From assembly GCF_020921035.1 (NCBI RefSeq), contig NC_063150.1, forward strand, positions 1,860,001 to 1,924,000: 64,000 nucleotides of DNA. Direction: 5' to 3'. A program made the translations under genes and the position numbers. Below the pieces are notes generated by a model, which ran no database searches, had not been told where the DNA came from, and worked only from the letters and a program-made list of their open reading frames with translations. Of the stretch, positions 1 through 64,000 are shown piece by piece (positions within the stretch are counted from its first letter, which is position 1; the number at the start of each line of letters is the position of its first letter). The DNA is from Rhodamnia argentea (Eukaryota; Streptophyta; Magnoliopsida; Myrtales; Myrtaceae).

Positions 1-1628
1 ATGGGCATTCCATATCTTAGAAATTGACATATGGTTCTATTAATAAAGAAATTAGGAGATGGGGACGTTAGTATCATAGGTGCGAAGTTCACTCCCACGC
101 TCCGTAAAGACACAAAGGAAAAAGTCAGAGAGATAAACGTCGGAGATAAGATAAATCAAAATAAGAAAAGGTGCACTTTAACCTTTCAGTTCAATCAATC
201 TTTCCTCTATTGAGGATCCACCGGCAAATAGTTTATGCTTTTATCGAAAAAAAAAAAATCGAAAATGACCCAAACCTTTCTTTGTCATTTTTATAGAAAT
301 TCACTTATTGAATATGAAGAATGTGACATTATTTTCCAAAAGCAAAAGCGCTTTTTACATTCACAAGTTTAAACTTTTCCTTTAAAAATTGGTTGGAAAA
401 GGACTTGTTGATTGTCGTGGACATAAGAAATGATCTATTTTATGAAATCCTGAGAGTACATATCTTTCCCATGAGATTGCAATTTTGATATCATCGATCA
501 TAATCTTAGCATTCCTTTATTTTAGGCTAAACTTTCATTCAAAGGTAAATCTCACCTATGCTTTAATAAAATGGGATGGACATTCCATATGTTAGAAATT
601 TCATAAGACCTACGACGGGACATAGGCTTTCGAGAGTATCGGCCGTGATATTAGAAAGCTTAAATTTGCTTGAGCCTTCGAAATTACTAAGCTAAGTAAA
701 CTTGAACTTTAGTTTTAGTATTCTAATCATGCAATTATCTCAAGTCGGATCTTTTGATTCCTCTATTCAAAATCATTTTTCAGACTTTTAATGAGATCAG
801 GGAGCGGAACGATACGAATGGCATCGAGCATGAGTCGAAGTCGAAAGGCCGGTGAGGGTCGGCGATCCCGTTATCGATCGCGATTGAGACCTAATTAATG
901 ATTAATAATTGGATTTAGAGGTAGTGAAGGTGCATGTGGAAACGTCTAGAGAGAGAAAAGGGGGCGGGAAGATCGCATTGGGAAGCGGCCAGCATCGGAA
1001 ATGCTGCTCCAACGAGCTTCTCCTCCCCCATCAGTTTGATTCGCCAGTCCCTGTACACGTGTCCCTCCTCCCTGGCCCCACCACCATCCGCCACGTGGCT
1101 CCTCCTCCTCATCTCTCTCTCTCTCCCCGCAACTCCATCTCCCTCGGTTTCTCTCACCTCGTTGTACACACGAACGCAAGCAAAACTCGGTCATTCACTC
1201 CCCGATTTCCCCATCGACGAGCCCTGAGCAATCAATAAAGGAAACTCTGGCAAAGAAATTCCTGCATGTCAGCTTCTTCTTCTTCTTCTTCTTCTGCTCT
1301 CTCTCTCTCTCTAGCCTTCCCTCGTTACGTATCATTACGAACGACACTCTCAAGCCCGAGGACACCCATGACAACGGGAACAGCGGAAAAAGTTTGAGAC
1401 TTTTTGGTTCTGGATTCTTGATTCCTTCTCTCGCCTGCAGAATCTGTGAAAATCTGCACGTGGGTGGCCCCCCTGCACATGCAAAAACAAAGAAAGAACG
1501 ACCCGTCGTACATTCTCCTCCTCCTCCTCCTTCTTCGTCTGATGGAACTGTAACTGTGCGGCTGTGATTGTGGCCGAGCGTTGTATTTTGTAAAGGAAAG
1601 GAATATATCAATATAAATAGTGATTGAA
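1..1628. other. Intergenic/promoter region upstream of the SPS gene
   Basis: No convincing gene. The short ORFs have no recognisable domain. Two similar stretches (about 7-32 and 580-605, both built on CATTCCATAT.TTAGAAATT) lie about 570 bp apart and may be remnants of a terminally repeated element. From about 1020 the DNA becomes pyrimidine-rich on the + strand, with CTT and CT microsatellites at about 1271-1312, as is common in plant core promoters and 5' leaders. An AT-rich TATA-like stretch at about 1604-1619 is too close to the ATG to be the obvious TATA box, so the transcription start cannot be fixed from sequence. Confidence 0.6.
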
Positions 1629-4600
1629 ATGGCGGGGAACGAATGGATAAACGGGTACTTGGAGGCGATACTGGACAGCGGCGGAGGGGGGTCGTCGGAG
1701 CAGGCCGTGCAGAAGGAGGTGAAGATGCGGGAGAGGGGGGACTTCAACCCGACCAAGTACTTCGTGGAGGAGGTGGTGACCGGCGTCGACGAGACCGACC
1801 TCCACCGGACGTGGATCAAGGTCGTCGCCACCCGCAGCTCCCGCGACCGCAGCTCCCGCCTGGAGAACATGTGCTGGCGGATCTGGCATCTCACCCGTAA
1901 GAAGAAGCAGGTGATATCCCGAGTCAGCTCTTTCGATGCTTCTGTTCTTTTTTCCCCGAGAATATCTGGTGCGTCCATTATGTGATCGTTGCGAGAGATA
2001 TTTCTGGCGCGTGTGATCGGCTTGTTTGATGGTGTTTTAAGCTTTTCGGGATAAGAGAAGACAGGTCTAGAGATTGAATCCTGATATTCTATCTTATGGT
2101 CCTTTTATGGTTGGATGGAAATATACCTAGTCCATTTAACTTGGTGATTGTTCCTATAAATATGTTTCATTAATGTTAACAGCTTGTTTCGCGACGTTGA
2201 GCTTTTTTCTGTCTGACTGTTGATTGTTTGAATTGGAGGACAGGTCAAGAATTCGAATCCCGACACCGTCTCTTTTAAATAAATTTATCATAGTTGGCCT
2301 TTGCCTTTTCGTTTTATTGTTGTGTCACTTCATCCTTAGGTTCATGTTTGATGTCTGGCTTGATCAATTGAGAAGGGGAACCTGTGAGATGTATGCATTG
2401 TCCTGGGTCCGTTCTTCTTACAGAATCATGGTTAGTGGTTACCTCACACACACATTGACGTGCAAATTCCATTCAGGAGTGTACATGCGCCTGTTAGCTT
2501 GGGCGACAGGCTATCTACATGTGAAGCTTGAATTTGTATTGATTCCTAAGTACCAAAAGTTTTCAGATGAGTGGGAGTCTCTGTTTGTGAGCTCTTACTG
2601 AAAGTCTTTGTTTGGAGTTGAGTGCCTATAATGCATGAGAAGCAAAAAGAAAACGAGGATTTCGTCGAGAAATGATCCAGTTATCTGAGGATTCTAGATT
2701 TAGGGGACACTTACAAGTAAGGAGGGGGGAAAAAGGAGAAATCAGAATAGGCGGATCTATATTTAGTATGGACCAGGAATATCATGCCAAACAGAGGTTT
2801 TTCGCTTCTATGAATTTCGTACTTTTAACACAAATTGACTGAGGTGTTTGTCCTATATATTCTTCTACTTGATTGGAGGAACTTGTGGCCGATCTGTTTA
2901 TTGGATAGCCTCAGATCTTTTCCATCAGCTGGTCAGTTATGGAGTGTCCATTTGGTACACTAGCCGATTGGCCAATTGTTCAATGATTCAGCACATTCTG
3001 TAGGAAGTGCAGTTCAAGTTGGAACTGCATCATAAATGAAAACAACCCCCAAGATGTCATGACTAGAACAGATGTCCGTGGTGCACATGGCGCCCACACG
3101 TTTCCAGCAGTGTCATTAATAATTTTGTTTACGTGCTTAGGCGTTTTGAGACTAACATGTATGTGTCTGTCATGAAAAACCCCGACATATTGCGATTCAG
3201 TTGAGTTTTATTTCTGAAGTAGCATTTCACACGAAACTGAGTTTTTGACTCAGTAACTCAGTAATCTTACCGATTTCCCAATTTTTCAGTTCTCTATAAA
3301 GCAGAGTAAAAATTATAGTTGTGTCATGCTTCTAGTCATAAGTTCAATACCCGGAAAACTAATCGACTCTGATGCATATGTGCTATCAACATTTTCCCAG
3401 CTCTGTCATTGATTGGTCTTCCTGAGTCATTTTTATTGTTGGGACATATTGCTCATTGGACAAACCTAGCATGCGTTACCTATTACAGAATATAAACCCG
3501 GCATATTGTAGATAGTGAAGGCTTTGAGTTCTTAAAGATACCAGTACTAAATGATGTCAAAGATTTCGCGCTCGGCTCTCTGTTTATCTGTTCTTGCATC
3601 TTTTCCCATGCTTTTGTATCTCTCAATAGAGCATGTGTGACCGACATTTTAAGCACTACTTTGTTCTCTGTATCTTGTGGTAGAGACCATTCATTGTTAC
3701 ATTGCTATTAGCTTTATCAAGGTGAAGCAATTGCCGACCCTGTATCTTCTTAGTTTTCCAACTGAAATTTTAAGGAGCCTTTGTCATCAGTTGGAATGGG
3801 AGGAGCTGCAAAGGCTGGCGAAACGGAGGTGGGAACGGGAACAAGGACGGAGGGATGCAACAGAAGACATGTCCGAGGACTTATCAGAAGGAGAGAAAGG
3901 GGACATCGTGGGAGAGTTGATGCTGAGTGAGACCCCGAGAAAGAAGTTTCAGAGAAATTTTTCCAATCTGGAAGTATGGTCAGATGACAAAAAGGAAAAG
4001 AAGCTTTACATTGTCCTAATAAGGTATAGTTTTTCTTTTTGGCTTAAGTGTTGTTTAGTGAACTTCTTGCTATAGTGTGTCTATGAGGGGATAAATATGG
4101 GGATTTTCAGCCGTTAGCTGGCGAGAGAGTGTAACTTTCAGCTTCTTGTATTTATGTTTTGGAAGTAATATTAGCTGAGACATACAACTTAAAGTTACCG
4201 TTAATGTTGTCAGGTATCTTATTTCATTTCCCTTCTGAAATTCTGCTGAAGTAGGTTAACCTTTTTTCATAATCAAAGAATACTATAGCATAATACTTTA
4301 ACTGAATTATACACCAGATATGCTGATCTAACAACAAGGCCATTTATCCTGAGTTCGTTAGGCTACTTGAAGGCAGAGGAATGAACAGTTTGGATGTCAT
4401 CCCATACACCTGAGTGTTTAAATTTTGAGCCTACTTATGAACTCCAAGATACTCTAGATCTTAGCATCGACCTTTTATCTATTGTCATGCAATCCGTCTG
4501 CATTCCTACGAATTGTGAACTCATCATTCACTCTGGAGCTATACTGATGATGTTCAACTCATTGATCCAACTTATTGTTCGGACCAGTTTGCATGGTTTG

Positions 4601-7600
4601 GTCCGTGGGGAGCAAATGGAACTTGGTCGGGACTCTGATACTGGTGGACAGGTATGCACAACTATGTTGATTTGTGTCGATTCTCGCGCATTGGCTAATT
4701 GAACACTGTGCACAGGTTAAATATGTGGTTGAGCTTTCTCGAGCGCTTGCTAGAATGCCTGGGGTATACAGGGTTGATCTTTTCACCCGCCAAATCTCCT
4801 CCCCAGAAGTCGACTGGGGTTATGGGGAACCAACAGAGATGCTAACTGCTGGCCCAGAAGACGCCGACACCAATGAGTTGGGAGAGAGTAGCGGGGCATA
4901 CATTATAAGGATTCCATTTGGTCCACGAAATGAGTATCTCCACAAGGAATCTCTCTGGCCATATATTCAAGAATTCGTCGACGGGGCGTTAGCTCACATT
5001 TTGAACATGTCGAAAGTTCTCGGAGAACAAATAGGCAGGGGCCAGCCTGTGTGGCCATATGTGATTCATGGTCATTATGCAGATGCGGGAGATAGTGCTG
5101 CCCTTCTCTCAGGTGCTCTTAACATCCCGATGGTCTTGACGGGTCACTCACTAGGGAGGAACAAGCTTGAGCAGCTCCTCAAGATGGGACGGCAATCGAA
5201 GGAAGATATAAACTCAACATACAAAATCATGAGGAGAATTGAAGCAGAGGAACTTTCTCTTGATGCCGCTGAGCTTGTCATTACTAGTACGAAGCAGGAA
5301 ATCGAAGAGCAGTGGGGTCTTTATGATGGGTTTGATGTCAAGCTTGAGAAAGTTTTGCGCGCTCGTGCTCGACGTGGGGTGAACTGTCATGGGCGGTACA
5401 TGCCGAGGATGGTGGTAGGGATTTATCCTTTCTTGTTGTTCATCACACCTCAGTCAAACATGATTATACCTGTTGGCAGTTCCAAGATCTATTACTGTTT
5501 TATATCGATAATAATATTCAAAAGGAAATGACACAAGATTTGTTACTCTAAAGGTTACTAAAACGTAGTGATGTAGTTGTCCAAAGAAGGAATTGAAATT
5601 AATAGTTGGATAGTCATTCGCAGTGCGCTAGCTCATTTAGTTTCTGATATCACTGTTTCTTTTACAGGTTATTCCACCTGGCATGGATTTTAGCAATGTC
5701 AATGTCCAGGAAGATACCCCTGAGGTTGATGGGGAACTGGCAGCGCTTATTGGCGGTGTTGACGGCTCTTCCCCCAAATCCCTCCCGGCAATATGGTCAG
5801 AAGTGAGTATCTTAATCTTCTTTCTCTTCCTAATAATAAATTTGTCTAAGAAAGGCTCTGATGGCACTCTTAAACGACACACTAGAAAGCAGCTAGGTTG
5901 ACTGGCAAGCTCAGAGGTAATTACTCCAATTGGTTGACAAACCTTCCTTGATAGGACAGTTCAGAAACCTTCTTTCTCCAATGTACAATCCCGGAGTGAT
6001 TGTCTAGGATTTTGCATTGCCAATGTGTTTATGCACTAGCGTTTGTTATCCTTTCTCATTGCTAAAGCCTCTTTTCTGTCAGGTGATGAGATTCCTCACA
6101 AATCCCCACAAGCCGATGATCTTGGCTTTATCAAGGCCAGATCCGAAGAAGAACATAACAACTCTCGTGAAAGCCTTTGGAGAATGCCGCCCTCTAAGGG
6201 AGCTTGCAAATCTTGTAAGAATGATGTTTGCCGTGTATAACTATGACATGAACATCCAGGTGTGACTAAGTGGCGATCTTTTTCCGCAGACATTGATCAT
6301 GGGCAACAGGGATGACATAGATGAGATGTCTTCCGGAAACGCCAGCGTTCTTACAACAGTGCTGAAACTAGTGGACAAGTACGATCTTTATGGGCAAGTT
6401 GCCTTCCCCAAGCATCACAGGCAGTCTGATGTTCCAGAAATTTATCGTCTGGCGGCGAAAACAAAGGTTTCCTCTCCACTGTATTCAAGGTCCGCAGCCT
6501 CAGTCCTAACAATGATAGGAAACTAATCCCACCTTGCATGTTGCAGGGCGTTTTCATCAATCCAGCTCTAGTTGAGCCATTTGGTCTTACTCTGATCGAG
6601 GTATTGTATAGTTTATCTCTAGTTTTTTTTTTTTGGTGAAGATAGTTTATCTCTTGTTTGTAAAAGATAATTCCTAGGAACATTGAGTCCCACTTCATCT
6701 GCTTTACGAATAATGTAGGCAGCAGCACATGGGCTTCCAATGGTGGCTACTAAAAACGGTGGACCAGTTGACATTCACCAAGTAAGTTTGACCTGCCCAC
6801 AGCAATATCAAGCATATGTTTCCCACAAATCTTCCCTTTTCTCTTTTGTTTTTGTTTTTAGTTCGGCGTGAGATGTTGAATTCGGAATTTTCTTCTAAAT
6901 CCTTATGTTTTGCTATGTGATTTAGGCACTGAATAATGGGCTTCTTGTGGACCCTCATGATCAACAAGCTATCGCCGATGCACTGCTCAAGCTGGTCTCA
7001 GAGAAGTCCTTGTGGCTTGAATGCAGGAAGAATGGTTGGAAAAACATACACCTGTTCTCGTGGCCTGAGCATTGCCGAACGTACTTGACTAGGGTGGCAG
7101 CATGCCGGATGAGACACCCGCAATGGCAAACTGCTACACCAGAGGATGAAATTCCAGACGAAGAGTCCTTGAATGATTCGCTAAAGGATGTGCAAGATAT
7201 GTCCCTTAGGCTCTCAGTTGATGGAGAAAAATCTTCATTAAATGGATCTCTTGACTATGCAGCAATAGCTTCTGGAGACCCAGAGCTCCAGGACCAAGTG
7301 AAAAGAGTCCTTAGCAAAATTAAGAAGCAAGAATCTTCTGAATCGATTGACGGTGAAGGTGGAAAGAAACCACTTGAGAGTTCGGTGAGCAAGTATCCCA
7401 TGTTGAGGCGGCGGCGTAGGTTGATAGTTATAGCTGTTGACTGCTATGACAGTGATGGGGCCCCTGAAGAGAAGATGCTTCAGATAGTGCAAGATGTTAT
7501 GAAGGCCGTCCGATCGGACCCACAAGCCGCTAGGGTCTCTGGGTTCGCTCTATCAACGGCTATGCCAGTTTCAGAAACCCTGGAATTCTTGAAGTCGGTG

Positions 7601-8829
7601 AACATCCAAGTGAATGAGTTCGATGCTTTGATCTGTAGCAGTGGGAGTGAAGTGTATTACCCCGGGGCCTACACAGAGGAAGATGGAAAGCTTATTCCGG
7701 ACCCGGATTATGCCTCACATATCGACTACCGTTGGGGTTGCGAGGGCTTAAAGAGGACCATTTGGAAGCTGTTGAATACATCAGAAGAAGAAGAGAAACA
7801 TGAGAAACCTTTTAGTCCCATCGAGGAGGATACGGAATCGAGCAATTCACATTGCATCTCATACTTTATAAAGGAGCTTAGTATGGTAAGCAGAGTCTAT
7901 TGTTCAAAATGTGCAGAACGGTCATTATAACATTGTTATAACTGACTCTAATAGTAATGGCAAAAGGGTATTGATAGGGGAATACTTTGCAGGGAAAGAA
8001 AGTGGATGATTTGAGGCAGAAACTCAGAATGCGGGGACTCCGTTGTCATCCGATGTATTGCCGGAACTTAACTAGAATGCAGATCATTCCTCTTCTGGCA
8101 TCTCGAGCACAAGCACTCAGGTATGTTTCTTTTTTCTCTTCGTTGGTGAACGGGTCAAATTAGCCCAAATTAAATGTTCGTTCCCGTGACATGATCCAGA
8201 TGGCTATACTTGCACATTCACTAGGTTGGTGTGATTTCGAAGTTGAAAACTGCTACATATTCTGCCAAATCCATAATTGGCTCATTGGACCATCTATGGC
8301 AGTGCATTATCTGACCATTGTCTTGAATGATCTATCAGTCCAGTTTTTCCAGTTAGAGAGATCAGATTATAGGAAAATTGTATTCGTATGTTTGGGCGAA
8401 GTAAAAGCTAGTGTCTCTGTGACAGGACGGATTGCTTTTCGCGCAAATGACCATCGTCATTGGACGATTTCCTTAATTTCTTAAGCAGATTGACATTGTT
8501 TCTCATGTAAGAGGGTGTTTGCATTGCCTTTTATCCTTAGGTACCTGTTTGTGCGCTGGAGATTGAACGTCGCAAACATGTACGTAGTCCTTGGGGAGAG
8601 CGGCGACACTGACCACGAGGAGATGATCGCTGGGGCCCACAGCACCGTCATAATGAAAGGGGTGGTGTCGAGGGGGTCAGAGGAGCTGCTCAGGACGGCG
8701 GGAAGCTACCTGAGGGACGACATCGTCCCGGAGGAGAGCCCGCTGGTGACTTACCTGAGCGAGGGTGCAACTCCGGGTGAGATTGCTGGTGCTCTCAAGC
8801 TGGGCTCTAAATCAGCCTCTGGGATGTGA
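1629..8829 (+). CDS. SPS3: Sucrose-phosphate synthase, family B (SPS3-like)
   Basis: Makes sucrose-6-phosphate from UDP-glucose and fructose-6-phosphate in the cytosol, the committed step of sucrose synthesis. Twelve exons: 1629-1910, 3791-4023, 4588-4651, 4716-5414, 5668-5802, 6083-6214, 6290-6466, 6547-6600, 6719-6781, 6926-7885, 7993-8120, 8541-8829. They total 3216 nt, or 1071 aa, a normal SPS length. The start [17 protein letters not shown] is the family N-terminus; an in-frame GTG nine bases upstream is ignored. Visible parts: GT-B glycosyltransferase domain with [10 protein letters not shown] near 190, HSLGRNK, and an E-x7-E motif (E584/E592 in EPFGLTLIE); C-terminal phosphatase-like domain starting near the D785 motif VDCYD. 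S152 in RNFSNLE sits where spinach SPS has its inhibitory SnRK1 site (Ser158). At the spinach Ser424 position this protein has Asn (N416, VNCHG). Residue choices and the linker resemble Arabidopsis SPS3F (family B) better than families A or C. Confidence 0.95.
1911..3790 (+). other. SPS intron 1 (long intron)
   Basis: A 1.88 kb GT-AG intron between the exon ending RKKKQ and the exon starting LEWEELQR. Its ORFs (for example 2224-2601) show no family resemblance. It is the longest intron of the gene. No transposon ends were recognised in it. Confidence 0.85.
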
Positions 8830-9572
8830 TGGGGGAAGTAGTAGTAGTTGTAGTAATGCTTTGACTTATGTCTCTCTCTTGTTTTTTATATGCTGCACCT
8901 TCTTCTCACAGCATTGAGAAAGGTGCTTCAGCTACAGCGTTATTTGCCAGAGATGGCTATCAACTTCATACCTTATTCCCTGGTAGTTGTCATACTTGAA
9001 CTTGCAAGTTCTATATGCGGCCTATCGGTCCGCTCCGATGAATTTCAAATCGCCGGAGAGGGAACGGCATACTGCGTGGTTTTTGAAAGCGAGCACGGAA
9101 TTTCAAATTAGCGAACTATCCATAAATTTCTCTCCTTTTCCTCCTTTTTGAGCAAGGAAATCAAGTGTGCATTTTCCGAAAGCTCCCTTTTAGAAACCTG
9201 GACTTTTTCTGCTGGCGTTCGTTCGATATAGTGATTATAATGCGCCGGTTCCGATCCGTGATTCGATAACCAAATGTCGCATTGAACTTGCTTGAATGTT
9301 CTTGTTTGCTTGGACTTAGCTGAAGGCCTAGCGATGCATATTCAAGATCTTTTTGGTTCTTAAACTGGAGTTCTCTTTGGGCTTAAGTAATTGTATACAC
9401 ATATCAACATCGCATATTTTTGTGATGATTTGGGCTCGTAGCTTCAATTATTATTTTTTGATTTCGTTTTTACGAGGTTTTATTTTCCCTAAACCCCATT
9501 TCAAACTGTTAATTAAAGTAGGTTTAAGTCAATGATTAAGAGTGTAAGATTGAGTGAGCTTTCCCCCTATAT
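8830..9572. other. 3' flank of SPS and spacer
   Basis: Begins with the probable SPS 3' UTR (AT-rich, several ATTT tracts). No coding sequence is supported. It ends at an 8/9-matching direct repeat that flanks the next mobile element. Confidence 0.5.
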
Positions 9573-10155
9573 CAGAAAAATTGTCCAAAAAGTCCCAAAT
9601 CTATTGCATTTTGGCCAATTCGGTCATAACTTTATAGTTGTGCCAATTAATCCTAACCTTCTGCTAGTTTGTCAACTTAGTCATTCTGACTAATTTTGGC
9701 CGGAAATTGTTGAAGTAGACGCCGGCCATCCTACGTGGCACGGTCAATGTTGATGTGAAAACTATTTGATTTTTTTATTTGATTTTTTTATTTTCTCTTT
9801 TTTTAAAAAAAATATCTTTTTTTTATTGATATTGTCCAACAAGCCGACAACCCCTGCCGGCTATTGGGCTGAGGGCCTTCATGCCCTCACCAGTTATAAG
9901 CGAGAGCCGCAACCCGTCGCCTAGTGGTCGGCGAGGACCGTTAGCCTCGCCAGCTACTTGGGGAGCTTTGTGGCCCTCGCCCGGCCGGTCTTCAATAATA
10001 AAAAGGGAAAGAATTATTAAAAGATTCAAAAATTTTCCACTTCAACGTTGATTGCGCCATTAGGACGAGTGGTGTCCACATAAGCAACTTTCGGCCAAAA
10101 TTGGATAAAGGATTAAATTGGCAAATTTAGGATATAGAACTTTGGAATAATTTTT
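9573..10155. mobile_element. Non-autonomous Mutator-like element, family 1, copy A
   Basis: About 583 bp. The left end (GAAAAATTGTCCAAAAAG) and the reverse complement of the right end (GAAAAATTATTCCAAAG) form imperfect inverted repeats. The flanks carry near-matching 9-mers, CCCCTATAT (9564-9572) and CCCCTTTAT (10156-10164), 8 of 9 identical, as expected for a Mutator-type target duplication. The centre (9838-9990) is GC-rich with repeated GCCCTCGCC/GCCGG-like words, in contrast to the AT-rich ends. No transposase ORF is present. Confidence 0.7.
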
Positions 10156-10460
10156 CCCCTTTATTCTTATGAAAAAATAAAGTTGATTGGTGACAAGGAA
10201 TCGGCCAACATGGAGAAACACAACAAGATAATATTCCCCAGGAGGCCGCTTTCAATCCAGCATTCGATCTAACCCACTTTGATGCATTCTTAAATTCGAT
10301 GCTATGTTGATCAAATATGCTTAATGTCATCTTAGAACTGACAGGGAAAAAGGCATTGAGAAAAAAGGTAGAAAAGATAACTTCATGTCCACGCAAACAA
10401 GAACCACTTCGATGCTTTTTCTGGACATTTAGCAGAGTCATAAGTATTTTGAGGAAAATG

Positions 10461-10901
10461 GAGAAAATTACCAAAACAGTCCTAAACCTATTGTAATTGT
10501 GTAAATTTAGTCATAAACTTTTTTTTGGTCAATTCAGTCCTAAACCTTTTGCAATTGTGCCAATTTTTTTTAAATCAAATAATTGTGTCAATTTAGTCCT
10601 AAACCACTCTCGCAGCTAGCAAGGGCAGCGACCCTCGCCCAAGGGCGAGCAATTGGCAGGAGACTGGCGGCCGAAAGCAAAAAAAGAAAATAAAAAAAAG
10701 GCAGGTTAAAAAATAATTAAAAATTTTAAAATATTATTAAAAATTTATCATGTCGGTGCCGATGGAGCCAGGTCGGCGTTGGCTGGCCAAATGGACTGAA
10801 TTGGCACAATTACAAAAGGTTTAGAATTAAATGACTAAAAAAAATTTAGAACCGAATTGGCACGATTACAATAGATTTAAAACTTTTTTGGTAATTTTCC
10901 T
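10461..10901. mobile_element. Non-autonomous Mutator-like element, family 1, copy B
   Basis: 441 bp. Flanked by a perfect 9-bp duplication AGGAAAATG (10452-10460 and 10902-10910). Terminal inverted repeats begin GAGAAAATTACCAAAAC on the left and AGGAAAATTACCAAAAA read inward from the right. Inside each end are repeats of the type AGTCCTAAACC..TTGCAATTGTGCC. The centre (about 10605-10680) is GC-rich with ACCCTCGCCC. No coding capacity. The 9-bp duplication is the diagnostic evidence for the Mutator (MULE) superfamily. Confidence 0.85.
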
Positions 10902-11256
10902 AGGAAAATGAGAGAAGTGGGCGGCCACCATAAGGTATTGTGCTTCTTAGACTTTTCACTGTTGTATCGTAAAATAGAAAATCATATCGAGATTGAGATT
11001 TATTGAACAGCCAAAATCTACCGCATTCTTCTGGAGTTCAAAATGTAATTTCTATTTAATGTCGCATGTTTAGAATATTTGAAGGTAAAGAAAGATGTTT
11101 TGATCTAAAAATCTGTAGTATTCTTAACTATATAAAATTGTTAAGTGTCCTTTCTCTGTTTTCTTATTTTCGAGGGAAAACAATGGAAGCTTTTGAATTC
11201 TAAAAGGAAACTCAAAAAATGTATTCTAGGATCTTTTTAAATGCTGTTAGAAATTA

Positions 11257-11866
11257 GGAAAAATTCTAAATAAGGATGGTCCAAAGTGCTCTCATTTTCT
11301 TAAATAAAGGCCCGAAGTAACATAGCATGTTTCAATTAATTGCTTGAATTAGCCATGTAATCTCAAAAAAGGGTCTGATTTTAAGGGCATCTTGGTCATT
11401 TGCCATTTTTGATTTTTTAATATTTTATTTTTTCCTTTTTTCTATTTTTAAAAATTAATTAAAAAAAACACCCTACACTCAGGGGGGAGGCGAAGGCCAA
11501 TGAGGTCGCCGACTAGAGGTGAGGGTTAGCAAGAGAGGGTCGTGCCCTCTCTCGGAATTTAGGTGCAATCCTCACATAGGACCGGGTGGGGGTCGCCGGG
11601 CCTCGCCTTGACTAAGGCGGGGGTCGTCGGTCTTCCCCTAGTCAGGGGGGGGGCTAGTGACCCCCACCCAAATTTGGGAAAGGGCCTTGAGACTAGACTT
11701 TTTTTTAAGATTTTATGGCCATTTTAGGCTCTTATTTGAAATAATATTTACTTCATATTCGTTTTTGAGAAAATGAGGGTACTTCGTGCTCTTATTTGAA
11801 ACATGATTCACTTGAGACCATTGTTTAAGAAAACAAAGGACCTTGGCCCTTATTTAAAATTTTTCC
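11257..11866. mobile_element. Non-autonomous Mutator-like element, family 2, copy A
   Basis: About 610 bp. Left end GGAAAAATTCTAAATAAGG pairs with right end GGGAAAAATTTTAAATAAGG (reverse complement). Subterminal repeats resemble AAATAAGG..CGAAGT. Flanking 9-mers TAGAAATTA and CAAAAATTA match at 7 of 9. The centre (about 11470-11690) is GC-rich with GGGTCG/CCCTC words and no ORF of known family. Confidence 0.6.
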
Positions 11867-12342
11867 CAAAAATTATAATAAAAGAACACCAACTTTTTTC
11901 AATAAAAATGCCTCAAACTTTAATTCCAATGCCAAGTTTGTTATGGACTTTTTTTTGTGTCTAGAAAAACACCAACTTTGACTGTATTCCAAAATCTACC
12001 ATGAGCTCTTGTCTAAAAAAATCACAAACTTTTAATATAGTCTCAAATCTGCCATTGTTAACCCACCATTCAAAGATTGCCATTAGTTGTTTGAGAAGCA
12101 TTTCCATGTCGATAACAAATTCATATTAGCAAGGTAATGTGAAAAATATCTCCGAAAGACAATCGTTCTTCAATATGACAATTGGGGAAATTAGGGACAA
12201 CTAACGACGAATTTTAAACAAATGGCTAATGGGGGCAAATTTGGGACTATAGTCAAAGTTGATTTTTTTTTTAAGACAAACAAAAGTTTGGAGTAGATTT
12301 ATTGAACCTAAAGTTGGGTTCGATTTTAGACAAAAAAAAAAA
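11867..12342. repeat. Left part of a degenerate AT-rich repeat element
   Basis: Carries repeated phrases of the type ACACCAACTTT.....CAAATCTGCC. A matching inverted phrase near 12836-12930 (ACTAAAGTTGAGG...) suggests one older element of about 1.05 kb that was split by the TIR element at 12343-12804. The ends are too worn to fix. Confidence 0.35.
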
Positions 12343-12804
12343 GGGTTAATACTACGAAAAATATCAAACTGATACACTTGTGACAAATTTACCCTAAATT
12401 ATTTTTTTGATCACAAAAAATCCTAAACTGGTACACTTGTGATAAATTTACCCCAAACTAGTACACTTGTGACAAAATTTACCCTCCGTTAATTTTAGTT
12501 AAATCTAATCGTCAAATTACTGAGTTGTATGACATGTGGTAGTTGATGGGTATATACCAGTTTAAGATTTTTACCATCTGTTTGTCACAGGTGTATTAAT
12601 TTGGGATTTTTCATGATATTAACCTAATTTTACTGAGGGTAAATTTGTCATAGGCATACCAATTTTAGATTTTTCGTGGTTAAAAAAATTAATTTATAGT
12701 AAATTTGTCACGGATATACCAGTTTAGAGTTTTTTGTGGTAAACAAATAGTTTGAGATAAATTTATCATAGGTGTACCAATTTGGGGTTTTTCATGGTAT
12801 TAAC
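12343..12804. mobile_element. TIR MITE with internal ACAAATTTACCC repeats, copy 1
   Basis: The left end GGTTAATACTACGAAAAATA and the right end read inward, GTTAATACCATGAAAAACCC, form a long imperfect inverted repeat that continues for over 50 bp. Subterminal direct repeats read GGTACACTTGTGATAAATTTACCC or similar. There is no ORF. A run of A's lies on each side. A more diverged relative is at about 51743-52161. Confidence 0.6.
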
Positions 12805-12930
12805 AAAAAAAAAAATGTTCGGGACAAATTTGGATTGGAACTAAAGTTGAGGTTATCTTTTGAAAAAGAGCATTTAGGGCAGAATTGGGACTAAACCTAA
12901 AGTTGTAAGGTTTTTAGGGGAATTAACATG

Positions 12931-13170
12931 TTTCTTATTTTACTTCACTATATATATCCGAAATGCATGCCATTTTTTCCCTCACATTATTGTCAATATC
13001 CCACAATCAATTTTCCTTTGTTATGCAGCACCTGATGACTGCAAGGATTTGTGGTTATTTTGTAGTCGACGGAATTGCTTAATTACAGTCCATTAATTTC
13101 AAATGGGCTTGTGTGTCACCTTCATAATTGAGGTAAATTGAATTTACTCCCCAATTTAATTTGGGAGGAT
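12931..13170. other. Spacer without recognised features
   Basis: AT-rich unique-looking sequence between the nested elements and the tandem array. Nothing supported. Confidence 0.4.
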
Positions 13171-13174
13171 CCAT

Positions 13175-14525
13175 GTGAGAAAATCCTGAGGTTGCAGCTT
13201 TCACTCCCTTATGTGCAGATTTGTTTCCTCATATTCAATTTCTGCATTAGCATCGCCGACAATAATCGAAAGGAAGACACATAAGTGCATGAAAGGAAGC
13301 TAATAACGCTTCCTTGAAAATGTTGTGCACATTATTCAATCCCAGAAAAAAAAAATCCTGAGGTTGCAACTTTCACTTCTTCATGTGCAAATTTGTTTCC
13401 TGAAATTCAAATAGCGTCACCAACAATAGGGATGATCGATGATCGGTTCTAGGATAGCTGGAATCTACCTATCAAAATCAATTCCCAATTTTTGGGCAGA
13501 CGCGTTTTCCTCATATTATGACTTACGTGTTTCACTTGCTCGGGTGAAACGAGTTTCCAATCGAGGTATAAAAACAATGTTTAGAGACATATAATACACA
13601 AAGCCTAATACAGATAATCTGTACAAGAAAATGCCAACAACTCCATAAAAATCAACTCGAAAGGAAGACAAATTAGTGCCATCAAAGGAAGCTCATGAGG
13701 CTTCCTTGAAAATAATGTGCACATTATACAATGCCAGGAAAAAATCCTCAGATTGCAACTTTAACTCCTTCATGTGCAGATTTGTTCCCCGATATTCAAT
13801 TTGTACATTAGCATCACCAACAGTAGGGATGATCAATGATCGGTGCTAGAATAGCTGGAATCTACCTATTAGAATCGGTTCCCGATTTTTGAAGAAACGC
13901 GTTTCCGTCACATTATGACTTACCTGTTTCACTTGCTCAGGTGAAACGAGTTTCCAATCGAGGTATTACAACAATAGTTAGAGAAATATAACACTCAAAG
14001 CATGATGCAGGTATTCTGTACAAGAAAATGCCAACAACTCCATAAAAATCAACTCGAAAGGAAGACAAATAAGTGCATCAGAGGAAGTTCATGAGGCTTC
14101 CTTGAAAATATAGTGCACATTATTCAATGCCTGGAAAAATTCGGGTTGCAATTTTCACTCCCTCGTGCAGATTTGTTTCTTAATATTCAATTTCTTCATT
14201 AGCGTCATCATCAGTGGGGATGATCGATGATCGGTCCTAAAATAGCTGGAATCTATCTATCAGAATCGGTTCCAGAATTTTGGAGAGACTCGTTTCACTC
14301 ACATTATGACTTACGTGTTTCACTTGCTCGGGTGAAACGAGTTTCCAATCGAGGTATTAAAACAATGGTTAGAGAAATATAACACACAAAGCCTAATGCA
14401 GATAATCTGTTCAAGAAATGCCAACAACTCCATAAAAATCAACTCGAAAGCAAGACAAATAAGTGCATAAAAGGAAGTTCATAAGGCTTCCTAATAAATG
14501 TTGTGCACATTATTCAATCCCAGAA
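13175..14525. repeat. Tandem array of ~391-397 bp units
   Basis: A landmark ((AA)TCGAAAGGAAGACA) recurs at 13267, 13658, 14055 and 14445, giving periods of 391, 397 and 390 bp. So there are about three and a half head-to-tail units. Other shared blocks include CTTTCACTCC.TCATGTGCAGA, GGGATGATCGATGATCGG and CCAACAACTCCATAAAAATC. Each complete unit holds an inverted repeat, GTTTCAC-(8 nt)-GTGAAAC (near 13529, 13925 and 14315). The units differ by scattered substitutions and small indels, so the array is not recent. It sits just beyond the 3' end of the AGL80-like gene. No coding frame is shared across units. Confidence 0.85.
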
Positions 14526-14641
14526 ATATTGGCTTATTAATTAATAAGATAAAAAGAAAAAATGAAAGTTCATCAAGGGCACGTTGAATTTTGCACTGTT
14601 AAATCCTCTTAAGCTCTTTGATTCTCGTACCAGAAGAAGAT

Positions 14642-15160
14642 TCAATTGGCCGGAACCACGCTGTGCGCATCTTCCTCGACCTTAAACCCCTTAAGGTTGT
14701 CCATCCGAAGGGTTAGATCTTTGATCTTGTCATCCACAGCCTCATACAATATTTTCATCTCATCCATCTCCATCAGATCAACCACATTCTTACCCGAAAG
14801 GTGATCCATCAACAGCAGCTCGATCTCGAGATCGCGGTTCCGATTCATCCCGTTTTCGAGCTTAAGCTCCAGCATCGACACGTCCTTAGGGCGATAGTCC
14901 TCGTGGTTCAGCATGTGCTTTCCCTGCTTCTTGGTGGGCAGGCTCTGGAACCTCTCGAGTACCTGGTGAGCCTCTGCCGGTGACGGCCAGACGTGGGGCT
15001 CCGCATCGTTCGCGGTGTAGATCAGCGCGCAGGCATCGACCCCACACAGCGTCTTGAGCTCGCTCGCCTTCTTCAGCAGCCCACCCTTTCTCTTCCGGAA
15101 GGTCGTCTTCCGGACCGAGTCGTTCGTGATCAGCTCCAACCTAACCTTCTTCCGACCCAT
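14642..15160 (-). CDS. Type I (M-gamma) MADS-box factor, AGL80-like
   Basis: Intronless 172-aa protein. Start chosen at 15160 because MGRKKVRLELITNDS is the classic M-gamma start; the longer upstream reading has no homology. Residues 1-60 are the MADS DNA-binding domain, with RKTTFRKRKGGLLKKASEL followed by TLCGVDACALIY. The tail is predicted helical and charged, with no K-domain, as in type I MADS proteins. Arabidopsis AGL80 acts in the central cell and endosperm; a similar reproductive role here is inference. The protein ends soon after the helical region and is much shorter than the roughly 320 aa I recall for Arabidopsis AGL80, so it may be a shortened paralogue. The 3' end faces the tandem array. 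Confidence 0.9.
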   Translation of the reverse strand: MGRKKVRLELITNDSVRKTTFRKRKGGLLKKASELKTLCGVDACALIYTANDAEPHVWPSPAEAHQVLERFQSLPTKKQGKHMLNHEDYRPKDVSMLELKLENGMNRNRDLEIELLLMDHLSGKNVVDLMEMDEMKILYEAVDDKIKDLTLRMDNLKGFKVEEDAHSVVPAN

Positions 15161-15689
15161 GTTGTGAACAAGCACAATTTGATGGACCTTAGAGGGCAAT
15201 TTATAGGGGGCTCTCATCACATATATGACAAGGTCCGATGTGTTATCTTTAGAACAAGGACGTCTCGCGCATGATTCATGCATCGACAAAAAAAGAGAGA
15301 CGCAACGTATCGCCGATTATAATTGGTAAATTGATCGCAGGCGGAAAGGCGAAAAATTTCCATTTTGCGAGACCACTGCCGCCCTTCGCGGAAATTATAG
15401 CTGGATATTTGGAGGATGAACCTTAGTAGCGACAATGTACTATAAAGTTCTTTCTATTTTTTTCGAAGTCTTAATACGAAAGAAATCTTGGTATAGTAAC
15501 CCGCATTCATCTTATAGAAGACTAGCTCATCATCGCTATCTGGGTATGTATGATCTGGATGTTTCCATCTTTGAAGTTGCCATGTCAAGAAACTTGGGAG
15601 TCAAGACGAGGGCTAAACTTTATCTTAAGGCCCGTGCTATGCACCTGAGGAAAAAAAAATCAAACTTTCTTCTTCTGTTTTTTGTGAAA
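15161..15689. other. Upstream region of the AGL80-like gene
   Basis: Promoter side of the minus-strand MADS gene. An ORF at 15435-15710 (+) has no recognisable domain and overlaps the next repeat element, so it is not called. Confidence 0.4.
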
Positions 15690-16019
15690 AATGATACAAA
15701 TAGTCCATGAACTTTGGTTCAATATGCAATGTGATCTCTATACTTTTAGTTTATTCAATGTAATTTTTGAACTTTTGGTACATATTCAATATAGTTCTTG
15801 GATTATATGAAAATATTCAATGTTGTTTTCGATCTTAAACTAATGAAAATACTATATTGAACTTTTTCATATAAGTCAAGGATTACATTGAATATGTACA
15901 AACAATCCAGGGACTATATTGAATGAATTAAAAGTTCGATAATCACATTAAACATTAGGCTAAAGTTCATGAATTACATTGCACATTGAGCCAAAGTTCA
16001 GGAATCATATGTGTCATTA
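15690..16019. mobile_element. Short AT-rich TIR element (TGAACTTT family), copy 1
   Basis: Ends AATGATACAAATAGTCC and, read inward from the right, AATGACACATATGATTCC, both followed by TGAACTTTGG. The body is made of repeated phrases like TTCAATATAGTTCTTGGA in both orientations, giving strong fold-back potential. No ORF. A second copy lies at about 60237-60622. Confidence 0.6.
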
Positions 16020-18100
16020 TCCTTGTTTTTTTGTTTGAAAAAGGGTTAAGTCGAATACGAAAATTTTAACGTCGTAAATCCATTATCCTTATTTTATCAC
16101 CTAATAAAACATGAAATAGAACCCTCTAGGAGGCAAAGAAAGAAAAAATCTAGTACTAATTTTTTAAAACCGTGGAATGTTTATTGGCTTTGTCTTGTAT
16201 TGACAATTTTTATCCAATTCTTTACATTTTAAACCTTTATTTTTTTCGTTCATTGCTTACATAAAGATATTGAAAATCCCAAGTCCTCTTTATATGCTCT
16301 TCTTTTTTCACATCGATTGCTAGGAGGACACCATAGTTTTCCTTCCTCATTGTGCAGGCCTTTTTAAATTTGGACCTCAATTTTTTGGAGTTAACTTTCT
16401 CTCTCTATACTTAATTTTTCAAAATTCGGGGAATTTATATTTATTAAAACTCCTTTTCTACTTTATTTTTACAACTAATATTTGAGAATATACGACATTC
16501 TTTTAGAGTTATGACAATGATCATAACCATGAAATTTAAATATGTGAAGAAATTATGATGCAAAAATACTGTTTTAACGTTTATTAGATTATCTAATGTT
16601 GTAGATTTGCCTTGTACGAAAATTTACTTTACATGTATCGAAGATCTTATATTTGCTGTTTCATCAAAACGGAACTTACCATGGACCATTTTTCTTTGGA
16701 ACTTGGACACAGATGTTTGGCATTTTAAAAGCAAAATGCCATAGTATATGTGCAACCACTAAGGCAAGTGCGACGCCTCTATTCACTCGAGCCGAATCCA
16801 TACTGTGAACCACCAAACGGTGCCGATAGTCAAGGAGTCCCGGCCAACGGTCCTCCTGTCCCGACACTTCCTACTGCATTCCGAATGGTGGTCAACACCG
16901 TCAGTACGATCGGCTTGATATTTTGTGTCTTTGCAGGCTCCCCGGTGAGAACGTAACTTGAGCCAAGTCCGACAATCTTTCAACCAAGTCCCAGCTTCCT
17001 CGTAGCAAGCCTAGCCTCCGAGTCAACATAGCATCAAAAGAGTGTGAACTGAATTATGGAAAGTCTCACTCCATGCATGGCCACACCACATTGGTGAAAA
17101 GTTTAGAGAGAGATTGCATTTGAAGTGGTGGACTTGTTTTCTTTTTCATATTGTCCATATTGGGCCATTGACGTTGTGGCTCTTTTGTGATTTTGTTTCA
17201 TGCAAGCAAAAAGGTTTGTTCTTGACAGGGAAATCATGTAGGGTAGACACCCACAGGCCAAGAGTCCCTCTGCCTCTGTTCTGCAGAACCGAAAGCTGAG
17301 AGCTAACAGTTGTAGTTCATTCATGCACAGCCGTCGGTCAAAGAAAGTGCACAACTTGAACGGCAAGTTTGGTGATAGTTCAGAAAAGGAAAGCTTATTT
17401 TTGCAAGATAAGATCAGTTTCCTATCTTGAATTTATATATTGACTTGCCTGATTAAAGCATATTGCATATCTTGCATATTTTGAGTGTATTGCATAAAAG
17501 TGGATATTTTTTAAAATATAGGTTGATTGAGAATTTTTTCTAATCCGCAACTTGCCATACAATCGAGAAAGTCTATCTTTTTAGGATTGTTGATGGAATA
17601 CTCGATTAGGCAAGGATTTGGGTTCAATCGTTAATCGTAGGATTACGAATTAAAGATTGACTCAAATATTCACGAAATATTTTAAAATTTGATTAATATA
17701 TCCACTTTCTTGATTTGAATTAACATTTTACCTACTTTCCTTGTTTGAACTTGTTGATTGTCAATCATTATCTTTTAGAATGTATTGTCTCGCATGATAT
17801 ATTTTAACGATATATTTTAAATTCTTAAAAGACATCGTATTTAGATAGTTTTTGCATATAGACTAGATTGCATCTTAGAATTAAAATCATGTAGATATTT
17901 ACATATTTGCATGTCTGACTTAATTCTAGAACATTTTAACTTAGATTTGCATTCTAGGATAGAATCTGCATATTTGAATAAACTTTCGTGTCTAAAAATA
18001 ATATATCTTCAATAGGTTAAGGTTTATGCAAATTTAAACTCCAAAATATGCAAGATAATTAGCTTTAGGCATAGTTTTCTTTAGGGTCGTTAATTATTCC
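16020..18100. other. Gene-poor AT-rich spacer
   Basis: No gene recognised. A more GC-rich patch at about 16750-17050 has short ORFs on both strands (16750-16956 +, 16783-16983 -) but no known domain. It may be worn transposon sequence. Confidence 0.35.
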
Positions 18101-20970
18101 GAAAATACAAAAATAAATCATTCATGTCATGTCATCACGCATTAGACATCATCTTTGCCATGTCATATAGATTACATTTAAGTTTATATTGCATGTAGAA
18201 TTGCATGTTTAGGGTTTTAATTAATCCGCACGTCATGTAGTTGATTTAGTTGAACCGAACCATCGTTCATAGTATAGTTTAATTTAATTGCATGTCATCT
18301 AGGTTATTCGTGTAGTTAATTAAATTAATTTCATATGCGTGCTTAGGATTTCCTTGCATTTAATTTAATTCATTTGCATCTTAGATTAAATTCATTAATT
18401 GCATAAAGGTTAGTCTTTATCCGATTAAAAAGAGAAAATCCAAAAGTGAGAACAATTTGCCAGCGCATGCTTCTTGCAATTATCTTGAGTTCTAGTTGTT
18501 GTTTAATTTAATTGATTGTGCACCAGCATGACAACCTTTGATAGTGATTTAGGTTAAAATCAATTAAATGATTTTTCATGAAATAAAATGGTACCGAAAG
18601 GGTGTTAGAGTAATCTAGCATAATCAAGTCTCCGGACTCTTAATCTTTGGTCCGTAGAAGTAATTTAGTTCTCCCGCTAATTTACTTAGGTTTCTAATCA
18701 ATCTACCCAAAAGCGATTAGTGTCGGCTCCAAATTTAAAATACATTGCATGTTAATTATTTGAACCCCGAGTTGCGATTTGATATGGGCTTAGGAGAGTC
18801 CGAATTAGGTTAGTTAAGTAATTAACTTAATATTCCATTAGCCTTAAAAAATTTTAATTTTAGGTCGCGACATACACAGACATTTCAAAATCCACAGGAG
18901 TGCCATAACGAGCTATCGGAATAGTGGGGATAGCTGCCATATTACTAAGGTTCTGAAAATATAGCAAGAGTGAGCTATTGCCAAACAAGAAAAACATCTA
19001 AATATTACAAAACCTGATTTAAATATCGCTTAACGCCAATTTATTAGTCTGACGCATATTATTATACTCATTTAAATGTCAAACAGCAAAACCACATCAA
19101 TCAATCAGGCAATTGAAGTAGGAATGATACTCACACTGGATGGGTATGACATGCACTTGCGAATATGCATTTATGTATTTATCTCATCTTTACGTTATAT
19201 TTTTGTTCACAATTTGCAAAATTTATTGCCAAGAACCCACAGATTCCACCCCGACATCCGCGAATGACACTACCAAGCTTTCCATGCTTGGGCATTTTGA
19301 CTCGAGACTTCCCCGATCACACAGTAGGGAATACCCGGATCACACAGCCAGGGCTTCCAAAACACCTGGGGTTCCATCAGAACTCTATCCGATGGATAAC
19401 TCTTTACATCTTATTACTCCATGATTAATGCACACATGTATTTATATGGTATGCCACATGATCATGCCATATGCAATTCAATCAATTAACTACTATCCAG
19501 TATCCACAGAAACATTTTTCTCATGTAACAATTTAATCTATCCCAACAAAGAAATCAGGACAGATTTAGGCTCGATTTCCCACTACAGTTATTTTGTTAA
19601 TTAATTTCATAAAATTTCGAAACTTCACAGAATGGTAGTTCCCCTAGTGGTGATAAATTTTCATTTGAAGTCCCTCGGCATTAGATCCACAGATTATGTT
19701 GTTTTGTCTAAATTTCGTGACTTGCTCATCGAGAGACCAATTCACACACTAATTGAAGTTGCACTTTTACCCAAGTAAATAAACTCCAAAAATTTCCAAA
19801 ATAATATACGTTATAGTTTAGGATGTTGGAAGTAACTTTTATGTTTTAACCTAAGATATTTGGGGTCCAGAAAAAGGAGAACAAAAATAGAAAAGACAAA
19901 GGGTCATAATAGTTTCAAACCGATGCATCTTACAAGATTTACTCATATAGTCATTTTCCTTTCACATAGGCACGAAATCTACCTTACACACTACCATTAG
20001 CATAACATACTCCACATAAATCAAGTCTAGCAAATTGAATCACCAAAGTGTGATAAAAAGATGTTAGACTTGCCTTAAATGCACAAAGAACTTCAATTCT
20101 TGTGAAAATCACCCTTGACTCTTCCTTGCAACTCTCTTGAGAGCAAAATGAGATTGTAAGTGAAATTTTGTCAATGAAAATGAGAGGGGGAGAGATATTT
20201 TCGGTTAAGAATAAGAAGAGGAAGAAAAGCTTGAGTGAAATCTTAAAATTTTCATAAAATCTCACTGGCCTAAATGGGTGGCATGAATAGTGAATTAGTA
20301 AACTTTAAAAAAAGCTACTTGAGTGGATTTTTTTTTGGCGCAAATCCCATGAAAATAGTCTCTCCTTGGACGACCACTATGTATATGGGAATGACTCCAG
20401 TACTCTTTCATCCGCTGGTACAAAATCCGTTGCTATTGGACTTGGCAAGTACATATTTTGGACATAAGTGGGGTGAAATGTCCATTTTGCCCCCATAATC
20501 TTAATTATGTATATTATGTACATTAAACCTTAGTTTAGAATATAGTTTTCTCTATAATTAATTAGCATTTCGATTAGCATAATATTATTGGCTTTATTAT
20601 CAAATAATTAGTCACAAGACATTTTCAAATTGTTAGAATACTCAATTGATTCTAATATCATATATTAAGCTCTTGATAATTTTTCTTAGAAGTTAACGTA
20701 TACTATAATCCTTTAATTGATTTATTCATATAATTGACTTAGTAAAAGAAAAATCAACATCTAATTTATACCATAACCATACGTGATTGGCTACATAACA
20801 TTTTTAAGGTGTCCCCTTTATATGGTGATTGATGGTTACCTATAATTTCTCATCGGAGAAATTGAGCTTGTATTGTCAATTATAAAAAAATTACATGACA
20901 TTAGTTAATTCTAAGTCAAGTAATTTAATTCTAATATGTTTATCGCCTTTAAATAATTAGCCGAGAAAAT
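18101..20970. other. Spacer with LTR-retrotransposon-like debris
   Basis: The stretch 18590-18740 (TAATCAAGTCTCC... ending in GATTAGTGTCGGCTCC) resembles the arms of the inverted repeat at 23136-24085. Patches at 19230-19420 and 20270-20500 are also atypically GC-rich for the region. No intact ORF or clear LTR pair. The assignment is tentative. Confidence 0.35.
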
Positions 20971-20974
20971 CAGG

Positions 20975-22217
20975 ATGTCACAACTATTCCGGATAAGGAA
21001 GACCATGTTTGCTTGTTAAAAAAATCATTATATAGGCTGAAACAGTTTCCTAAGCGATGGTATAAGCATTTTGATGGCTAGTCGGGACTATTTGAAAAGT
21101 TAGATGGATAGTTGTGTTTACTTTAAAAGATTGAATGATGGGTATTTGATATATCTGTTGCTATATGTTAATGATATGTTGATAGCAACTAAGAATATAT
21201 TTGACATTGATGTGTTGAAGAGGCAATTGAGCGCTGAATTTGAGATAAAAGAGTTAGGTGCTGCAACAAAAATTTTGGGTGTGGAGATTTTGCCGGATAG
21301 GACTGCGGGAGTATCACGTCTATTTCAAAAGAAATATATTAAGAAGATTGTAACACGTTTTAATATGCGATCGAGAAAGTACGTGAATACACCATTAGCA
21401 AAGCACTTTAAACTTTCGGTTAAGTTATCACCGCATACCGAGGAGGAGGAGGAGCATATGTCTCGTGTTCCTTATTCTAGTGCCGTTGGTAATATTATGT
21501 ATGCTATGATATGCACTATGCATGATATTTCACAAGCTATGAGTGTTATTAGTCGTTATATGAAATTTCCTAGTAAAACTCATTGGGAAGCTGTGAAATG
21601 AATCTTTAGAGATTTGAATGAGACAAATGACGTTGGTATAGCGTACCAAAGGGACATTAATGGATGTGAAACCACAGGTTATGTGGATTCAAATCATGCA
21701 TGTGACTTGGATGAGTGCATGTCTTTAGTAGGGTATATATTTACGCTTGCAAATGGTGCGATTAGTTGGAAGGTGTCTTTACAAGACTATGTTACCTTGT
21801 CTTCAATCGAGGCAGAGTATATGGTACTTACCTTTATAGCGAATGAGGCGATATGGCTAAAAAGTTTGTTCTTGGACTTTGAGTTAGAGCAGATAAGTGT
21901 TGATATACACTATGATAACCAAGATGCGATATATCCGGCGTATAATTCGGTTTATCACGAACGGACGAAATATATCGGCATTAGGTATCCCTTCATCCGA
22001 GATGTCTTAACGAAGGGTAAGGTTGCTGTGAAAAAAATTGCTACAGCAGAGAACCCAGCAGACATGATGACCAAGCATGTTCCTTTAGCAAAGTTTAAGC
22101 TCCGCTTGAGCACCATTGACATCTGCAGAGTGTGAGCGCCTGTCGAGGCATTGGGAGAGTATCATGGATGGTGAGCACTATTGACTTGGCTACAACTATC
22201 AAGCCAAGGTGGGGAAT
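20975..22217 (+). pseudogene. Decayed Copia retrotransposon: RT and RNase H remnants
   Basis: The 3' third of a Ty1/Copia pol, truncated at its 5' side. Frame pieces near 20985-21100 carry SLYRLKQ and RWYKHFD, interrupted by stops. The block 21104-21601 carries the reverse-transcriptase palm with YVNDML, where the usual YVDD has Asp replaced by Asn, then KKYI and the connection region. The block 21614-22135 is the RNase H region (GYVDSNHA, LSSIEAEYM, YHERTKYIGIRY, NPADMMTKHVPLAKF). Gag, protease and integrase are absent. Internal stops (for example at 21599) and the altered active site show it is dead. A purine tract just before 22218 fits a polypurine tract adjoining the 3' LTR. Confidence 0.85.
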
Positions 22218-22936
22218 TGTTAAATATGTCTCGAGTTTGAATAATTTGCGGATATAGATCGGTTTGTGAAATTGATTTATTAAAGAAAAGGAAAATCTTG
22301 AAAACATACAAGATTTGTCCAAGTTGTTTTCATGAACTGTAATTTACTGCAGAGGGACATCTTTTGTCTGAAAGAGCTAAAATATATTATTGATATTTTT
22401 TTTTTTTGGCTCGTGAGACCCATGAAGTAATTAAAGGAAAGAAAAACAAAAGAGAGGGTTTTAATTCCTTTGGTATTATGCCTGCGGCAACTGGACAAAA
22501 ACAGATTCCACAAAGTATGACGAGCAGTACAAGGAAAGAAGAATCCGTGTACAATAGACTCCACGAAAAGGACGACGCGAACGAAAAGGAAATAGACACC
22601 ATTGTGAAGTTCTCTTTGGTCGCGTACAAAGGAGTTCCTCAACATGTTGATTTATGCTTGTGAGTTTTTACATACAATTGATTTGTTTATTCTAAACACT
22701 TTGGGTTTTAGTATAATTTACATGTGGAAAATACGAGCGTATTGAGCGATTGTAACTGCGATTTTCCGATTATAGTGGATTATTTTTGTTGGCTCTCCAC
22801 ATGTATATAGGTACCAATATTCGAACCGAACCACATAAGTCTCTGGTTTCCTTTATCGTTTCTCGTTATTTCTCTAGATTTTTCGTATTGACTTAATTTG
22901 CAAGATCCTGATTACTTTTCGCATTATATTACAACA
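22218..22936 (+). repeat. Probable 3' LTR of the Copia remnant
   Basis: Starts TGTTAAATATG directly after the purine-rich AAGGTGGGGAAT and plausibly ends near ATTACAACA at 22936, giving TG...CA borders and about 720 bp. No 5' partner was seen in the window, consistent with a 5'-deleted element. The right border is less certain than the left. Confidence 0.55.
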
Positions 22937-23135
22937 AAATGAGTACCTAATATGCTAAAGCTGTATTGGGACCAACTTAAAATGATAGAGTACCGACGTA
23001 AGGCTTCACATTTCTCTGAAAGTTTCAACAACTCAAATTAGCCATCTTAAAGATAGGATAGTCTCTAAAGTCAAGTTTCTTTGGAGTTGCTATCCTGTGG
23101 TTTAGGCCATGTCATACTCTTTGTCCCACGTTTGT

Positions 23136-24085
23136 AGGGTTACTTTACCGCACTTTACCATTTGACTTGCTCTTCATTACTTTCTTTAAATAATTGACGT
23201 GATTCTTTTACATTGTTTTCTTTTGTTGTGATTTGGATGCTTCAGCTAAATGCTTAGTTGCATTTTAGGATCATCATACTCACACAAAAAATTGCATGAA
23301 CACTTAGCAAACTAGAACATTAGGATTCATAAGTTAGTAAAAAGATTATAATCGAGTTTAGGTGTAAAACGGGTACTAGTTAGATTACTAGTATAATCAA
23401 GTTCCCCATCCTAGATCTCTGGTTACATAGGAAGTGAGGTATATTTGCATACTTCGCTTGGTTTCTAGCCGATCCCAATAGGATATTGGCGACGCATAGT
23501 ATAGAATTATCATAGGGTTAATTGAATTAAAATGAAAATTCCAATGTCACGCGAGATAAGGGTTTGAGAGAACTTGCATCGATTGGAGACCGTTTGTCCC
23601 AAATTTGACATTACATCCAAACTCGTCATTTCCCCGGATGCCCGGGAGGGTCGCGATAGCTTGGTAACATTGGGATTTCCATTTTAATTTAATTAATCTT
23701 ATGATAATTCCATATGAGGAGTCTCTACTAGCCTATTGGAGTCGGCTAGAAGCAAAGCGAAGCACGGGAGTATACCTCACTTCCTACGTAACTAGAGATT
23801 TAGGGTTCTTATTTAACTAGTACCCTTTTGATGTCTAAACTTGATTATCTTGTCAATTAAGATATTCACACAATCTTTTTACTAAATTATGAATTCTAAT
23901 CTTCCCGTCCGCTAAGTGTCCATGCAATGTTTTTTCTGTTTATGATGATCCTAATGTAACCTAAGCATTTAGCTAAAGCAAGCAAATCACAATAGAGGAA
24001 AACAGTATCCACGAATCACATCAATTACTCTAAGAAAGTAATGAAGAGAGAGTAAAAAAGTTAAAATGCGGTAAATTAACCCGAT
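23136..24085. repeat. Large inverted repeat (arms ~425-435 bp, spacer ~90 bp)
   Basis: Left arm about 23136-23560, right arm about 23650-24085. Landmarks pair in mirror order: TTTACCGCA..TTTACC, CTTCATTACTTTCTT, AGCTAAATGCTTAG, AGGATCATCAT, TTAGTAAAAAGATT, GGGTACTAGTTA, GGAAGTGAGGTATA and GAATTATCATA. The arms differ by many substitutions and small indels. The core resembles single-copy sequence at about 18590-18740, so this looks like two related LTR- or leader-like fragments in opposite orientation. No ORF. Confidence 0.8.
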
Positions 24086-24712
24086 ATAAGTCGGAGAAAA
24101 GTGAACCCTCAGGTTGGTACTTTATCATCCTAACTTCCTAAGTCAGGTGACTTTAATATATCGGATATTCATTGAACCCCTTTAAGTTTCTTCCATGTTA
24201 CGAAACTTTCATATCACCTGTTCAATTATTAGAAGTGAACCTTAAATTTTACTAAGCTATTTACTATGGGTTTTTTTGCTTTTTTTTAAATGGTCTTTCT
24301 AAATTACTATAGCTTTTAATTTTCAAACCAAATCCATTTTCTCCATTAGGACTAACCAACCAAACTAATCCTAAGAATCCACGAACTAAAAAAAAACTGA
24401 AAATGAACACACCAACCCCGTGCGATGCGATGCGACCAAACTTGCAAAGCTCGTGGGTCCCACGCAACAGAGGAAACGAATGTCCTCCTCGTAAAGGGCT
24501 CGTTCGTAATTTAGCCTCAACCCGGAGCCCAATTAAGAACCCTCCCTCCTCCTCCGTCCTCTCCACGCTAACCTAACGACTTCTTCTTCAGCTCGCTCGA
24601 CACTGCAATTCTAAAGAGCCCGTCGCCTCCCTCCCTCCCTCTGCTTCGCCGCCCACTTTCTTCCCCCACCCCCCAAATTTCTCAATCGAACCAAGAGCTT
24701 CACGGAGAGATT

Positions 24713-27700
24713 ATGGGAAGTAGCGCCGATACGAAGCTTCCGATCCCCGGTCGGAGGAACATCCTAATCACCAGCGCCTTGCCTTACGTCAACAACGTTC
24801 CGCACCTCGGCAACATCATCGGATGTACGTTTGGTTGGTTTGTTTCTACGTGCCGGACCGGATTGGATGTTCGTGATTCTTTCTGTGCGAATGTGCGAGT
24901 TTTGGAGCGATTGATCGAGCAGCTTAGCTTCCCGTTCTGGTTTTAATCCTCTTTTTTTTTTTTTCTTTTTTTCTTTTTTGGGTGTGCGTGTGTGGATATT
25001 TAGCTCAATAGTGGCAATTAACTCCGTATTCTTGCATTTCTGCGCGCTTCCCTTTGCTCGATATTATAGGCCGAGTTCGTGTGGTAGCTCGATCAATTGG
25101 CATGCAGAAACATACTCGAATGAGATATTGGGATAGTATGGGAAATGAGTAGTTGCGTGTGGCTGTTTACTTCTTACAACCTGTAATTGATTTCCTTTTT
25201 TTCTATTTTTTTTTCTGTTGATTTGGCCTTTTCACCTCCAGAGCATTTGATTGATCTTACCTTGTCGGGACAGGTGTATTGAGTGCGGATGTGTTTGCTC
25301 GATACTGCCGCCTTAGAGGTTACAACGCAGTGTATATTTGTGGGACTGATGAGTACGGGACTGCAACAGAGACTAAAGCCTTGGAGGAGAAGTGCACACC
25401 ACAGCAGATTTGCGACAAGTAAGTTTAACTTCTCGTAATTTCTCTGCATCATCGTCGCTTCAAAGGAATGGACAATGGTTTGAAATGCGTGAAGAGCATA
25501 ATAAGTTTCCTCTTCTTGATTGAACATGTCTTTGGTAAAAAGATTGTACTTGTTCTTTTAAAGGCGTTCCGGGTTTGCTATGTTCTTGGTTGTGCATGTG
25601 GTTTTGTCAGCGATGTTATCTTGGAATATTGTGCAGTGGGTCGCAGCATTCATCTCTGTAGGAACGTTGTTGACGGGAAAATTATTTTATTTACATTCAT
25701 TTTTGTTTGATATAATCTTAAAAAGTGATTTCTTATAAAATTTTCAGTTGAATATTTTCTCCTGTCATGCTTCAGATATTATGCAGTGCATAAGCAAGTC
25801 TATGATTGGTTCAACATAAGCTTTGATAAGTTTGGACGAACATCAACCCCCCAGCAGACTGAAGTTTGCCAAGCTATTTTCAATAAATTGTTTCAGAACA
25901 ATTGGCTTTCTGAGAACACAATGCAGCAGGTATGAAAGTTTGGCAAGCTATTTGCTTGTTCATCTTACAAATTCATTCATGCAAGTTGCTCACATTTACT
26001 TAATTGAACAACGTTTCATTGTGACAGCTTTACTGTGATACATGCCAAAGATTCTTAGCTGACCGGCTTGTGGAGGGTATCTGTCCTACCGCAGGTTGTA
26101 CCCATGATTCTGCGCGGGGCGATCAATGTGAGAAGTGTGGAAAGCTTTTGAATCCAACTGAGTTAATTGAACCTAGGTGTAAGGTACCACACATTTTCAC
26201 TAGTTTTTAGTTTGTTAGTTTAATTGGTATAGGCATGCTTGTACGAGAGGCCGTCTGCTATGCACTTTTATACATTGTAAATGCGGGGTACATTACTACT
26301 AGTCAAGATGATATCAATGCTTAGCTAGATTGTAGAAATTTAGGACTTGTTTTCAATATATAACATCAGCCATTGTCATGAGAGCCTCTTTCTTTTGCTC
26401 CTCTGAATGTCTGTTTTTCATCTTTGATGCTACTGAGAAATGAAACGAAAGAAACAGATGCTTGCATGCTTAAATTGACTTTAACATATTGTCCTGTTTT
26501 TGGGTGCAATTTATCTTAATGCTGCTTGTTTACAGGTTTGTCAGGCAACTCCAAGAATCCGCGATACAAACCACTTGTTCCTCGAGCTCCCTCTGCTGAA
26601 GGATAAATTGGTGGAATATATTAATGAGATGTCGGAAGCTGGATCTTGGAGCCAGAATGCCATTCAAGCAACTCATGCATGGCTAAAAGAAGGACTAAAA
26701 CCTCGATGTATTACAAGGGATCTGAAGTGGGGAGTTCCTGTACCCCACGAGAAGTTTAAAGACAAGGTTAGATATTATCTGGTCAAATATTTTGAACTCT
26801 CGTGCTTCTACAACTGAAATTATGAGTAATCTTGGCGACAGGGTTAAAGATATCACATTTTTTTATTTGTTTTCTTTCTTGTCTTCATTCCTTTAGAAAA
26901 TGATCTTGACATGTGCATTTCCTTGTCTATTGATGCAATGAGTAAGGTATTCTATGTTTGGTTCGATGCACCAATTGGGTACGTCTCAATAACTTCATGT
27001 TACACACCAGAATGGGAGCAGTGGTGGAAGAATCCTGAGAATGTGGAGTTGTTTCAGTTTATGGGCAAGGATAATGTACCATTTCACACCGTAAGTGTCA
27101 GACTTTTCTAGTTTTTCCTTACATTAACTGTCTTTAAGGTCTTATTTATGCTTTGATCCCTTCTTCTTTCTCTTTGTATCGACAATCTTGAATGTCCTTT
27201 CTCTGCTCTGATGGCTAATGCTATAACCTCTCCTTACTGATATTTGCCCAAACCTGGTGATGTTGAAATTAGTCTCATTTTGTTGTTAAGTTCAACGCAA
27301 TCTTGATTTATATTAGAGTGCTAAATCACCTTGTGGAATGTTTTTCCTGAATGACTCGTACAGCAGTTGCTAATTTTAATTGTGATGCTGGGATGGCAAG
27401 AATCACAATTGCTAATTTTTGTTAGTCTTATTATGTGGCTGATAGAAATTTCCAGTCTAAACAATTTTCAACCAATTCTATAGAATAGCCCGTTGGAGAG
27501 TTTCGATTCTCAACTTATGCTTTGGTGTGTATGACATTAACTCAAAGCAATATTTCTCTTAGTTATCCAAGACGAGGTCCATTGTGTAGTAGATGTTTTA
27601 TTGGTTTCCAGTGTGAATTCTCTTGTTATTTCAGTATGTTATGGCCCACATTTTGATTACTTAATCACGAAGGTGGCTGCCCATGATTTTCTTTTGGCTC

Positions 27701-30700
27701 ACCAATACAACAATTAGCTGCTCTTACTTATGCTGAGATCCTTCGAAAGGGAAACATGGAATTTATCAATAAGCAGCTGAACCGTCCATTCTTTTCTCTA
27801 AATAATCTCAATGTATGGTGATAGTAAGAAAGAAAACTAAGAATAATTGGTAAAATGGCATAAAGCTATTTAGGTATACTTCAAATCAATCAGATTCATT
27901 GTATAGTATTTCATCTAAGATTTGTTGAATCTTCTCAATCTAGACACATTACTGTAGTCCCAATATCATTCCTAAATGGACCTCTTCGACAAGACCGAAT
28001 TTTCCCAAGGTTGAATCTAGATTCTGATTTCTCTTTCCACCTTTCCTTGGTTTTTCTTGGAGGTTTTTATCAAATTCACATACACATCAAAGAAGAAAAT
28101 TGTCATGTGGCACATAAAAAATCACTTTGGTTATACTTTACATTTCTGCCCTGTAATTTGAAGATATTGAATAAAATTCAAGGCTGCTTCAAACTGGGAG
28201 AACTCAACATATGGGTTTCCAAGATTTATTTCTTGTGATCCATGAAATTCCTGAGTTCAAAACCGACTCAATTTTACCAGCTGATACACAACATTCAAAG
28301 AGTACTGATCCAAAGAAAAGATCATCCTTCTTTTGAAGGCCTAAATTCTAAGATCCTGCTGTATAAAAGAAAGATTTGATTAATCCTGGTGAGGAATACT
28401 ATTGTGATGTCTAGTTCCTTAAGTAAAGTGAAACCTTTTCTTTAGCAGGTGTTGCACACAATTTCGACCTTAGAGGCAAATTTTTCTGGTTTCAGGTGAT
28501 GTTTCCATCTACTCTTCTTGGAACTGGTGAAAAGTGGACCCTGATGAAGACAATTAGTGTCACAGAGTACTTGAACTATGAAGCAGGTAAATTTCCTGAT
28601 TCTTGCATCTGGAAATGCCAATGATCATTCTGCTAATAATGATCTGATTAGAAATGAGATGATAGTTTTTCCACGCATATATAATTTTTCTGTACACATA
28701 AGTATCTCAGATTAGCTCGAGCATAAATTGCTTTTTCCCGCAGGAAAGTTTTCCAAGAGCAAAGGGATTGGAGTTTTTGGCAATGATGCTAAAGATACAA
28801 ATATTCCTGCTGAAGTATGGAGATATTACTTGCTAACTAATAGGCCAGAGGTAATATTGTGGGTGCAGGATCAATGACTTGTTTGATATATGCCAATTCA
28901 TATTGAATTTCCGTTCACAATGCTATTCTGTATTTGCAAATTAGGTTTCTGATACATTGTTTACCTGGGCGGATTTGCAAGCAAAACTGAACAGTGAGTT
29001 GCTGAATAATTTGGGCAACTTTGTTAATCGGGTGTTGAGCTTTATTGCAAAGCCTTCAGGTTAGTTTGGTGTTTTGGCAGTGTTTGTAGATCTTATCCCT
29101 CTTTTGCTTCAGACATGGAATATTTTACTTTTAATTCAACTAATATGTCACTTATTTATCAACTGGAAGCTTTCTAGAACATTATTTTTGTCTGCAGGTC
29201 TAGGATATGGTTCTGTTATTCCTGATGCTCCAGGTGCTGATTCACATTCCCTGACAGTAGAATTGGCTGAGAAAGTTGGCAAGTTGGTGGAACAATATGT
29301 GGAGGCCATGGAAAAGGTATTCCCTTTGGGAAATGGACAATTTATTTCTCTTAATTCCCTCAAAGAAGGCACAAGTTAGTCTCATGCAATAATCCAATTC
29401 AAAGCACATAATTCAGCAACCTTCTGCCATGCTATTTGATTCTGCGATGTTGTCTAACTGCTAGTATTCTAAACAAGTTAGCCTTGTCGCTTAGAAAAGA
29501 AATCACTAGTTAAGTAATCGGTCACCTTATCGAGTAGTAGACCTGACAAACGGGTGGTTATGGTTGGATTTGGGTGGGTCAAAAATGGGTCTGACCCAAA
29601 ATTGACCCATTTTTTTAAGTTGAAGGCTCCGTTTGTTTTGCAGAAAATGTATAGTTTGGAATATATTTTTCTAAGAATAATTACATATACTGCTTATAAA
29701 AATGAATAAACAAAAAATATTTTCATTGTCCCTGAAAAATATTTAGACATAAATTGTTATCTACAACGGGTATATTTTTCATTGGTTAATTATTTCAAGC
29801 GATCGGTATTCGAAAAATGTTTTCCAAATCATTTATTTTCCGCAAAATAAATAGAGTCTAGCAATCTAGTAAACAATACCAAAACCAACCCAACCAACCT
29901 AGTTTGTCCACATTGGTATTTTTCTTATTTGTACGATTTTGGCCATATTGATACAACAGAAAAGAGTGGGTGGCTATTTCGGGTTTCTATTTGGGGCTTG
30001 GGACAAATTGGGTCTTTAAATGACGTACTCCTTTTGGGCTCAATAGTGCAACTTCAAGGCGCTCTCTCTGTGTTGCGGCGAGAGAGAAGTGCAAAGTCTA
30101 CCAAAGATGCGGAGCAGAATAGATTCAGAAGCACAAATAAAGGAGAGAATTGATGCAGTATTATTTAAACCAATCAAAGGCTTGATATGCACTAACCAAG
30201 CCTAGTGGCCATGCCCTCCCTCCCTCGTGATGTCAGATCTGACATCGCTGGTCACTGTGGTCGTGGCCTCGCGACCACCTGGAGTCCCTCTATCTTTGTT
30301 GATTGGTGGGTGTGACAATGATTGTCGGCACAGTTGAGGCTTGACGCAACACAGGTGATAGACGATGGCTGGCCAAACTAGACATCAGAGGAGACGTGAC
30401 GGCGGTGTTGGATGCCATGGTGGTGGGCTTGGTGGAGGACAAAGAAAAAGAAGTGCTCGAAAGAAGCTAACCTTCTTAGTTTTTGAGTGGGCCGAAAATG
30501 AGCTCTGTACAAACCCATTAAGACCCAATCTGATTGAACTTTAAGTTTTTAAACCCACTTTGATGTGGCTCTTTAAATATTTAAACACCCATAATCTTGA
30601 AACAATGAGTCAAAATTGGGTCTATGACCCGTTTTGACACCTATACTGGGTAGTAGACACGGAATAAAATTTTATCACAACAGCACGGTAGCAAATCGTA

Positions 30701-33700
30701 GCCAATAAGGAAACATGTAATATACCTTTATGCCATATGGAATGCTCCATAGGGCCAATCTTCACAAAGACCACATAGGTCTACATCGGTGGTATAGTAA
30801 TAAGCTAAGTAGCACCAACACGCAACACAACACGACACGTTGACACGTCATTTCTAAAAAAAAGACAATTCCGACAAGTTGGGACACGTTGTATATCAAA
30901 TGTATATTTTTATATATGCATAATAAATAATCAGATATATATAAAAATATTAGCGGTGAGTTTTTTTTTCTTCTTACGTTAGAGATTCATGATTATTTTT
31001 TTTTCCCCGGTTAAGTATATTATTTTTGGGGTGGCTGGATATATGATTTAAGTATATATATATTTTGATAAATTTACATTTTGACGCTTAAGTTATTGAA
31101 CATGCTTAAAATTGACCCCATGCGTGTTGGGGTGCCGGAGTCGCGTGTCACTGTCGTGTCCGGAGCACTAACCACATGTTGGTATGTCGGAGAGTGTCGG
31201 ACACGACACGGAGGCCCGGGAGAGAGTCGGTGTTTCCTAGGTAATCAGGACATATTAGGGTAGTGTTCACTATGGATCGCCTCACTAAATAATGCGAGCA
31301 TAATGTTTGCTACATGTCCATTGGATTTGCTTGGAGCAAATAATGCTCACTTTTCATTAACCAGTTGAAGAGAACATCATAACCTCATTCCAAGCGGGGT
31401 TATAATTGAATCCTTGTAATCACAAAGCATCCTGTACCCTGTTCTGTGTGGCCGAGAATTGTGTTCATTATGTAGACTCGAAAGCATGCTCCACATTTCT
31501 ATACCACAGCATGTAATGACTTGCCGGTAAATTAGCCATTCTAGCTCATGCATAAATCTGCAATGTGTATAGGTGAAACTAAAGCAAGGACTCAAGACTG
31601 CAATGAGCATTTCAGGCGAGGGAAATGCGTATCTGCAAGTATGCTTGGAGAAGTTCTAAATGCTTTGCAAATGTACTGGTTGTATGTTTCATTTTCATAT
31701 AGGATCTCTCATTCGCTTGCCGAATGATTTTATCTTCAGGCAAGCCAATTCTGGAAGTTATACAAAGAAGACCAACTGTCTTGCTCTATTGTGATGAAAA
31801 CTTCTGTGGGCCTGGTGCATCTCCTTGCATGTTTACTTGAACCTTTCATGCCTTCATTTTCCATTGAGGTAACTAAGTTCTCCTACAGTTAGACGAGCCA
31901 TGGATTTTGATAACGATTTTTGCATGGGGGAGGAACCATGTTTCCTTGGCTCTTATTGAAGGTGTTTCTGCATTCTGTCTGCTGGTGCTTCAGGTATTTA
32001 AGCAGCTAAATTTACCTCCTGAAACACAAGCTTCACTTCGAGATGAAAATGGGGAGATCGAGAGAGCTAGAAGACCTTGGGAGTTTATACCTGCTGGTCA
32101 CAAGATTGGGGCACCAGAGCCTTTGTTTAAGGAATTGGTACATGTTTGAGCCTCGCACATCCATTAAGACAAATAAAAATAGATGGAAAAATTGTAACCT
32201 GTCTTAATTACTCTAAAATTTTCATTTTTTGGAGGCATCAATAATCAGTCAAGCTTAATATTTGAAATTTTTTGTTCTCTAGAGAGATGAAGAAATGGAA
32301 TTCTATCGTAAAAAGTTTGCTGGAAGTCAAGCAGATAGAATTTTGAGAGCAGAAGCTGAAGCTGAGAAGGCGGCTGAGCAATTGCGAAAGACTAAATTAT
32401 CAGGTGGAGCATAGTTGCATTTTCTCTTCTTAGGTTTGCTTGTGTTTTGTCTATAGGCCATGTGATAGATAAAGAAAGAATGTCCTGGTTATTCGGTAAT
32501 CGTAACATGCCTTCCATGGCATGTAAGTATGGATGTAAGAACCATTTCTATTGATAATTCTGCCTCACCCGTGTGAAGAATAATATAAAGTCCTACTTCA
32601 ATCCCATAAAATGTGTCATGCATAAAAAGGAAGCAAAGTACAATACAAAGATATATATTCTTTAGAGTTCTTCAATTGGTCGTTCTCTTATAGTTCCTGC
32701 CCACAGTGTATTATTTCATCAGACATATACCAAAACCTTTGAAATTTTCAACCTTAATATCTAGACAAAATTCCATGAGAAATCATACCTAACATCAACA
32801 TGAACTGTAATATTCTGATGGAATGGAGTGGACAAGTCGTTTCCTAATCTTTTTCTCTCTCACACACTCATTTAATCTTTTACAGTTATAATGTTTTATC
32901 TACTCATTACTTATTTTCTGATCTATTAGAATTGTACTACTTATAAGTTGTTATTTGAAAGGGATGTGATAGTAACATTTACGAAGAAAAGACAGCCCTT
33001 CGATTGTAATTATGAAATCATTGAATGAACAGGTTTTCTGCAAGATGTAGACTCAGTAGATAATAAATGTATATTCAGGGATGTGATAGCAACATTTACA
33101 AATAAAAGATAACCCTTCGATTTTACTTATCAAATCATCTCATGAATTATCTCATGAATAGTAGGTTTTATGCAAGATGTAGACTCAGCATATAATAAAT
33201 GTAATTTCAGTAGTCAAATAAGTATGTATATATCTTCAATTTTATATCCTCAGAATGCATTGACCCAAATTCTTGTAAAAAAAGAGAAAGCAAGATGTGA
33301 ACCCTAACCCTTTTTCCCTTAATTTTGTTTACTTTTGTTAACCTACGTACTATTCATGAAATTGCTTTTAAGATTGTGATTTTCTTTAAAAGTATAAGGA
33401 TTGCAATGAGTCAAGAACTAAAGAACTAAAGAACTAACAAAATATGATTAAACAAAATTTAGACGTGTAATTAGATACAGTAGAAAGAAAACATACATCA
33501 TTCTGCAATCATATCTACATCAAAATCCCCAGTAATGGTCAAGTTCAACCCAGCCAGGATAAAGGTCATGCAGAGAGCAATTGACAAATGAAGGTAACAA
33601 TAATAAAATGAAACAGGTCAATTTGAAGCATATTATGTCAGGAACATGCATACGAATATACTACTGTGGTGCAGCTGACAGACCAAACAACTTGTCTGTG

Positions 33701-34929
33701 GCCAAGTTTTTGATACTATTGCCAAGTTATGGTGGAGATAGAGCATTTCATCGATCTACGAGTCAAATAAGAGACTTACTGCTTCTGTCCGGTTTCCAGT
33801 GAGATTTGGAGCAGCAGTTTGACATTATCATCGTATGCTAACAAAGAAACTTCTTCTGTGATAGATGGAAGCGGAAAAAAAGCACAACCAGCAAAAACAT
33901 CAGCTGGTGCAAAATCCAAGGCTCCTGCCGCTGAAGCAGAGATTTCCATTACCAGACTAGATATCCGCGTGGGCCTCATAACAAAAGTTCTGAAGCATCC
34001 TGATGCTGATTCATTGTATGTTGAAGAGATTGATGTTGGTGAAGGTCAAAATAGAACAGTAGTTAGTGGCCTCGTCAAGTATATCCCTCTGGAGGAAATG
34101 CAGGTTTTTTCTCATTTCTAACCATGTTGATTTTCCACAGCATATTGCCGACCTTGTTTTGCAGCATAGATATGAACATTTTAGCTGACTTCTGGCTTAT
34201 CGGTGAATCTACTCTGGCAGAATCGGAAGGTTTGTGTTCTGTGCAACCTGAAGCCAGCTACCATGCGTGGTATCAAGTCACAGGCAATGGTTCTTTGCGC
34301 TTCAAACAAGGAGAACACTGAGGTGCGTTTGACGGAAATCATTTTTGTTTTCTTGCTCAGTACACCTGTTATGGCCTCGAAGGAATGGGTTTTGATCCTC
34401 TTTAACTAGTGAAAGGCAACAGCTAGTATTGTGAAGTGATAATTTAGAATTGGGGTCGCTTGCTGAAATCTTCCTCTTTGTGAACCTTTGCAATGAAACA
34501 TTTTGAGGCTTGGCATCTCTTGAGATGTTTACTTTTGTTGATATGACAGTTCTCTGCAATCCCAGTAAGTAGCCTATTTTCAATAGTCATCTACTTTAAA
34601 AGAAATTATCGAGGACTTTTTGGTATGGTTGTGCTACATGGGTTGATTATGGATGGTCAATGGACGAATAAACCAAGCCATGACATATGATTTTTCAGGT
34701 TGAGTTAATTGAACCACCTGAGTCTGCTAAGGTTGGAGAGAGAGTTACATTCCCCGGGTTCGAAGGAGCGCCTGATGATGTATTGAACCCTAAGAAGAAG
34801 GTTTGGGAGACGCTGCAACCAGATCTGCACACAGATTCAGGACTAGTAGCACACTTCAAGAACATCCCGTTCACCACATCAGCTGGTGTTTGCAAGGCGT
34901 CATCTATTCAGAATGGCTCAATTCGATAA
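24713..34929 (+). CDS. Methionyl-tRNA synthetase, cytosolic type
   Basis: Charges tRNA-Met in the cytosol. Seventeen exons: 24713-24824, 25274-25418, 25776-25929, 26028-26183, 26536-26766, 26947-27090, 28496-28586, 28744-28850, 28945-29059, 29198-29316, 31573-31638, 31740-31868, 31994-32137, 32283-32403, 33865-34103, 34221-34322, 34699-34929. They total 2406 nt, 801 aa, close to the Arabidopsis enzyme. Class I signatures: HLGN at 31-34 (HIGH variant) and KFSKS at 346-350 (KMSKS). Cysteine pairs C140/C143 and C171/C174, with C156 and C161, form the zinc-knuckle region. WFDAPIGY is at 271-278. The C-terminal 165 or so residues form an EMAPII/Arc1p-type tRNA-binding domain ([13 protein letters not shown]), joined by a charged KA-rich linker. 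Three introns (6, 10 and 14) exceed 1.4 kb. Confidence 0.95.
29543..30649. mobile_element. TIR element inside MetRS intron 10
   Basis: Flanked by GTAGTAGAC at 29534-29542 and 30650-30658. The ends pair imperfectly: CCTGACAAACGGG on the left, and TAGGTGTCAAAACGGG read inward from the right, followed on each side by inverted words such as ATGGGTC and TGACCCA. About 1.1 kb with a GC-richer centre (30180-30440). The TGTCAAAACGGGT end is typical of hAT-like plant MITEs, but the duplication could be read as 8 or 9 bp. It contains a second, smaller element. Confidence 0.6.
29625..29859. mobile_element. Small MITE (GGCTCCGTTTGTTT family), copy 1, nested
   Basis: About 235 bp, starting GGCTCCGTTTGTTTTGCAG. 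Read inward from the right it starts AGACTCTATTTATTTTGCGG. It lies inside the 29543-30649 element, in MetRS intron 10. Related copies are at 57368-57607 and 59652-59800. Confidence 0.65.
30809..31240. mobile_element. Possible TIR element with CACGACACG ends, MetRS intron 10
   Basis: Left end AGTAGCACCAACACG..CACGACACG. Right end, read inward, TAGGAAACACCGACTC...CGTGTCGTGTCCGACAC. The ends resemble each other only loosely, and no clean target duplication was seen. Confidence 0.35.
32961..33210 (+). repeat. Tandem duplication in MetRS intron 14 (period 117 bp)
   Basis: GGGATGTGATAG.AACATTTA starts at 32961 and again at 33078. Both units end with GCAAGATGTAGACTCAG...ATAATAAATGTA..TTCAG. The second copy is longer by a small internal duplication of ATCTCATGAAT. 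Purely intronic. Confidence 0.8.
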
Positions 34930-36586
34930 ACTGCCGGGTAGGCTTTTAAAATTTTGGAGATGTAGCGGCTCATTGTTTCTCTCCTCTTCAATTTGTAGAC
35001 AAAAACCTTGGGTTTGCCTGTGTTGCCAATTTCTGGGCTAATGATTCTTCAGCCCTTGGAATGGTGTAAAATGATGATTGGTCTATAGCTCCCCAACAGA
35101 TTTTTGACTCTAATAAGGCTGTTCTCTCGATAGTTCAGCACGAGGAAATGTGACTCTGCTTTTGAAGGTTGGGTCTTATCTTTGTTGTTCCGAGCACAGC
35201 GCCCGGGGCATGTGTGAATGTCAAGCAAGCATGTGCACGCACAAGCTCGGAAGGAACGACGCTCGTTTTGAGTTTGTAGAGGCACCGGCTGGGGCCACCC
35301 AGCGTGGCAGTATCCCACATGCGGCTGGGAGGTTTGCAGCATTATCCACAGGGAAGGTTGGAGATGAGATTGGGGGACAAGTTGTTTTATGATGATGAGT
35401 AAGGAGAGGTGGTACAAATGGCGGTGGTAACTAATTGGTAATTTTGCCTGTTTCCGGATGAAAACTCCGAAGCAAAAGTTGAACAATAGGCTGGGCTGGG
35501 TCTTTCGATCAGCTGTCCGGCACCAATCGGTCGGCTATTCTTATTCAAATGCTTTCTTGGGAGGGAAGTTCTTTGGAAAATATTTAAAAATCGTTGGCGT
35601 ACAATGTCACAAGAAATTGGCTGGTCCAATAGGGGATCGCTTCAGAAACAGTTTCCTCCAGCTCGACGAAGCTGCAACCGCACGATAAGGGGATGCCTCA
35701 CCCCCCCTGATTAATTCCTTGGAGGTTGAGTCAAATGAGCAAATTTCAGATTGTGACATCGTCCGTGGGTTCGAGATGAAGAGGAAATTTTCACGACAAG
35801 AGTGAATTGGATCACAAAGGGTGGACTATCTAAATAGGCATTATGCACATCGATTCCGGCTACTTCTTTTTTCACGTGTGTGGTCATTCTTACTTCTTTT
35901 TTCACGTGTGTGGTCGTTCTTCCATGAGCTCATCGTAGTTCACTAAAGTCATCAAAATCATGCTTGTCGATGTAAACATGCGATAAATCAAACCATTAAT
36001 GAATTAAGGTTATGCTCTTAGGTAGATTATTTTTTATTTCTTGTTCATATAGAAAAAGTTCACATAATCGCCAGATAATTCATAGCAAATAAAATTGCGA
36101 AGAGAAAAAATCAATCACATTCCTACTGTATATTCTAAATTGTGCTACTTGTGCGGTCGAGATCTTAAATTAACACAGCTTTTTGTATTTAATCATGTCG
36201 TTAATGCTGTCGATACACCGCTGAGGTAACTTAGTCAAGTCAAATGGCGCATTTCTATAATATTCGGGATTAAAAATAGAAAATTCGACTTAAAAAAATA
36301 GAATTAAAAATAGAAAACAATTTCAAATAACAGTTGGAACACTTGTCGTCCGGACGGAAGATGATTATCCCCAATGACCATCAGACCGTAGACGGCACCA
36401 GAAGTCACAGCGTGGCACTTCCCCATTGGTCGTTCACCATCCTTTGGTGACCGTCGTCGGGATTTATCAGTCCTCAAGCCTCTCGTCCACGAGGAAGAAG
36501 AAGGAGAAGAAGAAGGACACGGCGTTAAACAACAAATCGAATTGAGGGCGAAGTCCCACTCCGAATTCACTCCGAAGATTGAGATT
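34930..36586. other. MetRS 3' flank and promoter region of the TBC gene
   Basis: Contains the probable MetRS 3' UTR, then unique spacer. ORFs here on both strands lack family resemblance. A 17-base direct repeat (TTCTTTTTTCACGTGTGTGG) occurs at about 35866 and 35894. The end is rich in GAAGAAG, matching the 5' leader of the next gene. Confidence 0.45.
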
Positions 36587-39500
36587 ATGGTGAAGAAGCG
36601 AGTGCCTGATTGGCTCAACAGCTCGCTCTGGTCCTCCGCGCCTCCGCCCGACGACGAGCGCCTCCTCCGGTACGCTTCCAAGTACGCCGCCGCCGACAGG
36701 GACGAGCCGCCGGCGACGGATCCCCCGGCGCCGGTTCCGCCTCCGGTCATCGCGAGGGAGGAGCCTGCGGGAGCAACGAAAGCCGACAATGATGACGAGA
36801 ACGGTGGCGCCGAGAGTCCGTCCGGGGAGGAGTTCGCCAGGCAGGCTCAGCTCTTGGCCGTGGTGAGGTTTTTTTTTTACCCAACATTATGGATGTGAGT
36901 GGTGATTGTATCGGGAAATGCTTGAACCGGGGTTTTTAGATGGTTGGGAATTGGAATTGATGGATGATTTGTTCGGTTTGGTGATGTGTAGCTATCGAAG
37001 AAGGTGATAAATGTGAGGGAGTTGAGAAGAATTGCATCACCTGGGATACCGGATAGCACAGGGGTTCGTCCCACCGTGTGGAAGGTATTGTTGTGCTTGC
37101 TTTTGTTGGTTTTGTAATTCATGTTCTGTTGTGGTTCAAATGTTTCTGACAAGTAGTAAAAGCGGAAATGGATGTATGACAAATTGGCCAAGTGTTGTGG
37201 TGAATTTCCTCTATGGCTAAGTGCGGAAATTAACACAACGCAGTGTTCAACTGGCCTGATTTGGAGGGTTTAGTTTTTGTTTGTCTCTTACTTTTTATCG
37301 GTATGGAAATTAAGACAATGCAGTGTGCAGCTAGCCTGGATTGGAGGGTTCAGTTTTTGTCTGTCCCTTACTTTTTATTGCTGTACAGTTCTATTCCAGT
37401 AGATTAAACAAGGTTTAATATGCGACTGGTCGATTGTGGACCAGCTTTTGCTTGGTTATTTGCCTCCAGATCGTGGGCTCTGGCCATCTGAACTTGCGAA
37501 GAAGAGGTCACAATACAAGAACTTCAAAGTGGAGGTTTTGACAAACCCTGTAAGTAAAAGGCAGTGTTCTCAACGCCCTATATGTGGCTTTTGAAGCAGT
37601 TTCTCTTCTTTGATGAGGAATATCATGGCTACCTTCAGTAAATATAATGTTAGACTCGGAAATGAAGTCTAATCTTCTCTTACTAGTGGAAGTCCTTATT
37701 TTATTTAACCAACTTAGTTTTGTTCAAATTTCTCTGCTTGCTTATGGGTGTTGACAAGAGCTGGCAGATTAAGTTAAACTAATATTGGGAACTCAAGCAT
37801 GGGGTGTTTCATCGAATAAAACCTGTAATGAGCGAAGCTTGAATTTCCATTTTAATTCTCTGGTTTTTTTTCCAATTCTGAGAGGGGGACTTCCCAATAT
37901 ATGTTGGTTTTTAGCCAAGAAACCCTTGATGCTGCGACAAATCCTAAATAAATCGATTCTTCTCTTTCCTAATCCCCCCACAAGACTTTCGCCTTTCCGA
38001 GATTTGATTACTTTAGCTTGTAAAATATGCTAAAATTGTCCAGCAACCTTTGCTTCTGATAATATATAATGTATATGGGAAGAACAAGTTAGAGAGTCTC
38101 TGTAGATAATTTCGAAGCAATTATTTCCAATTTGGAATTTTTCTGGGTCTTAGTCTTGGAAAAAAGTTCCATATGTTGCAGTGTCGTGGCAATTCTTGGG
38201 GCCTGGTTTTGTCATCTTGTTTTTGTGAGATCTTGACTTAGATGAAACATGCTGAAATGTAAAGCTCACTACATCTTATTAATGACTTTACTTTTTTCAT
38301 CTTCAAATTTTTCGTCTATTAAAAGTTACAGACTTATGAACTTCTTGTGGTTAGTTAGTCAGAAATCACGAGAAGGTTGGATAAATCCACAAGCTGCGAC
38401 AATGACGAGTCGAAATTTCAAAGGCGTGGCATACTCAAGCGATCAGAAATAACTCATGGGGAGCATCCCTTGAGCCTTGGGCAAAGCAGTATCTGGAATC
38501 AATTCTTTCAGGTACCAGAGAACGTTGCAAATAATTTTGAATGGAGTGGCCAGAATATTACTTTTTCTTTTGATAATTTGAGCTGTTGCTTCTCATTGGA
38601 TATAAAAATTTTCGGTGGAATCTGCTGTGTGTTGTCAAAGGTGGAGGTATAAACATCTCGGGGGAAATGCAACCTTTTCTTGTTTGACTTGTCATTGAAT
38701 CGTGGATTTATTATTGTATTGATATGTGACTTGAAGATGTGTGAAACATGTATAATTCATTTAAATGTTTAATTTTTTAAAAAGGAAATGTCATTCACAC
38801 TATCTGAAATGCCAGTTGGGTTTCTAGGTACACAAAGGTGATGATAAATATTGGAAGTGTATCATGCACTTAACTTATCTCTATCTGTCATGTCTGCTGT
38901 GAGTTTCAACGAAGAATTCTCTCTCACTGGCTTGTGAACTGTATGTTGCTTTAAATGTTAGTTAGCGTTTGAACTGAGTATGAATATGTGTTCCTTTTCT
39001 TAGGATGCAGCCATTTTAGAACAGATTGACCGTGATGTGAAAAGAACTCACCCAGATATCGACTTTTTCTCCGGAGATTCAGCATATGCAAAATCTAATC
39101 AAGTATGCTTGTTCAATTTGTTAAATTAGCGGAGGAAATCATTTTTCTGATTTGTTGTGTTCATAATCGCAGGATGCTCTGAGGAACATATTAACTGTGT
39201 TTGCTAAGTTGAATCCTGGCATACGATATGTCCAAGGCATGAACGAAATCTTGGCTCCTCTTTTCTTTGTACTGAGAAATGATCCCGACGAGGGGAATGC
39301 GGTATATCTTTCTCAGTCCTTTCTGCACTGTCTTGAATTACCTTTAAATATGATGTTTTGTATCATTTTCACGTTTCCTTTTCATTTTTGGTATATCCTG
39401 TCTATTATTCATGCGACTTATTGTAATCAAATGCCTCATGAAAGCTTTATGGCCTACCTTCAGTGGTGAATGTATTACAGTAGTGATTACTTGAGGAATT

Positions 39501-42500
39501 CAACAGTTTGTGGTTAGATGTGGAGATTTTCTGGAAGCTTTCTTCCAATATTTTCATTTACAGCACCATTGTGCTTGCCCTCTTATCACGACATTGGCAC
39601 CAAGTATCGTTTTGCTCATTTATTGAAGTCCTTTTTTAATTTTATCGTCTTATTTTCTTATATGCTAACAGTGCTCGTCAAAGTTCCTCACGATCTTGTA
39701 GGCGGTAATTTTTTTAGTTACCATTCGCTGCTTCTGCTCATATGCTACTGTCAATTGTGATATCCTCTCTCTATCATGCGTACTGGGTTCAAGCTTGCCG
39801 AGTCTTGTCGGCCGCTATAAATGCAGCTGACTACGGTGGTTGAGTGACTGATCTGCTGGTGGTGGAGAAAGAGAGAATTGTTGTCTCACATACATCTTTC
39901 TTTTCCTTTTTTTATGTCTTGGTCTCTGTGTGAAAGATGTCAGAAACAAGGTAATCAAATTTACAGCAGTTATTGTCATGGATACAGGAGAGAGAATTGA
40001 TTATCATCCTTCACTGTTTAGTGTTTGAAATTTGAGTCTCTTAGGTTAAGTTATTGTGACAGCTAAGTATTAATATAGGTAATTTGAAGTTTGGAAATTT
40101 GTGTGACAGGGAAGTGTGAATATACGACACTTTCTCTTATAGTATCATATGCTTCATTGTTTCTTATCTATGCATGATGCAGGCTGCCGCAGAAGCAGAT
40201 ACTTTCTTTTGCTTCGTTGAGTTATTGAGTGGTTTACGGGACAACTTTTGTCAGCAGTTGGACAACAGTGTCGTGGGCATCCGTTCGACAATTACAAGGT
40301 TGTCACAGCTTCTCAAGGAACATGATGAAGAGCTTTGGCGTCATCTTGAGGTCACAACAAAGGTAAGATGTAAACAAAGATTGACCAACCTCATCTCTCT
40401 CTTGGTTGAGGTTGTATGCTAGAATATCAACTAGTTTTTTTTTTGTTTTTTGGAAAAGAATATCAACTAGTTGTTCAAGAGCATAATTTAGGACATGTTT
40501 CTCCTGCTGCACAATCATTCGGAACGACGTCATTCTGCATGAGGGTTGTAATTTATTTGTTGATTTTCTTTAAGTCTTACCTTGTGCATCACTAGGTTCA
40601 TTCATGCGCAAACGGTAATTGCATGGTCTGGGCACACATATGGGACTTAGTTCTTTCTGTGAAAACATGTTTACTTCAACCAGTGCATAGCATTCAATAT
40701 CAACATCACCTTTATTCCAAACTAGTTGGGGTCTGCTTGTTTAGAATTTCACTTTCTCAGGTCCAAACATCTAGGAAGAGGAGATTGCTTCTTTTCTGAA
40801 GGACTCTATATAGTTTGATGCTGCAGAGCAAACAGGCATGGAATTGCAAAAAAAAAAAAAAAGCAACAGAATATGGACATCATGAATGAAAAATACAGAA
40901 GAAACAGAGCTCTGCATGCGTTGGACGCAAAAAGCAAGAACAAACCACATTTAGTGCAGCTACTCCATTGACCTATGTAGTGGTTATCATCAAAATGATT
41001 AAAAGGGCAATTGATTAACATTGACTAATAACTGAGTAACAATTATTGATTCATTTTCCATTATGTGATGGGGATACTTATCTCTCATTGCTCTGGTATT
41101 GATATGATGTCCTTTACAATTTTCATGCATCAAAGATCTCTCTGATGAACTTTACATATTGGACTCTATCACTTTTAAATCTTTAGCATTGTAAATAACA
41201 TGAACTAATCTAAGACTACTTAGTGTTAATAAGTATTGAGAAAGATCGTACGATATTTACTATTTCATACCAGATGTTTATGGAAGTTACATGAGCTCTG
41301 AAGGAATATTCTCTGAGATAGAGCAATACAATTCTTAGTCTTTGACTTCTTCCTGATCTTTGTCATCTCGCTGATTGAACCTTACAGAAGTTTTCATGTT
41401 CAATATTGTCAGGTCAATCCCCAGTTTTATGCGTTTAGGTGGATTACCCTCCTGCTGACCCAAGAATTTAGTTTAATGGACATCCTACACATCTGGGACA
41501 CTCTCCTAAGTGACCCTGAAGGTCCTCAGGTACATATTTTTCTCTTTGTGATATGCTATTATGGTTAAGTAAATGTGATGGCATCATACTCTAATTGGGA
41601 TAGAAATGAATGAAAGTTCAACATAACACTCTTTAAAGAGAAGTGCTGATATAAGGGAATCGGGATGATTTGGAATAAGAGGTAAAAAAAGACTAAGCAA
41701 CAGCTAGAATCATTGTCTGTGGATCTTTTCTTTCTATATATTAAATGATAAAGTATAGCAAAATATATACCAAGAACTGGTTCACGTAGGAATGCCTGTA
41801 GTGGTTCACGTAAGTACACATCGAATAACAAAGGTAGTTATTCATGTTTAAGCAAGTGCATTTAAATTATCTAGTTAAAATGATGGAGAGCCTATGAATG
41901 ATGGGGATATTTCTCTGGAATCAGTCAATTGATTAGACCACATGAATAAAACTTAAACTAGACATTAATCTGTTGACATATGCTCCAAGAAGAAATGAAA
42001 GGAACCTGGATTACGAGGGAAAACAAGACTAATCAGCACGTGAAGTCATTTTTCCTGTAAACCTGTTATTTATTTACTTTAAGGGACTTCTGTTAGATGT
42101 TTAGAAATTTAACCATCTTTAAAATGATTGAATGCTGGTGAACTATTTGAGAATATTCCTCTCGAGTGTTGCCTTTTCTTGTTGAACTTCCAACTCTGCA
42201 AAAACTCTTTACTATCTGGTCCGCCACAATGGTTATTATGTAGTGTGTCTGTATTGTTTGCTGAGTCAGTCAACAGACAATTGTCTGTTTAAATTCTGTC
42301 TAGCGCGCTGAAAGCATGAAAGTCTAATTGTAATTCCAGGAGACATTGCTTCGCATCTGCTGTGCAATGCTGATTCTTGTACGGAGACGCCTTCTTGCCG
42401 GCGATTTCACGGCTAACCTTAAGCTACTGCAACATTACCCCTCTATAAATATTAGCCATCTTCTGTATGTAGCCAACAAGTTGCGTTCTAAACCTTCAGG

Positions 42501-42504
42501 TTAA
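36587..42504 (+). CDS. TBC-domain Rab GTPase-activating protein (TBC1D13-like)
   Basis: Predicted to speed GTP hydrolysis by a Rab GTPase in membrane traffic. Nine exons: 36587-36862, 36992-37084, 37445-37549, 38359-38511, 39004-39102, 39173-39301, 40183-40362, 41413-41529, 42340-42504; 438 aa. Residues 1-92 are a Pro/Ala-rich variable leader. The TBC domain follows: motif A with GIPDSTGVRPTVWKLLLGYLP, arginine finger R223 in QIDRDVKRTHPD, and glutamine finger Q263 in RYVQGMNE. Both catalytic fingers are intact, so the GAP should be active. The end is uncertain: the frame reaches TAA at 42504 by reading past a fair donor (TCAG|GTTAAT). Splicing to the acceptor at 42730 (pyrimidine tract, TTATAG) would replace the last residues with GACTED and a stop at 42750. 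The Rab partner is unknown. Confidence 0.92.
37225..37385 (+). repeat. Tandem duplication in TBC-gene intron 2 (period 80 bp)
   Basis: GGAAATTAA.ACAA.GCAGTGT...GATTGGAGGGTT.AGTTTTTGT starts at 37225 and 37305. Two imperfect copies, intronic, no coding role seen. Confidence 0.75.
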
Positions 42505-43374
42505 TTTAACCCCTCCTTATATCTCTTCTTCCTTGTTCCTTTTTTGGGGGGTTTTGCTTTTTCAAGTTTTTTGTTGGACTGTAAATCCATGTAAATTATT
42601 GGGTGTAAATGTTGGTCGTTGTAGGAAAAATTTCAACATCCAAAAATAGTCTCTGCTTTCGTCGGTTGTTATCATTTGAGTAGAGAGATCAGAGATTTTC
42701 CTTTTTTTATTCCCCTGGTTTTATTTATAGGAGCCTGCACTGAAGATTAAGAACTTCAGCTTTACACACGAAAATGTAACTTTCCCTCTCCTCTTGTTTC
42801 TTTAATGAATTACATGTGTAATTTGTCGCATTCATGGATCTTACATTAGCACTCGGTGCTAGGGATGTTCAAGGTTTCTTTCAATTCTCTCTGAAACTCA
42901 GAAAACTCCATGTGTTTGTTTTCACTGCATCTTGTTGGCAATATATACACGAACATGCTTCACAATCTGAACAAGTGAGTAGAGGTAGTCAGATTTGGCG
43001 TCTATTATCAAATTGATCTCATTTGATCACTAGCAACCATCCCTAGCACGTCGTGCCCGTTTGCATGGTTTTGAATCGACGATCACTGGGCGCTGTAGGA
43101 TTCTAGTGAATCGATTTTTGCTGTCGAATCGAGAACTTTCATTGAACGTTATTAGCCCTTCATATTTGAAGCTCACTTAAAATTTAAGAAGTTACTCATC
43201 ACGTTTAAGAGTTATTAGTTTAGATATTTTTTAAAGGTCGTTTAAATTTCTAAAATACACTGAATGCAAAACAAAAATACAAATTCCTGATAGGGGAAAA
43301 CTCATTTTTGAGATGTGGCTAATCAATTTGGAAAATTCACTTCCTATAACTTACTGATCTATGTGAAAATTTTT
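42505..43374. other. 3' flank of the TBC gene and spacer
   Basis: Holds the alternative last exon (42731-42750) and the probable 3' UTR, then AT-rich spacer. No other gene supported. Confidence 0.45.
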
Positions 43375-45117
43375 GGGAAAATTGTCCAAAAAGTTTTAGA
43401 CACATGCATTTTTGTCATTTCAGTCATAAACCTTTTAATTTTATCAATCAAGTTCTAAATCTTGTCCCAGTTTATCAATTGGGTCTATTTGACAAATTTT
43501 AGCCAAAAAATTGCTGACGTGGAAATTAACCTTCCTACATGACACGCTTGGCGCTAATGTAGGTAGTTTTTAATATTGTTTGATTTTTTTATTTTTATTT
43601 TTATTTTTCTTCTTTCTTTTTCTTTGTTGGTTGATATGGCCTGCGGGACTACTGGCCATTGGCTAAGGGTTAACAACCTCCATCAACCACTAACTAAGGG
43701 CTGGTGACCCCCGTCGAATCCAAGCCAAGGGCCATGAAGCCCTCGGTGGCCATAGGCATGGGTGTCGCGACCCTCGCCTGTGTTCGCTTTGGCCGGCAAG
43801 AGCCCGGGCAAAGGCCGCCAAGCCCTCGCCTCGCTAGATCTCATGAGCCCTCGCCTACGCCCCGGGCAAGGCCTCTAGCAAGGGCCACAAAGCCCTCATA
43901 GGGGCGATGGTCGTGGTCCTCACCAACGGGCTAGTCGGTAGGGGTGTCAAAATCGAACCGAAAAACCAAACAAGCTGCTAATCGAACCGAAAATTTCGCA
44001 CATTTCGGTTCGGTTTGATTCGATTTTCCGTTCGGATAATGAAAAATAACCAGTCTTTCTTTTCAATTCGGGTTATTTCGGTTTGGTTCGATTAATCGAA
44101 CCGTGAACCAAAATATCTTCTTTCTTGTTAAAAGGTAACATTAGCGATTTGGAAGAAATAATTGTTATTATTATTATTTCTTTTTTTTTCCCTCTTTTTG
44201 TGCAAAGGGCCAAAAGAGGGAAAAAAAAGCTCGTAGATTTTTGAAAATAAGAAAGTGATTTGCAAAGAGACCAAGTCTCCGCCGAGCAGTAGAACTTGGA
44301 GAGCTCGGCGCTCATATCGGAGCTCGCCGTTCGTCGTCCCGTCGACCTCAAATGGGGACGACGATGGAGGCGTAGAGGACGTGTGGAAAGGGGTGATCCC
44401 TTGGCAAATCCATCTCCACGAGTCCGCACCGCAATCAACACAAACAAAAATCATTTTTGTGCCCATTTCGGAAAATCAGGATCTTGCTTTGGGATGTGTG
44501 AAGATGAATTGGACTTGGGGGCAACGAAGGCCTTTTCGAAGGATTTAGCAGATGCAACTTGGTCCTCCACAGGTGATGGCGCCGGATCTAAAATAGAAAA
44601 GGAAACAAAAAATAGAAAGGAAAATCGAAAAACCAAACCGAACTTAACCGAATCGAATTGAATTTTCGATTTGGTTTGTGATTTGGTTCGGTTTGTGATT
44701 CGGTTCGGTTTAATGGCTCATCCTAATGATTTGGTTCGGTTCGGTTTTTCTGGAAAACCGAACCGAATCGAACCGTTGACACTCCTACCCGTCCGGGTCA
44801 TTGTGTGGCTTGTGCCTCACGCAAGGGCCATTGTCCTTTGAGCCAAGAAAGAAAAAAAAAAAAGAAACATAAAAAAAAAATAATAATAAGTCGAAACAAA
44901 ATTTAAAAAATTACTAAAAATTATTTACGTCAATGCCCATCATGATCATGCCACATAGGACGACCAACGTCTATGTCAGCAATTTTCGGGCAAAATTGAC
45001 TAGACGAACTCAATTGGTAAAGGATGAAATGGTTTATGACTCAATTGACAAAATTACAAAGCTTCTGACTAATTTGACAAAAGTGCAGTAGATTTATGAA
45101 TTTTTGGACATATTCCC
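43375..45117. mobile_element. Mutator-like family 1, copy C, interrupted by another element
   Basis: Left end GGGAAAATTGTCCAAAAAG pairs with GGGAATATGTCCAAAAA read inward from the right. This matches copy A at 9573. Subterminal phrases (TCATAAACC.TTT..TTTTATCAA) and the GC-rich core with GACCCTCGCC (43640-43930) are shared with the other copies. At about 1.74 kb it is long because an 849-bp element sits in its core. The flanking 9-mers match poorly (about 6 of 9), so this is an old insertion. Confidence 0.7.
43939..44787. mobile_element. hAT-like non-autonomous element nested in a Mutator-like copy
   Basis: Ends TAGGGGTGTCAA and, from the right, TAGGAGTGTCAA, the usual start of hAT-type plant elements. 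Both subterminal regions (43950-44110 and 44640-44785) are packed with GGTTCGGTT or AACCGAACC words, as expected for hAT transposase-binding repeats. The adjoining 8-mers (CTAGTCGG, CCCGTCCG) match at 5 of 8. The unique middle (44230-44600) is GC-richer and has ORFs on both strands without a known domain; it might be captured host sequence. Confidence 0.7.
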
Positions 45118-45397
45118 ATAAATTTCTTCAAAAAAAAAAAAAACTCTATGTTGAAAGTAATGGATTTTCAGTTGCAAAGTATGATTATAAGCGTAAGATG
45201 CTGGCCCTATAACAAAATGGGATTCTCATATCTTCTTTATAAAAGGTTTCGCATCTCTTTGCATACAGGACTCTAGTCTAGAACCACTTTCCAATTTTTC
45301 ATTTTTAAAAAAGGAAGGAGACAAAATAATGTACTTTAAAAATAAAAGGGCAAAAAAGAAGAGCTGAAAATGGGAAAAAAGATGCTTCAAATTATGA

Positions 45398-46035
45398 AAA
45401 TTTTCAAATAAGAGTATGAAATACCTTAATTTTCAAACAAGGATTTGAAGTGAATTTTATTTTAAATAAGGACCTGAAGTGCCCTCATTTTCTCAAATAA
45501 GAATTTAAAGTGAATCTTGTTTCAAATAAGAGTTTGAAATCTTAAAAAGGGTCTGATCTCAAGGAAATTTTCCTCATTTCCCTTTATTTAATTTTTCATT
45601 TTTAATTTGTCTTTTCCTTTTTTTTTTTTAAAAAAAACCCCACATTGACCCCCCACTGCCAATGTTGGGGGGCGGCAAAGGCTCGCAGGCCCTCGTCAAA
45701 TTCGAGAGGTTCGGGCCCTCTCTTGGAGTTGGGCGGGCGTCACCGGCCCTCGCCTTGACCCGGGGAGGATTGGCAACCCCCTACCGGCGATGGGGTGGCA
45801 GACGCATCTCTCTCGCTTGTGTGTCTGTTTTTTCTTTTTAAATTTTGAAAAAATAAAAAAAAATAAAAGAAAATCATAAAATTAAAAAGGGAAAAATAAT
45901 GAAATGCCCTCTAGGTGAGGCTCTTTTTTTAGATTTCATAGCCACTTCATGTTTTTATTTGAAACCCGATATTCTATTTTAAGCTCTTATTTAAAATAAT
46001 GTTCATTTTGACCTCTTATTTAAAATTTTCTTATT
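45398..46035. mobile_element. Non-autonomous Mutator-like element, family 2, copy B
   Basis: Flanked by a perfect 9-bp duplication AAATTATGA (45389-45397 and 46036-46044). The ends carry AAATTTTCAAATAAGAG and, from the right, AAATTTTAAATAAGAGG. Subterminal repeats of AAATAAG..TTTGAAGTG match copy A at 11257. The centre (45650-45800) is GC-rich with GGCCCTCG and CCCTCGCC. It lies in the promoter side of the ceramidase gene. Confidence 0.8.
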
Positions 46036-46159
46036 AAATTATGAAAAAAAATTTGGTCAGACATGGAATTTTTTTTTTTTCAGATGTCAGATATGAAATT
46101 GTTTTTTGGTCAAATGGAATTTTTTTTTTTTTTTTTTGGGTCCAAGGGGTCAAAGGGAG

Positions 46160-46455
46160 TTAAAGAGCGAAGAAAACAAGGCCCCCCCTCCCTCTTTCGT
46201 CACTCTCCCTCACTCTCTCTCCGAATCACCTCCACGAAAAAAAGCTCCGCAGCGATTTCTGTGAAACTGTACGACCTCAACCTAGAGAGAGAGAGAGAGA
46301 GATCCATGTCTCCCTCGGCAGCTCGCCGGCATCAATAACCATTCCACAGAGAGGGAGGGAGAGAGAGAAAGAGAGATTGGTGTTCGGTTTCATGTGGAGC
46401 TGCCGGAAGTCGGCGTAGTTCGTCACCACCGTTGCGAGATTTGAAGATTATATAG
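46160..46455 (+). promoter_or_regulatory. Probable 5' UTR exon of the ceramidase gene
   Basis: A GA-microsatellite leader (GA repeats near 46282-46301 and 46350-46375) ends at a good donor, TATAG|GTAAAT at 46455. This would splice to the acceptor GATGCAG| at 47592, 41 bases upstream of the ATG. It is inferred from splice signals only; the transcription start is not visible. Confidence 0.45.
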
Positions 46456-47633
46456 GTAAATGTGTCTCGTCCGCGCCTCTACTTTCCCGCGACCATTGCT
46501 GGCGTTGCAGTTTATCTCGAATCGCGGGGGGGTGGGGTGGGGTGTGTTGGTTGTCTCGTGGCTATGTTTTCTGATGTTCCGGCCTCTTCTGCGGGGCAAA
46601 TCATTACCATCGATTATGCTCCTACTGGACTAGATCTGCGATACTTGGATGGTGTGATTTAGGGTGGATTCTTGGGATTGAGCCTCATGCCATAGCAACT
46701 TTTGCCTTTGACCGGAGCATGTGGGCAATTCTGTTTTGCGTAAGAGGGTACTTGGATTAGAAATCTTTCTATTTTGTCTCCCAACTCCCAAGTAACAAGC
46801 AGTATTGCATGTGCTATGCACGGAATCTTTCTTTATTCGCACTCTCGTAAATTTATATCGGGACAGCAGATACTATAACTCTGTTTCATTGATTGATGTC
46901 AAAAACCTTATTAATGGGCAAATGGACTGTTTCGTTCAATTTGTCTAAATTTAGCAGGTATCTGGGAGCTGTTAAATCAAGTGAAAATATGTAAAATACA
47001 ATTATGACTGCATGGTGGGTGCTTCTTTTCTGTTTGGAAAATGATGGGGAATCTAGGCAGACTTTTTGATGTGTAGAATGCATCCATATCTTTTGGATAT
47101 ATCGTTCTTACGTCACTTTATGGTCAACTTTAGGTAGATTAACGGTTTCAACATTTGATTTACCTCTGGCGATTATTTACTTGACAAAGTGTCCCTGCAT
47201 CACCGTGGACAAAATATTCCATTAGTGGTGAAACAACCTGATATTGCTTGAGACATCTTATTTTGTATTCTATTGCATGCATGTTTGTCTCTCAACATCT
47301 TTTAATGTACTTCATGGGATTCTACTATTTGCTGAAGGATTTAGGAATCATTATTTTAGGATTCAATTCATGGTTCACATTTAAATAGGAGAATTCACTT
47401 AAGGCTCTAGGCCAGTTCCCTTTGTTGATTTCTTTTCCTTTTGTCACTCTGTCCATTTGGTGACCTTACCTCTTTTGTTAAGTTGACTTTCAACTTAGGT
47501 CTTTGGGCGTTTTTGCATGAACAGAATCTGTGTTCAGTTTCATGTTTGGCTGTTGAGTTTTTCATCTTACCTCTTTTGGGCAATGGATGCAGGCGTCAAG
47601 AACTTAATAGCATTAACAAAGGCTTGTTGGAGA

Positions 47634-50014
47634 ATGGAAGACGGATTATCAAGTTTCTGGGGTCCTGTTACATCCCTTGACTGGTGTGAGAAAAATTATG
47701 TCCACTCTTCATATATAGGGGAGTTTTTCAACACGGTGTCAAACGTACCTTGCATACTTTTGGCACTTATTGGCCTGGTCAATGCCTTGAGGCAACGTTT
47801 CGAGAAGAGATTCAGTGTCCTTCACTTGTCCAATGTGATACTCGCCATTGGTAGCATGCTTTACCATGCTACGCTACAACATGTGTAAGTATTTCTCTCA
47901 ATATATCCTGAAAGTGCTGTCTCTTGCTACATTCCTCTGTAATTAGTTGTTGAAATCATGCCCAATGTATGCATATGTGTAATGTCCACACGCCCTCTAG
48001 TTTGTTCACCATCTGCAAGTGCAAACCTTGAGTAACACTCACTGTCACAAAGCGGCTGCATACAAGCTGATGGAAGTGATCAAGCAAGAGCCCTCCATAG
48101 CTCACAATCCTTCCAACGGGTAATGTCGACCGGCTCCGATTAGCAGCTGGTGTTCCACCTCCTTCTCTCCCGCCCAATCCCCTCGCAAGAGTCACATTAG
48201 GCCCGTCTCTCTCTGCCCACCTCAGCTATCAAATCCTTGTCTTCTAGAACGTGACCTTATTGCAGCAGACCTCATCAATTTTCGATTACCTTCCTCACTG
48301 GTGTTGTGAACCGCAGCCTGCTCATTGAACCTCATGGAAGGTCGCAAAATACTATAGTCACAAGAGAGAGAAGCTGTCTCGTCTCGCCATGGTCCTCGTG
48401 GCTGCATTAAAGCACACGGAGGGCCTCAATGAGACCAGATATATCCGTACAGTCTCTTGCTAATGGAACTTTCAACTCTCCTTCTTTGTTGGAAAGAATG
48501 AGAGCTGACTTTGGTCGGCTTTCTTTGTTGTTCGCTGAGTGAGGAAACATCAGCCCAAAATAAATAAAGAAAATTTGCAATTTGATTTCGATATAACTCC
48601 CACGCCCTGATAGTGAAAATCCAGCAAAAAGGTATGTTGGAATCGCACCAACCAGGCAAATTTCTGTTTGCGATGACTTTTCACTTTTGAATCATTGTTT
48701 TGTCAAATATGTGCATATGTTCTTAGATTTAGCAGGATCATCCTCGAAATATCATTTAAGAAGAAAGCTGCAGTTGGATTCAAGTGTCGCAGTGTGATTG
48801 CGCATTGAAAGGAGCGGAGCTGGCAATTAGAGATTATGGGAATAACATATTCTTACAGTAGGCTATGGCAATCTTAGTTTGCACAATCCATCTCTACTAT
48901 AAATCAGAAAGATCACTTTCCATAATAATTGTAATAGATTTTGTTGTAATATAGGTGTTAATGGTCCATATGATGATCTCCATTTCTGGGAATGTCTTTG
49001 TTTTGCCTTTTATATGGGGTGGAATTATTTTGTTACCAGTGAGTAAAAGTCAAATTCAGTATTCCTGGGTTACAGAACATTGAAGATCTGACTCACACTA
49101 GGCACTTATCTGCCCACACAACACTCTTAGCTCATCACAAACTGCAGAAGACAGTACAGAAAAACTTTTATTTGTGAAAATGATGAATCCTTTTCTGGAT
49201 GATCATATTGAGGTGGTGCTAGCTTGTATCTATGAAGTAAAGCAGGATGCAGTGTGATTCCATGGACCAGGGGATCTTTAACTGAATCTAATCTTGTCGT
49301 GGTTTGGAATTATGTGCCTGAGTTGATTTTGGTCAATTAGGTTTAGATTGATGAATCATTCTCTTCCTATGATTTCTCCAATCATACTTGAGAGTGACTT
49401 TTATCTTCTTAAACAAACTCTAATTTTTGTTTTCAATTCTTCGAATACTCCATTTAAGTGCTAAGGTTTTCTAACTGGAAAGTAATTTTGTTTCATGCAG
49501 TACGCATCAAGGAGATGAAACGCCTATGGTGTGGGAGATGCTTCTATACATCTATATTCTGCATTCACCAGATTGGCACTACCGAAGTACAATGCCAACC
49601 TTTCTATTTCTTTATGGTGCTGCATTTGCCATCCTCCATTCGCTAGTACGCTTTGGAATTGGCTTTAAAGTACATTATGCAATACTCTGCCTCCTTTGTA
49701 TCCCTAGGATGTACAAGTACTACATCCACACAGAAGATGTTGCCACAAAGCGTCTTGCGAAGTTATATGTTGCAACCATATCTCTCGGCAGTCTATGTTG
49801 GCTCTTTGATCGTTTGTTATGCAAGCAAGTCTCTCAGTGGTATATCAATCCCCAGGGTCATGCTTTGTGGCATGTCTTAATGGGGTTCAATGCCTATTTT
49901 GCAAACACTTTCTTGATGTTCTGTCGGGCCAAGCAACTGGGATGGAATCCAAAAGTTGTTCACTTTTTGGGAGTTCTCCCGTATGTGAAGATTCAAAAGC
50001 CAAAGACGCAGTGA
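47634..50014 (+). CDS. ACER: Alkaline ceramidase (ACER-type, seven-pass membrane enzyme)
   Basis: Hydrolyses ceramide (probably phytoceramide) to a sphingoid base and fatty acid in the ER/Golgi membrane. Two coding exons, 47634-47884 and 49501-50014, give 254 aa, matching plant ACER length. An upstream in-frame ATG at 47586 lies before the acceptor at 47592, so MEDGLSSFWGPVTS is chosen; it fits the family start. Metal-site residues of the CREST superfamily are present: H78 in SMLYHATLQ, and H204 and H208 in GHALWHVLMGFN. The motifs GDETPMVWEMLLY and DWHYRSTMPTFLFLYG and the tail HFLGVLPYVKIQKPK are diagnostic. Multiple hydrophobic segments run through 35-225. A 1.6 kb intron splits the protein after LQHV. 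Confidence 0.95.
47990..48660 (-). other. GC-richer island inside ceramidase intron, possible worn coding insert
   Basis: Within the 1.6 kb intron, about 670 bp stands out by base composition. It holds three non-overlapping minus-strand ORFs in different frames (48659-48426, 48407-48222, 48195-47956). The succession resembles a decayed, frameshifted coding sequence in antisense. I recognise no family and saw no transposon ends or poly(A) tail. Confidence 0.3.
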
Positions 50015-51742
50015 AAGATAAATCAGTTACTGTCTCAAAACCGGAGGTAGCCAGGTATTGTATGGTTTGGCAGTAATGACAACAGGAATCGCCATTCTTT
50101 ACTCCCTTCTAGTCTTATGCAGATGGCAATTGGATAGTCATGCAACAGTTTGGGATTTTTATTAACTTGATTTGTGAGCTAGATTTTTTGTCCGGTACTA
50201 GGATGAATTATGTACATTTTGAAATCGGTCATTTTGACAATGTGGTAAGTGGTAGCACCTACATGATTTTAGATCAATTTGCAATTGCTGATGCTGCTGT
50301 TTCCGCTTCGGTAGTTGCAATCTTGTTTTCATTTGGCTCTCTCGCTCCTCTTTTGGTACATAGCATATGTGAGATCATTTTACAATTTGGAAAGTGCAGG
50401 GCAAGCGATCTCACGCTGTACTTCCTTTTTTGCTTAAATGGACGATGTAATTAGCAGTTTTCAGATGCGATAGTAGATCTTACTATCAGTCTAAGTTGAC
50501 TACTACAAATACAGGTTGTCAATCGATATTGGCTTTTCTCCTGGAACTGTGTGATTGTTTTTTTTTTGGGTAAAGAAGGAACTGTGTGATTGTTAATGTG
50601 CAGTTATTTGAATTTCATTAGCTAATGAAGTAGGCATTTGAGTTTTGAGGCCTGGTATGTCAAATGTAATTTGTGAGTAGGACAGACTGTTTTGAATCAA
50701 CTTAGCTCTCACTGGATTCAAGGAGATTCTCTCAAGATGGAGAATGAGATAAGTTGATAGAAGCAGAAGAAATATGGCCAAACATGGCCCGGATGTTTGC
50801 AGACGGGATAGTTCCTTCTTCCGGATGCTGTTTGAGGTTATGGTCAAGGGTTCGAATTCCAAACTCCCTGTCCCGATATTTTCTTGCCAATCAGTCGTAA
50901 CCATATGCAAGCTTTTCGGTTCGATTGTTTTGGTTGATCAGCTTTCAGGTAATAATAAGCCCGTGGAGTTTTGTCTTTGGTAACGTTTTATCATCTTTCT
51001 TTCCCTGTCGTCACTGGGTTTCTCTTCCTGATCCCATTGTTTTACTAAATGACTGGCAAGTTATGACTGTTCCTTGGGCTAGAAAATTGAATGTGGATGG
51101 GTGGAAACAAGAAATGATAAGGAAAAAAAAAAGTTCTCATTTTCGCCCTAAATTGTACCATTGCCCAAATTGCAAAATGGGCTTCGATGGGTCATAGACT
51201 CATCCGTATGAAATTCACCCATATGATAAACTTAATAAAAATCATTGATTTGAGAACCGGATCAATCTGAAATGTTTGAAAAAGCAACTGAATTGGCATG
51301 CACCGCTCGTGGAATCCGAGGAGGTAAATCCTGATTCAACTCCGACCGACTTGTGGATCAAGCACCCCACCCCGGTTGCGTTCTAACCAAATACACCATA
51401 AAACAGATCTCCCACAAAAAAAAAAAAAAAAAAGTCCTGTTTACGTTCCCTTCTTACCAATCATTTCGATGTACTGACCGATCGGGCCGCAGGTGCAAAT
51501 CACATTCATTGTGGATGGGACGAGTACGTGGAATATTTTCGTATACATTTTCGCCGGGAGCCAGAGACATATATAATATATATGAGATACAACGTGCAAA
51601 AAAGTTCATGTAAGGACGAGTCTGGGGTCCACTTATAAAGCAAAGAATAGTCGCGCCCCACTGCGAAAAGGGCGAGTCCTGGTCAAGTCCCAGTCATCAC
51701 ATCTCGGCCGTCAGCATCCTTTTGTTCAATCATGATACTGAA
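50015..51742. other. 3' flank of ceramidase and spacer
   Basis: The first few hundred bases are probably 3' UTR; the ORF 50140-50454 there has no domain. A tiny poly-T insertion with a 17-bp duplication lies at 50543-50594. The piece near 50840 (GGGTTCGAATTCC) looks like a tRNA T-arm word but has no tRNA around it. Nothing else supported. Confidence 0.45.
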
Positions 51743-52161
51743 AGGTTAATATTACGAGAAATTTTATATTATAAAAAATTTTAAATTAAAATATTTATGA
51801 TAAATTTATCTTAAATAAAAATCCTCTAATTGATATATTTATAATAAATTTATTCTAAGTTAATTTTTTTATTATTAAAAATTCTTGATACTTATAGAAA
51901 AAATTTACTCTTAATTAGTTTCTATTAAATTAAATTAATATAAAAAATGAATAAATAGAGAATAAAAACTCTAAACGTGCACATTCGGCAATTAACGATA
52001 AAATTTAACGAAAATTAATAGAATGTAAATTTATCACATGTGTATTAATTTAGAGTAAATTTGTTAAGAGTGCATCAATTTAGGATTTTTTATAGTAAAA
52101 AAATAATTTAAGAATAAATTTATCCTAAATCTATCAATTTTGAATTTTTTGCGCTCATTAA
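51743..52161. mobile_element. Diverged TIR MITE with AAATTTAYC repeats, copy 2
   Basis: Starts GGTTAATATTACGAGAAATT and ends in the inverse of TTAATGAGCGCAAAAAATTC. The very AT-rich body repeats ATAAATTTATC-type words. It resembles the element at 12343-12804 but is more worn. Its right end lies about 330 bp before the SUMO-like start codon, in the promoter. Confidence 0.5.
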
Positions 52162-52275
52162 AATTGTTGCGCATAGATATTACCATGAAGTCATTTTCAT
52201 CTTTGGGTCGCACCAATCCGCCATTAATGCCCCCCTGCAAGCTGCTCTTTGCTACCCCTTATTTCTCTCTTCAAA

Positions 52276-52278
<3 letters not shown>

Positions 52279-52313
<35 letters not shown>

Positions 52314-52474
52314 AACCGTACAAAACGAGAGCTGAAACTCCCTCCCCAATTCCTTCCTTCTTCTCCGACATTTCCAGGGAAAACAAAGAAAGAAGTTAAA
52401 AATTACAAGCTAATTTCCTCCTCCTCTTCTTCTTCTTCTCTTGTTCAACTCTCTCTCTCTCTCTCTCTCTCTCT
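52279..52474 (+). repeat. CT microsatellites in the 5' leader of the SUMO-like gene
   Basis: Runs of (CT)17 at 52279-52312 and (CT)13 at 52449-52474, the second ending only 13 bases before the ATG. Pyrimidine-rich leaders of this type are common in plant 5' UTRs. Confidence 0.8.
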
Positions 52475-52487
52475 CGCCTGCACGAAC

Positions 52488-53856
52488 ATGCCAGCTTCTA
52501 CCGACGACGGAGCGGGAAAAATAAGCATCAGGGTCAGGGGCCAGGTAAGACTTCTTCTTTCTTCTTTTCCCTCCTCTCCTTTTCTAATGTCTTTTACTTT
52601 CTGGGTTTGTGCATCTTTTAATCCATCATGCACAGGTCTGTGATGGTGTGATGATCTTTGCTTCGATTTCTTCAGTGGGTTCGCGCTTTAATTCTTTCTC
52701 TTTGTTTCTTGCCACCGTTTAGCTCGATTTCGTCGAGGCTTCGCTTTCTGGGTACTTTGTGTGTCCGTTTGGGTCTGTGTCTGTTTGTTGTCCTGCTTCT
52801 TCGGGTCAGCTCAGCTAAAGATCCCATTTTTATTGCAAAGAGATAGTCGAGGTCTCAGTTCTTGCTCTGACTAGCCAGGAGGCATGAGCAGATCATACGA
52901 TTGTTTTGTGCAGCTACAGTAGTTTAAACACAAAATTCTAGGAGAAATACAGGATTAGGGCATAGAGTTCGCTGGGTTTCCATCAATGTGGCATCCTTTT
53001 GCAAAAACTGAGAATGCCCTAAAATGGGAAAGAAAAGAGTTCAAAGGGGAGACTTTTGTGTTTTGAAACATTTGATGAGACCATTTGTCCCGCTGCGTTG
53101 GTGCTGACCAGCTCGCACATTGTGAATTGGATTCATGGTGCTGACCACTGGTTCCTCTTTGATCCTTCCTTTAACTCGCGCCTGTCAATGTCGTAAGTGT
53201 AGGTGTTAGTAGTGGTTCGTGCGCTTAGTTTCTCGATCTAGTCTCTAGTATTAAAGTGGCAGATGCAGGAAGGAGAAAACTGTCTCGAGGTCCTCAAAGT
53301 AGAATCGACAACAGTGGGAATTTAAGAAGGGTGGTAATGAAGATGCAGCGACTAGAGCAATGTCGAGTGGGAAGATTACAGCCATTCTTCACATGAGCCG
53401 CACGTTTAGTAATTCACTTTGATGTGTTCTGTTTCTGCGCTCAAGGCATCTTGTTTGACTCACAGGACGATCGCGTGCTGTTCTTCAAAATCAACCCGAG
53501 AGTGAGGCTATCAAAGATGTTCAACATCTTCTGCGAAAGGCGGCAACTGGATGTGCACACCGTGCAGTTCCTCTATGAAGGCAATCGCATTACCGGCAGA
53601 TATACCCCATATGGAGTAAGTATCGGCTATATCCTTGGATCATCCTCCACCAAAACAGAATAGCAACTAAGAAGCTATCATCGCCTGTTTAATCGGTAAT
53701 GGTTTTGTCGGGACATAACTTAGTAGTAGCACTTGGAATTCATGATTTCGTCGAACCCTGCTGCAGTTGGGAATGGAGGACGGTGCCGAAATCTGCGCCT
53801 TTGTCCACCAGTCGGGAGGCGGAAGACAGCAGCAGGATTGCCGCATTCCGTGCTGA
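52488..53856 (+). CDS. Divergent SUMO-like modifier
   Basis: Ubiquitin-fold protein of the SUMO family, which would be attached to lysines after proteolytic maturation at a Gly-Gly. Three exons: 52488-52544, 53466-53615 and 53767-53856; 98 aa. The core from DDRVLFFKI to HQSGG aligns without gaps over 68 residues with my recollection of Arabidopsis SUMO1. Conserved: FF.I, L.KM, F..F and MEDG.EI. Many canonical positions differ: FLFDGRRL is FLYEGNRI, and QTPDELEMEDG is YTPYGLGMEDG. The di-glycine is at 86-87. It is followed by an 11-residue tail, GRQQQDCRIPC, which must be removed for conjugation. The N-terminus is short and lacks the usual DKKP stretch. It is likely one of the non-canonical plant SUMOs rather than SUMO1/2. 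Confidence 0.85.
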
Positions 53857-54696
53857 ATGACCTCTCTCTGTGCAGCGACGAAACGACCGAGTGCTGTATA
53901 AACCGCATAACTCGGAAGATGTTCATGTGCTAACTTAATCTGTGTGAGAGAGAATTATTATGGGCAATCTTTGGTTTTGAGTAGCTTCATGATGTGGATC
54001 TTCCTATGCTTTTTGGTGATGCGGCCATATTGTGTGGATCATTGTAGAGATTTAACACCACTCTCTCTGTAACTAACTACGACCAGCTCCCTTGTTTCTG
54101 GGTGCAGCTATGTCCAGCTGTTTTTGACGGTTCTATTCTGTTCTATCATTGATAAACTCAAACAGAGAGATAAATATATGTAATGTGGAACAATTCAGTT
54201 CTACGATGCATTGAACACATCAGGGTTTTTCAAAATCTGTATAAAGCTCAATCAAGATCTATAATATATCCAATTAGTGCCGTTGTGGATTTCAGTTGAG
54301 TTCACTCAATCTGATTGATAGAATATGTTGCTGCCACATTTTCAATGTCCTCTTTTTTTAGGACAAACTGTGATGATACGGCGAGAGTGCTACGGGGCTT
54401 GGCGAGAGTCGGTGGCTGCTCACGAGGATCACAATTGCTCGCGAATGGTCGACGACGGCCTCGGCTCAAGCTTGATCTCTTTCATCAGAATGGTCTCTTT
54501 CAAAACATTCAGTAGCTTCTCTTTGCTTGCACAGAGGGTCGAGGATCCTCAACGGCAATGGCACCACGGAGAGGCGGCTAGCTCCCTTCGAAGTTCAAAC
54601 CCCTCCATCCTACTCATCTTTGTCCAAGTTACTTTTTGACATATCTTGGGCCCGTTCATCCTGCCGCCACTTTGACGTTATGCACTGTCGAAAATT
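53857..54696. other. 3' flank of SUMO-like gene and spacer
   Basis: Probable 3' UTR, then unique spacer. ORFs at 54315-54721 are unsupported. Ends at TCGAAAATT (54688-54696), which nearly matches the 9-mer beyond the next element. Confidence 0.4.
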
Positions 54697-55507
54697 GAAA
54701 AAACTATCAAAAAAGTCCTAAATCTATTGTAATCATGTCATTCTAATTTTTTTTTCTTTTTTTTTCCAATTCAATCCTAAATTTTTTGCAATGATACTAA
54801 TTTAGTACATCCAGTCAATTTTGGTCAGCCGGTGCTGACGGTTATCTTACCACGGTGACGGCTCTCTTACCAGGGCGACGGTCGATGAGCCGGTGAAGCT
54901 CGTGGCCGAGCCTCGCCAAATCAAGCTTGCTCTTCATGAAAATCACTCAGTCATGGCTGATGGACTTGCCAGAGGAGCCCGACCTGGCCGGATTCCGCGG
55001 TTGGGCCAACTGCGATCTGGAGTCTTGGGGAGGGCAGGGGATGAGGAGGAGGCCGATCTATTCTTGGAAGAAGACCTGTGGAAGTGGGAGGTCGTGGTCT
55101 TGGTCTTGATTTGTGGGAGATTGGTCTCTGGGTGGATGATTCAATTGGTAGTCTTCTTCATCGAGAGGAACTTTGTGTTGCTAAAACGGGTTCTGTGTTT
55201 CGTCTAAGATTTGATTCCCGCTTCGGCAGAACTGGGCTGGGTCGGGCAAGACCTCGCCAGCCATCGTCTCTGCCCAAAGGAAGAAGAGAAAGAGGAGAGA
55301 GAAAAGAAAGAAAGGAAAATATAAATAAAATCAAAAAATTATTAAAATATTATATCGCCGGACGTTCGACTCTGGTCGGTCAAAATTGGTTGATGGACTA
55401 AATTGCACAATTGCAAAAAGTTTAGGATTGAATCAGTAAAAAAAAGAAAGTTTATGACTGAATTAACGCAATTGTAATAAATCTAGAACCTTTTTGATAA
55501 TTTTTCC
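54697..55507. mobile_element. Mutator-like family 1, copy D, with possible captured sequence
   Basis: 811 bp. Flanking 9-mers TCGAAAATT (54688-54696) and TCAAAAATT (55508-55516) match at 8 of 9. Left end GAAAAAACTATCAAAAAAG pairs with GGAAAAATTATCAAAAAGG read inward from the right. Subterminal TCCTAAAT.T.TTGCAAT words match copies A-C. The core from 54826 to 55290 is GC-richer, with open frames (54893-55207, 54927-55109, 55078-55401) that match no family I know. It differs from the cores of the other copies, as would a captured gene fragment. Confidence 0.75.
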
Positions 55508-56047
55508 TCAAAAATTATTAGAAATGTTAGTATGTTACGTCCGTAGCTGAAGTCCTCAATTGCATTAATTGGATAATTTTTAAAATTTGATTGCACTTTT
55601 TCAAGGTTTTAGATTTGATTGCAGTTCCATGACACCTATATTTTTCTTCTTATATATATATAATCAGCTCGACGGACCTTTAATTAGTTTGTTGGTCGAT
55701 TTAGCAATTAATTTAGCTTGGTATAGTACCTAAGTTTCGAATTGCAGCAAGCAAAACCTTCTTTTTAACAGTCGTGTGATTAGATATTAAAAAAAAAATC
55801 TAATGAAAGAATCAACAAGATGTCATATCAACTAGCCTTTAGGATGGAATTTCATAGACCTACAAAGGGCAGATCACATTGAAGAGTCTCTTATCTAACC
55901 CTAATTCTGATCAGCCATGCCCAAAAAAAATCATATGGCAGAGACCCTAATAAAAAAAAAAAAGTGTGGAGTGCTCAGAATAACGAGTGAGAGGGTCCCA
56001 ATTTTTCCTACCAAAACTGAAGCATTACCAGCAATGTATACCCAAGC
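55508..56047. other. Spacer between Mutator-like copy D and the X8 gene
   Basis: AT-rich, with a TATA microsatellite near 55651. It contains the 3' flank of the minus-strand X8 gene. No other feature. Confidence 0.4.
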
Positions 56048-58797
56048 TCAGAAAATTAGCCAAATACATAAGATTGCCAAGCCAGCGGCGGCTGAACATC
56101 GCCGGGAGGCTTCCAACGGTTTCGCGGCGACGGAAGGAGTCCCTCCCGCGTACGGCACTCCTCCTACCGTGCCGCCATAGCTCGTGGGAGGAGAGAAGAT
56201 GGGTATTGTCGGCGTGTTCGGCAGGGTGGTGGTCGGCGAAGTCGTGGCGGGCGTCGTACCCGTGGTCCCTCCTGCTGTGCTGAAGATTTTTCCAAAGGAG
56301 AGAATTAGACTAAACCAAAACTCCTCAGCTAGAATTTCTTTTGGACCCCCAATCTTCTAATTCTAGCTAGAAATTGAAATGTATGCAAGTCAAAATATAG
56401 AGACTGAAGGATTGGATCACATATATAGTTTGCAATATGCATAAATCAAATGAAAATGAAAGTCATCAAACCCTAATGTTGACTAACTTGTCCTTTTGGG
56501 CTGCTTTTCCTATTTGAATCTTGAGGCCAGAAGAATAAAAGCAAAGCTTAGCTTCCCAGTGAGGTCATTCCCACTTCTGCAAGATGCCCTTTTTTTTTTA
56601 ATTTAATTTTATTTTGTTTTATTATTTTATTTCATTTTACTTTTTTTGGGCAATTGGGGTTCAAAGTGGGAGATAGGACCACCTCCAAAGAGAATGCTAT
56701 ACCCTTTTTTTATTTTTTTCTAATGCTTTCAATTTCTTATTGACTCAAATTCACAGCTTTCCTTTTACAATTCTTAATTATAACCATAATTTCATTTCAA
56801 TGTTGATCGCACAAAAATTTTCCATGGATGTATCACACAAATCAACGGACTTTTCGCATAAACTCATAACAGCATATCTCTTCGGACGAATTGTTAAATC
56901 TATATTTTTAACCAGTCCGACAATACGGGAAAAAAAAATCAAGCTGATTAAATATAAGTCTAGACTTAAGAAATAAAACATATGAATTATTCAAATCATA
57001 TACTTTACGCAAAGTGTGTTTAAGAGAAAAAAATCAAATTGCATATTGGTGTACAAGCTCTTTTGAAAAATGGGAGTACGAACCTCAGAGCCGGACCTTG
57101 AACGTCACACCAGCTTAGGAAAAGCCAAAAGGAAAAATTGGACATAGGACATTGGGACGAGGAGTATACATTGGACATGGAAATCCACGTCAGCTGGTCA
57201 AAGCATATGACCGGACCCCCTGATGTCAAGGGCCCCACATGCCACCTTAGTACTTAGCAAAAGATCATCGTTAATCGCTACGTTCCAACTTCAAACAAAA
57301 GACTGTCCCCAGCTGAATAAACATATATCCGAAATAAATCTTAACCGAACCATTTTAATAATATTATGCCTCATTTGTTTCGTGAAAAATGAATAATTTA
57401 AAAATTATTTTATTTAAACTGATCAATTATATATCTTAAGAAACCGAAGGGACGGAAAATATTTTCATCATCCACGGAAATATTTTGACATAATTATTGA
57501 GAATAAAGAAATTTTTTTTACATAAACTAATAATTTAAGCGGAACAAGCGATCATTTTTAGCAAAACGTTGATCTAATCATTCATTTTTTGCGAAATAAA
57601 CGGATTCTTAGAAAAGATTAATTGTCATTAGACACATCTCCATTATTAAGCTAAAAGTGGAATTTGTCTCGCTTATTCATCATTCTCTACTAGGAATAAA
57701 AAGAAGGAATTAAGAGTACTATCATAATTAAACATATTCTTAGAAGTCAAAAGAACTGCTCGATTTTTGGTTCAAAAGATGATCTACCCATAGGAGCTAG
57801 AAGGACAACTCATTTTGTCGGGCTTAATTACAATGCAATCACACGCCTCCTTTGAAATTCGGTACAAAATTAAGCGAGAATCGAGATGAAACGAACAACT
57901 ACACAACCATACTGAATGAGATAGATACCAAGATATCAAGCGAATGACCTTAGTTACAATCACTTTCTTATTTCGAGTCCCATTTTCTAGTTGATCATAA
58001 AGACAAATCCATCTTTTCTCAAAGACACTCGCGATGAATATCGTAGTCACCCCAATAAAAAAAATTTCAAGAAAGTCATGTCCAAAAAATTATGACGATC
58101 GGCAAGGTATAGCTAATATCGCACTTGAAATACGTACACAAAATACCTTTCTAGGTTTAAAAATACTTTGACAGAACCGGTTGAACGCTCTAAAAACATA
58201 AATAATTGAACAAAAAAGAAAGGAAAAAAAAAGAAAAAAGGAAAAAGAAAAAGAGAGATGATATACGATCATCTCGATATATCCACAAAAAGCCGAAAAA
58301 AGAAATCGAGAAATTTGAAAGAAAGACGCAAACCGAGAAATTTGTCGGAACACCGACCAACCTCGTCACCCCCGCCTCCCAAGATCTAACCATAAACCAC
58401 CCTTAAATAATTAGTCCCCTTTATTAAGTAACCCCCTATTATTTAATCTAAGTAAATACTTTACGTTATGTAATGGAAGTGAAAATCTTAGACCCTAGTA
58501 TTACTTAAAAACCCTAACAACTGGTTAGAAAAGACAAAACGCGAGATGATATCATGCACGAGAACTCCAACGGTCCCGCACGCCATTCATGCACGACGAC
58601 ACGTGTGTGATCTCCCCTGCGGGAACTACTGAACATTCCGTCACGCTCGCGTCCAATGAAGGGAAATGAATCGATTCAAGTTGCTCTGGCTTGTCCATTT
58701 CTAAACTATTTGAGAATATTGACAGCACCATTGCAGAAAAGAAAAGTAAAAAGGAAAAGGAAAACAAGAAGCTACACAGAGAGAGATGCAGGAGATG

Positions 58798-58835
<38 letters not shown>

Positions 58836-58937
58836 CCTCATAGACGATGGATACACGCACGATCCGTAACCTACGACAATCATGAAGAAGAATGGTGATG
58901 CATGATCTAACTGGGCATGGAGAAAAAGTGAGTTTGA

Positions 58938-58991
<54 letters not shown>

Positions 58992-59361
58992 GGAGGGAGA
59001 ACAGACTGGGGTCGGAGGCGGCGACGGTGGCAGTGCCGGCGAAGTCGCAGCTGCCGGGGGCCATGGCCTTGCGCTGGTAGAAGCTGTTGTAGGCGTAGGC
59101 GGCGTGAGCTTGCACCGAGTTCGGCAGGTAACACAGGCCGCTCGACTGTATAGGGGAGCAGTCCGCGCCGGACCCGCACGCGTAGTCGAGACCTCTCTGG
59201 AGCGCCTCCTCGCTCGCGTCGCTCCGGACAACGCACCACGTGGCGGCCCTCGCGGGGGTTGCCGCCTCGGAGAGGAGAAGAAGGAGGAGGAGGAGGAAGA
59301 GGAGGGGGAGCGACGGCGAGGGGTGAGAGGACGGCGCTGGCGGTGGCCGTGGTGGAGCCAT
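56048..59361 (-). CDS. X8-domain plasmodesmata callose-binding protein (PDCB-like)
   Basis: Likely binds callose at the neck of plasmodesmata, where PDCBs influence cell-to-cell movement. Three exons on the minus strand: 59361-59007, 58870-58837 (only 34 nt) and 56279-56048; 621 nt, 206 aa. Residues 1-40 form a signal peptide with a poly-Leu core. The X8 (CBM43) domain, about 41-126, has six cysteines (C43, C62, C68, C77, C105, C123) and the ATWCVV and YGSCVYPSS motifs. Next comes a Thr/Pro-rich spacer (STAGGTTGTTPATTSPTTT) and a hydrophobic C-tail, AAAGLAILCIWLIF, fitting a GPI anchor. The exon 3 call rests on the exact phase join M|STAGG. Intron 2 is 2.56 kb. A GA microsatellite crowds the start of each intron. 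Confidence 0.9.
57368..57607. mobile_element. Small MITE (GGCTCCGTTTGTTT family), copy 2, in X8-gene intron 2
   Basis: Left end GCCTCATTTGTTTCGTG and inward-read right end AAGAATCCGTTTATTTCGC resemble the copy at 29625-29859. About 240 bp, non-coding. Confidence 0.6.
58801..58830. repeat. (AG)15 microsatellite next to an X8-gene donor
   Basis: Perfect AG run on the + strand. On the gene strand it is (CT)15, starting right after the intron 2 donor GTATGT. Confidence 0.9.
58941..58988. repeat. (AG)24 microsatellite in X8-gene intron 1
   Basis: 48 bp perfect run. It fills over a third of the 136-bp intron 1 and lies 18 bases from its donor. Confidence 0.9.
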
Positions 59362-59651
59362 GGAGGCGGGGGCGGAGTTATAGTGGGAAGTGAGTGGTGC
59401 GGCGAGGTGGAGGCTCTAGGCTTTTAGTTAGTAAAGGAAGAGAGAGACCGACTTTTGCTCTGTTGATACATTTTTTCTTTTTCTTCTTCTTTTTTCTTTG
59501 TCGGATGTTCGTAGAGTATCCTTCTTCTTCTCTTTTGTTTTTCGACTTTGAAGGAGCTGAATCTCATTTGCAAGGCTTCTTTTAACCTTTTGACGGCGGC
59601 CCAATGGGCTCGCTCAAGCCCGTTTTGTTTCAACTAGGATAGTTTTCCTTA

Positions 59652-59800
59652 GGCCTGTTTGTTTCGCGCAACATTTTCTAAAAAATAGTTGCTTATATCA
59701 TTCATATGAAAGCATGCTTGAAAATGTTTTTATCGGCTAATTATTTTAAGCCATCGATTATAAAAAAAAATATCATCTTTTATTTTTTACAAACGGAGCC
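59652..59800. mobile_element. Small MITE (GGCTCCGTTTGTTT family), copy 3
   Basis: About 150 bp. Left end AGGCCTGTTTGTTTCGCGC and inward-read right end GGCTCCGTTTGTAAAAAAT. It is shorter than the other copies, probably by internal deletion. Confidence 0.6.
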
Positions 59801-60236
59801 TTCGTAAATATTGGCTAATTAGCCCGCAAAGAGGGCGTAACGAAACTTGGGCGGGCGGAAAATGTTGGGATCCGACCTCCTCTCGAGTCATGCTAGGAAA
59901 GTTGGTTTTGGATATGAAGGTAAAGCATGAGAAAAGCTAAAGCGATGAAGTCCAAGGATGCCATGATAAGCGTCGCCGCTTCAAAGGCGAGGTTGGCCAT
60001 CAATACACGACGCGGTCGGCATTGGTGCCGGTTCTCCCGACAAGGCCATTGCAAGCAAAACCGCTCGTCATTTCGAACTTTCACCAATTTCGGATTTAAA
60101 ATTAAAAAAAAAAGATGGAAAATTGGCCCAATATTTTGATATGCCTCATTTGCTCGGGCTCATCGTCCATTCAATCACTAGATTACCATGCTCGATGGCC
60201 TTTTTCCATCATTTTTTTTTTAGTATTAAAATAGAA

Positions 60237-60622
60237 TAATGACACAAAATGGTTTTTGAACTTGGGCTCGGCATGTAATATGATCATTGAACTTTTAATT
60301 TATTCAATATGGTCCTTAAACTTTGGCATAATGTTCAATACGGTTTCTCAATTTTTAATTTGTTCAATATAGTATTTGAACTTTTAATACATGTTCAATA
60401 TCGTTCATGAACTTTTAATTTGTTCAATATGATATATTGGCTTCTAGTACACGTTCGGTCTAATGATTTCATTGATTTAAGAGCGAGGATAATATTAAAT
60501 ATATTAAATCGAATATGTACCAAAAGTTCATAGACTATATATTGAATAAATTAAAAATTTAAGAATCACGTTGCATATTAAGTTAATATTGCATAAATTA
60601 AAAGTTTAGGAACAGGTCATAA
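60237..60622. mobile_element. Short AT-rich TIR element (TGAACTTT family), copy 2
   Basis: Begins AATGACACAAAATGG, followed by TTGAACTT, and repeats TTCAATATGGTCC-type phrases in both orientations, like 15690-16019. The right border (near ATTATGACCTGTTCC read inward) is approximate. It lies about 300 bp before the SERF-like start codon. Confidence 0.55.
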
Positions 60623-60930
60623 TCACGATCCTTAATTGTGTGTGTGGCGCCCCCCACCTGGGCCATAGACTAAGGTCCAGAGTTGGGAATTGAAAGCTCC
60701 TTCAGTCTTTGAGTGGAGGACAACGGGCAAACGCGAAAGTAAACCGTTGACTATTGGTGAGCGAGGGGGGGCAATTCCGGCATTTCACCCCCAAGTTCTT
60801 GACGGAGAGAATATAAACACGCACGGGCCCAGGAAATCGCCCACCGCCCGCAGCCACATCTCGCCAGCTGATTGCTGCAAGTTTCTTCCTTTTAGCGCGA
60901 CGACCTTGTCGCTCTCCTCCTGCTTCCATC

Positions 60931-61545
60931 ATGACTCATATCCTTCGATTTCGTCGTTTTTTTTTTTGTTCTTTTGTGCAGTTTGACGTGGATTAATTTG
61001 CTCGTAGCGTTCGATTTCGATGCTCGCCTTGCCTCGGGATTCGATTGTGCTTTTGCTCTTTGCTTCGTTTTGCTCGCTTAATTTCGAAAAAGGGTGCGAA
61101 AGAATCTGTGGGTTCTTCTGTTTTTTCCTTGATTCTTGAGTTGATGCACGCGGTAACCAGAGAGATCGCGATCGAGAGAGAGCTCAGGCACGAGGTGGCA
61201 AGAAGGGTACCAAAGACGACGGATTGACTCCTGAGCAGCGCCGCGAAAGGTCGGGTCTTTTTTTTTTGGATCTCGATTAGGGTTTTAGCGATGGTAATTT
61301 TGGAAATCCCTGCTTTTTCTCTTTGAATTGTGGAGGCTTTTTTGTTTTTCCTTTGAAAATGATGTGGCGGCTCTTGGTTTTCCTTATTGATGATGTTCGA
61401 TGTGGGTTTCGTGGTGAAATTAATCGGGGGTTGTTTGATCGAATCAATTAGGGATGCGAAGGCTTTGCAAGAGAAGGCTGCAAAGAAGGCGGCCCAGGGG
61501 GCATCCAGCGGGGATGCCGGAGGTAAAAGCGGCAACAAAAAATAA
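60931..61545 (+). CDS. SERF/4F5-like small EDRK-rich protein with an AT-AC intron
   Basis: 66-aa basic, charged protein beginning MTRGNQRDRDRERAQ, the invariant start of the 4F5/SERF family, whose animal members influence protein aggregation; the plant role is poorly known. Three exons: 60931-60937, 61150-61249 and 61452-61545, total 201 nt. Exon 1 contributes only ATGACTC. The 212-nt intron 1 begins ATATCCTT and ends GCAC, with a TTCCTTGAT branch-site match at 61125-61133, so it is a U12-type AT-AC intron. No GT-AG alternative restores the family start: the exon 2 frame has a TGA at 61137 and no upstream ATG. The middle (DDGLTPEQRRERDAKALQEK) and the Ala/Lys-rich, Gly/Ser tail ending in NKK fit the family. 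Intron 2 is ordinary GT-AG. Confidence 0.92.
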
Positions 61546-64000
61546 GAGATGTCGGTCCATTTGGGTTGCTTTCTCCTTTTCCTCTTGAGGGTGTCTTTTG
61601 TTCATTATTCTGGTTAAATATAGTTTCCATATGAAGAACTCGATGTGAGCTTGATTGGGATTGTTGGTTATGTTTTCAATTGTACAATGTTGAGAAGTTT
61701 CGTGGTTATTAAGAATCTAATCCATCATTGTCATGTATTTGTATAAGCGTCTATTATTAGTCTTCATAACTTACTTAAGTCGGTGATGGTCTAGCTCCTT
61801 AAAACCTGATTTTCTTGAAGTCACTATTTTGAAGAGCATGCAAACCTGTTGGCTGTAGCTCATAGTTCATCAATGTCAATGACTACAGTCTTTATGGAAT
61901 GTCCTTTTAGAACTCATGCATTTTATGAAGGTTATTAATGAAAACTGGGAGAGTTTGTGGTGGGATTGATAACACAGGTGAGAATGTGAGGATGTTGAGT
62001 GCTTGCAGAAATAGAATTAAGTGATCAGAATCTATTAATTTGAAGTCAACTATAACTCATTAACTGTGAGAGGTAGCAATGTGCTGTCTGTATTCTTCCC
62101 TTTTTGCTTTTTTTTTTCATATTGGTGGTGTGCTATTGCTTATTCTCAAATCTTAGGGTGTGAAGTAATGGAAGATCTACTGAGTTGCTAGTCACATTGG
62201 TTCCATCCTGTGTTTGGTTGTCGTGTGATTTCCGGCCAAATGGCATGGGCTCGTGATATTTTACTTGCTATAAGTTTCCAAGTCTAGTTGAAAGGCAATG
62301 ATTGTGTTGGTTAACCATTGCGGAGAATGGCTTGATTTGCGGTAATTCAGACATACACAGTTCTAGATGTAGTTTGAATTTCAATTTGAATGTCGCAATT
62401 GTATCTGATTTAAGCCTCAATAGTTCAATGATACTATAAACTCCTAAATTGCTTGCGAATTTGTGAGTTAAGTGCCAATTCATTCATAAATTGCTTGGTA
62501 TGAATCTATCAAGTGCCAGTTTATCATTTATTCTCTCTTTGTTCTCAGCGTAGGCGCGGCTTCTATCATATTCATAGCTAAAATGACATTTTAACCATTG
62601 CGGAACAGTGCTAGGGTTTCTGGGCTGCATCATGATTCTCTATTCGGATTATTCTGGATGTATATAACCTCTTAATGTTTGCCTTAAAGTGCCAAAATTG
62701 TCTGAGAAAAATGAGTTTTTAGAAATATTTACTCTTGTGAGTGGAAATGAATTAGTGCAACGCCTAGCGTGGTATGTCCATTGTTGATTACGGAATTGCT
62801 TAATGAGCTAAACACATTGTCCCAAAGCAACAGTAGTGTCGGGGCACGTGCTACGCACCTCTGTGAAGATAAGTGATTACCTATAAGAAGAAATTGGGTA
62901 GATCCACAAGGTAGTTGATGCAATGGGAAGTTATAAGAGATGTTTTAATCCTGTCTTTTCTCTCTTTTCATTAATTAATATAGCGGTAATTTGGAAATGG
63001 GTTGATTTTCTTCATTTTTTGTTGGGGATAATATTGGAAAAAATGGAAAAGTGAGACAATGATTTTGGCTTAATATGTAGAAGATGTAAGTATGTGAGAA
63101 AGAACTACTCACAGGCACTTTTCTAAGTTTTGACATTTGAATCATTTCAACCAAGAAAGGCATTTGGTTTTATTGGTTGATTCATTTCATGATGTCATCT
63201 TGTATTGGTTGATTCACCATATGAAATATGTCCTCAATTATATTTTGCTGCTATTGGTTTTTAAAGACTGATGCTTCAATGGTTTAGTTTAATTGATGCA
63301 AGGCTTGTATATTGAGTTGGCATGTGGTTTTTGTGTAAGTAAGAGTCATCGGATGACATTCTAACTCAAGCTAGAAGTAGATTGAAGTTTATCGTCCTAG
63401 GAAAACTTTATTCTTATCCTAGTTTGATGATTCTTCAAATATTTTTCTTCCCCTTGTCATCTCTATGAAAAAATTAGTGAGGGTTCTTAATTTTTTACAG
63501 AAGTTGTTACTGCCCAGCAGATATCGCTTTACCATGGTTCATTCTTCTTGGAACTATTGATTGTATATACCCAAAATGTTATTGGCTTGTAGATCTCTTT
63601 GGGTCTGTTAAATACAGTAGATTCCGACCCAGAAAAAAAAAAAAAAAACAGTAGATCATTGTCCGCTGAAGTATGTGTTGGCTTTTGGATTTCTTTGAAT
63701 CTGCTAAGTTTCCGTGCATTGCCTTTCTGTTGGTTAAACATCAATATGTGCCCATAGCTGTGTTGAGTTCTGTCAGGCTTTATGTTCTTACTATTTCCTA
63801 GCTCATGACTCTGCAGCATATTTTAGTTGTTGACTTATTTCGAGGCGGATCTTTCTTCTAAGGTTTTGTAAGGATGTTTTAATCCATTTTCAATCATAGT
63901 GTAGGTGAGGGCTGGGAGGACTCAATCCAGACCTTTCTTCACTGAATGTAGGACACATCGAGAATTTGCATTTTGTGCTATGTTTACGTTGTTGACTGTG
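61546..64000 (+). other. 3' flank of the SERF-like gene; no gene seen
   Basis: Starts with the probable 3' UTR. The rest is AT-rich and unique-looking; short ORFs on both strands have no recognised family. One tiny poly-A insertion with a 9-bp duplication lies at 63614-63656. Part of a gene extending beyond the window, as intron, cannot be excluded. Confidence 0.4.

Follow-up and report, generated by a model that had tools for sequence, protein, structure and literature searches.

The SERF-like gene described here is, with high confidence, a three-exon plant gene whose first intron would be a phase 1 U12-type AT-AC intron, so placed that the output of SERF protein would depend on splicing by the minor spliceosome. 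The gene lies in a stretch of 64 kb (G000:C1:1860001-1924000), referred to throughout as the window, which belongs to a genome of 346.7 Mb in 74 contigs. The features of the gene are collected in Table 1. The letters and coordinates put forward in the original prediction for exon 1, the 5' splice site, the branch point sequence, the AC end of intron 1 and the start of exon 2 all agree with the sequence of the window.

Table 1. Predicted features of the SERF-like gene and its first intron, in window coordinates
Feature	Position	Strand	Description
TATA box-like TATAAA	60812..60817	+	putative promoter element
SERF-like gene	60931-61545	+	three coding exons
Exon 1, coding part ATGACTC	60931..60937	+	Met, Thr and first base of an Arg codon; intron phase 1
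Intron 1	60938..61149	+	212 nt; AT-AC; U12-type by sequence
5' splice site, U12-type, ATATCCTTC	60938..60946	+	first 12 intron bases the same in the paralogue
Branch point sequence TTCCTTGAT	61125..61133	+	9/9 against TTCCTTRAY; branch A at 61132
3' splice site AC	61148..61149	+	intron ends CAC; 8 of the 14 preceding nt are pyrimidines
Exon 2	61150..61249	+	100 nt; first letters GCGGTAACC; purine-rich start, GCGGTAACCAGAGAGATCGCGATCGAGAGAGAG
Intron 2	61250..61451	+	202 nt; GT-AG; the paralogue has a GT-AG intron of 918 nt at this point
Exon 3	61452..61545	+	encodes the last part of the 66-aa SERF-like protein; stop codon TAA

Joining the three exons gives MTRGNQRDRDRERAQARGGKKGTKDDGLTPEQRRERDAKALQEKAAKKAAQGASSGDAGGKSGNKK, a protein of 66 residues that matches the Pfam family SERF-like_N (PF04419) with an E-value of 2.1e-10 and a score of 41.8 bits against a cut-off of 22.3, with residue 1 of the protein aligned onto position 1 of the profile. 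The score falls to 37.4 bits for a fragment comprising residues 3-36, indicating that the residues supplied by exon 1, two in number, are part of what the Pfam profile itself demands. Human SERF1 and SERF2 chains also align to the window protein from residue 1, albeit weakly (E 0.0034 and 0.0054, respectively). Human SERF2 starts with MTRGNQRE and SERF1 with MARGNQR, and the window copy shares the N-terminal MTRGNQR. Downstream of the TATAAA element the next ATG is the one at 60931, and the ATGs within 60780-61260 are those at 60931, 61020 and 61144. SERF proteins are described in published abstracts as modifiers of amyloid formation in animals; judging from the few papers available, the role of SERF in plants appears to be little known. 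A pattern search for SERF in viral contigs and genome contigs returned 74 and 244 matches, respectively, none of which was confirmed.

Splice signals of intron 1 and their chance level

As judged from its sequence, intron 1 is a genuine U12-type AT-AC intron. This reading, already proposed in the original prediction, is borne out by the full set of motifs and by an old SERF duplicate that carries an intron with the same position, phase, ends and 5' splice site. The octamer ATATCCTT at the 5' splice site matches the consensus at all eight positions in both copies of the gene, and in both the intron follows the first base of the Arg codon (phase 1). Between the branch A and the final base of the intron the distance is 17 nt, as had been given correctly, which is longer than the reported optimum of 11-13 nt for U12-type introns (PMC3584512). 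The branch site is separated from exon 2 by TCTTGAGTTGATGCAC, with no distinct polypyrimidine tract before the AC, and a pyrimidine-rich stretch is found further 5', around the branch site.

In order to judge these signals against chance, a motif set was defined as ATATCCTT, followed 60-600 nt later by TTCCTTRAY and 7-19 nt after that by AC, and counts were compared with those from 200 dinucleotide shuffles. There is one occurrence of the full set in the 64 kb, both strands included, compared with 0.03 expected per shuffled window, a figure that precedes any demand for an in-phase position at the start of SERF. Taken singly, the motifs are near chance, with ATATCCTT seen twice (3.3 expected) and TTCCTTRAY three times (4.6 expected). 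As the single motifs are no rarer than chance, the weight rests on their combination and placement. A looser match to the motifs is found at 33244-33342, and such matches number two in the window, with 2.6 expected.

Within intron 1, a T-rich stretch ending in GTGCAG (60956-60981) resembles a U2-type 3' splice site; its use with a donor further upstream would cut out exon 1 together with the start codon.

A sister SERF gene with the same intron

Searching the whole genome in six frames with the 66-residue protein as query, a method that gives minimum counts where a family is large, yielded three matches. Two are the main exons of the window gene, and the third lies on another contig (G000:C7:25071650-25071757), at the locus of a paralogue (L004). 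In L004, ATGACTC at 3378-3384 is followed by an intron 1 of 267 nt (3385-3651) that opens with ATATCCTTCGAT and closes with GAAC, after which the coding sequence resumes with GCGGTAACCAGAGAG. The join ATGACTC/ATATCCTTCGAT...AC/GCGGTAACC is thus common to both copies in structure and in phase. The paralogue encodes a 71-residue SERF protein that scores 44.3 bits against PF04419 (cut-off 22.3) and that begins at residue 1 when aligned to the human SERF2 and SERF1 chains.

The first 12 bases of intron 1 are identical between the two copies (12/12) and the AC end is kept. With those 12 bases and the last 14 omitted, the interiors of the two introns align no better than shuffled sequence, the observed score being reached by 167 of 300 shuffles. 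The branch-like sequence of the paralogue, TGACTTAAC, agrees with TTCCTTRAY at 7/9 positions and places its A 12 nt from the intron end, and a second match of 7/9 lies 49 nt from the end. An in-frame stop codon stands just 5' of exon 2 in both copies, at 61137 in the window and at L004:3642. The identity at the start of the intron runs past the eight-base donor through CGAT at +9 to +12 (60946-60949; L004:3393-3396), the rest of the intron having diverged.

At the protein level 50 of the 66 aligned residues agree between the copies, and 33 of the 66 third codon positions differ. The corresponding estimates of dN 0.145 and dS 1.81, obtained by the Nei-Gojobori method and of limited precision given the shortness of the gene, indicate purifying selection on the SERF copies. 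The presence of both introns in both copies argues that the duplication did not proceed by retroposition. As the copies share descent, their common intron is evidence of conservation, not of independent origins. A comparison of 84 kb with 48 kb around the two genes revealed no shared neighbors, its five hits consisting of one SERF exon and four hits at two short repeat-like places. The leader of the paralogue has a likely GT-AG intron in its 5' UTR (L004:3228-3331, CAG/GTCAGC to CCTCAG/GG), and this likely intron holds an ATG with a TGA as the very next codon (L004:3298-3303).

Alternative starts and splice joins

Gene models were enumerated with an ATG from 59900 on and a single intron, no shorter than about 60 nt, that ends either at 61149 or at an AG acceptor no further than 61151. 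When any donor is allowed, the open models number 1003, and two of them yield MTRGNQR: the one with the AT-AC intron 1, and one that uses an AA donor at 60246 with an ATG at 60239. None of the 92 models with a GT or GC donor in this enumeration gives MTRGNQR or M-any-RGNQR. The original prediction had held that MTRGNQR is obtained only through the AT-AC join; within this enumeration that is very nearly so, the AA-donor model being the one exception.

Three other ways of starting the protein were rejected. The ATG at 61144 stands in another frame than SERF, as had been predicted, and opens MHAVTREI..., a product that matches nothing in Pfam even at a threshold of E 1. Read-through in frame from upstream meets the stop at 61137, just 5' of exon 2, and the ATG at 61020, which is in the SERF frame, runs into the same stop.

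Of the competing accounts of the intron itself, the one that retains most weight, at a low probability, is that the AG at 61140 frequently serves as the end of a U12-type intron (AT-AG), by which three residues would be added to give MTLDARGNQR. Splicing to this AG, 8 nt away from the branch A, would leave the frame intact, and the choice of 3' splice site in U12-type introns is reported to be error-prone (PMC3584512). Against this, AT-AG combinations are reported as disfavored in the same paper, the nearest AG after the branch in the paralogue breaks the frame where AC keeps it, and the Pfam match and the human SERF proteins start at residue 1 without an insertion of the MTLDARGNQR type.

Slightly less probable still is that the N-terminus comes from a start exon further upstream, joined by a GT-AG (U2-type) intron, the AT-AC motifs being incidental, which is a case that the original prediction had named among those that would contradict it. 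The searched stretch does hold 46 open models combining a GT/GC donor with an AG acceptor, and the AG at 61140, which an upstream GT-AG intron could use, follows a run of pyrimidines (11 of 14 nt and 23 of 30 nt). Weak donors also appear to be tolerated in this gene, as the accepted donor of intron 2 scores only 1.06 under the weights that were used for all U2 donor scores. On the same scale, however, the best GT donor score is -0.1, compared with a median of -3.5 and a 90th percentile of 0.8 for GTs in the window, and it comes from 60252, upstream of the TATA-like box. The failure of all 92 GT/GC models (one intron, starts from 59900) to give the SERF N-terminus and the retention of AT-AC ends in the paralogue led us to reject an upstream GT-AG start exon.

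An equally small probability attaches to the locus being a pseudogene or an unexpressed copy, in which case the intron would be without consequence. A second SERF gene in the genome would allow such a reading. The frame, however, is open over three exons, the dN and dS estimates point the other way, and the splice signals have been retained though the interior of intron 1 has diverged between the copies. Least probable of all, to the point of being negligible, is removal of the AT-AC termini by the major spliceosome: U2-type AT-AC introns do exist, as in SCN4A intron 21, but those of sodium channels are said to carry G at +5 (PMC2831892), whereas intron 1 has C at +5 within an exact ATATCCTT, together with an exact U12 branch motif.

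Probable dependence of SERF output on minor splicing

In U12-type introns, U11 and U6atac read the 5' splice site and U12 reads the branch site. For a U12-type AT-AC intron 1 this would mean that U11, and then U6atac, pair with AUAUCCUU, that U12 pairs with UUCCUUGAU, and that the minor spliceosome joins ATGACTC to GCGGTAACC. The genome contains three U6atac matches over the Rfam cut-off, the best of which (94.9 bits) is on contig C3. All three align along the full length of the model; the match of the third (57.2 bits) is poor toward the 3' end. In both of the better copies the GAAAGGAGAGA stretch is intact, and the AAGGA of U6atac can pair with the UCCUU of the intron 1 5' splice site. A search of 14 control genomes yielded no U6atac match, which says little since these genomes are not known to include any eukaryote. 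In the third copy (L013, G000:C8:21992287-21992412) the 5' part is mostly kept and the 3' stem and T-run match poorly, and this copy may be a pseudogene. An Rfam search of the 64-kb window itself gave no matches.

If intron 1 were retained, the RNA would be read for 21 codons from the ATG at 60931 to a stop at 60994. Each of the two SERF proteins has a single methionine, in exon 1. As the stop at 61137 closes the SERF frame and no later in-frame methionine follows, unspliced RNA would make no SERF, and the output of the window gene would thus depend wholly on minor splicing. We still infer this dependence, as the original prediction did, now on the firmer ground of that missing methionine and of U6atac genes in the genome. 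Given the same intron in the sister copy, both copies probably need the minor spliceosome for any protein, and the SERF output of the paralogue is probably likewise wholly dependent on it. The purine upstream of the branch A is G in the window copy (17 nt to the intron end) and A in the paralogue (12 nt to the end, with a poorer motif overall).

A broader proposal is that all SERF of this plant is gated by the minor spliceosome, with an AT-AC intron, placed directly after codon 2, that is older than the gene duplication and perhaps older than plants, and with SERF supply following U6atac/U12 activity in an on/off manner; the lack of a second methionine would make such a gate total, not partial. 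We regard this as possible but doubtful. The slowness of minor splicing has been suggested to hold back expression (PMC2426677, PMC3584512), and removal of the SERF intron may likewise be slow and may serve regulation. A minor-class intron that precedes almost all of the coding sequence, and that has been kept since an old duplication, offers a clean test of protein supply by minor splicing. An annotation restricted to GT-AG introns would get the SERF gene wrong.

Relation to known U12-type introns

SERF intron 1 is typical of a known class and notable for where it lies, the gene itself being ordinary and conserved, and the case leaves the understanding of U12 introns unchanged. According to PMC7367187, AT-AC introns make up 23, 26, 13 and 22% of the U12 introns of soybean, Arabidopsis, maize and rice, respectively; for Arabidopsis, PMC5932401 cites a value of 4.8% from a count based on transcriptomes. 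A 5' bias is reported for U12 introns, 114 of 182 in Arabidopsis lying in the 5' half of genes (PMC2426677); among 290 streptophyte species the bias reaches significance in 112 (PMC10639083). The reported bias of U12 introns away from phase 0 is a tendency and not a requirement (PMC10639083, PMC7367187). The 20 positions of U12 introns shared by human and Arabidopsis (Basu et al. 2008; PMC2426677) are described as 5'-biased and conserved, as is the SERF intron.

The closest plant parallel is intron 4 of CBP20, which, like SERF intron 1, has AT-AC ends and a U12 branch site in an ordinary conserved gene, and which is reported from all ten land plant species compared in PMC5932401. The CBP20 intron lies mid-gene between two parts of the protein, whereas SERF intron 1 interrupts the coding sequence after 7 nt, so that its retention would remove nearly the whole protein, compared with a tail in CBP20. 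As reported in PMC5932401, a plant CBP20 U12 minigene was spliced correctly but poorly, and one factor named for splicing efficiency is that the upstream of the branch-site purines be an A.

Among SERF genes, Arabidopsis AT3G24100 (Bia) is described as encoding a SERF-family protein from which an extracellular peptide, detected by mass spectrometry, is derived (PMC6460963). Like the plant SERF gene, mouse Serf2 is made up of three exons (PMC8012326), a likeness that is no more than suggestive. Among the matches listed in our literature search, no paper linked SERF to a U12 intron; PMC3793868 mentions both SERF and U12-type introns, and in its relevant passages SERF1 appears only as a neighbor of SMN1, with no link to a minor intron. 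In PMC4892727, u11/u12-31k, u11-48k and u11/u12-65k mutant plants served to study other U12 introns, and the genes it names do not include SERF. As intron lists sit in supplements, which lay outside the search, the SERF intron may well be catalogued already.

Other features of the window

The other genes recognized in the window are a piece of a sucrose-synthase-type glycosyltransferase, a gene with an X8 domain, a ceramidase and a piece of a copia-type reverse transcriptase. Taken with the form of the SERF protein, this gene content would suit a flowering plant. Retrotransposon pieces occupy 21104-22135, with an RVT_2 match at 21104-21598 (E 1e-15); they are presumably of the copia type, a label that we take from the domain and the reading frame. 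The X8-domain gene (58552-59427, minus strand, E 6.3e-21) adjoins the SERF gene, and a long CT/GA simple repeat directly follows its X8 part.
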